Origin: an uncultured Sedimentitalea sp.
GTDB taxonomy: Bacteria > Pseudomonadota > Alphaproteobacteria > Rhodobacterales > Rhodobacteraceae
Direction of reading: 5' to 3'
Assembly (NCBI GenBank): GCA_947504115.1
Contig: CANNGH010000003.1
Location: forward strand, 124,001-188,000
DNA length: 64,000 bases
The notes beneath the pieces are model-generated. The model saw only the letters and a program-made list of their open reading frames with translations. It was not told the origin of the DNA and ran no database searches. The translations under genes and the position numbers were made by a program. Positions 1 through 64,000 of this stretch are shown in pieces (the first letter of the stretch is position 1; every line of letters begins with the position of its first letter).

Positions 1-584
1 GCGCGCCAGGTGATGACGGTGCCCAGCCGGTCCGCCTCAAGCTCGAATTCCTTGGAATAACTGCGCGCACCGACATTCGCCCCCAGACGCGCGGCGGTCT
101 CGACGTCGCGTGCGCTGCCGCCGGTGAGGGTCGCCAGCCCTCCGAATATCTCGGCCCCGAGCGAGGCGTTCACCTGCTGTCGGTCAAGGTGATACGAGAT
201 GTGATGCGCCGCCTCATGCCCCATGACAAAGGCCAGCTCATCCGCATTGGCGACGTCCGCGATCATGGCGATGGTGAAGGTCAGCACCGGACGGCCATCG
301 CTGGCGCGGCTTTGATAGGCGTTCGGGGGCTGGCGCGGATCGTTGTCGACGCGAATCACGAAATCGCAATTCAGATTGCGGGCCCGGCTTCGGCATTCCT
401 GTTCGGCAACGGGCTGAACGTCGGCCACCACCTGCGAGAAATTGCGTGCCGCCTGCTGCGGACTGGGCAGTGTCAGCCCCGGATTCCGGGCCGGCGCGGG
501 CGATGGCGCGACCGGCACCACCATATCGCATGCCGCCAGCGAAAGGCCGGCGATCAGCGCCATGAGCAATCTTGTCAAATGCAT
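1..584 (-). CDS. M48-family metalloprotease, lipoprotein (truncated by window edge)
   Basis: Reverse-strand translation MHLTRLLMALIAGLSLAACDMV... has a lipobox (LAAC) and a zinc-protease HEAAHH motif, then EFELEADRLG; open to the window edge. Confidence 0.8.
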   Translation of the reverse strand, partial: MHLTRLLMALIAGLSLAACDMVVPVAPSPAPARNPGLTLPSPQQAARNFSQVVADVQPVAEQECRSRARNLNCDFVIRVDNDPRQPPNAYQSRASDGRPVLTFTIAMIADVANADELAFVMGHEAAHHISYHLDRQQVNASLGAEIFGGLATLTGGSARDVETAARLGANVGARSYSKEFELEADRLGTVITWR

Positions 585-738
585 GCGTCGTCCTTTGTCA
601 GGTTGCGGGCCTCGAGGCGCCCGCTTGGGCGGACAGTATCACAGCCCGGATGTCATGCCAGTGCCGATCCACCCGCCGGCGATGCCGGCGCGCAGGATGC
701 CGCTTGCATCCCGTCCCGACCCGGCGCACCATGTTTGC

Positions 739-996
739 ATGTTTACCATCGAACACGAATTCGACGCCACTGTGATCACACTTGTGGACGAAGGGTCCGC
801 GCCTTTGCAAGAGGATGTGGTGATCAACGGATTCGCCGAATGCGTGACGCTTGAACAATTCGATCCGCGCACCGATCGCGTCGTCACGATCACCCTGTCA
901 CCGTCGCAATTGCGGGAACTGGCGGCGGCGCTCGATCTTCCCGAGGGGGTTTATCGTCTGAAGCCGTCGGAAAAAGGTGCTCAGGACACTGAATAG
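739..996 (+). CDS. hypothetical protein (85 aa)
   Basis: In-frame start MFTIEHEFDATVITLVDEG within ORF 442..996; low-complexity-free acidic protein convergent with the DUF167 gene. Confidence 0.6.
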   Translation: MFTIEHEFDATVITLVDEGSAPLQEDVVINGFAECVTLEQFDPRTDRVVTITLSPSQLRELAAALDLPEGVYRLKPSEKGAQDTE

Positions 997-1259
997 ATGA
1001 ACGTCTTGTCACGCGACGTGTGACCGCGCTGCAATGTCAGGTGCGACGGCGCCACATTCATCGCCCGCGCCAGCAGCTTGCGCACCGCCTCGTTCGCCTT
1101 GCCGTCCTCGGGCGGGGCGGTGACCGCGATGCGCAAGGTTCCGTTTTCCCGCGTGACCGCGTTCTGCCGCGCGCCGGGCGTCACATGCACCGCGATTTCG
1201 CCGCCGGGGCGGGCCAGGTTCGACAGATCGGGCAGGTTGCGGATTTTCGGTTTTGCCAT
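981..1259 (-). CDS. DUF167 / YggU family protein
   Basis: MAKPKIRNLPDLSNLARPGGEIAVHVTPGARQNAV...PPEDGKANEAVRKLLARAM is the typical DUF167 core. Confidence 0.85.
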   Translation of the reverse strand: MAKPKIRNLPDLSNLARPGGEIAVHVTPGARQNAVTRENGTLRIAVTAPPEDGKANEAVRKLLARAMNVAPSHLTLQRGHTSRDKTFIYSVS

Positions 1260-1303
1260 TGCATCAGCATGCCCCGTGCCACCGAAAAAGGCCAGAACGC
1301 GAC

Positions 1304-1332
1304 CGGGGCGGGGCTCATGAAGCCCCGCCCCG
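1304..1332. terminator. 12-bp perfect-stem hairpin (CGGGGCGGGGCT-CATGA-AGCCCCGCCCCG)
   Basis: Perfect inverted repeat directly downstream of the 1360..1572 minus-strand gene; no clear U-tract, so function is inferred. Confidence 0.5.
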
Positions 1333-1359
1333 ACCATCGTCATGCCGCCAAATTATGGC

Positions 1360-1572
1360 TCAGCGCTCGCCCCCACGCGGCCCGCAATACTTGCAATGGT
1401 TCATGGCTGGTGCCGCGTTCGTTCCCATAACGTCTGCGGGCATCGTCTGAACCTCCGGGTGTTGACGAAGATCCGTCGGCTGTGCTTTTGCCGGTGCGCC
1501 CGCTATTGCCAAGGCAGAAGAGAGGCCGACCGTCAGAACCAAGGCGGCCCGCTGTTTTATAAACTGTGTCAT
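1360..1572 (-). CDS. small secreted hypothetical protein with C-terminal HCxxC
   Basis: 70 aa; Sec-type signal MTQFIKQRAALVLTVGLSSALAIAGAPAKA; C-terminus MNHCKYCGPRGGER; strong SD AAGGAG 6 nt upstream of ATG. Confidence 0.65.
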   Translation of the reverse strand: MTQFIKQRAALVLTVGLSSALAIAGAPAKAQPTDLRQHPEVQTMPADVMGTNAAPAMNHCKYCGPRGGER

Positions 1573-1605
1573 AATAACTCCTTACAAAAATAATCATTGA
1601 CATCA

Positions 1606-1621
1606 ACCGTATCGATACGGT
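1606..1621. promoter_or_regulatory. 16-bp perfect palindrome ACCGTATCGATACGGT, candidate operator
   Basis: Read directly; lies 34 bp upstream of the 1572 start, in the divergent intergenic region shared with the nitroreductase gene. Confidence 0.5.
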
Positions 1622-1758
1622 GGGAAGATCATACGCTAATGGCCGAGTCGGAAATAATCACAAAAAGCAACCTCCGTCAGATGTGATCTCGCGGTCGCGT
1701 TGACTCTCGACGCTGTGATGCCGAGATAGACGAAGCTCACGACCAGAGAGGCCCTGAC

Positions 1759-2337
1759 ATGACTCCTGACAGCCAGACGGCAATCGACTTTCTTTTGACC
1801 CGGCGTTCGCGCCCGGCAAAAACCCTGCAGCCTCCGGTGCCGGACGCCGACCAGCTTTTGCCGATCCTGACCGCCGCCGCGCGGTGTCCCGACCATGGCA
1901 AGCTGGAGCCGTGGCGCTTCATCGTGATCCAGGGGGCCGCCATGGCGCGTCTGGCGCAGGCGGTGCAGGAACGTGGCGAGGCGCTGGGGCTGGACGAGAA
2001 CCAGATCGCCAAGGGGCGCAGCCAGTTCGATCAGGGCCATCTCGCCGTCGCCGTGATCGAGGTGCAGCGCGAGTCCGACAAGATACCGGCGATCGAACAG
2101 ACCTATTCCGCCGCCGCAGCCTGTCTTTCCCTGCTGAACGCCGCGCTGGCCTCGGGCTGGGGCGCGAACTGGCTGACCGGCTGGGCCGCACATGACGCCG
2201 GGTTCCGCGAGACCGCGCTGGGCCTTCAGCCAAACGAACGCATCGTCGGATTCGTTCATATCGGAACCGAGCGCACGATCCCCTCGGAACGCCCCCGCCC
2301 GGACATCTCCGCGATCACGCAATGGGTCGATGAATGA
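1759..2337 (+). CDS. nitroreductase family protein (YdjA-like)
   Basis: DFLLTRRSRPAKTLQPPVPDADQLLPILTAAARCPDHGKLEPWRFIVIQG is typical of the FMN-binding nitroreductase N-terminus. Confidence 0.85.
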   Translation: MTPDSQTAIDFLLTRRSRPAKTLQPPVPDADQLLPILTAAARCPDHGKLEPWRFIVIQGAAMARLAQAVQERGEALGLDENQIAKGRSQFDQGHLAVAVIEVQRESDKIPAIEQTYSAAAACLSLLNAALASGWGANWLTGWAAHDAGFRETALGLQPNERIVGFVHIGTERTIPSERPRPDISAITQWVDE

Positions 2338-3065
2338 TCCTGAACGCCTTTTTCCTGGCGCTGGGGCAACTGGGCGATCCGCGATTCCGTCGCGTGCTGC
2401 TACTGGGTGTCGGCCTGACCATCGCGCTGCTGATCGCCAGCTATGTCGGGGTGCTGTGGCTGGTGCGCTGGCTGGTGGGCGAGGATGCGAGCCTGCCGTT
2501 CATCGGGCCGGTCGGCTGGCTGAACGATCTGGCCGGCTGGTCCTCGGTCGGGCTGATGCTGGTGTTGTCGGTGTTTCTGATGATGCCCGTCGCCTCGGCG
2601 ATCACCTCGCTGTTCCTGGACGAGGTCGCACAGGCGGTCGAGGATCGGCACTATCCCGCCCTGCCCCCGGCGAAACCGGTGCCGCTGGTCGATCAGGTGC
2701 TGGATACGATCGGTTTTCTCGGCGTGTTGATCGTGGCGAATATCATCGCGCTGATGCTGGCGACGGTGCTGTTCTTCTTTTTTCCGCCTGCCTGGGCGGC
2801 GGTCTTCTGGGGGTTGAACGGGTTTCTTCTGGGGCGTGAGTATTTCACCCTCGCCGCGATCCGGCGCGTCGGACGGGCCGAGGCCAAGCGCCTGCGCGCC
2901 CGTTACGCCGGCACGATCTGGCTGGCCGGAACCGTGATGGCTATTCCGCTGTCGGTGCCGCTGTTGAACCTGCTGATCCCGATCATCGGTGCCGCCACGT
3001 TCACCCACATCTTCCACGCGGCAGAGGCGCGGATGGTCGCGGTCAGGTCGGACCCATCCGGTTGA
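2334..3065 (+). CDS. EI24/CysZ-like integral membrane protein
   Basis: Multi-TM protein MILNAFFLALGQLGDPRFRRVLLLGVGLT...GREYFTLAAIRR...EAKRLRARYAG; start overlaps the nitroreductase stop (ATGA). Confidence 0.8.
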   Translation: MILNAFFLALGQLGDPRFRRVLLLGVGLTIALLIASYVGVLWLVRWLVGEDASLPFIGPVGWLNDLAGWSSVGLMLVLSVFLMMPVASAITSLFLDEVAQAVEDRHYPALPPAKPVPLVDQVLDTIGFLGVLIVANIIALMLATVLFFFFPPAWAAVFWGLNGFLLGREYFTLAAIRRVGRAEAKRLRARYAGTIWLAGTVMAIPLSVPLLNLLIPIIGAATFTHIFHAAEARMVAVRSDPSG

Positions 3066-3315
3066 ACATGTCGAAATCGCGCACCGAGATCCAGCCCGAC
3101 AGGATGATTCCCACGGCGATCAGCCAGATCACCAAGGCCACCACGGTGGAGATCAGCGCCTTTTTCCCGAGGTTGTGAACCTGCGGCGCCCCCTCGTGCG
3201 TGCCAGGTTCGACCTTGCCGCTTTCGCTTTGGGTCTGCACCCGGATCGGCAGCGCAACGAAAAAGACCATCACCCAGATGATCGCAAGCAGAACCAGCGA
3301 GGATGTGACGCTCAT
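3043..3315 (-). CDS. DUF1467 family small membrane protein
   Basis: MSVTSSLVLLAIIWVMVFFVALPIRVQTQSESGKVEPGTHEGAPQ matches the alphaproteobacterial DUF1467 pattern. Confidence 0.85.
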   Translation of the reverse strand: MSVTSSLVLLAIIWVMVFFVALPIRVQTQSESGKVEPGTHEGAPQVHNLGKKALISTVVALVIWLIAVGIILSGWISVRDFDMFNRMGPT

Positions 3316-3325
3316 CGCTTGTCCC

Positions 3326-3730
3326 TCAGACCTGTTCCAGTTCGATCAGGCATCCGTTGAAATCCTTGGGATGCAGGAACAGCACCGGTTTGCCGTGCGC
3401 GCCGATCTTCGGCTCGCCGCTGCCCAGAACGCGGGCGCCGGTTTCCTGCAAGCGATCACGCGCGGCGAGGATATCCTCGACCTCGTAACAGACGTGATGG
3501 ATGCCGCCCGACGGGTTCTTGTCCAGAAAACCCTGGATCGGGCTGTTTTCGCCCAGCGGATACAGCAATTCGATCTTGGTGTTGGGCAGTTCGATGAACA
3601 CGACCGTAACGCCATGGTCGGGCTCGTCCTGGGGCGCGCCGACATTGGCGCCCAGCGCAGTTCGGTATTGCTCGCACGCGGCTTCGAGATCGGGCACGGC
3701 GATGGCGACATGGTTCAGACGACCGATCAT
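3326..3730 (-). CDS. mce: methylmalonyl-CoA epimerase
   Basis: MIGRLNHVAIAVPDLEAACEQYRTALGA...GIHHVCYEVEDI...KPVLFLHPKDFNGCLIELEQV (VOC fold). Confidence 0.92.
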   Translation of the reverse strand: MIGRLNHVAIAVPDLEAACEQYRTALGANVGAPQDEPDHGVTVVFIELPNTKIELLYPLGENSPIQGFLDKNPSGGIHHVCYEVEDILAARDRLQETGARVLGSGEPKIGAHGKPVLFLHPKDFNGCLIELEQV

Positions 3731-3876
3731 GGAACACTCCCTCGGGGCATGGTGTCGCTGCGGTTATGCGGGCCGGACGCGCCGAGGGCAAGGGGGCGAA
3801 ATCGCACGTTGCGGCGTTTACCTCCTGTTAGCCAGGTATCCATAGGCTGGGACCGTCTGCTGAGAAAGGAAACGAC

Positions 3877-4596
3877 ATGGACGATTCGGACCCGTTCGCC
3901 GCCCGCCATATCCCGGCGACCGCCGCGCGCCCGCTTCTGGGATTGACCATCCTCGTGGTCGAGGACAGCCGCTTTGCCTCCGATGCGATGCGCCTGCTGT
4001 GCCTGCGCAGCGGGGCGCGGCTGCGCCGTGCCGATTGTCTGGCTTCGGCGCGCCGGCATCTTCGGACCTATCGCCCGTCGGTGATCATCGTCGATCTGGG
4101 ACTGCCGGACGGTTCGGGGCTGGACCTGATCGCGGAACTGGATCAGGCGGTGCCTCGCATCGGCGTGATTCTGGGCACATCCGGCGACGATCTGTCGGAA
4201 AATGCCACGCTGGCGGCGGGGGCCGACGGGTTCCTGGCCAAGCCGATCACCTCGCTCGCCGTCTTTCAGAACGCGATCCTGTCGCACATGCCGCCGGATC
4301 GCCAGCCACCGGGTCCGCGTCTGGTGCGTGACGACCATGTCCGCCCCGATCCGCTGGCCTTTCAGGACGACATGGCGCAGGTCGCCGATCTGCTGTGCGA
4401 TCGCAGCGAAGGCCACATGATCGACTACGTCGCGCAATTCGTCGGCGGCGTGGCGCGCAGCGCCGAGGATTTCGCGCTCGCGCAGGCCGCCGCCGATCTG
4501 GCCCGCGCCCGCGCCAGCGGAACGCCCTTCGCATCGGACAAGGCGCGGGTGGCGGCGCTGATCCAGCAGCGCCTGCAACAACGCCGGGCGATCTGA
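3877..4596 (+). CDS. response regulator (receiver domain with helical C-terminal region)
   Basis: ILVVEDSRFASDAMRLLCL...VIIVDLGLPDGSGLDLI...GADGFLAKPIT receiver motifs; no recognisable DNA-binding output. Confidence 0.8.
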   Translation: MDDSDPFAARHIPATAARPLLGLTILVVEDSRFASDAMRLLCLRSGARLRRADCLASARRHLRTYRPSVIIVDLGLPDGSGLDLIAELDQAVPRIGVILGTSGDDLSENATLAAGADGFLAKPITSLAVFQNAILSHMPPDRQPPGPRLVRDDHVRPDPLAFQDDMAQVADLLCDRSEGHMIDYVAQFVGGVARSAEDFALAQAAADLARARASGTPFASDKARVAALIQQRLQQRRAI

Positions 4597-4598
4597 TC

Positions 4599-4778
4599 AT
4601 GCTGGAGCTGTTTCTTGTCTCGGTTGTCAGCCTCGCCATCGTCCTCTGCCTGCAGGCCCACCGCGCCGCCCGCCAGACACGCTTCCATCGCGAGGGCGCG
4701 CGCGGTCAGACCAACGGGTCGGAGGATACCCGTACCGGCGCCGTCAGATCGCCCAACGCGCTGGTCTGGCGGCCCTGA
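4599..4778 (+). CDS. possible small membrane protein
   Basis: MLELFLVSVVSLAIVLCLQAHRAARQ, one TM, immediately follows the response regulator; overlaps the GNAT 3' end. Confidence 0.25.
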   Translation: MLELFLVSVVSLAIVLCLQAHRAARQTRFHREGARGQTNGSEDTRTGAVRSPNALVWRP

Positions 4779-5428
4779 TCGTCAAAGTTCGACGGCTCCA
4801 GCCATCGGCGAAAGGCCGCGCTGAGGGCTGGCCAGTCCTTGTCGATCACGGCGAACCAGGCGGTGTCACGATTGCGCCCCTTCACCACCAGGGCCTGCCG
4901 GAACACCCCTTCGTAGCTGAACCCCAACCGCTGCGCCGCCCGGCGTGACGCCATGTTCAGCGCGTCGCATTTCCATTCATACCGACGATACCCCGTGTCG
5001 AATGCCCAGCCCATCATCAAAGCCATCGCCTCGGTCGCGGCGCGGGTTTTCTGCAGGACCGGCGCGTAATTGATATGTCCCACCTCGATCGATCCGGCAG
5101 CGGGTTTGATCCGCAGATAGCTGGTCACGCCGCCGACCTGCCCGGTTTCCAGCGACCGCACCGCGAAAAACACGCTGTCGGCCTGCGCGGTCACCCCCTG
5201 CATCCAATCGCGATAGGCGTCCACAGTGGCGAACGGCCCGTAAGCCATGTAATCCCACAGTGCGTCATGCCCGCGATAGGCATCGAACAACGCCACCGCA
5301 TGACGATCCGGCGACAGCGGCTCAAGGCGCGCATATCGGCCCTGCATGGGCTCCGAAGGCGGATGCGGCGGCGGGGTCCAACCGCGCAGCTTAGCGCCCA
5401 AAGGGCGGTCGGATGAATCCTTTTCCAT
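4706..5428 (-). CDS. GNAT family N-acetyltransferase (RimJ/RimL type)
   Basis: Start chosen at MEKDSSDRPLGAKLRGWTPPPHPP; ...EVGHINYAPVLQKTRAATEAMALMMGWAFD...RRAAQRLGFSYEGVFRQ. Confidence 0.85.
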   Translation of the reverse strand: MEKDSSDRPLGAKLRGWTPPPHPPSEPMQGRYARLEPLSPDRHAVALFDAYRGHDALWDYMAYGPFATVDAYRDWMQGVTAQADSVFFAVRSLETGQVGGVTSYLRIKPAAGSIEVGHINYAPVLQKTRAATEAMALMMGWAFDTGYRRYEWKCDALNMASRRAAQRLGFSYEGVFRQALVVKGRNRDTAWFAVIDKDWPALSAAFRRWLEPSNFDDQGRQTSALGDLTAPVRVSSDPLV

Positions 5429-5533
5429 GGCGTTGACCCTAAACGCGGCAATCCGTCCCGCCAAGCGGCGGGAACCGCGCGGCCACGGAAACGTTGCCTC
5501 TCCATCCCGACACCTGAAACAGGAGCAACGCGC

Positions 5534-6010
5534 ATGACCGATATCTACGCTGCCATCAAATCCGACCACGACAACCACCGCGCCCTGCTGAAGCGCGTTG
5601 CGGATACCAGCGGCGCGTCCGAAGATCGCAAGGAGGCGTGGAACGAATTCTATTGCGACGTCAAAAGCCACGCCGCCGCCGAGGAAGAGACGTTCTATTC
5701 CAAGCTCATCTCGAAAACCTGGGGGCAGGACGCGGCGCGGCATTCGGTACATGAGCACCAGCAGATCGACGACATGCTGGAAGAGTTGAACAATGCGGAC
5801 ATGTCATCGGGCGGCTGGCTGCAGAAGTTCAAGACCCTGCGCCACGATTACGAACACCACATCGACGAGGAAGAGGACGAGGTATTCGAGCGCGCCCGTC
5901 AGGAAATCGACGATTCCGAGATCAAGGGCTATGGCGACCGCTTTCGTGCCCGCAAGGAGGAAGAGCGCAGCCTGATCGCCAAGAAGCGCGAGGATTCGCT
6001 GGAGGACTGA
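5534..6010 (+). CDS. hemerythrin HHE domain protein
   Basis: MTDIYAAIKSDHDNHRALLKRV...HAAAEEETFY...HEHQQIDDML...HDYEHHIDEEEDEVFERAR. Confidence 0.88.
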   Translation: MTDIYAAIKSDHDNHRALLKRVADTSGASEDRKEAWNEFYCDVKSHAAAEEETFYSKLISKTWGQDAARHSVHEHQQIDDMLEELNNADMSSGGWLQKFKTLRHDYEHHIDEEEDEVFERARQEIDDSEIKGYGDRFRARKEEERSLIAKKREDSLED

Positions 6011-6047
6011 GCAACGCCCGCCGGACCAAGCGGCCCGGCGTCCACCC

Positions 6048-7823
6048 TCATTCCTGCGGAATCACCCGCAGGCCCAGTTCCATCAACTGATCCGATGTCG
6101 CCTCTGACGGCGCGTTCATCATCAGGTCTTCGGCGCGCTGGTTCATCGGGAACATGATGACCTCGCGGATATTGGCCTCGTCCGCCAGCAGCATCACGAT
6201 GCGGTCGATGCCCGCCGCGCAGCCGCCATGGGGCGGCGCGCCGTACTGGAACGCGTTGACCATGCCGCCGAAGCGTTTGCGCACCTCGTCCGCGCCGTAT
6301 CCGGCGATCTCGAACGCCTTGAACATGATCTCGGGGCGGTGATTGCGGATCGCGCCGCTGACCAGTTCATAGCCGTTGCAGGACAGATCATACTGATAGC
6401 CCAGCACCTTCAGCGGATCGCCTTCCAGCGCCGCCATCCCGCCTTGGGGCATCGAAAACGGGTTGTGCTCGAAATCGATGGCGCCGGTTTCCTCGTCCCG
6501 CTCGTAAATCGGGAAATCGACAATCCAGGCAAAGGCGAACCTGTCTTGTTCCGTCAGCTTCAGTTCGTTGCCGATCTCGACCCGCGCCCGGCCTGCAACC
6601 GCCTCGAAATCCGACGGCTTGCCGCCGAGGAAGAACGCCGCATCGCCCATCCCGAGGCCAAGTTGCTGGCGGATCGCTTCGGTGCGTTCGGGGCCGATAT
6701 TCTTGGCCAGCGGGCCAGCGGCTTCCATCCCGCTCTCGCCCTCGCGCCAGAAGATATACCCCATTCCCGGCAGCCCTTCCCTCTGGGCAAAGGCGTTCAT
6801 CCGGTCGCAGAACTTGCGCGACCCGCCACCGGGGGCGGGAATCGCGCGGATCTGGGTGCCGTCCTGTTCCAGAAGCTTGGCGAAGATCGCGAAACCGGAA
6901 CCGGCGAAATGCTCGCTGACGATCTGCATCTTGATCGGGTTGCGCAGGTCGGGCTTGTCGGTGCCATACCATAGCGCAGAATCGGCATAGGATATCTGCG
7001 GCCAGACCTGGTCGACGGCGCGGCCTTTGCCGAACTCCTCGAACACACCGGCGATCACCGGCTGGATCGTGTCGAACACATCCTGCTGGGTGACGAACGA
7101 CATCTCCATGTCGAGTTGGTAGAAATCGGTGGGCGAGCGATCGGCGCGCGGGTCTTCATCGCGAAAACAGGGCGCGATCTGGAAATACTTGTCAAAGCCG
7201 CTGACCATGATCAGCTGCTTGAATTGCTGCGGTGCCTGCGGCAGCGCATAGAACCGGCCCGGATGCAGGCGCGACGGCACCAGAAAATCGCGCGCGCCCT
7301 CGGGGCTGGAGGCGGTGATGATCGGCGTCTGGTATTCGCGAAACCCCTTGTCCCACATCCGCCGCCGCATCGACGCGATCACGTCGCTGCGCAGGGTCAT
7401 GTTGGCCTGCATCGCCTCGCGCCGAAGATCGAGATAGCGATAGCGCAGGCGCGTTTCCTCGGGATACTCCTGATCGCCGAACACCATCAGCGGCAGTTCA
7501 CTGGCGGCGCCCAGAACCTCGATGTCGCGGATACAAACCTCGATCTCGCCGGTGGGCAGCTTCGGATTGACCAGACTTTCGTCGCGCGCCTTGACCTCGC
7601 CATCGATCCGGATGCACCATTCGCTGCGCAGCTTCTCGACCTGGTCGAAGACCGGACTGTCGCCATCGCACAACACCTGGGTCAAACCGTAATGATCGCG
7701 CAGATCGATGAACAACACGCCGCCATGATCGCGCACGCGATGCACCCAGCCCGACAGGCGGACGGTATCGCCGACATTTTCGGCGGTCAGATCGGCGCAG
7801 GTATGGCTGCGATAGGCGTGCAT
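6048..7823 (-). CDS. aspS: aspartyl-tRNA synthetase
   Basis: [46 protein letters not shown]; class II aaRS motifs ([21 protein letters not shown]). Confidence 0.97.
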
Positions 7824-8011
7824 GTCTCATATCCCTTCGGGCGGATTTGCGTCGCGCCGATACACCGTGCCAAGGGCGCAAAGTCAAGGGCCGCGCGGAA
7901 TCGCGCCAATTCCGCAGCCGATTTTCCTTTGCCGGGGATTGACCTAAGTTGTTGAGGGCGCAGAATAAGGACTTTTGTGGTTGAACCGCCAATGAACGAA
8001 CAGGTGCAAAC

Positions 8012-9238
8012 ATGTGGCAGACCATATTCGACAGGATGGCGTCACGCCTGATCCAAACCGGCAGACTGACCGTCACCATGCCGCAGGGAGACCGCCGCAG
8101 CTATGGCCCCGGTGGCGCGCTTGAGGCCGAAGTCGCGATCAGCGATACAGCAACGCTGCGTGCGCTGTGTCTCAGCCCCGAACTCGCCCTGGGCGAGGGG
8201 TATATGGACGGTCGCATCACCATTGCCGGAAATGATATCGAAACCCTGCTTCGCCTCGTGATGAGCAACTGGCAGGCCGAGGTCATGCCGCTCTGGGTGC
8301 GCGGCACCATGCGGGCACGGTTTCTGGCGCGGGCGGCGGTCATGCGCAACACCGCCAACAGCGCGCGCGCCAACGTGGCGCATCACTATGATATCTCCGA
8401 CGACCTCTACCGCCTGTTTCTGGACCGCGACATGCAATACAGTTGCGCCTATTTCGCCCAGCCCGACATGAGCCTCGACGCGGCGCAGGAGGCGAAAAAG
8501 GCCCATATCGCCGCCAAGCTGCAAATCGAGCCGGGGATGCGGGTGCTGGACATCGGCTGCGGCTGGGGTGGAATGGCGCTGACGCTCGCGCGCGATCACG
8601 GCGCGCATGTGACTGGCGTGACCCTGTCGCGGAACCAGTTGGCCACAGCGCAGGCCCGCGCCCGCGACGAGGGGCTGCGGGACCGGGTCGATTTCCGCCT
8701 GCTCGATTATCGCGAACTGGACGAGACGTTCGACCGGATCGTGTCCGTGGGCATGCTGGAACATGTCGGCGTGCCCCATTACGGCGAATATTTCGAGCGG
8801 GTCGGTAATCTGCTGGCGCCGGATGGCGTCGCCCTCATCCACTCCATCGGCCGCAGCGCACCGCCGACCGTGCAATCGCGCTGGCTCGACCGCTATATCT
8901 TTCCGGGCGGCTATGTGCCGTCCCTTTCTGAACTGGCGGTCCCGGTCGAGAACGCCGGACTCTGGCAACTGGATATCGAGATCCTGCGCCTGCACTACGC
9001 GATGACCCTGCGCCATTGGCTGACCCGATTCGACGCCCACAGCGACCAGGTCCGCCAGATGTATGACGACCGTTTCATCCGCATGTGGCGTTATTACCTC
9101 ATCAGCAGCATGCTGACATTCGAAGTCGGCATGCTGGCGGTGTTCCACCTGCAACTCGGGCATCAGCGCGATGCCGTCCCGCTGACACGCGATTATCTTT
9201 ATCGGCGGAACGCCGGCGCGCGCGCCGCCGCGGAGTAA
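8012..9238 (+). CDS. cfa: cyclopropane-fatty-acyl-phospholipid synthase family SAM methyltransferase
   Basis: AHHYDISDDLYRLFLDRDMQYSCAYF...VLDIGCGWGGMALTLARDHG...SVGMLEHVG. Confidence 0.93.
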   Translation: MWQTIFDRMASRLIQTGRLTVTMPQGDRRSYGPGGALEAEVAISDTATLRALCLSPELALGEGYMDGRITIAGNDIETLLRLVMSNWQAEVMPLWVRGTMRARFLARAAVMRNTANSARANVAHHYDISDDLYRLFLDRDMQYSCAYFAQPDMSLDAAQEAKKAHIAAKLQIEPGMRVLDIGCGWGGMALTLARDHGAHVTGVTLSRNQLATAQARARDEGLRDRVDFRLLDYRELDETFDRIVSVGMLEHVGVPHYGEYFERVGNLLAPDGVALIHSIGRSAPPTVQSRWLDRYIFPGGYVPSLSELAVPVENAGLWQLDIEILRLHYAMTLRHWLTRFDAHSDQVRQMYDDRFIRMWRYYLISSMLTFEVGMLAVFHLQLGHQRDAVPLTRDYLYRRNAGARAAAE

Positions 9239-9255
9239 ATGCAGGGAAAGGTCCA

Positions 9256-9290
9256 CGCCCCGCGCCGGCCTGACACCGAAGGCGGGGCGC
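9256..9290. terminator. putative hairpin terminator downstream of cfa
   Basis: CGCCCCGC ... GCGGGGCG followed by CTTTCC; weak T-tract. Confidence 0.35.
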
Positions 9291-9353
9291 TTTCCACTTC
9301 CACGGTCATCGGCTCCCCAGCCTGTACCGTAGAACCAAGTGACCCCGAAACTG

Positions 9354-9448
9354 TTTCCACTTTCTTAAAATACCCTCGCCGAAGGCGAAAAAAAATCCGT
9401 TCATGAGCATTGTAAGCCTCCGGCATGGGTATTTCAGGAAAGTGGAAA
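9354..9448. repeat. 33-bp imperfect inverted repeat (about 28/33 matching) with 29-nt loop
   Basis: Left arm tttccactttcttaaaataccctcgccgaaggc (9354-9386); right arm gcctccggcatgggtatttcaggaaagtggaaa (9416-9448), reverse-complementary except for about 5 positions. Confidence 0.8.
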
Positions 9449-9546
9449 GACAGGGGCGCTCGACCCCCTTGCACCTGTTCGCCTCACGCCTATAACGCAG
9501 CCAGTTTGGGCGCATGGGGGCGCCCTCAGTCGAAAGGGGCCGCGCC

Positions 9547-12500
9547 ATGCCGAAGAGAACCGACATTTCGTCGATCATGATCATCGGAGCGGGGCCTATC
9601 GTCATCGGACAGGCCTGCGAATTCGACTATTCCGGGGCACAGGCCTGCAAGGCGCTGCGCGAAGAAGGGTACCGGGTGATCCTGGTAAACTCTAACCCGG
9701 CGACGATCATGACCGATCCGGAACTGGCCGACGCCACCTATATCGAGCCCATCACCCCCGAGATCGTCGCCAAGATCATCGAGAAAGAGCGCCCCGACGC
9801 GCTTTTGCCCACGATGGGCGGGCAGACCGGCCTGAATACGGCGCTAGCCCTTGAAGACATGGGCGTGCTGGCAAAATACGGCGTCGAGATGATCGGCGCC
9901 AAGCGCGAAGCCATCGAGATGGCCGAAGACCGCAAGCTGTTCCGCGAGGCGATGGATCGTCTCGGCATCGAGAACCCCAAGGCCACCATCGTCACCGCCC
10001 CCAAGGGTGCCAGCGGAAAGAAGGATCTCGCCGCCGGCGTCGCGCTGGCGCTGGCCGCGCTGGAAGATATCGGGTTGCCCGCGATCATCCGCCCGGCCTT
10101 CACGCTTGGCGGGACGGGCGGCGGCGTCGCCTATAATCGCGACGATTACGAACATTTCTGCCGCTCCGGCATGGATGCCAGCCCGATGGGTCAGATCCTG
10201 ATCGACGAATCGCTGCTGGGCTGGAAGGAATACGAGATGGAGGTGGTGCGCGACACCGCCGACAATGCCATCATCGTCTGTTCCATCGAGAACGTCGATC
10301 CGATGGGCGTGCATACCGGCGACTCGATCACCGTGGCCCCGGCCCTGACGCTGACCGACAAGGAATACCAGATCATGCGCAACGGCTCTATCGCCGTGCT
10401 GCGCGAGATCGGCGTGGAAACCGGCGGCTCGAACGTGCAATGGGCGGTGAACCCGGCAGACGGGCGCATGGTGGTGATCGAGATGAACCCGCGCGTGTCC
10501 CGCTCCTCGGCGCTGGCCTCCAAGGCGACGGGGTTTCCGATCGCCAAGATCGCGGCGAAACTTGCCGTGGGTTATACGCTGGACGAGTTGGACAACGACA
10601 TCACCAAGGTCACGCCCGCCAGTTTCGAGCCGACCATCGACTATATCGTCACCAAGATCCCGAAATTCGCATTCGAGAAATTCCCCGGCGCGACCGCTGA
10701 ACTAAGCACCGCGATGAAATCCGTGGGCGAGGCGATGGCGATCGGCCGCACCATCCACGAATCGCTGCAAAAGGCGCTGGCGTCGATGGAATCCGGTCTT
10801 ACCGGATTTGACGAGGTGGACATTCCCGGCGCGCCCGACCGTGCCGCCATCGTCAAGGCGATTGCCGCCCAGACCCCCGACCGGATGCGCACCATCGCGC
10901 AGGCCATGCGCCACGGGTTGAGCGATGATGAAATCCACGCCGTCACCATGTTCGACCCGTGGTTCCTCTCGCGTATCCGCGAGATCGTCGAGGCCGAGGA
11001 AACAATCCGCGCCAACGGGTTGCCACAGGACGAACACGGCATGCGCGCGCTCAAGATGATGGGGTTCACCGACGCGCGACTGGCCAACCTGACCGGCCAG
11101 AGCGAACACGACATTCGCCGCGCGCGGCAGGCACTGGGCGTCGTCGCCGTGTTCAAACGCATCGACACCTGCGCCGCCGAATTCGAGGCGCAGACGCCCT
11201 ATATGTATTCCACCTACGAGGCGCCGATGATGGGCGACGTGGAATGCGAATCGCGCCCCACCGACCGCAAGAAGGTGGTGATCCTGGGCGGCGGACCGAA
11301 CCGGATCGGCCAGGGCATCGAGTTCGACTATTGCTGCTGTCACGCCTGTTTCGCGCTGACCGAAGCCGGTTACGAAACCATCATGGTCAACTGCAACCCC
11401 GAGACCGTCAGCACCGATTACGACACCTCGGACCGGCTGTATTTCGAGCCGCTGACCTTTGAGCATGTCATGGAAATCCTGCGCGTCGAGCAGGAAAACG
11501 GCACCCTGCATGGTGTGATCGTACAATATGGCGGCCAGACGCCGCTGAAGCTGGCCAATTCCCTGGCGGAAGAGGGCATTCCGATCCTCGGCACCACGCC
11601 GGATATGATCGACCTGGCCGAAGATCGCGAGCGGTTCCAGCAGCTTGTGCAGAGACTGGGGCTGAAGCAACCGCGCAACGGCATCGCCTCGACCGATCAG
11701 CAGGCGTTCGAGATCGCCAAGACGCTGGGCTTTCCGCTGGTGATCCGCCCCTCCTATGTTCTGGGCGGTCGCGCGATGGAGATCGTGCGCGATCAGGCGC
11801 ATCTGGAACGGTATATCGACGAGGCCGTGGTGGTTTCCGGCGACAGTCCGGTATTGCTGGACAGTTATCTTTCCGGCGCGGTCGAGCTGGATGTCGACGC
11901 GATCTGCGACGGCACGGATGTGCATGTCGCCGGCATCATGCAGCATATCGAAGAGGCCGGCGTGCATTCCGGCGACAGCGCCTGTTCGCTGCCGCCGCAT
12001 TCGCTGGACAGCGCCATCATCGACGAGGTCAAGGAACAGACCCGCGCCCTTGCCAAGGCGCTGAACGTGGTCGGGCTGATGAACATCCAGTTCGCGATCA
12101 AGGATGGCGAGATCTACCTGATCGAGGTCAACCCCCGCGCCAGCCGCACAGTGCCGTTCGTCGCCAAGGCCACCGACAGCGCGATTGCGGCAATTGCCGC
12201 GCGGGTGATGGCGGGCGAGAAACTGTCCGACTTCCCGCAGCGCCCGCCTTATGAGGTGACGACCGATTACGACTCCCCTCTGCCGCTGGCCGATCCGATG
12301 ACGCTGGCCGATCCGAACGTGCCGTGGTTCTCGGTCAAGGAGGCGGTGCTGCCCTTTGCCCGTTTCCCCGGCGTCGATACCATTCTCGGCCCTGAAATGC
12401 GCTCGACCGGCGAGGTGATGGGCTGGGACCGCGATTTCCCGCGCGCCTTCCTCAAGGCGCAGATGGGCGCGGGCATGGCGCTGCCGTCGCAGGGGCGGGC

Positions 12501-12879
12501 CTTCATCTCGATCAAGGATGCCGACAAGACGCCGATGATGATCGAGGCGGCGACGATCCTGACCGATCTCGGCTTTGACCTGATCGCCACACGCGGAACG
12601 CAAGGCTGGCTGGCCGAAAACGGCATCGCCTGCACGATCGTCAACAAGGTTTACGAGGGGCGGCCCGACATCGTGGACATGCTCAAGGACGGTGCGATCC
12701 AACTGGTGATGAACTCGACCGAGGGCGCGCAGGCGGTCGAGGATTCGCGCGGCATCCGCTCGGTCGCGCTCTATGACAAGATCCCGTATTTCACCACCGC
12801 CGCCGGCAGCCACGCCGCCGCACTTGCGATAAAGGCGCAGGCCGAGGGCGACGTGGGCGTTAAGCCGCTGCAGGGATAG
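9547..12879 (+). CDS. carB: carbamoyl-phosphate synthase large subunit
   Basis: [57 protein letters not shown]..., duplicated ATP-grasp halves. Confidence 0.97.
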
Positions 12880-12902
12880 GGCGGAGGCGCAACGCCTCCG
12901 CC
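12880..12902. terminator. 10-bp perfect hairpin between convergent carB and 2-hydroxyacid dehydrogenase
   Basis: GGCGGAGGCG-CAA-CGCCTCCGCC located between convergent stop codons. Confidence 0.55.
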
Positions 12903-12909
12903 AATCGCG

Positions 12910-13866
12910 TCAGTTCACCGGGTTGGGCAGATCGCGGCCGGCGACGAAAGCGGACACATTGTCCAGCGCCATCTGGCCCATGTCGGTGCGCACGTCCAGC
13001 GCGGCGGTGCCCAGATGCGGCAGCAGCGTCGCGTTATCGAGCGCGATCAGTGCCTCGGGCACCTTGGGCTCGAACTCATAGACATCCAGCCCGGCCCCGC
13101 CGATCTTTCCGCCTTCCAGCGCGGCGATCAGCGCGGATTCGTCCACGATATCACCTCGCGCGATGTTGATCAGATGTGCATGCGGCTGCATCGCCTCGAA
13201 CACATCCGCACCGATCAGATGCCGGGTATCGGCCCCGCCCGGCACCGAAATCACGAGGAAATCCACGGCACCTGCCAATTCGGCGAGCGAGCTATCCAGT
13301 TCCGCCGGGAAATCCAGATCCTTCGGGCTGCGGCTGAAATAGCGCACGTCCATCCCGAACCCGAAATGGCAACGCCGCGCGATGGCCTGTCCGATCCGCC
13401 CCATGCCGACGATGCCGACCGTGCGCTCGGTCGCGTGCATGCCCAGCATCTGCGTCGGGTGCCAGCCCTGCCAGCCACCCGAGCGCACCAGCCGCTCGCC
13501 CTCGGCGGCGCGGCGCGCGCTCATCAGGATCAGCGTCATGGCGATGTCGGCGGTGGCATCGGTCACCGCGCCCGGCGTGTTGGTCACGCGGATTCCGGCA
13601 TCGCCGGCGGCCTTGACATCGATATGGTTGTAACCGACCCCGAAATTCGCCAGCAGCCGGCACCGCGGCTCCGGCACATCCGCGAACACGCCGGCATCGA
13701 AGATATCGCCCAGCGTGGGCAGCACCACGTCGTAATCCCGCAACGCCGCACGCATTTCGTCACCGCTCAGCGGTGTGGTTTCCTCGCGCAGCACCACTTC
13801 ATCAAATTCGCGACGTGCGCGGTCAGCGACCGCATCCGGCATCGGCCGTGTTACAAACAAACGCAT
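12910..13866 (-). CDS. D-isomer specific 2-hydroxyacid dehydrogenase (glyoxylate/hydroxypyruvate reductase-like)
   Basis: TNTPGAVTDATADIAMTLILMSARR...GIVGMGRIGQAIARR...INIARGDIVDESALIAALEGGKIGGAGLDVYEFEP. Confidence 0.9.
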   Translation of the reverse strand: MRLFVTRPMPDAVADRARREFDEVVLREETTPLSGDEMRAALRDYDVVLPTLGDIFDAGVFADVPEPRCRLLANFGVGYNHIDVKAAGDAGIRVTNTPGAVTDATADIAMTLILMSARRAAEGERLVRSGGWQGWHPTQMLGMHATERTVGIVGMGRIGQAIARRCHFGFGMDVRYFSRSPKDLDFPAELDSSLAELAGAVDFLVISVPGGADTRHLIGADVFEAMQPHAHLINIARGDIVDESALIAALEGGKIGGAGLDVYEFEPKVPEALIALDNATLLPHLGTAALDVRTDMGQMALDNVSAFVAGRDLPNPVN

Positions 13867-14204
13867 CAGTGCATCCTCCCGCCGTTCGGCACAGTGTCAT
13901 CCGGGCCGACCAACACGATCTCGCCCGATTCATCGGGCAGACCTAGCACAAGCACCTCGGATTGAAACGGTCCGATCTGACGCGGCGGAAAGTTGACGAC
14001 CGCAAGCACCTGTTTGCCAATCAGCTCCTCGGGCCGATAATGGGTTGTGATCTGCGCCGACGACTTGCGCTCGCCGATCCCGTCACCGAAATCGATCCAC
14101 AGCTTGAGCGCGGGCTTGCGCGCTTCGGGGAAGGGCTCGGCGCGGGTGACCTCTCCGACCCGGACATCGACTTTCAGAAAATCATCGAACGAAATATTAC
14201 TCAC
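13866..14204 (-). CDS. tRNA-binding protein, CsaA-like
   Basis: MSNISFDDFLKVDVRVGEVTRAEPFPEARKPALKLWIDFG...QITTHYRPEELIGKQVLAVVNFPPRQIG. Confidence 0.88.
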   Translation of the reverse strand: MSNISFDDFLKVDVRVGEVTRAEPFPEARKPALKLWIDFGDGIGERKSSAQITTHYRPEELIGKQVLAVVNFPPRQIGPFQSEVLVLGLPDESGEIVLVGPDDTVPNGGRMH

Positions 14205-15012
14205 CGGACAATTCCTTGCTTCTCCTTGCTGCGGCAGCCACCGCCCGATCCAACAACGGCGGAAATCCGCTGTCAGGGTCCGTCAGAACCTCCAGCGCGG
14301 CCTGTGTCGTGCCATTGGGGCTGGTGACGTTGACGCGCAGTTGCGCCGGATCCTCGTCCGCCGCCTCGGCCAGCGCGCCGGCACCGGCCACCGTCGCCTT
14401 GGCCAGCCGCATCGCCAGATCGTCCGACAACCCCTGCGCCTGCCCCGCCGCCGCCAGCGTCTCGATCAGGTGGAACACATAGGCCGGCCCCGAGCCGCTG
14501 ACCCCCGTGACGGCATCCATCTGCCCCTCGCTCTCCAGCCGTACCACCTGCCCGACCGCGGACAGCAGGCTTTCGGCCAGCGCCAGGTCATCCTCGCCCG
14601 CCCGCGCGTTGCCGATGATCGCGGTGATCCCGCGCCCGACGGCTGCGGGGGTGTTCGGCATGGCGCGGATGATCGGCGTTTTCTGGCCCAAAACCTTCTC
14701 AAAGGCAGCAATCGGCGTGCCGGCGGCGATCGAGATGAACAGGCGGCGTCCGCCACCGAACCCGGCAATCGCCGGCAATGCATCGTCCATCATCTGCGGT
14801 TTGACCGCGACAAGCACGATGGCCGGGTCGGCGGGCGGATCGGCGTTCAGATGTACCCCCTGCCCCTGCAGCCATTCCGACGGCGCCGGGTCGATCACCC
14901 AGACCGAACCGGCGGGCAATCCACGCTCCAGCCACCCCGCCAGCATGGCCGAACCCATCTTGCCACACCCCAGCAACACCAGCCCACGCTGCGCTATCGT
15001 ATCCATGTCCAT
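14197..15012 (-). CDS. proC: pyrroline-5-carboxylate reductase
   Basis: LLGCGKMGSAMLAGWLERG...VLVAVKPQMMDDALP...RAMPNTPAAVGRGITA...VTGVSGSGPAYVFHLIE. Confidence 0.93.
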   Translation of the reverse strand: MDMDTIAQRGLVLLGCGKMGSAMLAGWLERGLPAGSVWVIDPAPSEWLQGQGVHLNADPPADPAIVLVAVKPQMMDDALPAIAGFGGGRRLFISIAAGTPIAAFEKVLGQKTPIIRAMPNTPAAVGRGITAIIGNARAGEDDLALAESLLSAVGQVVRLESEGQMDAVTGVSGSGPAYVFHLIETLAAAGQAQGLSDDLAMRLAKATVAGAGALAEAADEDPAQLRVNVTSPNGTTQAALEVLTDPDSGFPPLLDRAVAAAARRSKELSGE

Positions 15013-15044
15013 GAGACAATCTCCGCCCGCTCCCTCACCAAGGG

Positions 15045-15545
15045 TTACGCGCGCCCGTAAGCCTCGGCAATGGCGACCTGCATCGCCTGCTTGGGCGTGC
15101 GGTCGCCCCAGACCAGCAGCTGGATCGCGGGATAATACCTCTCAGCGTTCTGTACCGCCGAGTGGATCATCGCGTCGAGCTGCTCGGCGCTGGCGACTTG
15201 CCCGCCGCTCAGCATCAGACCATAACGATAGACCATCAGTTTTTCCGCCGCCCAATAGGTGAAGGCGCCCGCCCAACACTGGTCGTTCATCGCGTTCAGC
15301 AATTCATACAGTCCGCTCAGACGGTCCTCGGGGGGCTCCATCTCGAACGTGCAGATTAGACGCAAGGTCTCATCGGGACCAGAGGAATCCAGCGTGATCG
15401 AATAGGTGCGCCACTGCCCCTCGACCGCCATGGCGATCTGATCGTCTCCCAGACGCTCGAAATCCCAATTGTGATACGTCGCAATATGCTCGACGATGTC
15501 GATCGGGTGAATATCGGATTCCAGAAACTGCTCGGAAAGGGCCAT
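15045..15545 (-). CDS. YbjN domain-containing protein
   Basis: MALSEQFLESDIHPIDIVEHIATYHNWDFERLGDDQIAMAVEGQWRTYSITLD...GAFTYWAAEKLMVYRYGLML. Confidence 0.85.
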   Translation of the reverse strand: MALSEQFLESDIHPIDIVEHIATYHNWDFERLGDDQIAMAVEGQWRTYSITLDSSGPDETLRLICTFEMEPPEDRLSGLYELLNAMNDQCWAGAFTYWAAEKLMVYRYGLMLSGGQVASAEQLDAMIHSAVQNAERYYPAIQLLVWGDRTPKQAMQVAIAEAYGRA

Positions 15546-15784
15546 GATGCCACCTCTCTGCTCACCAAGGCGGGGCGGATACCACCCCAATTCTTGGGTG
15601 CCTGCGCTACCGGGCGGGGCGAACCCCCGATCCCATACAACATATGGTGCGGTGTGGCGGTCGCTCTGACAACCTTTAATTTAGAGATAATGACAATAAG
15701 TTGTGGACAGAATCGCGCAGCGGCCCAGATATCGCGATTCAAACTGCTTCTTTCTGGTCTTAAATACCCAATTCGTCGGCCGAC

Positions 15785-15815
15785 AAAAAAACGCCGCACC
15801 GTCATGGTGCGACGC
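15785..15815 (-). terminator. rho-independent terminator downstream of ubiK (minus strand)
   Basis: Minus-strand hairpin GGCGTCGCACC-ATGAC-GGTGCGGCGT followed by TTTTTT. Confidence 0.7.
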
Positions 15816-15847
15816 CGTTTGCAAATCGCGGATGAAAAGCGCCCGGA

Positions 15848-16090
15848 TCAGTCCTTGGCTTCCAGCGCGTCCAGCCGTGCCGCCAGCGCCGCGTTCTCCT
15901 CGCGGGCCTTCTGGGCCATGGTGCGCACGGCGTCGAACTCTTCGCGCGTGACCAGATCGCGGTCGGCCAGCCAGCGGTCGATCATCGATTTCATCGCCGT
16001 CTCCGCCTCTTCCCGTGCGCCCTGGGCGACGCCCATGGCGTTGGTCATCAGTTGCGAAATGTCATCGAACATCTTGTTGCGGGTCTGCAT
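15848..16090 (-). CDS. ubiK: accessory factor UbiK family protein (BMFP domain)
   Basis: MFDDISQLMTNAMGVAQGAREEAETAMKSMIDRWLADRDLVTREEFDAVRTMAQKAREENAALAARLDALE. Confidence 0.82.
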   Translation of the reverse strand: MQTRNKMFDDISQLMTNAMGVAQGAREEAETAMKSMIDRWLADRDLVTREEFDAVRTMAQKAREENAALAARLDALEAKD

Positions 16091-16184
16091 GTCTGTCCTC
16101 CTGTGGCGTCGCGCTTTATATGGGCGGTCAACCGCTCCGGGACAAGGTTGACTTTATCCCCCGACCAACGGCATTCAGCCGCCC

Positions 16185-17072
16185 ATGCGCGCATCTCTTC
16201 CCTTTCCCGACATCTCGCCCGAAATCCTGTCGTTCACCATCGGCGGGATGGAGTTCGCCCTGCGCTGGTATGCCCTGGCCTATATCGTCGGCATCGTCAT
16301 CGCCTGGCGCATGGCGGTTGCGGCGCTCAGACGTCCGGTGCTCTGGCCCACCGACCTGGCCCCGATGCGCCCGGCTCAGGTCGAGGACCTGCTGACCTGG
16401 ATCATCCTCGGCGTGATCCTCGGCGGGCGCCTCGGTTTCGTGCTGTTCTATCAGCCGGGTTACTACCTGCAGAACCCGGTCGATATCCTCAAGGTCTGGC
16501 AAGGCGGCATGTCGTTTCACGGCGGCCTGATCGGGGTCGTCGTCGCCGGCTGGCTGTTCGCGCTCAGCCGTGGCGCGCCGCTGCTGTCGCTGGCCGACCT
16601 GATCGCCCATACCGCGCCGCCGGGTCTGCTGCTGGGGCGGTTGGCCAACTTCATCAACGCCGAGCTTTGGGGCCGGCCCACCGATCTGCCCTGGGGCGTG
16701 GTCTTTCCCGGTGACGCCGCGCAGCATTGCCCCGGAATCGTCGGGCTGTGCGCGCGCCATCCCTCGCAACTCTACGAGGCCGCGCTCGAAGGATTGATCC
16801 TCGGCGCGGTGATCCTCTGGCTGGTCTATCGGCGCGGCGCGTTCAAGGCGCCCGGGCTGATCACCGGAACCTTCCTGTCAGGCTATGGGCTGGCACGTTT
16901 TGCCATCGAGTTCGTCCGCCAGCCCGATGCGCAATTCGTCACGCCGGACAATCCGCTGGGGTTGGCGTGGCATGTCGGCGGTTACGGGCTGACCATGGGC
17001 CAGCTGCTGTCGCTGCCGATGATCCTGCTGGGCCTGTGGCTGATCGCACGGGCGCGGCGCACCACGCCATGA
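16185..17072 (+). CDS. lgt: prolipoprotein diacylglyceryl transferase
   Basis: [38 protein letters not shown]...[19 protein letters not shown]...RHPSQLYEA. Confidence 0.96.
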
Positions 17073-18136
17073 CGCTGTTCGACCTGATCGCCGCCCGCAT
17101 CCGTCAGGACGGGCCGATCAGCATGGCCGATTACATGGCCGATTGCCTGCTGCACCCGACGCTGGGCTACTACACCACCCGCGACCCGCTGGGCGCGGCG
17201 GGCGATTTCACCACCGCCCCGGAAATCAGCCAGATGTTCGGCGAACTGATCGGCCTGTCGCTGGCGCAGGCCTGGCTGGATCAGGGCAGGCCCGCGCCGT
17301 TCACGCTGGCCGAGCTTGGACCGGGACGCGGCACCCTGATGGCCGATCTGCTGCGCGCCACCGGCGCCGTGCCCGGCTTTCTCGAGGCTGCGCAGGTCAC
17401 GCTGGTCGAGGCGTCGCCGGTGCTGCGCGAAACGCAGGCGCGGAACCTCACCGGCCACGCGCCACGCTGGCTGGATAATGTCGACGCCCTGCCCGACGCA
17501 CCGCTGTTCCTGATCGCGAACGAGTTTTTCGACGCCATGCCGGTGCGCCAGTTCATCCGGCAGGATGACGGCTGGGCCGAGCGTCGAATCACCGTTGCCG
17601 ACGATGCGCTGTCCTTCGGGCTGACCGCGCCCGGGAAGCGCCCGGCGCTCGCGCATCGACTGGAAGACACCCGACAGGGCGACATGGTCGAGCTTTGCCC
17701 CGCCGCCGCGCCCATCACCACCGCCATCGCCACGCGGATCGCCACGCATGGCGGCGCGGCGCTGATCGTGGATTACGGCGACTGGCGCTCGCTGGGCGAC
17801 ACGGTTCAGGCGCTGCGCGATCATCGCCCGGTAGATGTGCTGAAATGTCCCGGTCAGGCCGATCTGACCGCCCATGTCGATTTCGAACCCCTTGCGCAGG
17901 CAGCGCACGATGCCGGCTGTCATGCCTCCAAACTCACGCCGCAAGGCGTGTTTCTGGAACGCCTCGGCATCACCGCACGGGCGCAGGCGCTGGCGCGGGA
18001 CATGCGCGGCGCGGCGCTTGACGATCTGGTCGCGGCACATCGGCGGTTGACGCACCCCGCGGAAATGGGAAACCTGTTCAAGACGCTGGGGCTGTTCCCG
18101 GCACAGGCGCCACCGCCGCCGGGACTGGAGCGATGA
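17069..18136 (+). CDS. class I SAM-dependent methyltransferase (MidA/NDUFAF7 family)
   Basis: [45 protein letters not shown]...[14 protein letters not shown]; 4-nt overlap with lgt. Confidence 0.9.
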
Positions 18137-18888
18137 CACTGGAAATTCTGACATCCGAACATCTGCGCGATCTGCGGCACGGCTTTTTCACCCGGCGCGG
18201 CGGTGCCTCGTCGGGCGTCTTTGCCGGGCTGAATTGCGGCAGCGGGTCGTCGGATCAGCGGGACACGGTCCAGATCAACCGCCAGCGCGTCGCCGATGCG
18301 ATGCAGGTCGCGCCCGAGGCCCTGATCGGCGTCCATCAGGTTCATTCCGCCGATGTTGTGACCGTCACCGCGCCGCTGCCCGACCGGCCGCGCGCCGATG
18401 CGATGGTGACCGCGACTCCGGGTCTGGCGCTGACGGTGCTGACGGCGGATTGCCAGCCGGTGCTGTTTGCCGACCATGCCGCGCAAGTGATCGGCGCCGC
18501 CCATGCCGGCTGGCGGGGCGCCCTTGACGGTGTGCTCGAGGCGACGCTGGACGCGATGGAGGCACTGGGGGCGAATCGCGCCGATACCGTCGCCGTCATC
18601 GGTCCCACGATCAGCCAGCGCGCCTATGAGGTGGGTCCGGAATTTCTGGACGATTTCATGATCGAGGATCCCGGCAACGTGCGGTTTTTCGCCAATGGCA
18701 AAGAGGATCGGATGATGTTCGACCTGCCCGGCTATGGTCTGCACCGGCTGCGCCAGGCAGGGATCGGGCTGGCGGAATGGACGCGTCACTGCACCTATGA
18801 CGACCCCGCGCGGTTCTTTTCCTATCGCCGCGCCACCCACGCGAAAGAGGCCGATTACGGGCGGCTGATTTCGGCGATCCGGCTGTGA
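18133..18888 (+). CDS. pgeF: peptidoglycan editing factor PgeF / laccase-domain protein
   Basis: RHGFFTRRGGASSGVFAGLNCGSGSSD...HQVHSADVVTV...LTADCQPVLF...AAHAGWRGALDGV. Confidence 0.93.
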   Translation: MTLEILTSEHLRDLRHGFFTRRGGASSGVFAGLNCGSGSSDQRDTVQINRQRVADAMQVAPEALIGVHQVHSADVVTVTAPLPDRPRADAMVTATPGLALTVLTADCQPVLFADHAAQVIGAAHAGWRGALDGVLEATLDAMEALGANRADTVAVIGPTISQRAYEVGPEFLDDFMIEDPGNVRFFANGKEDRMMFDLPGYGLHRLRQAGIGLAEWTRHCTYDDPARFFSYRRATHAKEADYGRLISAIRL

Positions 18889-18895
18889 CGCGGGT

Positions 18896-19417
18896 TCAGG
18901 GCGTTTTCTGCAACCGCTTTTCCATCACTTCGAACGGCACGCCGGGATCTTCCTTGGCGGCCCGGATCACCAGCGACGTCTTGACGCTGGCGACATTGGG
19001 GGTGGTCAGCAGGTCTCCGGTCAGAAAGCTCTGAAAACTGCTGAGGTCGGGGGCGACACATTTCAAAATGAAATCCACCTCGCCGTTCAGCATGTGACAT
19101 TCACGCACCAGCGGCCAGTCGCGGCAGCGCGCCTCGAACGCGCTCAGCTCCGCCTCGGCCTGGCTGTCCAGCCCGACCATCACGAACACCTGCACCTCGA
19201 ATCCCAGTTCGCGCGCATTGACGCGGGCATGATAGCCGCCGATCAGTCCCGATTCCTCAAGCGCGCGCACCCGGCGCAGGCAGGGCGGCGCCGAGATTCC
19301 GACACGCCGCGCCAGTTCCACGTTCGTCATGCGCCCGTCCGCCTGCAATTCCGCGAGAATCTTGCGGTCGATCGGGTCCAATCGTGTCGCGACCATCAAT
19401 AACTCCAATATTTTCAT
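18896..19417 (-). CDS. Lrp/AsnC family transcriptional regulator
   Basis: LDPIDRKILAELQADGRMTNVELARRVGISAPPCLRRVRALEESGLIGGYHARVN; start assumed at MKILELLMVATRLD. Confidence 0.92.
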   Translation of the reverse strand: MKILELLMVATRLDPIDRKILAELQADGRMTNVELARRVGISAPPCLRRVRALEESGLIGGYHARVNARELGFEVQVFVMVGLDSQAEAELSAFEARCRDWPLVRECHMLNGEVDFILKCVAPDLSSFQSFLTGDLLTTPNVASVKTSLVIRAAKEDPGVPFEVMEKRLQKTP

Positions 19418-19599
19418 GTTTCTTATAGCAGCACCCCGGACGGCGCAATTATCTTCCGCCACGGCGCCGCCAACCGCCGTTTCGCTGCCGCCCACTGCCC
19501 CAGGGTGGCCCGCGCGCGCATCTTGTAAGCGCCCATCCCAAGGGTCTATATCGACGACAGGGCGCGGGGCGCCAGCACCTCAACATTCGGGAGTTTTCA

Positions 19600-20604
19600 A
19601 TGGCCGAGACACGACACACCAAGGTTCTGATTATTGGGTCCGGCCCCGCGGGCTATACGGCGGGCGTCTATGCCAGCCGGGCGCTGCTGAACCCCATTCT
19701 GGTGCAGGGGATCGAGCCGGGCGGACAGTTGACCACCACCACCGAGGTCGAGAACTGGCCCGGCGACACCGAGGTGCAAGGCCCCGACCTGATGGTGCGG
19801 ATGGAATCTCATGCAAGGGCCGTCGGTTGCGAAATCGTCGGCGACATCATCACCGATCTCGACCTCTCGCGCCGCCCCTTCACCGCCCAAGGCGACAGCG
19901 GCGCGACCTATAGCGCCGACGCCGTCATTCTGGCCACCGGCGCGCGCGCCAAATGGCTGGGCCTGCCGTCGGAAGAGAAATTCAAGGGTTTCGGCGTGTC
20001 CGCCTGCGCCACCTGCGACGGGTTCTTTTATCGCGGGCAGGAAATCGTCGTGATCGGCGGCGGCAACACCGCCGTGGAAGAGGCGCTGTTCCTGACCAAC
20101 TTCGCCTCCAAGGTGACGCTGATTCACCGCCGGGACGAGTTGCGCGCCGAAAAGATCCTGATCGAACGGCTGATGAAAAACCCCAAGATCGAACCGCTTT
20201 GGAACCATGTTCTCGAAGAGGTCGTCGGCACCGATGCCCCGCTGGGTGTGGAAGGCGTGCGCGCCAGACATGTCGACACCGGCAAGATCACCGAAATCCC
20301 CGCTAAGGGCGTGTTCATCGCCATCGGCCACGCTCCGGCCAGCGAATTGGTCAAGGACCAGTTGGAAACGCATATGGGCGGTTATGTGGTTGTGGAACCG
20401 GGCACCACGCGCACCAGCATTCCGGGCGTCTATGCGGCGGGGGATCTGACCGATCACGTCTATCGTCAGGCGGTCACCAGCGCGGGCATGGGTTGCATGG
20501 CGGCCCTGGATGCCGAAAAATTCTTGGCCGAACAGGGCGACGTGTCAGGCCGCGTCATGACCGAGCCGCTGGGCTATGGCGCCGAGGTCGAAGCCGACAC
20601 CTGA
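19600..20604 (+). CDS. trxB: thioredoxin-disulfide reductase
   Basis: [21 protein letters not shown]...[32 protein letters not shown]. Confidence 0.96.
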
Positions 20605-20744
20605 GGGCAAAAGCGCAACGCGGTATCGGCGAAACCCACCGGTTGCGCCGCTCGGCGCTGGACATCGGCTGCGCTGCGGGTCTATGCCGCGCGCAACGGG
20701 ATCGCCTGCGATCCGACCTTGCCACATCAATCGAAGAGTTTTCC

Positions 20745-22454
20745 ATGACCATGCTCAGCAATCTGGCTCCGGTTCCAGAGCTATATGTTTCCTACGACTC
20801 GGCCCAGAAGCTGAAAGCCGAAGCCGGCGATCTCAAAAGCCACGACCTGACGCCCCGGCAGACCTGCGATCTTGAACTCCTGATGAATGGCGGCTTCAAC
20901 CCGCTCAAGGGGTTTCTCAGCCAGCAGGATTACGACGGCGTCGTCGAAAACATGCGCCTGGCCGACGGCGCGCTCTGGCCGATGCCGATCACGCTGGACG
21001 TGTCCGAGAAATTCGCCGAGACGCTGGAACTGGGCGAGGATATCGCCCTGCGCGATCAGGAAGGCGTGATTCTCGCCACGATGACCGTCACCGACCGCTG
21101 GACACCCGACAAGAAAAACGAGGCGGCCAAGGTGTTCGGCGCCGATGACAGCGCCCATCCTGCGGTCAACTACCTGCACAACACCGCCGGCAAGGTCTAT
21201 CTGGGCGGCCCGGTCACCGGCATCCAGCAGCCGGTGCATTACGATTTCCGCGGCCGGCGCGACACGCCCAACGAGTTGCGCGCGCTGTTCCGCAAACTGG
21301 GCTGGCGCCGCATCGTCGCGTTCCAGACCCGCAACCCCCTGCACCGCGCGCATCAGGAACTGACCTTCCGCGCCGCGCGCGAAGCCCAGGCCAACCTGCT
21401 GATCCATCCCGTCGTCGGCATGACCAAGCCCGGCGATGTCGATCACTTCACCCGCGTACGCTGTTACGAGGCGGTGCTCGACAAATATCCTGCCGCGACC
21501 ACCACCATGTCGCTGCTGAACCTCGCCATGCGCATGGCCGGCCCGCGCGAGGCCGTCTGGCACGGCCTGATCCGCAAGAATCACGGCTGCACCCATTTCA
21601 TCGTCGGTCGCGACCATGCTGGCCCCGGCAAGAATTCGGCGGGCGAGGATTTCTACGGCCCCTATGACGCGCAAGAATTGTTCCGCAAGCATCAGGACGA
21701 GATCGGCGTCGAGATGGTCGATTTCAAACACATGGTCTATGTGCAGGAACGCGCGCAATACGAACCCGCCGACGAGGTCGGAGAGAATGCAACCGTCCTC
21801 AACATCTCGGGCACCGAATTGCGCCGCCGGCTGCAGGAAGGTCTGGAAATTCCCGACTGGTTCTCCTTTCCCGAAGTGGTCAGCGAACTGCGCCGCACCC
21901 GCCCCCCGCGCAACAAGCAGGGTTTCACCGTGTTCTTCACCGGCTTTTCAGGCTCGGGCAAATCCACCATCGCCAATGCGCTGATGATAAAACTGATGGA
22001 AATGGGCGGCCGTCCGGTCACGCTCCTGGATGGCGACATCGTGCGCAAGAACCTCAGTTCCGAACTGGGCTTTTCCAAGGAACACCGCGACCTGAACATT
22101 CGCCGCATCGGCTACGTCGCCTCGGAAATCACCAAGAACGGCGGCATCGCCATCTGCGCCCCGATCGCGCCTTACGCGGCAACCCGCCGCGCGGTGCGCG
22201 AGGACGTGGAGCAGTTCGGCGCCTTCATCGAGGTGCATGTCGCCACCAGCATCGAGGAATGCGAACGCCGCGACCGCAAGGGGCTTTACAAGCTCGCGCG
22301 CGAGGGCAAGATCAAGGAATTCACCGGCATTTCCGATCCCTACGATGTGCCGGAGAACCCCGAATTGCGGGTCGAGACCGAAGGCAGCGAAGTCGACAAC
22401 TGCGCCCATCAGGTGTTGCTGAAGCTGGAAAACATGGGCCTGATCAGCGCCTGA
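20745..22454 (+). CDS. bifunctional sulfate adenylyltransferase / adenylylsulfate kinase
   Basis: Sat part RNPLHRAHQELTFRA ... GRDHAGPGKNS; APS-kinase part FFTGFSGSGKSTIANAL...LLDGDIVRKNLSSELGFSKEHRDLNIRRIGYVA. Start MTMLSNLAPVPELYVS at 20745. Confidence 0.95.
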   Translation: MTMLSNLAPVPELYVSYDSAQKLKAEAGDLKSHDLTPRQTCDLELLMNGGFNPLKGFLSQQDYDGVVENMRLADGALWPMPITLDVSEKFAETLELGEDIALRDQEGVILATMTVTDRWTPDKKNEAAKVFGADDSAHPAVNYLHNTAGKVYLGGPVTGIQQPVHYDFRGRRDTPNELRALFRKLGWRRIVAFQTRNPLHRAHQELTFRAAREAQANLLIHPVVGMTKPGDVDHFTRVRCYEAVLDKYPAATTTMSLLNLAMRMAGPREAVWHGLIRKNHGCTHFIVGRDHAGPGKNSAGEDFYGPYDAQELFRKHQDEIGVEMVDFKHMVYVQERAQYEPADEVGENATVLNISGTELRRRLQEGLEIPDWFSFPEVVSELRRTRPPRNKQGFTVFFTGFSGSGKSTIANALMIKLMEMGGRPVTLLDGDIVRKNLSSELGFSKEHRDLNIRRIGYVASEITKNGGIAICAPIAPYAATRRAVREDVEQFGAFIEVHVATSIEECERRDRKGLYKLAREGKIKEFTGISDPYDVPENPELRVETEGSEVDNCAHQVLLKLENMGLISA

Positions 22455-22477
22455 TCGCGCACCAACCCGAATGAATC

Positions 22478-22507
22478 GGCCCGGACATCGCGCTCCGGGC
22501 CGTTTTT
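22478..22507 (+). terminator. rho-independent terminator after sat/apsK
   Basis: GGCCCGGA-CATCGCGC-TCCGGGCC then GTTTTTC. Confidence 0.85.
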
Positions 22508-22510
22508 CGT

Positions 22511-22566
22511 TTCATCTTTTCTTCTGGCCAAAATATCCCGGGAAGCCCGAGGGGCAGCGCCCCTCG
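22511..22566. repeat. Rhodobacteraceae-type intergenic repeat plus CGAGGGGC-AGC-GCCCCTCG palindrome
   Basis: ttcatcttttcttctggccaaaatatcccgggaagcccgaggggcagcgcccctcg; perfect 8-bp-arm palindrome at 22548-22566. Membership of a dispersed family is from memory. Confidence 0.5.
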
Positions 22567-22603
22567 TTCCCGCAGCCGGAAACCGGCGCAAGACCGCGCA
22601 TTT

Positions 22604-23464
22604 TCAAAGACTGTCGCGCAACGCCTTTGCCGCCCGCAATTCCAGATCGCAATAGCGCGCCAGTTCCGGCTGCATCGCGCGCAACAGCGGCAGGCGACGC
22701 GCGAAATCCTCCTCGCTTGCAGCGGCTATCGCCGCGCGGATCTCGTCGGCGCTCGTGCATCGAATGATGCCTGCGGGATCGACGAACCGGTCCAGATTGG
22801 GGCATCCCCAATAGATCGGCACCGTATCGCAGAGCACCGCATCGACCAGCTTTTCCGAAAAGTAATTCGCCTCACGGACATTCTCGATCACCACCGAGTA
22901 GCGAAACGGCACAAGACCATCGGCCTTGTCCTCGAACGCCCGATAGCCGCGCCCCATGATCGCCACATCCTGCCCGGTATCGCGCACCCAATCCACGATC
23001 TCGTGACGCAGCCGGTGGCCTTCGGTGTCGCGCTTGGCCGATGCAATCAGCGACACCATCGCCGATTTCTCCGGCGACAGGTCGCGCCATTGCGGCACCC
23101 AGGTCGTGCCGTAGGGAAGGAAGATGCCGTTGGGAATCCGCCTCAGCAGATCCTCGTGCCAGGTCAGCACACGATGAAAGCGGGCGTGGGTCGCGCGCAA
23201 CAGCCGCAGATGCTTGCGGTGGATGACCGACGGTTCCAGCACCATCAGCGAAATCTTCGCTTTCGTGCCGCGGCGCAGGCGAAAATGCGCATCGGTGCGC
23301 GCGAACATGATCAGGTGATCGTCGGCGCGCAGATCGCCCACGCTTGCCCCGTCCAGACGATCCGGCCGCCCCAGCGGCCAGATCAGATCGTCGACCGGCC
23401 GCGCCGCCAGTCGTGGCCCCAGACGCTGCCCATGGGGCAGAACGGCGATCGCAGGTTCGCTCAT
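22604..23464 (-). CDS. glycosyltransferase family 10 (alpha-fucosyltransferase-like)
   Basis: FRYSVVIENVREANYFSEKLVDAVLCDTVPIYWGCPNLDRFVDPAGII is the GT10 C-terminal signature region. Confidence 0.82.
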   Translation of the reverse strand: MSEPAIAVLPHGQRLGPRLAARPVDDLIWPLGRPDRLDGASVGDLRADDHLIMFARTDAHFRLRRGTKAKISLMVLEPSVIHRKHLRLLRATHARFHRVLTWHEDLLRRIPNGIFLPYGTTWVPQWRDLSPEKSAMVSLIASAKRDTEGHRLRHEIVDWVRDTGQDVAIMGRGYRAFEDKADGLVPFRYSVVIENVREANYFSEKLVDAVLCDTVPIYWGCPNLDRFVDPAGIIRCTSADEIRAAIAAASEEDFARRLPLLRAMQPELARYCDLELRAAKALRDSL

Positions 23465-23494
23465 CCGGGGCAGGTCAGGCGGCGCCGGCCGGTG

Positions 23495-23719
23495 TCAATG
23501 CACGGCAACCGGCGACATGTCGTGCTGACGCGCCAGCACGAAGGCCAACTTGCGGTCGGCCACCAGCGCCAGTTGCTGTCCATCGGCGTCGTGCACGGCG
23601 TAAAGCCGGTTCAGATCGCCGGCCTCGGCCTGCACTTCCTTGGGAAGATCCGCAACCTCGACCGCTTTCACATAGACGATGCGGTTGTCTTCGTTTTCGA
23701 ATTCTTGTGGCGTATTCAT
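23495..23719 (-). CDS. DUF1150 family protein
   Basis: IVYVKAVEVADLPKEVQAEAGDLNRLYAVHDADGQQLALVADRKLAFVLARQHDMSPVAVH; sits downstream of hsp20. Confidence 0.82.
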   Translation of the reverse strand: MNTPQEFENEDNRIVYVKAVEVADLPKEVQAEAGDLNRLYAVHDADGQQLALVADRKLAFVLARQHDMSPVAVH

Positions 23720-23722
23720 GGC

Positions 23723-24136
23723 TTACCCCTTCCTTATATTGATCGTCTGCACCACGGCATCCGGTGCGGCGCGGGTCAGGTCCACATGCAGCAGACCGTT
23801 TTCCATGATCGCCTCACCGACATCGACTCCGTCGGCCAGCACGAACATGCGCTGGAACTGACGGGCAGCGATGCCCCGATGCAGAAACACGCGCCCTTCG
23901 CTGTCATCGTGCTGACGGCCCCGGATCACCAACTGCCGGTCCTCGACGGTGATCGACAGATCGTCCTGGGCAAATCCCGCCACGGCCAGCGTGATCCGAT
24001 AGGATCGCTCGGAGGTCTGTTCGATGTTGTAGGGCGGATATCCATCGCTGCCGGATTTCGCCGAACGCTCCAACAGACGTTCCAATTGCTCGAACCCGAG
24101 CATGTGCGGGTATGAGGCCAGAGTAAGTTTTGACAC
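23723..24136 (-). CDS. small heat-shock protein, Hsp20 family
   Basis: FEQLERLLERSAKSGSDGYPPYNIEQTSERSYRITLAVAGFAQDDLSITVEDRQLVIRGRQ...HRGIAARQFQRMFVLADGVDV; GTG start. Confidence 0.93.
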   Translation of the reverse strand: MSKLTLASYPHMLGFEQLERLLERSAKSGSDGYPPYNIEQTSERSYRITLAVAGFAQDDLSITVEDRQLVIRGRQHDDSEGRVFLHRGIAARQFQRMFVLADGVDVGEAIMENGLLHVDLTRAAPDAVVQTINIRKG

Positions 24137-24202
24137 GGGTCTTCGTCCTTTTCACTAAAGCGACGTGTTTCCACGGCCCCGTTCCGGCGACCGCTTGTGT
24201 CG

Positions 24203-24232
24203 AATATGGGTGGAAAACCCCCGCGCAACAAG
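24203..24232 (-). promoter_or_regulatory. candidate RpoH (sigma-32) promoter for hsp20
   Basis: Minus strand CTTGTT - 16 nt - CCCATATT, resembling the sigma-32 consensus CTTGAA/CCCATnT, about 67 nt upstream of the GTG start. Confidence 0.5.
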
Positions 24233-24296
24233 GTCTAGGCGAAAACATCTTGTGGCTGTATCATGGCCGCAGTGATGATCGCCCCCGGAGCCGGAC

Positions 24297-24521
24297 ATGA
24301 ACGCACCATCAGATCTGTCGATGAAGTCGGACGAGGTGCTGCGCGTCGAACTAGAGGTGCTGCGCCGCCAGCACCGCGATCTTGACGAGGCGATTCGCGC
24401 CCTCGTGGATCGCGGCACCGGAGATCAGCTTACCATTCAGCGGCTGAAGAAACAGAAACTGCGCCTCAAGGATCTCATCGCGCGGATCGACGATCGGCTG
24501 ACACCTGACATTATTGCCTGA
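24297..24521 (+). CDS. YdcH family (DUF465) protein
   Basis: [68 protein letters not shown]. Confidence 0.88.
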
Positions 24522-24589
24522 CGGCGCATTGCAGGGCGGGACGATCCGGCTATAGTGCGCGCTCTTTTCCAAGAGGGCCGGGGCCGCAA

Positions 24590-25078
24590 ATGGGCGAAAT
24601 TCACGTGGGCATCATCATGGGCAGCCAGTCGGACTGGCCCACCATGAAAGAGGCGGCGACGGTTCTGGATGAACTGGGCGTCGGGTATGAAACCCGCATC
24701 GTTTCGGCCCATCGCACCCCCGACCGCCTGTGGGATTACGGACGCGCAGCCGCCGGGCGTGGCCTGCGCGCGATCATCGCAGGTGCCGGCGGGGCCGCGC
24801 ATCTGCCCGGCATGATGGCCTCGAAAACCCGCATTCCCGTGATCGGCGTGCCGGTCCAGACCCGGGCGCTGTCGGGGGTGGATTCGCTCTATTCCATCGT
24901 GCAGATGCCCAAGGGCTATCCGGTCGCGACCATGGCCATCGGCGCGGCGGGCGCTGCCAATGCCGGATTGATGGCCGCCGGCATTCTGGCCCTTGGCGAT
25001 CCCGAACTGGCAAAACGGCTGGACGACTGGCGCGCCGCGCTCTCGGCCTCGATCCCGGAGGAACCCTGCGATGACTGA
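24590..25078 (+). CDS. purE: 5-(carboxyamino)imidazole ribonucleotide mutase
   Basis: [45 protein letters not shown]...[14 protein letters not shown]. Confidence 0.96.
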
Positions 25079-26141
25079 CCCCCTGCGCCCCGGCGCGACA
25101 ATCGGTATCCTCGGCGGCGGGCAACTGGGCCGGATGCTCTCGGTCGCCGCCGCGCGGCTCGGCTTTCGCTGCCACATCTACGAGCCGGGCGCAAATCCGC
25201 CTGCGGGGGATGTCGCGGCACAGGTCACGACCGCATCCTGGGAAGACGCCGGCGCGCTGGCCGCTTTTGCCCAAAGCGTCGATGTCGTCACCTATGAATT
25301 CGAGAACATCCCCACCGCAACGCTGGACATTCTCGAACGCCACCGCCCCATCCGTCCGGGGCGCGAGGCGTTGCGGATCAGCCAGGACCGTCTGACGGAA
25401 AAGACCTTTCTGCGCGACCTCGGCCTGAAGACCGCGCCGTTCGTCGACATCAGCGACCTTGCCAGCCTGCAAGCGGCACTGCGCGACATCGGCGCGCCCG
25501 CGATCCTGAAAACCCGCCGCTTCGGCTATGACGGCAAGGGACAGGAGCGGCTGGACAGTGCGGACGACGCCACGCGCGCCCACGAGGCGATGCAGGGCGC
25601 GCCGGCGATTCTGGAGGGCTTCGTCGCCTTCAGCCACGAGGTCTCGGTGATCGCCGCGCGCGGGCTGGCGGGGGATGTCGCCTGTTTCGATCCCGGCGAG
25701 AACGTCCACCGCGACGGCATCCTGCGCACCACCACGATTCCGGCCCGCCTTGCTCCGGGCCAGCGCAGCGATGCGATTCTGTTGGCGGCCAACATCCTGA
25801 ACGCGCTGGATTACGTCGGGGTTCTGGGGGTCGAATTGTTCGTCACCGCCGATGGCCTGATCGTCAACGAAATTGCCCCGCGCGTGCACAATTCCGGCCA
25901 CTGGACCCAGAACGGCTGTGCCGTGGATCAGTTCGAACAGCATATCCGCGCCGTTGCCGGCTGGCCCCTTGGCGACGGACAACGCCACGCGGATGTCGTG
26001 ATGGAGAACCTGATCGGGGACGATATTGACGAGGTTCCAACCCTCGCCGCCGCGCCCGACACCGCGCTGCACCTTTACGGCAAGGCCGAGACCAAGCCGG
26101 GGCGCAAGATGGGCCATGTGAACCGCATCCGGCGGCGGTAA
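25071..26141 (+). CDS. purK: 5-(carboxyamino)imidazole ribonucleotide synthase
   Basis: [40 protein letters not shown]...[23 protein letters not shown]; start overlaps the purE stop. Confidence 0.96.
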
Positions 26142-26144
26142 CCC

Positions 26145-29100
26145 TCAGGCCACCAGCGATTCGGCCTTTTTCAGATCGACCGAGACCAGCTGGCTGACCC
26201 CCTGCTCGCCCATGGTGACGCCGAACAGACGGTCCATCCGGCTCATCGTGACGGCATGGTGGGTGATGATCAAAAACCGCGTGTCGGTCTGGCGGCACAT
26301 CTCGTCCAGCAGGTCGCAGAACCGCGTCACGTTGGCGTCGTCCAGCGGCGCGTCCACCTCGTCCAGCACGCAGATCGGCGCGGGATTGGCAAGGAACACC
26401 GCGAATATCAGCGCGGCGGCGGTCAGCGTCTGCTCCCCCCCCGACAGCAACGAGAGCACCGAAAGCTTCTTGCCCGGTGGCTGGCACATGATTTCCAGCC
26501 CGGCCTCCAGCGGGTCGTCGCTTTCGACCATGACCAGATTCGCCTCGCCGCCGCCGAACAGATGGCGAAACAGCATGGTGAAATTGCCGTTCACCTGCTC
26601 GAACGCGGTCAAAAGCCGTTCGCGGCCCTCGCGGTTCAGACCGGCGATGCCGCTGCGCAGGGTCGCGATCGCCTCTTCCAGATCGGCCTTTTCGCTCACC
26701 AGGCTGTCGTGTTCCTCCTGGACCTCGCGCGCATCCTCATCGGCGCGCAGGTTGACCGCGCCCAGTGCCTCGCGCTGACGCTTGTGGCGCTGCACCTCGG
26801 CCTCCAGCGTGTCGGCATCGGGCATCCCGTCCGCCGCGACATCCAGTTCGGCTAGCAACCTCTCGGGCGTCGTCTCGCGCTCTTCCGCGATCCGTTCGGC
26901 CGTCTGCGCCACCGTCTCACGGGCGGCTTCGGCACGGGCCTCGGCGCGGGCGCGGGCCTCGCGTGCTTCCGACGCGGCGCGCTCGGCATCGCGCTCGGAC
27001 TGCACGGCGTCGCGCAAGGCCGTGTCGGCCTCGGTCAGGGCTGCGGTCGCGGCCGCGCGGCGGGTTTCGGCACGGGCGACGTCGCCTGCCAGTGCCTCGC
27101 GCTTCGCGGCGATCTCGGCGGGCGCGGTACTGGCCTCGGCCAATTCGGTCTCCGATGCGGCCTTGCGCGTGGCCAGTTCCGAAATCCGCTTGTCCGCGGT
27201 GTCCAGCCGGTGCCGCCAGCCGCTCAGCTCCTTGGTGACGTCCTGACTGCGCCGGGTGCGCGCCTCGCCCTCGCGGCGCAGTTCGTCATGGGCGCTGCGG
27301 CGCGACATCATGGTGATGCGGGCGGCCTCGACGGTCATGCGGATATCGTCCGTCCGCGCCCGCGCCGCCTCCAGATCACCCAGTTCGCCCAGGGCCCGCT
27401 CGGCCTCGCGCAGCTGAATGCGCGCCTCCATCGCCGCCTCTTCGTGGCGGGTCACGGCGAGGTCCAGCGATTCCAGCCGACCTTCGGCCAGATTGCGATC
27501 CGCCTCGGCGCGCGACAGGGCGCGGTTCGCATCCGTCATCGCGCGATCCGCCTCGCGCCGTGCATGACGGGCGGCTTTCTCGGCATCGCCCAACGCCGCC
27601 AGCCGCGCCGTCAGCGCCTCATGCGCCTGCTCCGCGGTTTCGGCGCGCGATGTCGCCTGTTTCGTCGCCTGTCGCAACTCCTCCAGCCGGTTGCGCTGCT
27701 GCAGCCGCAGCGCGGCCGCACTGGGCGCATCCTCGGCCCCGGCGCGATAGCCGTCCCAGCGCCACAGATCCCCCTCGAGCGACACCAACCGCTGCCCCGG
27801 CAACAGATCCCCCTGAAGGCGCGGCCCGTCCTTCGCGGCGACCAGCCCGATCTGCGCCATCCGTCGCGACAGAACATCGGGCACCGAGACGTGGCTCGAC
27901 AGCGGCGTCACCTCGGCCGGCAGTTTTGGCGCCGACGCGTAGGGCGCCAGAACCGCCCAGCCCGACGCCCCGTTCGCTTCGACCTCGGGCGCACGCAAAT
28001 CGTCGGCCAGCGCCGCGCCCAGCGCCTTTTCAAAGCCTTTTTCCACGTGCAACCGATCGAGGATCTGACCGCCCTCGGCGGTATCGCGTTGCAACAGCTT
28101 GCCCAGCGCCGCAACCTCGGCGCTCAGCGCGTTCAACTCGCCAGTGGCTTGCGAGCGTTCGGCGCGCGCGTCGGCCTCGCAGGCCTGGGTCTCGGCGCGT
28201 GCGACCTCCGCCTGGGTCAGCGCGGTTTCGGCATCGCCTGCAGCGGCAATCGCGGCGGTTTCGGCTTGCGTCGCGCGCTCGTGATCCTGCGCGGCACGAT
28301 CCACGGCCCTGCGCGATTCGGCCATCGTGATACGGGCTTTTTCGGCCTCGGCTTCGGACTTGGCCAGCGTCTTGCGGCTGTCCTCCAGCAGGCGCTGCGC
28401 CGATTGATGCCGCGCCGCCAGCCGGGCGACATCCTCGGTCTGTTGCGCCAGATCGGCCTCGCGCATCCGCAGCACGTCGCCAGCCTCGCTGGCCAGATCG
28501 GCGGCTTCGGCCAGACGTTCGGCATGGCCGTCGCCCGCCTTGGCCAATTCGCGGGCCTCCCATTCCAGACGGTCGATGGTTTCGACGGCATCGCGGTTCA
28601 GCCCGGTTTCGCGGTCGATATCATGGGTCAATTGCGCGATCCGGGCGGTCAGGGTCTCGATGGTCTGGCGCGCGCGCGCCTCCTGATCGGCCAAGGTGTC
28701 ACGCTGCACTTCCAGCCGTTGCAGAACGGCGCCGGCAATCGCCTCTTCCTCGCGCAGGGCCGGCAGCGCATCTTCGGCGATGCCGCGCGCCTTGGCGGCG
28801 TCACGCGCCGCGGCTTCGGCCTGCGCCGCATCGCCGACGCGCTGGCGCAACATATCTTCGGCGCTGGAACGGGCAGCATCGGCCTCGGCCCAGCGGCGGA
28901 ACAGCAGCATCCCCTCGGCCTGTCGCAACTGCTGACCGATTTCGCGATACCGCGCCGCCTGCCGCGCCTGCCGCGCCAGTTGTGTCAACTGTGTCGCCAA
29001 CTGGTCGATCACATCATCGACGCGGGTCAGGTTGCTTTCGGCACCTTTCAGCTTCAGTTCCGCCTCGTGACGGCGCTGATAAAGGCCCGATATTCCCGCC

Positions 29101-29600
29101 GCCTCTTCCAGGATACGGCGGCGCGCGGTGGGCTTGGCGCGGATCAGTTCGGCGATCTGCCCCTGGCTGACCAAGGCCGGCGAATGCGCGCCTGTCGAGG
29201 CATCGGCGAACAGCATCTGCACGTCACGGGCGCGCACATCCTTGGCGTTGACCTTGTAGGCGCTGCCGATGTCGCGTGTGATCCGGCGCACGATGTCCAG
29301 CGTGTCGCTGTCGTTGAACCCGGCCGGGGCCAGACGGTCGGAATTGTCGATCTGCAACGCGACTTCGGCGAAATTGCGCGCCGGGCGGGTGGCGGCACCG
29401 GCAAAGATCACATCCTCCATGCCGCTGCCGCGCATCGTGGTGGGGCGGTTTTCCCCCATCACCCAGCGCAGCGCCTCGAGCAGGTTCGACTTGCCACAGC
29501 CATTCGGCCCGACGACGCCGGTCAGACCGTCCGAGATGATCAGGTCGGTCGGGTCGACGAAGCTTTTGAAGCCGGTCAGTCTGAGTCTGGAGAAACGCAA
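26145..29600 (-). CDS. smc: chromosome segregation protein SMC
   Basis: MRFSRLRLTGFKSFVDPTDLIISDGLTGVVGPNGCGKSNLLEALRWVMGE ... coiled coil ... LLSGGEQTLTAAALIFAVFLANPAPICVLDEVDAPLDDANV. Confidence 0.96.
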   Translation of the reverse strand: MRFSRLRLTGFKSFVDPTDLIISDGLTGVVGPNGCGKSNLLEALRWVMGENRPTTMRGSGMEDVIFAGAATRPARNFAEVALQIDNSDRLAPAGFNDSDTLDIVRRITRDIGSAYKVNAKDVRARDVQMLFADASTGAHSPALVSQGQIAELIRAKPTARRRILEEAAGISGLYQRRHEAELKLKGAESNLTRVDDVIDQLATQLTQLARQARQAARYREIGQQLRQAEGMLLFRRWAEADAARSSAEDMLRQRVGDAAQAEAAARDAAKARGIAEDALPALREEEAIAGAVLQRLEVQRDTLADQEARARQTIETLTARIAQLTHDIDRETGLNRDAVETIDRLEWEARELAKAGDGHAERLAEAADLASEAGDVLRMREADLAQQTEDVARLAARHQSAQRLLEDSRKTLAKSEAEAEKARITMAESRRAVDRAAQDHERATQAETAAIAAAGDAETALTQAEVARAETQACEADARAERSQATGELNALSAEVAALGKLLQRDTAEGGQILDRLHVEKGFEKALGAALADDLRAPEVEANGASGWAVLAPYASAPKLPAEVTPLSSHVSVPDVLSRRMAQIGLVAAKDGPRLQGDLLPGQRLVSLEGDLWRWDGYRAGAEDAPSAAALRLQQRNRLEELRQATKQATSRAETAEQAHEALTARLAALGDAEKAARHARREADRAMTDANRALSRAEADRNLAEGRLESLDLAVTRHEEAAMEARIQLREAERALGELGDLEAARARTDDIRMTVEAARITMMSRRSAHDELRREGEARTRRSQDVTKELSGWRHRLDTADKRISELATRKAASETELAEASTAPAEIAAKREALAGDVARAETRRAAATAALTEADTALRDAVQSERDAERAASEAREARARAEARAEAARETVAQTAERIAEERETTPERLLAELDVAADGMPDADTLEAEVQRHKRQREALGAVNLRADEDAREVQEEHDSLVSEKADLEEAIATLRSGIAGLNREGRERLLTAFEQVNGNFTMLFRHLFGGGEANLVMVESDDPLEAGLEIMCQPPGKKLSVLSLLSGGEQTLTAAALIFAVFLANPAPICVLDEVDAPLDDANVTRFCDLLDEMCRQTDTRFLIITHHAVTMSRMDRLFGVTMGEQGVSQLVSVDLKKAESLVA

Positions 29601-29739
29601 AATATGGCTGCCCTGATTCCCGCTGATCGGAATGTGCGGCCTTGAGGGGCATCAAGTCAATGATCTTGCCGCTTCATATGGGATATTCGGCTTATTCGCC
29701 CACCATATATTGATGACCGCTGTGCCTGCATCGGCAGGC

Positions 29740-30147
29740 TCAGTACGGATCGCACTGGAAATCCGCATATGTGACATCCAGCGTCCGGTTCATCCACGAA
29801 CTCACCTGCATGCAATCATAGGACACCGGCGGAACCGGTCGCTGCCATGACGCCGGACGCCCATCGCATGCCAGAACACCCAGCGCCAGCGCCTGATCGC
29901 CGCGCATTTCGGTCACGCGGCAACCGCTGACCCGCTCCATGGCAAAGGCCGCACGGGCGCGGATCGGGCCGAAACGCGGCGCATATTGCGCATTGACGCG
30001 CACCGCCTCGGCCAGATCCTCACGCACCCGCACATCGAACACGCTGCCCGCGACGGTAATCCGCGTGGCCGGCACCCCGCGAAAATGCGGACTGGGCGCG
30101 GTGCACGCGACGCAGAACAGCAGGAGGCAGAGCAGGACAGCTTTCAT
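29740..30147 (-). CDS. hypothetical exported protein
   Basis: MKAVLLCLLLFCVACTAPSPHFRGVPATRITVAGSVFDVRV..., lipoprotein-type signal (CVAC). Confidence 0.7.
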   Translation of the reverse strand: MKAVLLCLLLFCVACTAPSPHFRGVPATRITVAGSVFDVRVREDLAEAVRVNAQYAPRFGPIRARAAFAMERVSGCRVTEMRGDQALALGVLACDGRPASWQRPVPPVSYDCMQVSSWMNRTLDVTYADFQCDPY

Positions 30148-30204
30148 CCGGGCAGCGTGCCCGCGAAAGGTTAAGGAACGGTTTATGCAACCGCGCCGCG
30201 CGGT

Positions 30205-31452
30205 CTAGCGCGCATCGCTGTGCCAAAGTTCCTCATAGAGCGCGTTATATCGGGCCGCGACCACCGGCATAGCGAAATGATCCACCGCATAATCACGCGC
30301 GGCCCGGGCCATCGGCGTCAATCCGTCCGTGGCATCCGAGGCCTCCCGAACCCGACGATCCAGGATCCGCGCCATGCCCTGCGCGAGATCCTGGGCATCA
30401 TAGGGGCGGGCCAGATAGCCGAGATCGCAGCCTGCGACCAGGTCCGGCAGACCACCGATATCGAAGCCGACAATCGGCGTGCCGCATGCCAACGCCTCGA
30501 CACCGACATTGGGCAGGTTGTCCTGTCGCGACGGCAACGCGAACACATCGGCTGCGGCATACATCATCCGCAAGGTTTCCGGATCGTCTATCGCGCCGAC
30601 CGAATGCACCTTGAAAGGCAAATCGGCAGCATCCGCCGCCCCACCGAACACCAGAAGCTGCAAATCGCGCCCCTCTGCATGCAGCCGGAGCAGCGCCTCG
30701 CGCAGATGAACAAAACCCTTTCTGGGGTCGCTGCCGCCTCCCATCGCGCCGAAAAGGACCATCGGCACATCGACGGGAAGATCCAGACCGGCGCGGGCAG
30801 CGGCGCGGGGCATGGGGGTCCAGACATCCGTGTCGATGGGATTGGGAATGATGCGTACCGGCCAGCCGCCTGTCAGCGCGCTGTCGCGTGCACACTCGGC
30901 CAGCCAGCGGCTGGGCGTAACGATGTGAAACGGTCGCCGCCAGTGCCGCCGCTTGCGCTGCCAGACCCATTGGTTCAGGTCCGACCCACTTTTTTGTCGG
31001 CGATAGCCATCACGCCAATCGTCCGTCTCGGAATAATGCTCCGCGCCGCTGATGGGCCACATGTCGTGCATGGTCCAGACCAGGGGATGCCTGATGCGCC
31101 CGATTTCAGCGATCGAAATGAAATCGAAATTGACCCAGTGCAGATTGACGATCTGGCGGGGCTGACGGTTCAAATGCGCGCCCAACCCGGACCGCGCCAT
31201 CGCCAGAGACACCAATCCGTTCGCATTTCCGGCCGCGCGACGCTGCAAGTGTCGCGCCAGTTCACGCTGCACCATCCGCACGATTCCGCGCTGTCGAACA
31301 AATCGCTCGATGGGCGGATCAACGGCAGCGTCGGCCACCGTCATCCGCGACTTCAGCCCGAACGTCAGACAGGCATCGTGCAATCTGCGCGCCGCAATCG
31401 CGGCCCCGCCCCCTGTGCTGCTGGTGCTGACGTGGTTGACTCTGCAACACAT
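30205..31452 (-). CDS. glycosyltransferase family 4 protein
   Basis: VWTMHDMWPISGAEHYSE...GGWPVRIIPNPIDTDVWTPMPR...FGAMGGGSDPRKGFVHLREAL...DVFALPSRQDNLPNVGVEALACGTPIVGFDIGGLPDLV. Confidence 0.9.
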   Translation of the reverse strand: MCCRVNHVSTSSTGGGAAIAARRLHDACLTFGLKSRMTVADAAVDPPIERFVRQRGIVRMVQRELARHLQRRAAGNANGLVSLAMARSGLGAHLNRQPRQIVNLHWVNFDFISIAEIGRIRHPLVWTMHDMWPISGAEHYSETDDWRDGYRRQKSGSDLNQWVWQRKRRHWRRPFHIVTPSRWLAECARDSALTGGWPVRIIPNPIDTDVWTPMPRAAARAGLDLPVDVPMVLFGAMGGGSDPRKGFVHLREALLRLHAEGRDLQLLVFGGAADAADLPFKVHSVGAIDDPETLRMMYAAADVFALPSRQDNLPNVGVEALACGTPIVGFDIGGLPDLVAGCDLGYLARPYDAQDLAQGMARILDRRVREASDATDGLTPMARAARDYAVDHFAMPVVAARYNALYEELWHSDAR

Positions 31453-31582
31453 TTCCTAGTCCCGACGTACCTCTAATTTCAGTCATATCGCGTTTGGTTT
31501 CTTGTGTCACGTCGGGCCATGGACTTTGAAATTGCAAATCATTAGTGACAAGGAAACTGTAAACGCAGGTGGGCCAAAGATC

Positions 31583-32473
31583 GTGTCAAAACCCAAAAAG
31601 ACCTTATCGCGGCGGCTTTATATAACATTTGCCCGCCCTCTTTATCGGCGTCTGCCCTATACAAGATGGGGTGACAGGCTGGCATATCTTCATGAATTTT
31701 ATATGCAACATCATAGGTGGCCCTCCAAAGAGCAACTATTCAACAACGTCCTCTACCGGATAAAATCAAGTACGGAAATTGAGCAGCCGGAGCGCACCTT
31801 CACCACCGATAAGGAATTCGTCAAATACTATATCGCCGGGGTGGTAGGCGAGGAATATAACGTACCCACACTCGCGGTGCTGCGCAGCCCAGAGGAAGTA
31901 AACACCTACGATTTCCCGGAAACATGCGTGATCAAGGCGACTCACGGCTGCGGCGACGTCGTGATATTGCAGCCGGGAATGGAACCGGACCGCTCGGCGC
32001 TGATCGATCAACTGAGCGAGAACTACTATTATGCATATCGCGAGCGGAACTATCGGTCATTAAAAGGCAAGCTGATCGTCGAACCACGCCTTTTCGAGGG
32101 TCAAGATGTGCATGATTACAAAGTTTTCTGCTGGAATGGTCGGGCGCGCTGCATTCTCTACGTGAACGATCGCCACACCGCATTTTTTCGATTGCTTCTA
32201 GATATTGACTGGCAGCCGATACCTGTCGAGTGGTCGCCACACGATGTTGAAAAACCGTTGCCGGAAAAGCCTGCGGTATTGGACGAGATGATCGAAATCG
32301 CGGAAAAACTTTCCCGCCCGTTCGACTTCGTCCGTGTGGATTTCTATATCGACGACGATCGCCTGCTGGTCGGTGAAATTACTCATTGTGCCGCTGGCGC
32401 CAACGAGCAATTTCGCAACCTCGACGAAGAACGCAAATTGTCCGAAATCATCTTCGGCACATCGTCAACCTAA
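31583..32473 (+). CDS. TupA-like ATP-grasp protein (polysaccharide biosynthesis)
   Basis: VIKATHGCGDVVILQPG...KGKLIVEPRLFEGQDVHDYKVFCWNGRARCILYVNDRHTAFFRLLLDIDWQPIPVEW...EIAEKLSRPFDFVRVDFYIDDDRLLVGEITH. GTG start assumed; the ORF extends up to 31502. Confidence 0.78.
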   Translation: MSKPKKTLSRRLYITFARPLYRRLPYTRWGDRLAYLHEFYMQHHRWPSKEQLFNNVLYRIKSSTEIEQPERTFTTDKEFVKYYIAGVVGEEYNVPTLAVLRSPEEVNTYDFPETCVIKATHGCGDVVILQPGMEPDRSALIDQLSENYYYAYRERNYRSLKGKLIVEPRLFEGQDVHDYKVFCWNGRARCILYVNDRHTAFFRLLLDIDWQPIPVEWSPHDVEKPLPEKPAVLDEMIEIAEKLSRPFDFVRVDFYIDDDRLLVGEITHCAAGANEQFRNLDEERKLSEIIFGTSST

Positions 32474-33373
32474 CCGTCGGATCAATCGCCGCCATTTCCG
32501 TCCCAGCTTTTCCAGTTTGCCGGGGCGGCGCATGTAGTGGGCTCTCAACTGCTCCAGTGCGTCGCGGTCTTCCATTATCAGATCGGGAAGCGGTGGAGTC
32601 ATGTCGGGATTCAGCGCGCTCTGCGCATAGCCGTCGGCATCCCCGCAATGGGTGCCCGATCCGTCAAAGCCGATATTCTCGGCGTACGAGCGATAAGGTG
32701 CAAGGCACAGCCCGTCATTCCGGAAGATCGTCGCATACCAGAACACAGCCCAGGTGCGGATGTCACCGCGCGCGTTGGCCTGAACCTGCCCCCAGAAATC
32801 ATGTGCGCCGTCCAGATTGAACCGATGAATATCCTCGGGCGAGAACCGTTCGAGCAACCCGGCAGGGTCGCGCTCGAAATGGCTCCAGCGATCGGCCCAA
32901 CTGGCCCATCCCCAGCAACTCATGAACCGCCAGAAGGCCGCGCCGCGTCGGTCGCGGTTTTCGGCGATTGGCTCGTTATAGCCGGAAATATGCCACACAT
33001 CTGGCTCGTCGGCATACCGGTCCAGGGCGAGGTTCATGTAATTCAGAAAGGCTGGCGAGGTCACGATGTCGTCCTCGACGATGATGGCACGGCCATGGGC
33101 CTGCATGGTCTGGCTGACCCCATCCTGAATAGCTCGTGCCAGCCCCGCGTTCTCGTCGCGCTTCAGGACCTCGACGCTGGCGAACGCGGTCTGCGCCTCG
33201 GCGAGCGCCGCGACCTGCCGGACCAGCCCCGCTTCCTCTTCGGTGCGCGGTCCGTCGACATGCACGATCAGCGGGGTTTTGCCGGCAATGGGCGATTGCG
33301 TCAGCGCCGCAAGGGTGCGTTGCGTATGTTCGGGACGCCGAAACGCAAAGACACAGACGGGCGCGTACGCCAT
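32465..33373 (-). CDS. glycosyltransferase (GT-A type sugar transferase)
   Basis: APVCVFAFRRPEHTQRTLAAL...IIVEDDIVTSPAFLNYMNLALDRY...WGWASWADRWSHFE. Confidence 0.82.
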   Translation of the reverse strand: MAYAPVCVFAFRRPEHTQRTLAALTQSPIAGKTPLIVHVDGPRTEEEAGLVRQVAALAEAQTAFASVEVLKRDENAGLARAIQDGVSQTMQAHGRAIIVEDDIVTSPAFLNYMNLALDRYADEPDVWHISGYNEPIAENRDRRGAAFWRFMSCWGWASWADRWSHFERDPAGLLERFSPEDIHRFNLDGAHDFWGQVQANARGDIRTWAVFWYATIFRNDGLCLAPYRSYAENIGFDGSGTHCGDADGYAQSALNPDMTPPLPDLIMEDRDALEQLRAHYMRRPGKLEKLGRKWRRLIRRLG

Positions 33374-33484
33374 CAGGACGCCGTTCGCAGGCGCATGGCG
33401 CCAAGGCGCAATCCGAAAATTGCGATGATGCCGCCCGAAAGGGACCGGATCACCATGCTGGCACTGCGCGCTTGCGTAACCGGG

Positions 33485-34069
33485 TCAGTGCAGCTTGGCT
33501 TCGACATCGGCGATCGCCGAATCGATCAGCGCGTTGCCCTCGGCTGCGGTCATCTGTTTGGCAATGACCTCCTTGGCGGCGGCGACGGCGATGGCGATGG
33601 CGCGGTCGCGGACCTCGCGCACGGCCTTCTCCTGCGCCGATACGATCTGGTCGTCGGCGGCGGCAAGGCGGCGGGTGACGGACTTTTCCATGTCGGCCTT
33701 GGCCTGTTCGGCGGCGGCGGCGGCCTCGTGACGGGCCGTGGCGACGATGCGGTCGGCCTGGGCCTGGACCTCTTTCTGCTTGCGCTCGTAAGAGGCGAGC
33801 AGGGTCTGGGCCTCTTCACGCAGCGCGCGGGCCTCGTCGAGTTCGCTGCGAATGTCCTCGGCGCGCTTGTCCAGCATCTTGCCGATCATGCCGGGCACCT
33901 TGAAATAGAGCAGCACGGCGATGAACAGGATGAAGGCCAGCAGCACCACGAAATCGGTGTTGTGCAGCGAAAAGAACGGCCCCGTCGCGGCGAACGCCGG
34001 AGACGCGGTGAGCGGCGTCACCGCGCCAACGGCCAGCAGTGGGGCGAATTTGGTGCGCATGTCTCTCAT
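33485..34069 (-). CDS. atpF: F0F1 ATP synthase subunit B
   Basis: [69 protein letters not shown]. Confidence 0.92.
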
Positions 34070-34638
34070 CCCTTCATCCGGGTTTCGACGGCCGCCTGAA
34101 TGGCCGCCTGATCCGGTTTGCTGCCCATGGCGGTGACCAGCGCCTGCGCGGTGTCGGTGGCGACGCTTTTCACGGCATCCATTGCGCCGGCGCGGATGTC
34201 GGCGATGGCTTTTTCGGATTCCGCCGTGCGGGCGGCAATCTCGGAATCGGCGCGCTTCATCGCCTCGTCCAGATCGGCCTGAATTTCGGCGCGGGCCTCG
34301 GCCACGATGGTCTGGGCCTGTGTCCGCGCATCGGCCAGTGCCTTTTCATAGGCTTTCTCGGCGTCCTGCGCACGGGCCTTGAGGTCTTCGGCATAGGCGA
34401 TATCATTGGTGATCGTGCCCTGCCGTTCGGCCAGGATCGCACCGATGCGGGGCAAGGCGACCCGCGACAAGACCAGATAGATCACGACAAGCGTGACCAC
34501 CAGCCAGAAGATCTGGTTGCCGAAATGCGAGAAATCAAGCTGCGGCAGACCCGGCGCGGCGTCGGCGGGGTTATGCGCGGCGACCCCTGTGGCATCGACC
34601 AGGCCGTCGCCCGTGGCCTCGAATGTCTCGGTTTCCAT
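34066..34638 (-). CDS. atpG: F0F1 ATP synthase subunit B'
   Basis: [71 protein letters not shown]; start at METETFEAT. Confidence 0.9.
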
Positions 34639-34722
34639 GTCGTTCTCCCAAGGAACTTGGCCTACACCGGGTCGCGCGCGGAATTGCGCCACCCGGCCGT
34701 AAGGATACTGGTCCCAAAGATA

Positions 34723-34959
34723 TCAGACGGCGAACATCAGCAGCAGGGCAACGAGGAACGAGAAGATCCCCAGCGCTTCTGCAAAGGCGATGCCGATAAA
34801 CAGCATGGCCGTCTGGCCCGCTGCCGCCGAGGGGTTGCGCAGGGCACCCGACAGGTAGTTGCCGGCCACATTGCCCACACCGACCGCCGCGCCGCCCATG
34901 CCCATGCATGCCAGGCCCGCGCCGATATATGCGCCCATTTGTACGATATCGCCTTCCAT
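34723..34959 (-). CDS. atpE: F0F1 ATP synthase subunit C
   Basis: 78 aa: [78 protein letters not shown]. Confidence 0.96.
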
Positions 34960-35021
34960 TGGTATTCTCCTTACGTTGGAATCGGTGATGAATGTCGATG
35001 GGCGGCTAGCCCACCATTGTG

Positions 35022-35780
35022 TCAGTGCGACGGATGCAATGCATCCTTGAGATAGACGCAGGTCAGGATCGTGAAGACATAGGCCTGAATGAACGCCACC
35101 AGCACCTCCAGCCCGTACATCGCGGTGATCGCGACGATCGACAGCGGCGAGATGGCGGCGATGGCCGCGAAAGCCGCGAAAACCTTGATCACGGCGTGAC
35201 CGGCCATCATGTTGCCCGCAAGTCGGATGGAGTGGCTGACCGGACGCACGAAATACGAGATCACCTCGATCAGCGCGAGTACCGGGCGCAGTGCCAGCGG
35301 TGCCTCCTTGACCCAGAACAGCCCCAGGAATGCCGGACCGTTCAGAACAAAGCCCAGGATCGTGACCGCAAAGAAAACGGCCAGCGCCAGCAGGGCCGTC
35401 ACGGCGATATGGCTGGTGGTGGTAAAGGCCATCGGCAGCAGGCCGAGGAAGTTGGCGAAGACGATGAACATGAACAGCGTCATGATATACGGGAAATACT
35501 TCACCCCGTCCTTGCCACAGATGTCCTCGACCATCTTGTAGATGAAGCCATAGGCCAGTTCCGCGATCGACTGCCCGCGCGACGGGACGATGGCCCGCTT
35601 CGAGCTGCCCAGAATCAGCAACACGACGACCGCCAGAATGGTGATCCCCATCCACAGGGTCACGTTGGTGGGCGTATACCACGCGATAGCGTCGCCGCCG
35701 AACAGCGGCTCGACCTTGAACTGGTCCATCGGGTGAAAAACCAGACCGCCGCTCTCTTCGCCTTGCGCTTCAGTCGCCAC
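35022..35780 (-). CDS. atpB: F0F1 ATP synthase subunit A
   Basis: [14 protein letters not shown]...[40 protein letters not shown]...[20 protein letters not shown] start inferred from overlap with the atpI stop (AGTGGCGACTGA). Confidence 0.94.
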
Positions 35781-36132
35781 TTGTCCGTTCCTCTTCTTCG
35801 TCGCCCTGCACGGCTGCATCGGCCAGTTTGTCGGTCTGTATCTCCTGCGCGCTGCGCATCATCGTCTTGATGCCTGCCGCCAGACCCAGCAATGTGAACA
35901 GCACCAGAAAGATGGGGAGCGTCCCCAACAGGCGGTCCAGCCCGTATCCGATGCCAAAGCCGATCATCAGACCGGCCACGAGTTCGATCACCATCCGCCA
36001 GGCCAGATGGGCCTGTGAATAATGTTCTTCCTGATGGAGCTTTGGCGTGCTTGCCGATCGGGCCGCCGCGATCCGCGCCTCAAGCTGCGCGAGGCGCTGC
36101 TTATGGTCCTCGTCGCCCACCTCTGCCCCCAT
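35770..36132 (-). CDS. atpI: AtpZ/AtpI-type F0F1 ATP synthase assembly protein
   Basis: [56 protein letters not shown] upstream of atpB. Confidence 0.85.
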
Positions 36133-36300
36133 CCTTGGTTGAGGATGTGCTAATGCGCGCAGAAGGCAGAGTCAATTGCGCAAATCCCGCCCCTTAAAGG
36201 GTGACATGATGTTGATATATCTGATTTTTTCGTGAACTTTAGGTCGCCGCGCCGCGCAGGACGGGGGCGGTTACCGTGCCGAATGGGCGCTTTGCGATAT

Positions 36301-36337
36301 TCAACCAAACGGTTGACCGTCACCGGGACGTGACGGT
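36301..36337. promoter_or_regulatory. two adjacent inverted repeats: TCAACC-AAAC-GGTTGA and ACCGTCAC-CGGGAC-GTGACGGT
   Basis: Read directly; located 12-48 bp upstream of the ArsR start. The first resembles CAACC(N4)GGTTG operators of ArsR regulators. Confidence 0.6.
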
Positions 36338-36348
36338 ATCGCGCTGTC

Positions 36349-36744
36349 ATGTCCGTGACGCTCGACATCGTTTTCGCCGCCCTTGCCGATCCCACGCGGC
36401 GGGCGATCCTGTCGATGCTGCTCGAGGACGACATGGCCGTCACCGACGTGGCCGCGCCGTTCGACATGTCGCTGGCGGCGATTTCCAAGCACCTCGGCAT
36501 CCTCACCCGCGCCGGGCTGATCACCCAGGAACGCCGCGGGCGGCTGAAATGGTGCAAGCTGGAGCCGGACGCCCTGCGCGCGGCCAGCGTCTGGATGCAG
36601 GGCTTCGGTCAGTTCGAACCCGTCAACCTCGACGCGTTCGAACGCTTCCTGATCCTGGAACTGGGACTAGAGCAGCCCGACAAGGCTGAGGATGAATCCG
36701 ATGACGACGATAAGTCCGATCAGATAGATGATGCTGCGCATTGA
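36349..36744 (+). CDS. ArsR/SmtB family transcriptional regulator
   Basis: MSVTLDIVFAALADPTRRAILSMLLEDDMAVTDVAAPFDMSLAAISKHLGILTRAGLITQERRGRLKWCKL (winged helix). Confidence 0.9.
   Translation: MSVTLDIVFAALADPTRRAILSMLLEDDMAVTDVAAPFDMSLAAISKHLGILTRAGLITQERRGRLKWCKLEPDALRAASVWMQGFGQFEPVNLDAFERFLILELGLEQPDKAEDESDDDDKSDQIDDAAH
36667..36741 (-). CDS. 24-aa single-pass membrane microprotein
   Basis: MRSIIYLIGLIVVIGFILSLVGLL*, preceded on the minus strand by SD GAGGGAG (8-nt spacing); antisense to the ArsR 3' end. Below the ORF-track size cutoff. Confidence 0.6.
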   Translation of the reverse strand: MRSIIYLIGLIVVIGFILSLVGLL

Positions 36745-37014
36745 CTGTCTCCCTCGTATTGGTTGTGCGGTCCCAACGGCGCAGCCCGCGGCGCGGTTCC
36801 GTCAGTTCTCGTCGCGCAGCGGCAAAAGCCGGACGATCCCGTCACCGGCGCGGAAAACAGCAGCATCGCCGGATGTCCTGCGCCCGTGGCTGCGCGGTGC
36901 ACCGCGCTCCTTTTCCTCCGGCGCTCCGCCCAGGGCTTTCCGACATCGCGCATAGCCACGCAGGCCATCGCGGTCTTGACAGGATCGCCATTCGCCGTTA
37001 ACAGCCCCCAACCC

Positions 37015-37036
37015 CCGGAAGGTCTGTCCCTTCCGG
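37015..37036. other. hairpin in the ffh upstream region (CCGGAAGG-TCTGTC-CCTTCCGG)
   Basis: Perfect 8-bp stem, 6-nt loop. Confidence 0.45.
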
Positions 37037-37159
37037 TCCCGGACGCGGTTCGGGATCGCCCTCCACCAGCGCGTTGCGCCCGTGGGGGCATTTGCGCTTT
37101 GCCCGGCTGACTCCTACATCGGGGTCAGTCAAAACCAGTGACAGGGAGCCAGACGGCCC

Positions 37160-38653
37160 ATGTTCGAGAATCTCTCCGATCGCCTTTCCGGCGTCTTCGA
37201 CCGGCTGACCAAGCAGGGCGCGCTGTCCGACGAGGATGTGAAAACCGCACTGCGCGAGGTCCGCGTCGCCCTGCTCGAGGCCGACGTGTCCCTGCCCGTC
37301 GCACGCGATTTCGTCGCGCGCGTGCAGGAGCAGGCAACCGGACAGGCGGTCACCAAATCGGTGACACCGGGCCAGCAGGTCGTCAAGATCGTGCATGACG
37401 CGCTGATCGACGTGCTGAAAGGCGACAGCGACCCCGGCAAGCTGAAGATCGACAACCCGCCCGCGCCGATCCTGATGGTCGGGCTTCAGGGCTCGGGCAA
37501 GACGACGACCACCGCCAAGCTGGCGAAACGGCTGAAAGAGCGCGACGGCAAGCGCGTCCTGATGGCGTCGCTCGACACCAACCGCCCGGCGGCGATGGAA
37601 CAGCTCGCGATCCTCGGCACCCAGATCGGCGTCGATACCCTGCCCATCGTCAAGGGCGAAAACCCGGTGCAGATCGCCAAGCGCGCCAAGACGCAGGCCA
37701 GCCTTGGCGGATATGATGTCTACATGCTGGACACCGCTGGCCGCTTGCATATCGATTCCGAACTGATCGCGCAGGCGGCGGCGGTGCGCGATGTCGCCAA
37801 TCCGCGCGAAACCCTGCTGGTGGTCGATGGCCTGACCGGTCAGGACGCGGTGAACGTCGCCACCGAGTTCGACGACAAGATCGGCGTCACCGGCGTTGTC
37901 CTGACGCGCATGGATGGCGACGGACGTGGCGGCGCGGCCCTGTCGATGCGCGCGGTCACCGGCAAGCCGATCCGCTTCGTCGGCCTCGGCGAGAAGATGG
38001 ACGCCATCGAGACGTTCGAACCCGAGCGCATCGCGGGCCGCATCCTCGGCATGGGTGACATCGTCGCGCTGGTCGAAAAGGCGCAGGAAACCATCGAGGC
38101 CGAACAGGCCGAGAAGATGATGAAGCGCATGATGAAGGGTCAGTTCAACATGAACGACCTGCGCATGCAGCTTGAACAGATGCTCCAGATGGGCGGGATG
38201 CAGGGCATGATGGGCATGATGCCCGGCATGGGAAAGATGGCCAAACAGGTCGAAGAGGCCGGTTTCGACGACAGGATCCTGAAACAGCAGATCGCCCTGA
38301 TCCAGTCGATGACCAAACGCGAACGCGCCAATCCGCAGATCCTGCAAGCCTCGCGCAAGAAGCGCATCGCGGCAGGGGCGGGGATGGAAGTGTCCGATCT
38401 CAACAAGCTTCTCAAGATGCACCGCCAGATGGGCGACATGATGAAGAAGATGGGCAAGATGGGCAAAGGCAAGATGCTGAAACAGGCCATGAAGGGCATG
38501 TTCGGCAAGGGCGGCATGGACCCCTCGCAGATGGATCCGGCGGCGCTGGAAGCGGCGGCGAAACAGATGGGCGGCCGCATGCCCGGCGGATTGCCCGGCA
38601 TGGGCGGCGGCGCGTTGCCTCCTGGCCTTTCGGGACTGGGACGAAAGAAGTGA
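37160..38653 (+). CDS. ffh: signal recognition particle protein Ffh
   Basis: MFENLSDRLSGVFDRLTKQGALSDEDVKTALREVRVALLEADV...GLQGSGKTTTTAKLAKRL...Met-rich M domain. Confidence 0.97.
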   Translation: MFENLSDRLSGVFDRLTKQGALSDEDVKTALREVRVALLEADVSLPVARDFVARVQEQATGQAVTKSVTPGQQVVKIVHDALIDVLKGDSDPGKLKIDNPPAPILMVGLQGSGKTTTTAKLAKRLKERDGKRVLMASLDTNRPAAMEQLAILGTQIGVDTLPIVKGENPVQIAKRAKTQASLGGYDVYMLDTAGRLHIDSELIAQAAAVRDVANPRETLLVVDGLTGQDAVNVATEFDDKIGVTGVVLTRMDGDGRGGAALSMRAVTGKPIRFVGLGEKMDAIETFEPERIAGRILGMGDIVALVEKAQETIEAEQAEKMMKRMMKGQFNMNDLRMQLEQMLQMGGMQGMMGMMPGMGKMAKQVEEAGFDDRILKQQIALIQSMTKRERANPQILQASRKKRIAAGAGMEVSDLNKLLKMHRQMGDMMKKMGKMGKGKMLKQAMKGMFGKGGMDPSQMDPAALEAAAKQMGGRMPGGLPGMGGGALPPGLSGLGRKK

Positions 38654-39210
38654 CGCCGCATCTCGCCGATACCCCCGTGATCGAGACCGAGCGTCTGATC
38701 CTGCGCGCGCCCGGGCCGCAGGACTGGCCTTCATGGCGCGCGATGATGGCATCGGATCGCGCCCGGTTCATCCGGCGCGGCGCGGCGAACGATGCCGACG
38801 CCTGGCGCGCCTTCGGGCATTTCATCGGCCATTGGGTGCTGCGCGGCTTCGGCATGTTTGTCTTCACGCTCCGGGGCGAGGACCGCGCGCTCGGCATGGC
38901 CGGACCGTGGTTTCCCGAAGGCTGGCCCGAGCGCGAAATCGGCTGGTCGCTCTGGTCGGCGCAAGCCGAAGGTCACGGATACGCTTTCGAGGCCGCAACG
39001 GCCGCGCGCGGCTATGCCTATGACATCCTCGGCTGGCACACGGCCGTCAGCTATGTCGATCCGGCCAATACGCGCTCGGTCGCACTGGCCGAAACGCTCG
39101 GCGCCACGCCCGACACGGACGCGGACCATCCCGGCGATGCCCTTTGCATCGTCTATCGCCACCCCTTGCCCGACCAGTTGGCCGACGGCGGAATCGAGGC
39201 TTACGCATGA
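38650..39210 (+). CDS. GNAT family N-acetyltransferase
   Basis: TPVIETERLILRAPGPQDWPSW...EIGWSLWSAQAEGHGYAFEAATAARGYAYDILGW; GTG start overlapping the ffh stop. Confidence 0.88.
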   Translation: MTPHLADTPVIETERLILRAPGPQDWPSWRAMMASDRARFIRRGAANDADAWRAFGHFIGHWVLRGFGMFVFTLRGEDRALGMAGPWFPEGWPEREIGWSLWSAQAEGHGYAFEAATAARGYAYDILGWHTAVSYVDPANTRSVALAETLGATPDTDADHPGDALCIVYRHPLPDQLADGGIEAYA

Positions 39211-39491
39211 CCGACCCCGCCGAATTGCTGAAAGATCACCGCGCCAGCATCGACCGGCTGGACGCGATTCTCGTCTTCACACTGGGCGAGCGGTTCAAGC
39301 ACACCCAGGCCGTCGGTCGCCTCAAGGCCGATCACGACCTTCCGCCCTCCGATCCCGCGCGCGAGGCCGCGCAGATCGAACGGCTCGAAGACCTGGCGAA
39401 ACAGGCCGATCTCGACCCCGTATTCGCCACGAAGTTCCTGAATTTCATCATCGCCGAAGTGATCCAGCACCACCGTCAGCACCAATCGTAG
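39207..39491 (+). CDS. chorismate mutase
   Basis: [60 protein letters not shown] (AroQ type). Confidence 0.88.
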
Positions 39492-39510
39492 GGCGGGGTT
39501 CACCCCGCCC
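39491..39510. other. GC-rich hairpin GGGCGGGGT-TC-ACCCCGCCC between chorismate mutase and rpsP
   Basis: Perfect 9-bp inverted repeat; no T-tract. Confidence 0.4.
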
Positions 39511-39546
39511 CCGCCAAATCGAACGCCATTCAAAGGAGAAAACCAA

Positions 39547-39936
39547 ATGGCCATGAAGATCCGCCTTGCCCGTGCCGGCAGCAAGAAACGCCCCTTCTAT
39601 CGCATCGTCGCGACCGACAGCCGGATGCCGCGCGATGGCCGCTTTCTGGAAAAGCTGGGCACCTACAACCCGCTGCTGCCCAAGGACAGCGAAGAGCGCG
39701 TGAAGATGGATGCCGAGCGTATCCAGCACTGGCTGGATCAGGGCGCGCAGCCGACCGACCGCATCGCCCGCTTCCTCGAAGCCGCCGGTCTGCGTGAAAA
39801 AGCCACCCGCAACAACCCGCAGAAGGCCGAGCCGGGCAAGAAAGCCAAGGACCGCGCCGAGGAAAAGGCTGCCAAGGCCGCCGAAGCCAGCGCCACCCCT
39901 GCGGAAGAGGCTCCTGCGGACGCATCGGTCGAATAA
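39547..39936 (+). CDS. rpsP: 30S ribosomal protein S16
   Basis: [47 protein letters not shown]. Confidence 0.97.
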
Positions 39937-40044
39937 CGCACGCAGGCTGGACAAGCGACTGACAGGCAGGCCATTCTCGGCCTGCCGTTTTCCCTTTTGC
40001 CGAGGCTCCATGACCCATCAGCGCCCCACATCCAGGCCAGCGGC

Positions 40045-40575
40045 ATGAGCGATCTCGTCTGCGTCGGCGCCATCGCGGGCGCATTCGGCGTGCGCGGCGA
40101 GGTGCGCCTGAAAAGCTTTTGCGCCACCCCCGAAGACATCGCCGCCTATTCCCCGTTGACGACCGAGGACAACGCGCGTCGGTTCGATGTCACCCTGACC
40201 GGTCACGCCTCCAACGCGCTGACCGCCGAATTGAGCGGCATCGCCACCAAGGAAGAGGCCGATGCCCTGCGCGGTGTGCGCCTGTTCGTCCCGCGCGAGC
40301 GGATGCCGTCGCTGCCCGACGACGAATATTATCACGCCGACCTGATCGGGCTGGCCGTGCACGACACCGGTGGACGGCTTTTGGGCCATGTCAGAACGGT
40401 GCTGAACCACGGCGCCGGCGATCTGCTGGAAATCCACGGCCCCGGCCTGCGCGATACGGTGCTTTTGCCCTTCACCCTTGCCGCGGTGCCGACGGTCGAT
40501 CTGGCCGCCGGCCGCATCGTCACCGACCCGCCCGACGGGCTGTTTCCCGAACCCGGCGACGCTGCGGGCACATGA
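40045..40575 (+). CDS. rimM: ribosome maturation factor RimM
   Basis: [38 protein letters not shown]...[14 protein letters not shown]. Confidence 0.95.
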
Positions 40576-41300
40576 CCGAGGGAAACACCGCCTGGACCGC
40601 GCGCGTCATCACCCTGTTTCCGTCTGCCTTTCCCGGTGTCCTTGGCGAAAGCCTGACCGGCAAGGCGCTGACAGACGGGCTGTGGCGGCTCGAAACCATC
40701 GACCTGCGCGATTTCGGCATCGGGCGGCATCGCAATGTCGACGATACGCCCGCCGGCGGCGGCGCGGGCATGGTATTGCGCGCCGATGTGCTGGGCCCGG
40801 CGATCGAGACGGCGCAGACCGGCGCAGCGGGCGCACCGCTCATCTATCTCAGCCCGCGCGGACGCCCGATGGATCAGGCGCTGATGCGCGACCTGGCGGC
40901 CGGACCCGGCGTCACCCTCATCTGCGGCCGGTTCGAGGGCGTGGACGAACGCGTGCTGCAACATTACGGCGTGCAGGAAATCTCGCTGGGCGATTTCGTC
41001 CTGACAGGCGGCGAAATCGCCGCGCAGGCGCTGATCGACGCGAGCGTGCGGCTGCTGCCCGACGTGCTGGGCAATGCGCAATCGGCGCTCGACGAAAGCT
41101 TCTCCGCCGATCTTCTGGAACACCCGCACTATACCCGCCCCGCCGAATGGCAGGGCCGTCCGATTCCCGAGGTTCTGATGTCGGGGCATCACGGCCGCAT
41201 CGCCGAGTGGCGGCAGCAACAGGCCGAGGCGATCACCCGCGCCCGCCGCCCCGATCTGTGGGCGCGCCATATTGCGCGCAACGCCCCCGATAAGGCTTGA
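40572..41300 (+). CDS. trmD: tRNA (guanine37-N1)-methyltransferase
   Basis: [27 protein letters not shown]...[42 protein letters not shown]. Confidence 0.97.
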
Positions 41301-41550
41301 TCCGCCGCGCCCTTTGCCCTAAGGCACGCCTGCCCGGACTCGCATTTGCGGTTGCGGGCCGTTCGGTCTTGGCAGGACATGGGTGATCGGGCCTTCTTCG
41401 GTCCAGACGCACCTTGGCCCGGACCGCCGCACAAGGAATGACGACCCGATCTCAGGCGGGCTGGCGGATGCCGGAACCCGATGAAGACCAGGAGCTCTCG
41501 GTCGCGCAAATCTTCGTGGAACAACCACGAGCCATGTCAGGAGTAACGCG
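41301..41550 (+). promoter_or_regulatory. candidate structured leader of rplS
   Basis: About 250-nt gap inside an otherwise tight operon. Contains TCGTGG-AACAA-CCACGA (41514-41530) and alternative pairings of GATCGGGCC (41385-41393) with GGCCCG (41416-41421) or CCCGATC (41445-41451). Confidence 0.4.
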
Positions 41551-41934
41551 ATGGACCTGATCGCACAGATCGAGGCGGAACAGATCGCCGAACTGGGGCA
41601 GAACATCCCCGATTTCAAGGCCGGCGACACGATCCGCGTCGGCTACAAGGTGACCGAGGGCACGCGCACGCGTGTGCAGAACTACGAAGGCGTCTGCATC
41701 AGCCGCAAGCACGGCGACGGCATCGCCGGCACCTTCACCGTACGCAAGATTTCCTTCGGCGAAGGCGTCGAGCGGATCTTTCCGCTGCATTCGACCAATC
41801 TGGACAGCATCACCGTGGTGCGTCGCGGCCGTGTGCGCCGCTCCAAGCTGTATTATCTGCGCTCGCGCCGGGGCAAATCGGCCCGGATCGCGGAAGATTC
41901 GAACTACAAGCCGCTTTCGGGCGCAAAGGCGTAA
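41551..41934 (+). CDS. rplS: 50S ribosomal protein L19
   Basis: [55 protein letters not shown]. Confidence 0.97.
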
Positions 41935-41945
41935 GGACCGGACCG

Positions 41946-42167
41946 ATGAAAAAAGACATCCATCCCGATTATCACCTCATCAACGTCAAGATGACCGACG
42001 GCACCGTGGTGCAGATGAAATCGACATGGGGCGCGGCGGACGAGCAGCTGTCGCTCGACGTCGATCCTTCGGTGCACCCGGCCTGGACCGGCGGCTCCAG
42101 CCGCCTGATGGATACCGGCGGCCGCGTATCCCGGTTCAAGAAGAAATACGAAGGTCTGGGGTTCTGA
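41946..42167 (+). CDS. rpmE: 50S ribosomal protein L31
   Basis: [50 protein letters not shown]...[14 protein letters not shown]. Confidence 0.95.
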
Positions 42168-42189
42168 ACCTTTCCCCACGGCCCTGCAG

Positions 42190-42223
42190 GACGCCGCCCT
42201 CGCTCGGGCGGCGTCTTTCGTTT
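42190..42223 (+). terminator. rho-independent terminator after rpmE
   Basis: GACGCCGCCC-TCGCTC-GGGCGGCGTC then TTTCGTTT. Confidence 0.88.
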
Positions 42224-42349
42224 CAGGGATGCACTTCGGCCACACGCAGAGGAAGAATCGCTCGCGTTCATTCTTTTCAAGCGCGAATCAGCCACATAGA
42301 CTGCGCATAACGGAAACCCGCGGCGGCACCGCGGGCAAGAGGGAACGCA

Positions 42350-43159
42350 ATGGCGCATATCATCGTCGTCGGCAACGAAAAGGGCGGCGCGGGCAAATCG
42401 ACCGTGTCCATGCATCTGGCCAGTGCGCTGGCGCGTCTGGGTCACAAGGTCGGCGCGCTGGATCTGGACCTGCGCCAGCGTTCGCTGGGCCGCTATATCG
42501 AAAACCGCCGCGCTTTTGACGCCAAGGCCGGGCTTGGCCTGCCCAGCCCCGCCTATCACGACCTGCCGGAAATCGACCCCGACAGCCTGCAAGCGGGCGA
42601 AAACATCTATGATCACCGCCTGTCCGCCGCCGTCGCCGCGCTGGAGCCGGACAGCGATTTCATCCTCATCGACTGTCCCGGCTCGCATACGCGACTCAGC
42701 CAGGTGGCGCATTCGCTGGCCGATACGCTGGTGACGCCGCTGAACGACAGTTTCGTCGATTTCGATCTTCTGGCGCATATCGACGGACAGGGCGAAAAGA
42801 TCCTCGGGCCGTCGGTCTATTCGGAAATGGTGTGGAACGCCCGCCAGTTGCGCGCGCAGGCCGGGCTGAAGCCCATCGACTGGATCGTGATCCGCAACCG
42901 GCTTGGCACGCAGCGCATGGTCAACAAGGAAAAGATGGAGCGCGCCATCGACAAGCTGGCCACCCGCATCGGCTTTCGCGTGGCACCCGGCTTTTCCGAA
43001 CGGGTCATCTTTCGCGAGTTGTTTCCGCGCGGCCTGACCCTGCTGGATCTCAAGGATATCGGCGTCAAGCAACTCAACATCTCGAACATCGCCGCACGTC
43101 AGGAATTGCGCGACATGATCAAGGCGCTGAAACTGCCGGGGGTCGAGCCGGAATTCTGA
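42350..43159 (+). CDS. mipZ: ParA-family division-plane positioning ATPase MipZ
   Basis: MAHIIVVGNEKGGAGKSTVSMHLASALARLGHKVGALDLDLRQRSLGRYIENR... deviant Walker A. Confidence 0.92.
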   Translation: MAHIIVVGNEKGGAGKSTVSMHLASALARLGHKVGALDLDLRQRSLGRYIENRRAFDAKAGLGLPSPAYHDLPEIDPDSLQAGENIYDHRLSAAVAALEPDSDFILIDCPGSHTRLSQVAHSLADTLVTPLNDSFVDFDLLAHIDGQGEKILGPSVYSEMVWNARQLRAQAGLKPIDWIVIRNRLGTQRMVNKEKMERAIDKLATRIGFRVAPGFSERVIFRELFPRGLTLLDLKDIGVKQLNISNIAARQELRDMIKALKLPGVEPEF

Positions 43160-43174
43160 CCCCGGCGCGCCCCA

Positions 43175-44497
43175 TCAGATGCCGAATCCGCCCCAGGGGA
43201 TGAACCGCACCGGATCGCCGCGCCGGACATGCAGTTCCCCGTCCGGCAATTCCACCAGCCCCTCGGCCCAGCTCAGCCCGCTGATCCGCCCCGACCCTTC
43301 CGAGGCGAACGGCTCGGCCTGCCCGTCCCGCATCCGCGCACGCAGATATTCGCGCCGTCCCGGCTTCTTGCGCTTCTCGAACGCGGCGGGAATGTCGAAC
43401 GCCTGTGGCTCGACCCAACCCATGCCCGCCAGCAGCGCCAAGGCCGGGCGCGCGAAGATCAGCGTGCAGACCATCGCCGCAACCGGGTTGCCGGGCAGCC
43501 CGAAAACCGGCTTGCCCTGCCAGAGCCCCAGCGCCAGCGGCCGCCCCGGTTTCACGGCGATACGCCATTGTTGCATCGCCCCCGCCTCGGTCAGCAGGGC
43601 GGAAACGTGATCCTCGTCCCCCGCCGACGCGCCGCCGCTGGTCAGGATCGCATCGACCTGCGCCGCGCCGTCGTCCAGGGCCGCGCGCAGGGCATCGCGA
43701 TCATCGCCGACCCGGCCCAGATCCACCGGCGCATGTCCCATCCGCTCCAGCAGCGCCAGCAGCATGGGCCGGTTGGCGTCGTAAATCTGCCCCGCGCCCG
43801 CGTCGCTGCCCGGCTCGGTCAATTCGTCTCCGGTCGAGAGCACCCCCACCCGCAAGACCGTGCGCACCGGCACCTCGCCGATTCCCACCGCCGCCAGCAG
43901 CGCCAGATCGGCGGGCGTGATCCGCCGCGCCGCGTGCAGCGCGACATCGCCCGCCACCACATCCTCGCCCGCGCGGCGGGCATTGGCGCGCTGCTTCAGA
44001 GGCCCGTGAAAGGCGATATGGCCCGCCTGCACGGTCACGTCCTCTTCCAGAACCACCGTGTCCACCCCCTCGGGCAATGCCGCGCCGGTCAGGATGCGCA
44101 GCGCATGGCCTTCGGGCACGGTGCCGGTGAAATCGCCCCCCGCCGCCGCGCGCCCGTCAAGCAGCGGCATGACCTGCGCGCCCTCGCCGGCAGGCCCGGC
44201 AAAGCCATACCCATCCACCGCCGCATTCGCGCGCGGCGGGTTGGACCGCGCGGCGATCACGTCCTCGGCCAGCACCCGGCCAAGGGCATCCGATAGCGGT
44301 ACGGTCTCGACCCCGCAAACCGGATGCAGCCGCTCGCGCAGCAATGCCAGCGCATCATCCACCGGAGTCCACTCCACCCCGGCAGGCAGGGCAAAACAAT
44401 CGTTGCGCAACGGCGGCGGGACCGGCATCGCGGCGGCGCGCGTCTCGTTCTTGTCATCGGGTGACATTGGACCTGTCTCCTCTGAAACCGGCTTCAC
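43175..44497 (-). CDS. moeA: molybdopterin molybdotransferase MoeA
   Basis: RSNPPRANAAVDGYGFAG...GVLSTGDELTEPG...YDANRPMLLALLERMG...TSGGASAGDEDHV...GLPGNPVAAMV; start possibly MSPDDK at 44467. Confidence 0.93.
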   Translation of the reverse strand: MKPVSEETGPMSPDDKNETRAAAMPVPPPLRNDCFALPAGVEWTPVDDALALLRERLHPVCGVETVPLSDALGRVLAEDVIAARSNPPRANAAVDGYGFAGPAGEGAQVMPLLDGRAAAGGDFTGTVPEGHALRILTGAALPEGVDTVVLEEDVTVQAGHIAFHGPLKQRANARRAGEDVVAGDVALHAARRITPADLALLAAVGIGEVPVRTVLRVGVLSTGDELTEPGSDAGAGQIYDANRPMLLALLERMGHAPVDLGRVGDDRDALRAALDDGAAQVDAILTSGGASAGDEDHVSALLTEAGAMQQWRIAVKPGRPLALGLWQGKPVFGLPGNPVAAMVCTLIFARPALALLAGMGWVEPQAFDIPAAFEKRKKPGRREYLRARMRDGQAEPFASEGSGRISGLSWAEGLVELPDGELHVRRGDPVRFIPWGGFGI

Positions 44498-44985
44498 AAC
44501 CCTACCTCCCGCAGGATGAAATCGGCGATCGCCCGCGTGTCGTCCAGATCGAAAACCGGGCGGTCCAGATCAAGCGGCGTGTCGCTTGCCAGCGCGCGCA
44601 CCGTTTCGTCCTCCGGCGCGATCAGGGGATGGCCGTTGACGGCGCGATACGCCTCGATCTTGGGATGGGCGTCGCGCTTGTAGCCCTCGATCAGCACCAG
44701 ATCGCAGGGTGACAGCCGCTCCAGCAGTTCGGTCAGCGTCAATTCGGGCGCGCCGCGCAATTCGTGCATCAGCGCGAAACGCCGCCCCGAGGCCAGCATC
44801 ACCTCGCGCGCGCCGGCCATGCGGTGACGATGGCTGTCCGTGCCCTCGTGATCCACGTCGAATCCGTCATGAGCATGCTTGACGGTGGACACGGTGAAAC
44901 CGCGCGCGGTGATCTCGGTCACCAGACGTTCGACCAGCCCGGTCTTTCCCGCGTTCTTCCAGCCGGTAACGCCGTAAACCCTCAT
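44494..44985 (-). CDS. mobB: molybdopterin-guanine dinucleotide biosynthesis protein B
   Basis: MRVYGVTGWKNAGKTGLVERLVTEITARGFTVSTVKHAHDGFDVDHEGTDSHRHRMAGA. Confidence 0.93.
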   Translation of the reverse strand: MRVYGVTGWKNAGKTGLVERLVTEITARGFTVSTVKHAHDGFDVDHEGTDSHRHRMAGAREVMLASGRRFALMHELRGAPELTLTELLERLSPCDLVLIEGYKRDAHPKIEAYRAVNGHPLIAPEDETVRALASDTPLDLDRPVFDLDDTRAIADFILREVGL

Positions 44986-45602
44986 GGCTTTCCCTCCAGC
45001 AATGCCTCGGCGCGGGCCAGATCCTCGGGTGTGTTGACGTTGAAGAACGGATCGAACCCGTCCACCGGAAACTCCGCCAGCCGCCCGCCATGGCGGTCGG
45101 TCCACATCACCACCTTGCGCAAGCCCTCGCCCAGCGACGCGCGCAGATCGTCGCGCAGCGCCACCGGCCAGAGGCCGAAGGTCGGATGCCGCGCCTGCCC
45201 GCGCTCGGGGTCGGGCGTGGCGGCCAATACCAGCGGATATTCCATGCCCTCGCCTGCCATTTGCAGGCGCGGGACCAGATCGCAGGGAAAGAACGGCGTG
45301 TCGGCGGCGGCGGTCACGATGCTTTCGGCGCCCTGTTCGGCGGCCCAGTCCAGCCCGGCCAGAACCCCGGCCAACGGTCCGGGGAACCCCGCGATACTGT
45401 CGGCCAGAACCGGCAGGCCGAGATCGGCGAAACGCGCCGAGTCGCCATTGGCGTTCAGCGCCAGCCCCGCGACCTGCGGCGACAACCGGTCGATCACGTG
45501 GCCCAGCAAGGTGCGGCCGCCAAGGCGCAACAGCCCCTTGTCGCCGCCGCCCATGCGCCGCGCCTGACCGCCCGCCAGAATGACGCCAAGCGGCGCCCTC
45601 AT
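44982..45602 (-). CDS. mobA: molybdenum cofactor guanylyltransferase MobA
   Basis: GVILAGGQARRMGGGDKGLLRLGGRTLLGHVIDRL...FNVNTPEDLARAEALL. Confidence 0.95.
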   Translation of the reverse strand: MRAPLGVILAGGQARRMGGGDKGLLRLGGRTLLGHVIDRLSPQVAGLALNANGDSARFADLGLPVLADSIAGFPGPLAGVLAGLDWAAEQGAESIVTAAADTPFFPCDLVPRLQMAGEGMEYPLVLAATPDPERGQARHPTFGLWPVALRDDLRASLGEGLRKVVMWTDRHGGRLAEFPVDGFDPFFNVNTPEDLARAEALLEGKP

Positions 45603-45631
45603 ATCGTCACCCGCATCGAAATCCCCTGCAT

Positions 45632-46558
45632 CTAGCCTTCCGCGCTCTTGCGGCGATGTTTGCGCGGCTCGTCGGGAATGCTGTCGGGATCGGTGTCCCG
45701 GATCAACCGATCCTCGCCGCTCAGGCAGGTGAATCGCTGCCCGCGCATCCGCCCGATCAGGGTCAGCCCGACCTCGCGCGCGATCTCGACGCCCCAGGCG
45801 GTAAAGCCCGAGCGCGACGCCAGCACCGGGATGCCCATCATCGCCGTCTTGATCACCATTTCCGAGGTCAGCCGCCCGGTCGTGTAAAGGATCTTGTCAT
45901 CCGGGCCCACGTCGTTGCGCAGCATCCAGCCGGCGATCTTGTCCACCGCGTTGTGGCGCCCGACATCCTCCATATAGACCAGCGGGCGGTTCTCGCGGCA
46001 CAGCACGGTGCCATGGATCGCCCCCGCCGCAAGATACAGCGACGGCGTGCGGTTGATCTGCGCCGCCAGATCATACAGCCACGAGGTGCGCAACTCGGCC
46101 TCGGGCAGGCGCAGCCCCTCCAGCCCCTCCATCATGTCGCCGAACACGGTGCCCACGGCACAGCCGCTGGTGCGGGTCTTTTTCTTCAGCTTGTCCTCGT
46201 AGCTGGTTTCGCGGTCCGTGCGCACCACGACGACTTCCAGATCCTCGTCGTAATCGACGCCGGTGATGGTGTCGTCGGCGCGCAGCATGCCCTGGTTCAG
46301 CAGGAACCCCAGCGCCAGATATTCGGGATAATCCCCGATGGTCATGGCCGTCACGATCTCCTGCGCGTTCAGAAAGATCGTCAGCGGCCGTTCCTCGACC
46401 ACCGAGATCATCGTGCGCGCGCCGGTCTGGTCCACCCCTTCGACCTTGCGCGTCAGGCGCGGCGCTTCGGGATCGGGGGCGATCACATAACCGCCGGTTT
46501 GGTCAGATGTGGCCAATTGCAACCTCGTTTGATGCGCGATACGTCCAGTTGCACACAT
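45632..46558 (-). CDS. fdhD: formate dehydrogenase accessory sulfurtransferase FdhD
   Basis: RTSGCAVGTVFGDM...CRENRPLVYMEDVGRHNAVDKIAGWML...YTTGRLTSEMVIKTAMMGIPVLASRSGFTAWGVEIA; start uncertain (TTG at 46516 has a GAGG SD). Confidence 0.93.
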   Translation of the reverse strand: MCATGRIAHQTRLQLATSDQTGGYVIAPDPEAPRLTRKVEGVDQTGARTMISVVEERPLTIFLNAQEIVTAMTIGDYPEYLALGFLLNQGMLRADDTITGVDYDEDLEVVVVRTDRETSYEDKLKKKTRTSGCAVGTVFGDMMEGLEGLRLPEAELRTSWLYDLAAQINRTPSLYLAAGAIHGTVLCRENRPLVYMEDVGRHNAVDKIAGWMLRNDVGPDDKILYTTGRLTSEMVIKTAMMGIPVLASRSGFTAWGVEIAREVGLTLIGRMRGQRFTCLSGEDRLIRDTDPDSIPDEPRKHRRKSAEG

Positions 46559-46572
46559 CCTAGGGGCAACGC

Positions 46573-47289
46573 ATGGCATCCACCACCGTGAATTCCTATT
46601 TCTGGGCGGGTCTGCGCGCGGGCGCGCCCTTTGTCATCGTGGTCGCGCCGTTCGGGATGCTGTTCGGCGTTCTGGCGACCGAGGCCGGGCTGAACGTGAT
46701 CGAAACCATGACATTCGCGGTGACGGTATTCGCGGGCGCGTCGCAATTCGCCGCGCTGCAACTGATGCAGGAAAACGCGCCGACCATCGTGGTTCTGGCC
46801 TCGTCGCTGGCGGTCAATCTGCGCATGGCGATGTATTCGGCCTCGTTGACGCCCTATATGGGCAAGGCGCCGCTGTGGCAGCGCGCATTGGCGGCGTTCT
46901 TCATGGTCGATCAGTCCTATGCCGTGTCCTACGCCCGGTTCGAGACCGACCCCGACATGACCATCCCCGACCGCATGGCCTATTACAGCGGCACTTGCGC
47001 GTTGATCGCGCCGGTCTGGGCGATTGCGACGCTGGTGGGGGCGCTGATGGGGGCGCGCATTCCCGACAGCCTCGCGCTGGATTTCGCATTGCCGATCACC
47101 TTTCTGGCGATGATCGCGCCGATGCTGCGCACGCCCGCGCATGTGGCCGCCGCGCTGGTCGCGGTTGTCGCGTCGATCCCGGCCTCGCTGCTGCCCTATA
47201 ACCTGGGCCTGCTGGTCGCTGGCGGGGCCGGAATGGTGGTGGGGGCGCGCACCGAGCAATTGCTGGAAAACCGCAAGGAACGGACATGA
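46573..47289 (+). CDS. AzlC family branched-chain amino acid exporter permease
   Basis: FGMLFGVLATEAGLNVIETMTFAVTVFAGASQFAALQLMQENAPTIVVLASSLAVNLRMAMYSASLTPYM. Confidence 0.93.
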   Translation: MASTTVNSYFWAGLRAGAPFVIVVAPFGMLFGVLATEAGLNVIETMTFAVTVFAGASQFAALQLMQENAPTIVVLASSLAVNLRMAMYSASLTPYMGKAPLWQRALAAFFMVDQSYAVSYARFETDPDMTIPDRMAYYSGTCALIAPVWAIATLVGALMGARIPDSLALDFALPITFLAMIAPMLRTPAHVAAALVAVVASIPASLLPYNLGLLVAGGAGMVVGARTEQLLENRKERT

Positions 47290-47630
47290 GCGGCGCGGCG
47301 AACGCGCCCGACCAGATCACGCTGTGGATCGTGATCGTCGGGCTGGCGATCGGCAGCTTCCTTCTGCGATTCGTGTTTCTGGGGATGGTGGGCAGCCGAC
47401 CGATGCCGCCCTGGGTGCTGCGGCACCTGCGTTACACGGCGGTGGCGATCCTGCCGGCGCTGGTGACCCCTTTGGTGATCTGGCCCGCCGCGGCCGGCGG
47501 CGCGGCGGACGTGCCGCGCATGGCCGCAGCCGTTGCCACGGTGACAGCCGGATTGCTGACGCGCAACGTGCTTGCCGCGATCCTGGCGGGCGTCGTCACG
47601 CTTTACGGATTGCTCTATCTACTCGGCTGA
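47286..47630 (+). CDS. AzlD family protein
   Basis: Small multi-TM protein overlapping azlC by 4 nt; MPPWVLRHLRYTAVAILPALVTPL...LLTRNVLAAILAGV. Confidence 0.92.
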   Translation: MSGAANAPDQITLWIVIVGLAIGSFLLRFVFLGMVGSRPMPPWVLRHLRYTAVAILPALVTPLVIWPAAAGGAADVPRMAAAVATVTAGLLTRNVLAAILAGVVTLYGLLYLLG

Positions 47631-48248
47631 CGCGGGCGCATCCCGCAGGGCAAGATTTGCCGCCTCCATGCTTTTCTGCAGGTCGGCGTCGCCAGCCTCG
47701 TAGTATTTTTCCGAGGTCACGCCCGGCAGCGCCGCAACCTGATCGCTGAGATTGGTGGGATACATCGTCGAGCGGATCGCGCCCTCCAGCCCCGGCACCC
47801 GGCTGAGCACCTTCGACGTCGCAGCAGCGCAGAACGCGCCGGGCACCGGCCCGTAATTCACCGCCATCTGATAGGCGGCCTGCGCCTGTTGCGGCGTCAC
47901 CTCGATGGTCTGGCTGACCACATGATAGGTGCTGCGCGCATGGCTCGAGCGATAGGCCTGCTCGATGCGCGGGGTTATCCCGAACAGGACGTCGTCGCGC
48001 TGCGGCACCAGATCCGAGTGGAACGAGCCGGCGGGATCGAAGATCACCCGCTCGGACGCGTTGATCAGCAGCGCGGAATGCCCGCCCTTGCCGGTGCGAT
48101 TGTTGACCATCGTGTAAAGCGTCAGCGACGCCGGACCCGGATCGCGATAGGACACCGACGCAAGGGTTGCATCATCGGCATAGGGCGCACGCGTCGCACA
48201 CCCGGCCACGGCCAACAGAAGCGCCCCGAGGCACAGCAGACGACGCAT
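47619..48248 (-). CDS. lipoprotein, possible permuted NlpC/P60-like fold
   Basis: MRRLLCLGALLLAVAGCATRAPYADD lipobox; GHSALLIN early and AFCAAATSK later (His-before-Cys order). Confidence 0.6.
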   Translation of the reverse strand: MRRLLCLGALLLAVAGCATRAPYADDATLASVSYRDPGPASLTLYTMVNNRTGKGGHSALLINASERVIFDPAGSFHSDLVPQRDDVLFGITPRIEQAYRSSHARSTYHVVSQTIEVTPQQAQAAYQMAVNYGPVPGAFCAAATSKVLSRVPGLEGAIRSTMYPTNLSDQVAALPGVTSEKYYEAGDADLQKSMEAANLALRDAPASAE

Positions 48249-48263
48249 TTTGAATTCCTGCGA

Positions 48264-48395
48264 TCAGGTGGCGAAAAGCGCCAGGAAAATGACAAGCACC
48301 AGCGATGCGATGATCGTCTTCACGATCAGGCTTATGAACCCGTCATATGTCTTTTCCTGTTCGTCGATATCCATGTCGCCGTGTTGCTCAACCAT
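48264..48395 (-). CDS. aa3-type cytochrome c oxidase subunit IV-like small membrane protein
   Basis: MVEQHGDMDIDEQEKTYDGFISLIVKTIIASLVLVIFLALFAT. Confidence 0.78.
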   Translation of the reverse strand: MVEQHGDMDIDEQEKTYDGFISLIVKTIIASLVLVIFLALFAT

Positions 48396-48479
48396 GTCGC
48401 GTGTTCCCGTTCTCACTTGTCCATCGCTGAATAGCCCATCCGCCAATCCCTGTCACCCCGGCAAAAACGGCCCTCCGGT

Positions 48480-48926
48480 TCATTCCAGATCGGCGGCTAG
48501 TCGAAAGCCGATGCGATAGGCCGGTTCGTCGGCATCGGGCTTGGGCATCGCGCGCAGCAGCACGTTCAACTGGGTGACATGCTGGATCAGCTGGTTGCGG
48601 GTTCCGCCCGCATCGCGGCCATAGAAGGTGACGATATCGGGATCGAAATAGCCCATCCCCTCGATCCGCAACACGCCCGTGTTGCCGCCGGTAAAGCCCA
48701 TGGCGACCTCGTGTTCGCTGTCAAGCTGCTCCTCGAAGTTGCGGATGTAGAGAATCAGCCGCTCATAGGCCCATTGCGCCGCGCTCTTGTCCTTGCAGGG
48801 GCGCTTCATCCTGTCGGGTACGCAATCGGTGCGGGGCGCGTCCCTGGGATCGGCATGAACCTCGTGCATGCGCGGCAGAATCGCGTTCTCGGCGGCTTCG
48901 GCCGATGTGTCTATGCCCTCGCCCAT
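48480..48926 (-). CDS. conserved hypothetical protein (possibly DUF6173)
   Basis: MGEGIDTSAEAAENAILPRM...SAAQWAYERLILYIRNFEEQLDSEHEVAMGFTGGNTGVLRIEGMGYFDPDIVTFYGRD. Confidence 0.65.
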   Translation of the reverse strand: MGEGIDTSAEAAENAILPRMHEVHADPRDAPRTDCVPDRMKRPCKDKSAAQWAYERLILYIRNFEEQLDSEHEVAMGFTGGNTGVLRIEGMGYFDPDIVTFYGRDAGGTRNQLIQHVTQLNVLLRAMPKPDADEPAYRIGFRLAADLE

Positions 48927-48927
48927 G

Positions 48928-49980
48928 TCAGCCCACCTTGCGCTGGAACAGCCATGCCCCATCTTCGGTGCGCCGTTCCCGCGTGACAAGCCCCTGATGG
49001 AAAAGGTGGTTCAGGTGAGCGACGGATTCGACCAGCGCCAGACCGTATTCGCCTTCGCCGATGCGGCGCTTGAACAACGGTGCAAAGCATTCGGCGGCGG
49101 TTTTCGGGCGGTCCAGATGATCCAGCAGACGCCGCAGCGCGCCGTGGTGATTTTCGATCAACTGACCCATCCGGTGCGGCAGGCCCGTAAACGGCAGCTT
49201 GTGCCCGCCCAGCGCCAGCTGATCCTCGCGCGCCAGATGCGACAGGCGCTCGCAGCTTTCCAGCCATTCGGCCAGCGGATCGGCCTGCGGCTCGGTGGCG
49301 TAGACGCCGATATTGGGGCTGATGGTCGACAGGATCTGATCGCCCGAGAGCACCAGATTGTCGTCCCGGCTCCAGAACGTCGCGTGTTCGGGCGCGTGGC
49401 CGCTGCCCATATGCACGTCCCAATCTCGCCCGCCCATCGCGATCACGTCGCCCTGTTTCACGCGGGTGAACCCCAGCGGCATCGGCGCGACCACATCCGA
49501 GAAGTTGAACGGACGCTGCGCCGCACGCTTGTCATAGACCTCCCGGTCCATGCCGGCGCTGCGGTAATAGGCCAGCGTCTCGGCGGGCCATTCGCCCTGC
49601 TCGTCCAGCGTCAGCATCCGCGCGAACAGCCACGCGGTGCGCGTCGTGACCAGTTCCGCACCGTGGTCGCGCTGAAACCATCCGGCCAGCCCCATGTGAT
49701 CGGGGTGATGATGCGTGACCACTACGCGCGCCACCGGTTTGCCCGCCAGAGGCCCGGCCATCAGCGCGGTCCAGATGGCGCGCGTGCGGCGGCTGTTGAA
49801 CCCGGTATCGATCACGGTCCAGCCGTCGCCGTCGTCCAGCGCATAGACATTGACATGGTCCAGCTTCATCGGCAGCGGCAGGCGCATCCACAACACGCCA
49901 TCCGCCACCTCGATCGCCGCGCCCTCTTCGGGCGGCTCGGACCAAGGGTAACGCAGCCCCGTCTTGCCTGCTCCGTCCAT
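48928..49980 (-). CDS. MBL fold metallo-hydrolase
   Basis: VNVYALDDGDGWTVIDTGFNSRRTRAIW...VVVTHHHPDHMGLAGWF...WDVHMGSGHAPEHATFWSRDDNLVLSGDQIL. Confidence 0.92.
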   Translation of the reverse strand: MDGAGKTGLRYPWSEPPEEGAAIEVADGVLWMRLPLPMKLDHVNVYALDDGDGWTVIDTGFNSRRTRAIWTALMAGPLAGKPVARVVVTHHHPDHMGLAGWFQRDHGAELVTTRTAWLFARMLTLDEQGEWPAETLAYYRSAGMDREVYDKRAAQRPFNFSDVVAPMPLGFTRVKQGDVIAMGGRDWDVHMGSGHAPEHATFWSRDDNLVLSGDQILSTISPNIGVYATEPQADPLAEWLESCERLSHLAREDQLALGGHKLPFTGLPHRMGQLIENHHGALRRLLDHLDRPKTAAECFAPLFKRRIGEGEYGLALVESVAHLNHLFHQGLVTRERRTEDGAWLFQRKVG

Positions 49981-49983
49981 GGC

Positions 49984-51687
49984 TCAGACCGCCAGATCGT
50001 CGGCGCCGAGCGCGAACAGCGCCTCGGCCCCGGCCTGCGCCTGCACCAGCAGCCCGGCATGTTCGGGCAGTATCGCGGTGATGTAATAGCGCGCCAGCTT
50101 TTCGCGCGCGCCACCGGGATCGGCCAGGGCGGCGGCCAGATGATAATGCGCGCCCAGCACGCGGGCGAAGGCGCGCAGATAGGGCACGGCCCCGGCGAAA
50201 CGGTCGGTCATGTCGTCCTGCGCCACCAGCCATTCGGTCGCCTCGCGCAGGGTTTCACCGGCTTGCCAGACCGGTTCGGCCAGATCGGGCAGGGTTGCGC
50301 GGGCGCTTTCGGCGTGGCTTTCGATCTCGTCCAGCAGGCGGAACGCAGCCTCGCCCCCGTCCATCATCTTGCGTCCCACCAGATCCATCGCCTGAATGCC
50401 GTTGGTGCCTTCATAGATCGGCAACACGCGGGCATCGCGGGAAAACTGCGCCGCGCCGGTTTCCTCGATAAAGCCCATGCCGCCATGCACCTGCACGCCG
50501 GTATAGGCGACCTCGTTGCCGATATCGGTGCCGAAGGCCTTGGCGATCGGGGTCAGCAGCGCGGCACGCGCCGTCCAATCAGCCGAGCCGGTCGCCTTCT
50601 GCATGTCGATCGCCACCGCGCAGGCCAGCATGATCGCACGGGCGGCAAAGACATCGGCGCGCATGCCCGTCAGCATCCGGCGGACATCGGCGTGATCGAC
50701 GATGGTGCCGCTGGCGGATTTGCCCTGCTTGCGCTCGCGCGCATAGTCCAGCGCCTGCTGACAGGCGGCCTCGGCCACGCCGACGCCCTCGCCGCCGACG
50801 CCCAGACGGGCATTGTTCATCATGGTGAACATCGCCGCCATGCCGCCATGTTCCGCCCCGACCAGCCAGCCGGTCGCGCCGTCATACTGCATCACGCAGG
50901 TGGGCGAGCCGTGAATGCCCATCTTGTGTTCCAGGCTGACCACCTTGAGATCATTGGCGCGGCCCGGATTGCCCTCCGCATCGGGCAAAAATTTCGGCAC
51001 CAGAAACAGGCTGATCCCCTTGGGGCCCGCCACCGCGCCGGGCAGGCGTGCCAGCACCAGATGGATCACGTTCTCGGTGAAATCGTTGTCGCCCCAGGTG
51101 ATATAGATCTTCTGCCCTGTGATCGCGTAGGTGCCGTCGTCATTCGGCTCGGCCCTCGTCGTCAGCGCGCCCACATCCGATCCGGCCTGCGGTTCGGTCA
51201 GGTTCATCGTTCCGGTCCATTGCCCGCTCATCAGCTTGGGCAGGTATCGTTCCTTCAGCGCGTCGCTGGCGTGATGCTCCAGCGCCTCGATCTGGCCCTG
51301 CGTCAGCAACGGGGCCAGTTGCAGCGACAGGCAGGCGGCGGACATCATCTCGTTGACGGCGGTGCCCAGGGTCATCGGCAGGCCCATGCCACCATAGTCC
51401 GGATCGCCGTTGATCCCGACCCAGCCGCCATCGGCGATGGCCTTGAACCCCTCGGCAAAGCCCGGCGGCGTACGCACCACGCCATTTTCCAGCCGCGCCG
51501 GGTTCAGATCGCCGGGGCGCTGCAAGGGGGCCAGCACCTCTTCGCACATCTTGCCCGCCTCGGTCAGGATCGCGGTGACCATATCGGCGCTGGCATCCGA
51601 AAACCGCTCGGTCGCGGCGACAGCGTCGAACCCGACCACATGGCGCAGCATGAATTCGTATTCGGAGACGGGGGCGCGATAGGTCAT
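49984..51687 (-). CDS. acyl-CoA dehydrogenase
   Basis: MNLTEPQAGSDVGALTTRAEPNDDGTYAITGQKIYITWGDND...GVQVHGGMGFIEETGAAQFSRDARVLPIYEGTNGIQAMDLVGRKM. Confidence 0.93.
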   Translation of the reverse strand: MTYRAPVSEYEFMLRHVVGFDAVAATERFSDASADMVTAILTEAGKMCEEVLAPLQRPGDLNPARLENGVVRTPPGFAEGFKAIADGGWVGINGDPDYGGMGLPMTLGTAVNEMMSAACLSLQLAPLLTQGQIEALEHHASDALKERYLPKLMSGQWTGTMNLTEPQAGSDVGALTTRAEPNDDGTYAITGQKIYITWGDNDFTENVIHLVLARLPGAVAGPKGISLFLVPKFLPDAEGNPGRANDLKVVSLEHKMGIHGSPTCVMQYDGATGWLVGAEHGGMAAMFTMMNNARLGVGGEGVGVAEAACQQALDYARERKQGKSASGTIVDHADVRRMLTGMRADVFAARAIMLACAVAIDMQKATGSADWTARAALLTPIAKAFGTDIGNEVAYTGVQVHGGMGFIEETGAAQFSRDARVLPIYEGTNGIQAMDLVGRKMMDGGEAAFRLLDEIESHAESARATLPDLAEPVWQAGETLREATEWLVAQDDMTDRFAGAVPYLRAFARVLGAHYHLAAALADPGGAREKLARYYITAILPEHAGLLVQAQAGAEALFALGADDLAV

Positions 51688-51823
51688 GGATCGAAACCTC
51701 GTGATCTGGGGCGGAGAGGAGGCCGGGCTTGGCAACTCGGCGCAGCGCGATTAAGGATGTTGATCTGGCCCCTATACCAGACCACAAAGGCCGGTCCCAC
51801 AACCAAAACGCAGCGTCACCGCC

Positions 51824-52777
51824 ATGCCGAAACCGCAAACCCGCGTGCTGGATGCCAGCCCGGCCGATCTGGCCCGCGCCGCCGATTTGTTGGCCGACGG
51901 CCAACTGGTCGCCTTCCCGACCGAGACCGTCTATGGCCTTGGCGCCGATGCCCGAAACGGGGCGGCGGTGGCGGCAATCTATGCGGCCAAGGGGCGGCCC
52001 GCCTTCAACCCGCTGATCGTGCATGTTGAAGATGCCGAAGCGGCGCGCCGCTATGTGAGATGGACCGACACCGCCACGCGCCTTGCCGATGCCTTCTGGC
52101 CGGGGCCGCTGACGCTGGTTCTGCCGCTGCGCGAGGGGCACGGGATCTCGCCGCTGGTCACGGCGGGATTGGACACGCTGGCGATTCGCGTGCCCGCGCA
52201 CAGGGCGGCTCAGGGTCTGTTGCGCGCCTTTGACGGCCCTCTTGCCGCGCCCTCGGCCAACCCTTCGGGGCGGATCAGCCCGACGACAGCGGCGCATGTG
52301 CTGGCGGGGCTGGAAGGGCGGATCGCGGCGGTGATCGACGACGGCCCCTGCACGGTCGGCGTCGAATCCACGATTCTCGCCGTCGATGTGGATGACGCAC
52401 CCCGCCTGCTGCGCGCGGGCGGCATCGCCGCCGAAAAGATCGAAGCTTTGCTGGGCCGCAGCCTCGCCCCCGCACAACCCGTCGCGACGCCCAGCGCGCC
52501 GGGACAACTGGCGTCGCATTACGCGCCGGACGCGCCAGTGCGTCTGAACGCAACGGCCGCGCAACCGGGCGAAGTGCTGCTGGGTTTCGGCGATATGGAT
52601 TGCGACCTGAACCTGTCGCCCAGGGCCGATCTGTCAGAGGCGGCGGCGAACCTGTTCGGCCATCTGCACGCGCTGGATGCGACCGGCCGCCCCATCGCGA
52701 TCGCCCCGATCCCCGAGCGCGGGCTGGGCCGCGCCATCAACGATCGCCTGCGCCGCGCCGCCGCGCCGCGCGATTAG
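51824..52777 (+). CDS. tsaC: L-threonylcarbamoyladenylate synthase
   Basis: [46 protein letters not shown]...[18 protein letters not shown] (Sua5/YciO/YrdC). Confidence 0.94.
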
Positions 52778-53328
52778 GCCCGTCCTGCCGCCGCCGACAG
52801 GGTCAGCGGATCGACGCCAAGCAGGTTCAGCGCCGCCTCCCATTTCTCGTGATCGGGCCGCGCAAAGATCAGTTCGGGGTCGGGATCGGCGGTCAGCCAG
52901 CCGTTCATGGCAATCTCACCCTCGATCTGGCCCGCACCCCAACCGGCATAGCCCAGCATCATCAATGCGCGCTGCGGCCCCTTGCCCACGGCGATGTCCT
53001 CGAGAATATCCAAAGTGGCGGTCATGCTGAGACGGTCGGTCACCTCCAGCGTCTGCAGGCTCGAGACGTAATCTTCGGAATGCAGCACAAAGCCGCGCGC
53101 GGTTTCGACCGGGCCGCCGAAATGCACCGCCATGTCACGTCCGGGCGGGTCCGACACGATATCGAACTGGTCCAGCATGTCCGACAGGCGCACGTCGCTT
53201 GCGGGCTTGTTCACGATCAGCCCCATCGCACCCTCATCGGTATGGCTGCACATGACAACCACCGAATGTTCGAACCGCATATCGCCCATCCCGGGCATCG
53301 CGATCAGCAGTTTTCCGGTCAGGTCCAT
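52774..53328 (-). CDS. YqgE/AlgH family protein
   Basis: [45 protein letters not shown]...[22 protein letters not shown]. Confidence 0.93.
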
Positions 53329-53492
53329 GGTGTTTCGTCCGCATTCCAGAAGTCGCGCAATCCCAGCATGGACGGGCGGGCCACGCCATGCAAGGCACAA
53401 TGGTCCCATCACCTGATACGGGGGGCAATGATTGCAAGGCGCTGACCGGATCGTGACTTGTTCCCGGTCGCCGCAAGGCGCATCAAGAACGG

Positions 53493-54305
53493 ATGATGAA
53501 GGCGTTATCCATTGTCCTGACGTTCTGCGCCGCGATGGCGACGGCGTCCATGGCTCCGGCCCAGTCCGACATGGACGGGCTGGTGCGCGTGCGGGTGCTG
53601 GACGGCGGCACCACGCCGCGCGGCACCCACATGGCGGCGCTGGAACTGACGCTGGCCGAGGGCTGGAAGACCTATTGGCGCGCCCCCGGCGAGGCCGGAA
53701 TCGCGCCGCGATTCGACTGGAGCGGCTCGCGCAATATCGGGGCCGTGAACATCCACTGGCCGACGCCGGTGGTGTTCGACCAGAACGGGTTTCAATCCAT
53801 CGGCTACGCGTCCCGCCTGATCCTGCCGGTCGAGATCACGCCCGCCAGCCCCGGCCGGGCCCTGCGTCTGTCGGGCCGGATGGAACTGGGGATGTGTCGC
53901 GATATCTGCATTCCCGGCACCGTCGCCTTTGACCAGGCGCTTGACCCGCAGGCCGCGCGCAGCCCGGCCATCGCCGCCGCGCTGGCGCAGCGTCCGCATT
54001 CCGCACAAGAGGCCGGGATGGACAAGGCCATCTGCCGCCTCGCCCCCACCGATGACGGCATCCGCCTGACCGCGCGGATGACCCTGCCGCCCACCGGCGG
54101 CACCGAGGTCGCGGTGATCGAACCCGGCGATCCCGGCATCTGGGTCTCGCCAACCCGCACGACGCGCGACGGCGATGTGCTGACCGCCACCTCCGATCTG
54201 ATCCACGAAAGCGGCGGCGGTTTTGCGCTGGACCGCTCGGCCATCCGCATCACGGTTCTGGGCAGCGCCCGCGCGGTGGACGTTCGGGGATGCACATCGC
54301 AATGA
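53493..54305 (+). CDS. DsbD-type (protein-disulfide reductase) N-terminal domain protein
   Basis: Signal peptide; [54 protein letters not shown]...[13 protein letters not shown]. Confidence 0.87.
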
Positions 54306-54760
54306 TCATCCCCCGCCTCGGCGCGCTGGCGGTGGTGATCCGCGATGATCACGCGCTGCTGGTGCGGCGGTCCAAGAACCCCGATTACGGTTTATGGGGC
54401 TTTCCCGGCGGGCATGTGGAACCCGGCGAAACCGCGCTGGAAGCCGCCATGCGCGAACTGCACGAGGAAACCGGCCTGCATGCCGATCCGGTCGAATACC
54501 TGACCAATATCGACGTGATCCGCCATGACGAAACCGGCGCGCTGGCACTGCATTACCTTCTGGCGGCGGTGCTGTGCGAATACCGCGCGGGAACGCCCGT
54601 CGCTGCCGATGACGCGCTGGAGGCGGCCTGGGTGCCGCTGGCGGCGCTGCGCGACGGCGAACTGAACACCAGCGCCCGTGTCGCGGAACTGGCCGATCTG
54701 GCGACCGCGCGGATGAATCAACTGCGCCGCCGCGGCAGCCTCAGCGCCGAGACGAGGTAA
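54302..54760 (+). CDS. NUDIX hydrolase
   Basis: [28 protein letters not shown] Nudix box. Confidence 0.92.
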
Positions 54761-57700
54761 ACCCCCAGCACAAGAACCGCCGCGCCGAACGGGAACAGGA
54801 CCAGCCCCGCCAGCATCGGCGTCAGTCCCGGCACCGCCCAGCGCAACGCGGCGGGCAAGGCTCCGGTGGCCAGCGGCCAGAGCATCGTCGCCCCCAGCCA
54901 CGCCACCACCAGCGCCAGCGCCGCGCCGACAGCGCCGCGAATGGCCTTGCTGCGCAGGCCGCGGCGCAGGGCGGTCAAGGGCCGGACCAGATCGTTCTGC
55001 GCGGCAATCAGGGCGGGCACCAGAAGCAGCACCAACACCATGCCGAAGCCCAGCCCATAGACCAGCGTGATCACCGTGGGTTTCAGGAACTGCGCCTGCT
55101 GGCTTTGCTCGTAGAGCAGCGGCGTCAGCCCCAGAACCGTCGTCAGCGTGGTCAGCATCACCGGGCGCAGCCGGTCCGCCGCCGCATCCACGATGGACGG
55201 TATCAGCCCGCGCGTCGCGGCGTATTCGTCGATGGTGCTGACCAGAACGATGGAATCGTTGATGATGATCCCGGTCATGCCCAGAAGACCCACGACCGTG
55301 AACATGCTCAGCGGCACCTCCCACATGTAATGGCCCCAGATCGTGCCGATCAGGCCGAAGGGGATGATCGCCATCACCACCAGTGGCCGGGTCCAACTGG
55401 AAAACACCCAGGCCAGCACCAGATAGATGCCGGTCAGGCACAGGATCAGCCCGGTCAGCGCGTCGGCCAGAAAATCGCTCTCCTGCTCGCTCAGCCCCGC
55501 CAGCCGCCACTCCACCTGAAGCTCGGCGGCGATCTGCGGCAGGATCTCGCTCTCCAGCGCCTGCATGATCTCGGTGGCACGGGCGGGGTCGTCCTCGGAC
55601 AGGTCGCCGGTCACTGAAATCACCCGCAACCCGTTCTCGCGCTGCACCGTGGAGAACCCGGTGCGCCGCGCGACGCTGACGATATCGGCCAGCGGCACAT
55701 AGGCCCCCGAGGCCGCGCGCAGATAGGTGCGGTCGAGGAAATCCGCCGTCTGTTCATTTTCGGGCAGTTCCACGCGGATCGCGGCGCTGCGCCGCCCGGC
55801 GGGATAGGTCGCGGCCTCGATCCCGTTCAGCCGCGCGCGCAACACGCGGGACAGGCCGTCCATGTCGAAACCCAGCGCCTGCCCCTGCGGCGTCAGATCA
55901 AGGATCAGTTCCTCCTTGTCATAGGGCAGATCGTCCTTCAGCCCCGAGACCTCGGGATAGCGCATCAAGGTGGTTTGCAATTCCAGGCTGGCACGTTTCA
56001 GCGTGTCCACATCCGCGCCATAGAACTGCACATCCAGCGCATCGCCGCCCGGACCGGTGCGCCAGCCGCGAAAGCTGACCGTCTCGGCCATGGGATGCTG
56101 GCGCACGCGGTCCTGCAATTCGCCCACGAAGGCGAAACTGGAATAGGGGCGCAGATCGGCGTCGATCAGTTCGATGTTGATGCCGCCCAGCAGATCGGCA
56201 TCCTTGTTCTCGGCGCCCGACAGGCCCCAGCCGGCATTGCCGCCGATCTGCGCCATCACGTAATCCAGCGGGTTGGTGCCATGGCGGGCCTCGTATTCCG
56301 CGCCCAGTTCCTCGGTCGCGCGCTGCATCTCCTGCATCATCGCGAGGCTGTCGGCGCGGGTGGCGCCCTCGACCATCGCGAAATCGCCGGTGACCGAGCC
56401 ACGCTCGGGCGAGTCGAAGAACCGCCATTGCACCTGCCCCGAGATCAGCAACGCGATCTGGCTGGCCAGCACCAGAACGATAGCCCCCATGACGACGTAA
56501 CGGGCCCGCACCACCCAAGCCATCAGCGGGCGGAACAGCGTGTCGCGCACCCAGCGAAAGCCGCGATTGACCTGCCGGTTGGGCCAGTCATACCAATGTT
56601 CCCGTGCCGAATGGGCGATGGCATGGCGCAGGTGGTTGGGCAGGATCAGGAAACATTCCACCAGCGAGGCCAGCAGCACCGTGATCACCGTGAAGGGCAC
56701 ATCGGCGATCATGTCGCCGAACCGCCCGCCCACTGCCGTCAGCGCGAAAAACGCCAGCACCGTGGTCAGCGTGGCGGCAAAGACCGGCATCGCCATGCGC
56801 CGTGCAGCGTTCTCGGCGGCGATTGTCGGGCTTTCACCCAGACGGCGGGCGCGGAAATCGGCGTGTTCGCCGACCACAATGGCATCGTCCACCACGATGC
56901 CCAGCGTGATGATCAGCCCGAACAGCGAGATCATGTTGAAGGTCAGCCCGCCCGCATACATCAGCGCGATGGCGGCAAACATCGCCGCCGGTATCCCCAT
57001 CGCCACCCAGAAGGCGATGCGCGCGTTCAGGAACAGGAACAGCAGGACAAGCACGAGGCCCAGCCCCATCAGCCCGTTATCGACAAGGATTTCCAGCCGC
57101 CCCGAGATCATCTCGGCCCGTGTGCGGATCAGTTCCACCGTCACACCCTGCGGCAGGCTGGCCTGCAATTCGGCGGCGACCTTTTCCACCGTTTTCTGGA
57201 TCGCGATGGCGTCGCCCGCATCCGACCGGTCCACCCGTATGGCCATGGCCGGATCGCCGCCGACGTAATAGGCGCGCTCGCGATCCACCCCTTCGACGCG
57301 CACCCGCGCCACGTCGCCGATGGTCAGGTTCGAGCCATCGGGATTGCTGCGCAAGACGATGGACGCGATGGCGGCGGGCGTGCGTTTCTCGGTGCCGGTG
57401 CGCACGCGGGCATTGGCGCCGCTCACGTCGCCCGCCGGATCGGCATCGACCTCGGCCCGGATCGCGGCGGCGATCTCGGTCATGGTGACCTCATGCGCCA
57501 TCAGCTTGACCGTCGGCACCTCGACCACGGTTTCGGGCGCGGCCAGCCCCTGAATGGTGGTGCGCGTGACCCCGGCGGCGAACAGCCGCGTCACCAGTTC
57601 GTCGGCGAACTGGCCCAGTTGCAGCGGCGCGACCGGCCCGGTGATGACCACATCGGTCACGCGATCACGCCAGTTGGCGCGGCGCACCGAGGGTTCCTCG

Positions 57701-58089
57701 GCCTCGTCGGGCAGTTCGGTGACCGCGTCGATGGCTGCCTGCACCTCGTCCGTGGCGCGGGCCATGTCCCAACCCGGTTCGAAATCCAGCGATATGCTGG
57801 CCATACCCTCGCGTGCGGTGGCGCGGGTTTCCTCGACCCCGTCCACCGCCTGAAGCGTCGGTTCCAGCACCTGCACGATGGCGCTGTCGACATCCTCGGG
57901 GCCGGCGCCCTCCCAGATCACGGTGACGTTCACGCTGTCGACGATCACGTCGGGAAAGAACTGCGCCCGCATGTTCGGAATCGCCGCCGCGCCGAGGGCC
58001 AGCATCAGCACCAGCAGCAGGTTGGCGGCGGTGCGGTGGCGCGTGAAATAGGACAGCAGCCCTCCGGCGCGGTCGGGAATCTCGCGCAT
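54718..58089 (-). CDS. efflux RND transporter permease subunit
   Basis: 1123 aa; [54 protein letters not shown]... AcrB/CusA-type. Confidence 0.95.
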
Positions 58090-58093
58090 GGCC

Positions 58094-59551
58094 CTAGCCC
58101 CCGCGCCGGTTTTCGATGCGCCGGACCAGCGCGACCGGCACGCGCGCCGCGTCGAGCTGCGCCAGAAGCCGCGCCTTGGCGTCGTCCTGCATCGCCGGAT
58201 CGCCCTGCACCAGCGCCACCAGTTCGGCGCGCCGGTCCTCGGTCAGTTCCAGCATCGCCTGTTCGCCACCCAATGCAGCCTCGTCGCGCAGCGGGCGCAC
58301 GCGGATGCCCTCGCCCAGCAGCGGCGTGCGCCCGATCACCACCTCCTGGCCGGCCAGACCCGGCCCGGCCAGCAATACCTCGTCGCCCTGCCGGCGCAGC
58401 AGCGTGACCTCAAGCGCGCGCAGACGATCCTCGCCCGCCAGCACCAGCACCGTGCCGCTGGCCGCGTCATAGGAGGACGCGGGCAGGCGCGCGACATTGT
58501 CCAGCGGCGGTTCCTCGACCGCGACGGTGACGAAATCGCCGGGCTTGAAGCCGCGCGCATCCTCCAGCCGCGCGAATATCAGCCGCCCCGACTGCCCCTC
58601 GCCGGTGGCGGCGCTGGCGCGGCTGATCGTGCCGGTCGCGGTCAGTTCGGCGCCCGCGGCGTCCAGCGTGATCGTCACCGGGGCAGCAATCAACCGCCCG
58701 GAATCGTCCAGCAGCCGCGCATATTGCGCCGTCGAGACCCGAAACGCGACCTCGAGCGCGTCCGGATCGATCAGCATCGCCAATTGTTCGTTGGGCGACA
58801 CCAGCCGCCCCTCGACCAGCCGCACCTCGGACAGGGTGCCGTCGAACCCGGCGGTCAGCGTGGTTTCCTCCAGTTGGCGCCGCGCCTCGTCCAGCGCGAT
58901 GCGCGCGCGCGCAAGCCGGGTTTCCGCCTGATCCACCCGCGCCTCGGCCTGCGCCACCGCCTGACGCCGCGACAGCACCGCCTGACGCGCTGCCGAGGCC
59001 GCCAGATCGGCGGATTCCACCAGCGCCGCGCTGCCGACGCCGCGTTCCTGCAGATCGGCCTGCCGCGCCGCCGCACGCGCCTGAAGCTCGGCCTGATCCT
59101 CTGCCGCCGCCAGTTCGTCGCGCGCCAGTTCCAGCCCGCGCTCGGCATCGCGCGCCTCGAACCCGGCATCCATCAGATCGCTTTCGGCCCGATCCAGCGC
59201 GGATTGCATGTCGGCGGGATCGATGCGCAGAAGCACCTGCCCCTCGCGCACCGCGCCGCCTTCCTCGAAGGCGTCGGCCAGTTCGATCACCCGCCCGCCC
59301 ACCGCAGCGCGCAATTCCAGCGTGCGGCGGCTTTGCACCGCACCATAGGCCTGCAAGATCGGCGTGACCCTGTCCAGCGTGGCGGTTTGCAGATTGACGG
59401 CAAAGACCCGTTCGCGCGCCGGTGGTGTCTGCGGTTCGGCACCCAGCCGGGTCTGGATCGCCGACATCACCAATTGCCCGGCATAGACCAGCAGCGCCAG
59501 CGTCAGCCCCGCCAGAAAGACGCCGAACAGAGATTGCCTCAGAAATCGCAT
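58094..59551 (-). CDS. efflux RND transporter periplasmic adaptor subunit
   Basis: MRFLRQSLFGVFLAGLTLALLVYAGQL...AVGGRVIELADAFEEGGAVREGQVLLRIDPADMQSALDRAESDL...AGFDGTLSEVRLVEGRLVSPNEQL. Confidence 0.92.
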   Translation of the reverse strand: MRFLRQSLFGVFLAGLTLALLVYAGQLVMSAIQTRLGAEPQTPPARERVFAVNLQTATLDRVTPILQAYGAVQSRRTLELRAAVGGRVIELADAFEEGGAVREGQVLLRIDPADMQSALDRAESDLMDAGFEARDAERGLELARDELAAAEDQAELQARAAARQADLQERGVGSAALVESADLAASAARQAVLSRRQAVAQAEARVDQAETRLARARIALDEARRQLEETTLTAGFDGTLSEVRLVEGRLVSPNEQLAMLIDPDALEVAFRVSTAQYARLLDDSGRLIAAPVTITLDAAGAELTATGTISRASAATGEGQSGRLIFARLEDARGFKPGDFVTVAVEEPPLDNVARLPASSYDAASGTVLVLAGEDRLRALEVTLLRRQGDEVLLAGPGLAGQEVVIGRTPLLGEGIRVRPLRDEAALGGEQAMLELTEDRRAELVALVQGDPAMQDDAKARLLAQLDAARVPVALVRRIENRRGG

Positions 59552-59649
59552 GCACAAATCGCCTTTGAGCCGCAGCAACGCGGCCGATGAAACAGCCTAA
59601 CGCGGCAAGGCGAAATGCCAAACCACAAAGGTGTCAACGCAGGCGCGGC

Positions 59650-60192
59650 CTATTTCCGTCGCAGTTTTTCATCCAGACGCGGCATTATTTCAACGAAATT
59701 GCAGGGCATGTGCCGATAATCCAGCTGCAGCGAGAAAATCCCCTCCCATGCGTCCTTGCAGGCGCCGGGGCTGCCGGGCAGCGCGAACAGATAGGTGCCG
59801 CCCGCGACCCCGCCGGTTGCGCGGCTTTGAATGGCGCTGGTGCCGATCTTTTCCATGGAAATCATGGTGAAGGCTGTGCCGAACGCGTCGATTTCCTTTT
59901 CATAGACATCGCGATGCGCCTCGACCGTTATATCGCGCCCGGTCAGCCCGGTGCCCCCCGTGGAGATCACCGCATCGACGTTCTCGTCGGCGATCCATTC
60001 GCGCAGTTGCGCGGCGATCTGGTCGCGCTCGTCGGGGAGTATCTTGCGATCCGCCAGAATGTGCCCTGCCGCCGTCAGCCGGTCGACCAGCACCTGCCCC
60101 GAGCGGTCCTGCTCCAGCGAGCGGCTGTCGGACACCGTCAGGATGGCGATGCGCACGGGAATGAAGTCCCGGCTTTCGTCGATACGCGACAT
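59650..60192 (-). CDS. moaB: molybdenum cofactor biosynthesis protein B
   Basis: RIAILTVSDSRSLEQDRSGQVLVDRLTAAGH...VDAVISTGGTGLTGRDITVEAHRDV. Confidence 0.93.
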   Translation of the reverse strand: MSRIDESRDFIPVRIAILTVSDSRSLEQDRSGQVLVDRLTAAGHILADRKILPDERDQIAAQLREWIADENVDAVISTGGTGLTGRDITVEAHRDVYEKEIDAFGTAFTMISMEKIGTSAIQSRATGGVAGGTYLFALPGSPGACKDAWEGIFSLQLDYRHMPCNFVEIMPRLDEKLRRK

Positions 60193-60195
60193 GGC

Positions 60196-60816
60196 TCAAG
60201 CCCTTTCCAGAATGGCCAGCCGAACGGCCAGCGCGGTGAAGATCGCGCCGCTGGCATAGCCCAGCCAGCGCGTAAGGCGCGGATTGCCCACAAGGCGGCG
60301 GCGGGCGCGACCGGCAAATGCGCCGACCAGCCCGTTGATGACAAACCCGCCAAGCGACAGAACCGCGCCGAAGATCAGGAATTGCGCCCAGACCGGCCCG
60401 GCCTGCGGCGCGATGAATTGCGGGATGAAGGCCAGCACGAACAGGATGATCTTGGGGTTGGTCAGGTTCACCAGGAACCCGGTGCGAAACGAGCGCCGCG
60501 CGCCGGGATCGCTCGCTTGCTCCGCAACCTCGATCCCGCGAAACGCGCCCCAGGCCAGCCACAGCAGATAGGCCACGCCGATCCAGCGGATCGCGTCGAA
60601 CAGCCACGGCAAGGCCGCGACCAGCGCGCCAAGGCCCAGACCGGCCAGCACCACATGCGCCATCACCCCGGCGGACACGCCCGCACTGGCGGCCATCGCC
60701 GCGCGCGGTCCCGTGCGCAGGCCCTGGCCCAGACAGAACATCATGTCCGCCCCCGGCGTCAGGTTCATCGCCAGTGCCGCCGGAACAAAGGCCAGCAGGA
60801 TCAGCGGATCAACCAT
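60196..60816 (-). CDS. LysE family translocator
   Basis: MNLTPGADMMFCLGQGLRTGPRAAMAASAGVSAGVMAHVVLAGLGLGALV...GFLVNLTNPKIILFVLAFIPQF. Confidence 0.93.
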   Translation of the reverse strand: MVDPLILLAFVPAALAMNLTPGADMMFCLGQGLRTGPRAAMAASAGVSAGVMAHVVLAGLGLGALVAALPWLFDAIRWIGVAYLLWLAWGAFRGIEVAEQASDPGARRSFRTGFLVNLTNPKIILFVLAFIPQFIAPQAGPVWAQFLIFGAVLSLGGFVINGLVGAFAGRARRRLVGNPRLTRWLGYASGAIFTALAVRLAILERA

Positions 60817-61576
60817 CGCGCAACCGCGCCTGCAAGGCCAGCAAATCCGCCCATGTCTCGCGCTTGGCGACGGGATTGCGGAACAGATAGGCCGGGTGCA
60901 GCATCGGCAGCACCGGACGGCCCAGCGCCTCCGCCCATTGCCCGCGCAACCGCGTGATACCGGTCTTGCCCAGCAGCGCCTGCGTGCTGGTGTTGCCCAT
61001 GGCCACGATCACCTCGGGCGCGATCAGTTCGATATGACGGGTGACAAAGGGCAGCATCATCGCGATTTCCTCGCCCGTCGGCGTGCGGTTCTGCGGTGGT
61101 CGCCAGGGCATCACGTTGGTGATATAGACGTTGCTTTCGCGCGACAGCCCGATTTCGGCCAACATCCGGTCAAGGAACTGCCCCGCCTGCCCGACGAAGG
61201 GGCGGCCTGCGCGGTCCTCCTCGCGGCCCGGCGCCTCGCCCACGATCATCACCCGCGCGGACGTGGTGCCATCGGCAAAGACCAGATTACGCGCGCCCTT
61301 CTTCAACTCGCACCCGTCAAAGGCCGCCAGCGCCGCGCGCAACGCGTCCAGCGTGTCGGCGGCTTGCGCGACGTGTTGCGCGGTGTCCTCCGGTGTGGCG
61401 GCGGGCGCGATCACCGGCGCGGCCGGGGTGGCTGGCTTCGCGCGTTTGCCCCACGGATTGGCATCGGGCAGCGCATAGCGGTCCACCGGCGCATCGCCGA
61501 TGGGATCTATCGCGCCCATGTCGAACTGCCATTCCAGCAGCGCGCGCGCCATATGGGGGTGAAGGTCCGATTCCAT
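60809..61576 (-). CDS. uracil-DNA glycosylase, type 4 family
   Basis: VMIVGEAPGREEDRAGRPFVGQAGQFLDRMLAEIGLSRESNVYITNVMPWRPPQNRTPTGEE...MLHPAYLFRNPVAKRETWADL. Confidence 0.93.
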   Translation of the reverse strand: MESDLHPHMARALLEWQFDMGAIDPIGDAPVDRYALPDANPWGKRAKPATPAAPVIAPAATPEDTAQHVAQAADTLDALRAALAAFDGCELKKGARNLVFADGTTSARVMIVGEAPGREEDRAGRPFVGQAGQFLDRMLAEIGLSRESNVYITNVMPWRPPQNRTPTGEEIAMMLPFVTRHIELIAPEVIVAMGNTSTQALLGKTGITRLRGQWAEALGRPVLPMLHPAYLFRNPVAKRETWADLLALQARLRDG

Positions 61577-61682
61577 TGCGCCCATACTACCCGTCCCGGC
61601 GCCAAGCGAAAGCCTTGCCAGCCGCATCAAAACGCTTTGGCCGCGCCGCGCGCCCCGCTAGAGTGAAGCCAAAGGAATCCCG

Positions 61683-62381
61683 ATGCGCCCCCTCCTGCAC
61701 CTGCTGGTCCTGTGCCTGATCGCCCTGTCGCCCGCCCCCTCTGCCGCGCAATCGCTGCTGGATTCGCCGGGGTTTCTCAGGGATTGCCCGACCGGCAGCA
61801 CCCGTTGCGGGGTAAGCAAATGCTGCCCGCTGGGCGCGCGCTGTGCCTTTGACGGCAATTGCATCCCGCTCGGGCACAGTTATTGCGGCGGCGGACGCAG
61901 TTGCCCGCCGGGCTGGTTGTGCCGCCAGAACGGCACCGGTTGCGAACCGCCCGGTGCCAGCAAATGCGCGCTGGGGCAGGTCTGCCCGGCCGGCACCACC
62001 TGCGGCGCGGCGGGCAATTGCGTGGCGCAAGGGCGGATCGATTGCGGGCTGGGGCGCACCTGTCCCGCGGGCACGCAGTGCCTGTCCACGGGCGGCTGTT
62101 CGTCGCTCGGGGCGAAGAAATGCGATACCGGCTCGGTTTGCGATGCCGGTTTCAAATGCTCGCTGATCCGGGGATGCGTGCCGCAGAACGCCACCGATTG
62201 CGGCAAGGGACGCTGGTGTTTTCCGGGCAGCCTGTGCCTTGAGGGCGGGGGCTGCTCGGAGGCGGGCGCGACGCGCTGCGCGGGAGGTGCGATCTGCGCG
62301 CCGGGAACCACCTGCACGCCCGATGGCGATTGCAAGCCGACCAAGCCGAAGGTACGCCCGAAAGCGCGACCCGCGCGGTAG
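61683..62381 (+). CDS. secreted cysteine-rich repeat protein
   Basis: Sec signal MRPLLHLLVLCLIALSPAPSAAQ; seven C-x5-C-x5-C-x5-C units with x7 linkers; SD AAAGGA upstream of ATG. Confidence 0.75.
   Translation: MRPLLHLLVLCLIALSPAPSAAQSLLDSPGFLRDCPTGSTRCGVSKCCPLGARCAFDGNCIPLGHSYCGGGRSCPPGWLCRQNGTGCEPPGASKCALGQVCPAGTTCGAAGNCVAQGRIDCGLGRTCPAGTQCLSTGGCSSLGAKKCDTGSVCDAGFKCSLIRGCVPQNATDCGKGRWCFPGSLCLEGGGCSEAGATRCAGGAICAPGTTCTPDGDCKPTKPKVRPKARPAR
61806..62333 (+). repeat. seven tandem protein-level repeats of 26 aa (78 bp)
   Basis: e.g. CALGQVCPAGTTCGAAGNCVAQGRID / CGLGRTCPAGTQCLSTGGCSSLGAKK / CDTGSVCDAGFKCSLIRGCVPQNATD / CGKGRWCFPGSLCLEGGGCSEAGATR / CAGGAICAPGTTCTPDGDC. Confidence 0.85.
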
Positions 62382-62483
62382 CGTGTCGTTACCACTCCCG
62401 GCGCCTTGCGGCAGCGCCCTCTATTGCCCCGCGGCGCCGCGGTTCCTATAACCGCCGCGACACCCCGTGCCGGAGCCTGCCAC

Positions 62484-63431
62484 ATGACGTTCGCCCATCG
62501 CCATCTTCTGGGAATCGAGCACCTCGCCCCCCATGACATCACGGCGATCCTCGATCTGGCGGAATCCTATGTCGAAATGAACCGCCAGCCTGCGAAACAT
62601 TCTGACGTGCTGGCGGGGCTGACCCAGATCAACATGTTTTTCGAGAACTCGACCCGCACGCAGGCCAGTTTCGAACTGGCGGGGCTGCGGCTGGGCGCGG
62701 ATGTGATGAACATGGCGATGCAGGCCAGCAGCGTGAAAAAGGGCGAAACCCTGATCGACACGGCGCTGACGCTGAACGCCATGCGCCCCGACCTCCTGGT
62801 GGTGCGCCACCCGCAATCGGGCGCGGTGGACCTGCTGGCGCAAAAGGTCAATTGCGCGGTGCTGAACGCCGGTGACGGGCGCCACGAACACCCCACGCAG
62901 GCGCTGCTGGATGCGCTGACGATAAGGCGCGCCAAGGGGCGGCTGCACCGCCTGTCGGTGGCGATCTGCGGCGACATCGCCCATAGCCGGGTGGCGCGTT
63001 CCAACATCCTGCTGCTGGGCAAGATGGAAAATCGCATCCGCCTGATCGGCCCGCCGACCCTGATGCCCGCCGGGATCGCCGAATTCGGGGTCGAGGTCTA
63101 CGAGGACATGGCCGAGGGTCTGGCCGATGTCGATGTGGTGATGATGCTGCGCCTGCAAAAGGAACGCATGGATGGCGGCTTCATCCCGTCCGAGCGCGAA
63201 TATTACCACCGCTACGGGCTGGACGCGGACAAGCTGGCGCTGGCGAAACCCGACGCCATCATCATGCATCCCGGCCCGATGAACCGCGGCGTCGAGATCG
63301 ACGGCACGCTGGCCGATGACATCAACCGCAGCGTGATCCAGGATCAGGTGGAAATGGGCGTGGCGGTGCGCATGGCCGCAATGGAACTGCTGGCGCGCAA
63401 CCTGCGTTCGGATCAGGAGGGGGCAGCATGA
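62484..63431 (+). CDS. pyrB: aspartate carbamoyltransferase catalytic subunit
   Basis: [26 protein letters not shown]...[22 protein letters not shown]...[12 protein letters not shown]. Confidence 0.97.
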
Positions 63432-63970
63432 GCGACACCATCACCATATCCGAGAACGAACACGGCATCGTGCGCGTCTTTGCGCTGAACATGCCCGCCG
63501 AACAGGCCAGGTTCCTGCGCGAGCCGGGCGCGGCGGCGCAGGTTCTGGGAGCGGATGATCTCGACCCCGCCAATGTGGATATCTTCCCGCTCAGCGATCT
63601 CGACGAGTTGGGGCTGGCGGGTTACCTGACCGAGGGTCTGGGCGTGCCGGCCGAGCAGATCGACAACGACCGCGCCCGGCTGAATGCGCTGGACGGATGG
63701 GTGATGATCGTTCGCAGCCGCGCGTTCCGGGGCAAATCCGCCAGCCTGACGCCGACCGGCGACGTTACCCTGATCGCCAGCTACAGCGAAGAGGCGACGG
63801 ATTGGAGCGATACCGGCCCGATCCCCACGGAAAGCGCGCGGATCGGATCGGGTCCGCCACCGGCCCCGCCGCGTGCGGAACGCGCGAAATCGCGGCGCAT
63901 CGGCACGATGGGTGTCGTCGCGGTGCTGATCGTCATTGCCATCGTCATCCTGCTGGTGCTCATGCTGTGA
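63428..63970 (+). CDS. conserved hypothetical C-tail-anchored membrane protein downstream of pyrB
   Basis: 180 aa, start overlaps the pyrB stop; C-terminal [27 protein letters not shown]. Confidence 0.75.
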
Positions 63971-64000
63971 GCGGCGCCACGATCCGGTTTCCTCCCAGCC

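Follow-up and report, generated by a model that had tools for sequence, protein, structure and literature searches.

An exported protein of tandem four-cysteine units behind a six-cysteine cap, encoded between udg and pyrB

The protein encoded by the open reading frame at 61683-62381 (+), which starts with ATG and codes for 232 residues, consists of one six-cysteine cap and six four-cysteine units (C-x5-C-x5-C-x5-C) joined by x7 linkers. Positions refer to the window, the whole stretch of 64,000 nucleotides that was analysed. The best reading of this protein, with a probability of roughly 0.5, is an exported and oxidised stack of hairpins that forms a stalk and carries a candidate binding patch at units 5-6. 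In shape, the window protein is probably a rod stapled by disulfides, with a single conserved putative recognition patch. Its spacing, its cap and its genomic site are undescribed in the libraries searched, and no published account of them was found in the open-access literature; disulfide-rich tandem repeats themselves are already known.

The protein contains 31 cysteines among its 232 residues, 30 of which remain in the mature form after the Sec-type signal. The signal combines a hydrophobic stretch (KD 3.03) from residue 4 with an AxA site at 22. By hydropathy, an N-terminal hydrophobic segment was found in 28/28 family members examined and a later hydrophobic segment in none; the Sec signal proposed in the initial annotation is upheld. 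That annotation also described seven C-x5-C-x5-C-x5-C units with x7 joins. The spacing is as described, but C35 was overlooked, and the first 'unit' is a six-cysteine cap (C35 x6 C42 x4 C47 C48 x5 C54 x5 C60, followed by x7 to C68), in which the six cysteines, D57 and G58 are invariant among 19 aligned caps. The vicinal CC of the first unit and the single x6 deviation of unit 2 were both correctly recognized in the register (C68 x5 C74 x5 C80 x6 C87, then x7 to C95). Units 3-7 are all 5-5-5 and are separated by x7. The basic, proline-rich tail is likewise present in the window protein, but the Ruegeria-like members lack it and it is no family feature. When the mature sequence was shuffled 20,000 times, the five strict units observed were never reached: the maximum was three (once), and 99.3% of shuffles contained none. 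No strict unit was found in the other frames of the window, and promoter and terminator scans found nothing. The features are collected in Table 1.

Table 1. Parts of the repeat protein and its two neighbours, with positions in the window; identities are means over non-cysteine positions among divergent homologues.
Feature	Position	Strand	Basis and remarks
udg (uracil-DNA-glycosylase-like), divergent neighbour, left border	60809..61630	-	name from sequence inspection; adjoins the repeat gene in family loci
Sec-type signal peptide, residues 1-22, proposed cleavage after S-A-A, no lipobox	61683..61748	+	inspection and hydropathy
Six-cysteine cap, C35-C60 (C-x6-C-x4-CC-x5-C-x5-C)	61785..61862	+	cysteine register
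Unit 2, C68-C87 (C-x5-C-x5-C-x6-C), opens CGGGRSC	61884..61943	+	register
Unit 3, C95-C113	61965..62021	+	register; missing from L034
Unit 4, C121-C139	62043..62099	+	register; only the last two cysteines left in L025, L026, L027 and L034
Unit 5, C147-C165, CDTGSVCDAGFKCSLIRGC	62121..62177	+	best conserved unit, identity 0.71
Linker 6, VPQNATD	62178..62198	+	identity 0.77; top-conserved linker together with linker 7
Unit 6, C173-C191, CGKGRWCFPGSLCLEGGGC	62199..62255	+	identity 0.60
Unit 7, C199-C217	62277..62333	+	register; missing in the Ruegeria-like branch
Basic, proline-rich tail, residues 218-232	62334..62378	+	sequence; not conserved across the family
pyrB (aspartate carbamoyltransferase), downstream neighbour, right border	62484..63431	+	name from sequence inspection

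Among the homologues, all 141/141 units have x5 between C2 and C3, the C1-C2 and C3-C4 loops are both 5 (4-6), and the linkers range from 7 to 20. Because loop lengths within a unit are held close to 5 while linker lengths vary, the module is the four-cysteine unit, and the linker is unconstrained. The initial annotation had made its reading depend on homologues conserving both the number and the spacing of the cysteines; the spacing is conserved, but a protein may have as few as 2 four-cysteine units or at least 20. The complete members have 10, 14, 20, 24, 26, 30 or 32 mature cysteines, all even numbers (in L028 one early cysteine lies before the counting limit, and the count rises from 29 to 30 when it is included). 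Cysteines are also lost and gained in pairs: units 3 and 7 are dropped whole, unit 4 is halved in four members, and L021 has an extra C-terminal pair. Since the even and paired cysteines are accompanied by an export signal wherever members were examined for one, a thiolate metal cluster is much less probable than oxidised disulfides.

Purifying selection acts on the gene, with dN/dS values of 0.045-0.22 in 11 pairs. Between proteins, units at the same position share 0.45-0.70 of their non-cysteine residues, compared with 0.15-0.40 for units at differing positions. Because same-position units are more alike, the units were distinct before the carriers diverged, and recent slippage is therefore disfavoured in the standard members. 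These results agree with the earlier suggestion that the fixed spacing reflects selection rather than recent slippage. Conservation among divergent homologues peaks at unit 5 and at linkers 6 and 7, the latter two with equal identity (0.77 each), and unit 4 equals unit 6 (0.60). The shortest intact members (L031 and L032) are without the cap and the first units and have kept the counterparts of units 5 and 6.

With the window protein as query, 7/101 genomes of the same family were found to be carriers, and with the alignment as query 19/397. A draw at the level of the order gave 14 matching genomes of 197, nine of them new. Relatives identified by name include Pontibaca salina and a member of Ruegeria. 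One same-genus genome (G001) encodes a protein (L002) with exactly the sequence of the P. salina protein (L013), and a Pontibaca-like bacterium of the Roseobacteraceae is therefore the probable source of the window. A second match in the uncultured bacterium's own genome (G000:C6) was dismissed as chance, its 518-residue frame being without the repeat, and the weak matches at class and phylum level (L058, L059, L066-L069) held no convincing repeat array. In Pfam, the window protein matched only Hyd_WA at E<=10 (E 2.3), and none of 16 aligned homologues had a match at E<=1; the EGF models matched neither the window protein nor these homologues. Thus, the view of the initial annotation that the spacing fits no familiar domain and is not EGF was borne out in Pfam, and the match to a Pfam repeat family that it had named as contrary evidence did not appear in the 16 homologues even at E=1. 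In NCBIfam, the window protein had no meaningful match, and one of the 16 members (L014) gave a subthreshold match to TIGR04201 (15.3 bits against a cut-off of 25). Across whole genomes, the best TIGR04201 match reached 21.2 bits and none exceeded the cut-off of 25. The plasmid and phage collections gave no protein match, and a mobile-element origin is therefore not supported.

When built with 16 sequences, an AlphaFold model, which had been proposed as a check, had a mean pLDDT of 86, with 120 residues at 90 or above, and displayed short strands around C1/C2 and C3/C4, but the pTM was 0.49 and the packing of the units was not fixed; the single-sequence model had a pLDDT of 74. Each unit reads as two short hairpins in this prediction, in which the hairpins are locally confident but the unit-unit packing is not. 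With moderate confidence, the unit can be pictured as a stack of two short beta-hairpins in which one disulfide joins C1 to C3 and another C2 to C4, the arrangement of scytovirin and of the N-terminal half-module of granulin. The cap would add a third bond in the manner of mini-granulin (I-III, II-V and IV-VI) and close the N-terminal end, and the string of units would form an elongated stalk. The halved unit 4, in which C3 and C4 are left, is awkward for C1-C3/C2-C4 pairing unless C3 then pairs with C4. AlphaFold has also been found to get the disulfide connectivity of a mini-granulin peptide wrong (PMC11035057).

All structural matches were non-significant (E 0.4-4.8 for PDB sequence comparisons and 1.2 for the Foldseek match to granulin), and no match in the PDB structure search passed E 0.001. 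In Foldseek, zebrafish granulin AaE aligned with the 16-sequence model at 43% identity over 53 columns (TMt 0.46, E 1.2, prob 0.54); its TMt was 0.29 with the single-sequence model. When profiles were compared with the PDB, the family alignment matched only scytovirin (E 1.5), the unit profile placed carp granulin-1 N-terminal fragments at the top (E 0.4 and 0.54), followed by P2X4 (1.2) and scytovirin (4.8), and the cap profile matched prokineticin alone (E 1.2). The PDB matches of the single-sequence model, which were mostly to LRP2/megalin and other large cysteine-rich receptors (TM <0.2, among the matches listed), and matches to adenovirus fibre in the viral library were rejected as composition-driven.

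The half-modules at the N-terminal end of granulins (paragranulin, mini-granulin fold) share with the units the C-x5-C-x5-C core and the CPxGxxC turn, and carp granulin-1 aligns over this stretch. Their stacked beta-hairpins agree in strand order with the predicted unit, and their six-cysteine C-C-CC-C-C framework resembles the cap. The known bonds of the half-module are I-III and II-V, plus IV-VI in the three-bond form (PMC7463432, PMC11035057). With a single cysteine in each turn the first two correspond to 1-3 and 2-4, and the framework of the cap would permit the three-bond form. In contrast, a granulin has 12 cysteines per module with CC pairs, whereas each unit here has four single cysteines; the twelve-cysteine framework with four CC pairs was not seen in the mature protein, which has one CC (in the cap), and the granulin model PF00396 matched neither the window protein nor the 16 homologues. 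The likeness to granulin, called vague in the initial annotation, is therefore closer than was claimed as regards the C-x5-C-x5-C core and the cap framework, but it was not significant in any search. Scytovirin (2JMV, 2QSK, 2QT4), a cyanobacterial lectin, has the exact C-x5-C-x5-C-x5-C spacing of the units in both of its domains, with bonds Cys20-Cys32 and Cys26-Cys38, which are 1-3 and 2-4 (PMC3407925). The granulin and scytovirin likenesses are leads, not membership.

The cysteine-rich repeat of myxobacterial TraA (TIGR04201) is likewise a short (about 20 residues) tandem cysteine repeat of secreted bacterial proteins. In TraA the repeats come after a PA14 domain, are accompanied by a MYXO-CTERM anchor and have only three invariant cysteines (PMC3325183). 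Here, all four cysteines define the unit and no receptor domain or anchor was identified; neither PA14 nor MYXO-CTERM was found in the Pfam and NCBIfam scans of the window protein. The TraA repeats have been proposed as a stalk (PMC3325183), which can do without its first repeats but not without the distal ones (PMC6372800). By analogy, the window protein might act through recognition rather than catalysis, the patch being formed by unit 5, linker 6 and unit 6, and the remaining units could be spacers of changeable number, like the partly dispensable TraA stalk repeats. Candidate partners would be an envelope component, a glycan or another cell. The cysteine repeats of ascidian rusticalin were also considered and set aside; these are secreted too, but their spacing is Cx6Cx6-7Cx8Cx7CC and they are fused to a peptidase domain (PMC6339383).

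Relatives of the gene occur in roughly 27 further genomes of the family and sit between a divergent udg and pyrB, with two exceptions (L023 and the remnant L033), in which udg is present and pyrB was not found within 1.5 kb on the other side. No operon partner or fused domain that would point to a function was found for the window protein. Among 30 non-carriers, 23 have an empty site in which 31-531 bp separate the neighbouring udg and pyrB and there is no repeat; for the remaining seven, no udg was found next to pyrB. One same-genus species (G002) lacks the gene and has an empty site of 93 bp. In a PyrB tree of 51 rows, carrier state needs 4 changes, compared with 17.3 when the labels are shuffled, and 23 of the carriers fall in one supported group that includes G002 as its only non-carrier; many forks of this tree are open and six sequences were left out (marker motif not read), so that the exact gains and losses are uncertain. 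The gene is carried by some marine bacteria of the Ruegeria/Pontibaca group and is mainly present in one clade, and a gain in one clade with later losses fits its history best.

A greatly expanded version with at least 20 units and an extra N-terminal region of about 115 residues was observed in G046, where it lies on contigs C6 (L006) and C74 (L009). At least 12 units stand beside udg on one contig and 8 beside pyrB on the other, and the two pieces are probably one gene that was split at the repeat by assembly. An 87-residue frame beside udg in G434 (L033) has two to three units like the C-terminal end of the G046 version and looks like a remnant or a truncated gene. Elsewhere in the window, the only Rfam match at the gathering score was the ffh sRNA (RF01793) at 37045-37096 (+), with 61.6 bits and E 2.5e-9. 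Three long open frames, 55975-58407 (+), 58088-59590 (+) and 59587-60957 (+), lie on the strand opposite likely genes (a pair for an RND-type transporter and the genes that follow); they are expected from the high G+C and were not taken as genes.

Several other explanations were weighed against the exported stalk. The metal-bound solenoid of the initial annotation, for example a periplasmic metallothionein with thiolate ligands, would account for the high cysteine content and its fixed spacing, but it is not sustained by the export signal and even mature cysteine number of every complete member or by the paired losses. The turns of the units are rich in glycine and proline, both of which are preferred there, and contain no conserved histidine, and the hairpin model also speaks against metal binding, which is very improbable. 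A multivalent lectin, in which each unit is a scytovirin-like sugar-binding module, draws on the identical x5/x5/x5 spacing of the two four-cysteine domains of scytovirin and on its place as the sole PDB profile match of the family alignment. However, that match has an E of just 1.5, and scytovirin was absent from the Foldseek results, among the matches listed. Scytovirin joins its two domains by an additional inter-domain bond and binds sugar through aromatic residues (PMC8004682); no counterpart of the inter-domain cysteines or of these aromatic residues was seen in the window protein. Where scytovirin has Phe before C4 (GFC in the alignment), glycine occupies this position in 47/83 units and no aromatic is among its seven commonest residues. 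A lectin of this kind is therefore considered unlikely.

The patchy presence and variable unit number would suit a secreted protein for competition, host interaction or inhibition, with the repeats as multiple inhibitory knots, and tandem arrays of small disulfide-rich scaffolds often have roles of this kind (SCREP survey, PMC6262176). Against this stand the purifying selection without a sign of an arms race, the fixed chromosomal site, the lack of matches in the plasmid and phage collections and the absence of an immunity-like neighbour, and such a role seems improbable. It is also rather unlikely that the protein is a nonessential spacer or surface decoration that has no specific partner and drifts in unit number. 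The range of 2 to at least 20 units, the absence of the gene in a same-genus species and the remnant in G434 would be expected of such a protein, but the low dN/dS (0.05-0.22), the orthology of the units by position and the conservation peak at units 5-6 would not.

The unit also occurs in other alphaproteobacterial families. In a second family (f66), 15/75 genomes match, and ten proteins (L103-L112, among the matches listed) have a common layout of four 4-Cys units and a C-x13-C pair. Together with L057, these represent a second undescribed family of exported proteins with a fixed 18-Cys layout, and some genomes have at least two loci. In a third family (f70), L065 has three units and a coiled-coil-like part, and L101 (genome G1350) is an exported protein with seven 4-Cys units, mostly 5-5-6 with x8 linkers, flanked by additional N- and C-terminal regions for which no Pfam family scores above its cut-off. 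The loops within the units of the f66 and f70 proteins are again 5 (4-6) and the linkers variable, which supports the unit boundaries.

The half-granulin-type module is known mainly from animals, plants and venoms. A wider proposal, which is speculative and somewhat doubtful at this stage, is that these proteins form a bacterial superfamily, so far undescribed, whose hairpin modules are of the half-granulin/scytovirin type and stand in tandem. It would extend across several alphaproteobacterial families in differing architectures, some with additional regions and some with none, and with unit numbers from 3 to at least 20. Its members would act as a disulfide-stapled recognition stalk with a conserved patch at units 5-6 and would be a bacterial counterpart of the animal granulin module, to which they might even be related.

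The cysteine register of this repeat module is unusually strict, and neither Pfam nor NCBIfam describes it. Among the homologues, units have been gained and lost in a natural series on which disulfide topology and minimal function can be tested, and the gene is cleanly present or absent at the udg-pyrB site, even between species within a genus. Should the half-granulin fold be confirmed, this would be a bacterial tandem array of the module, which would bear on the repeated origin of such folds.
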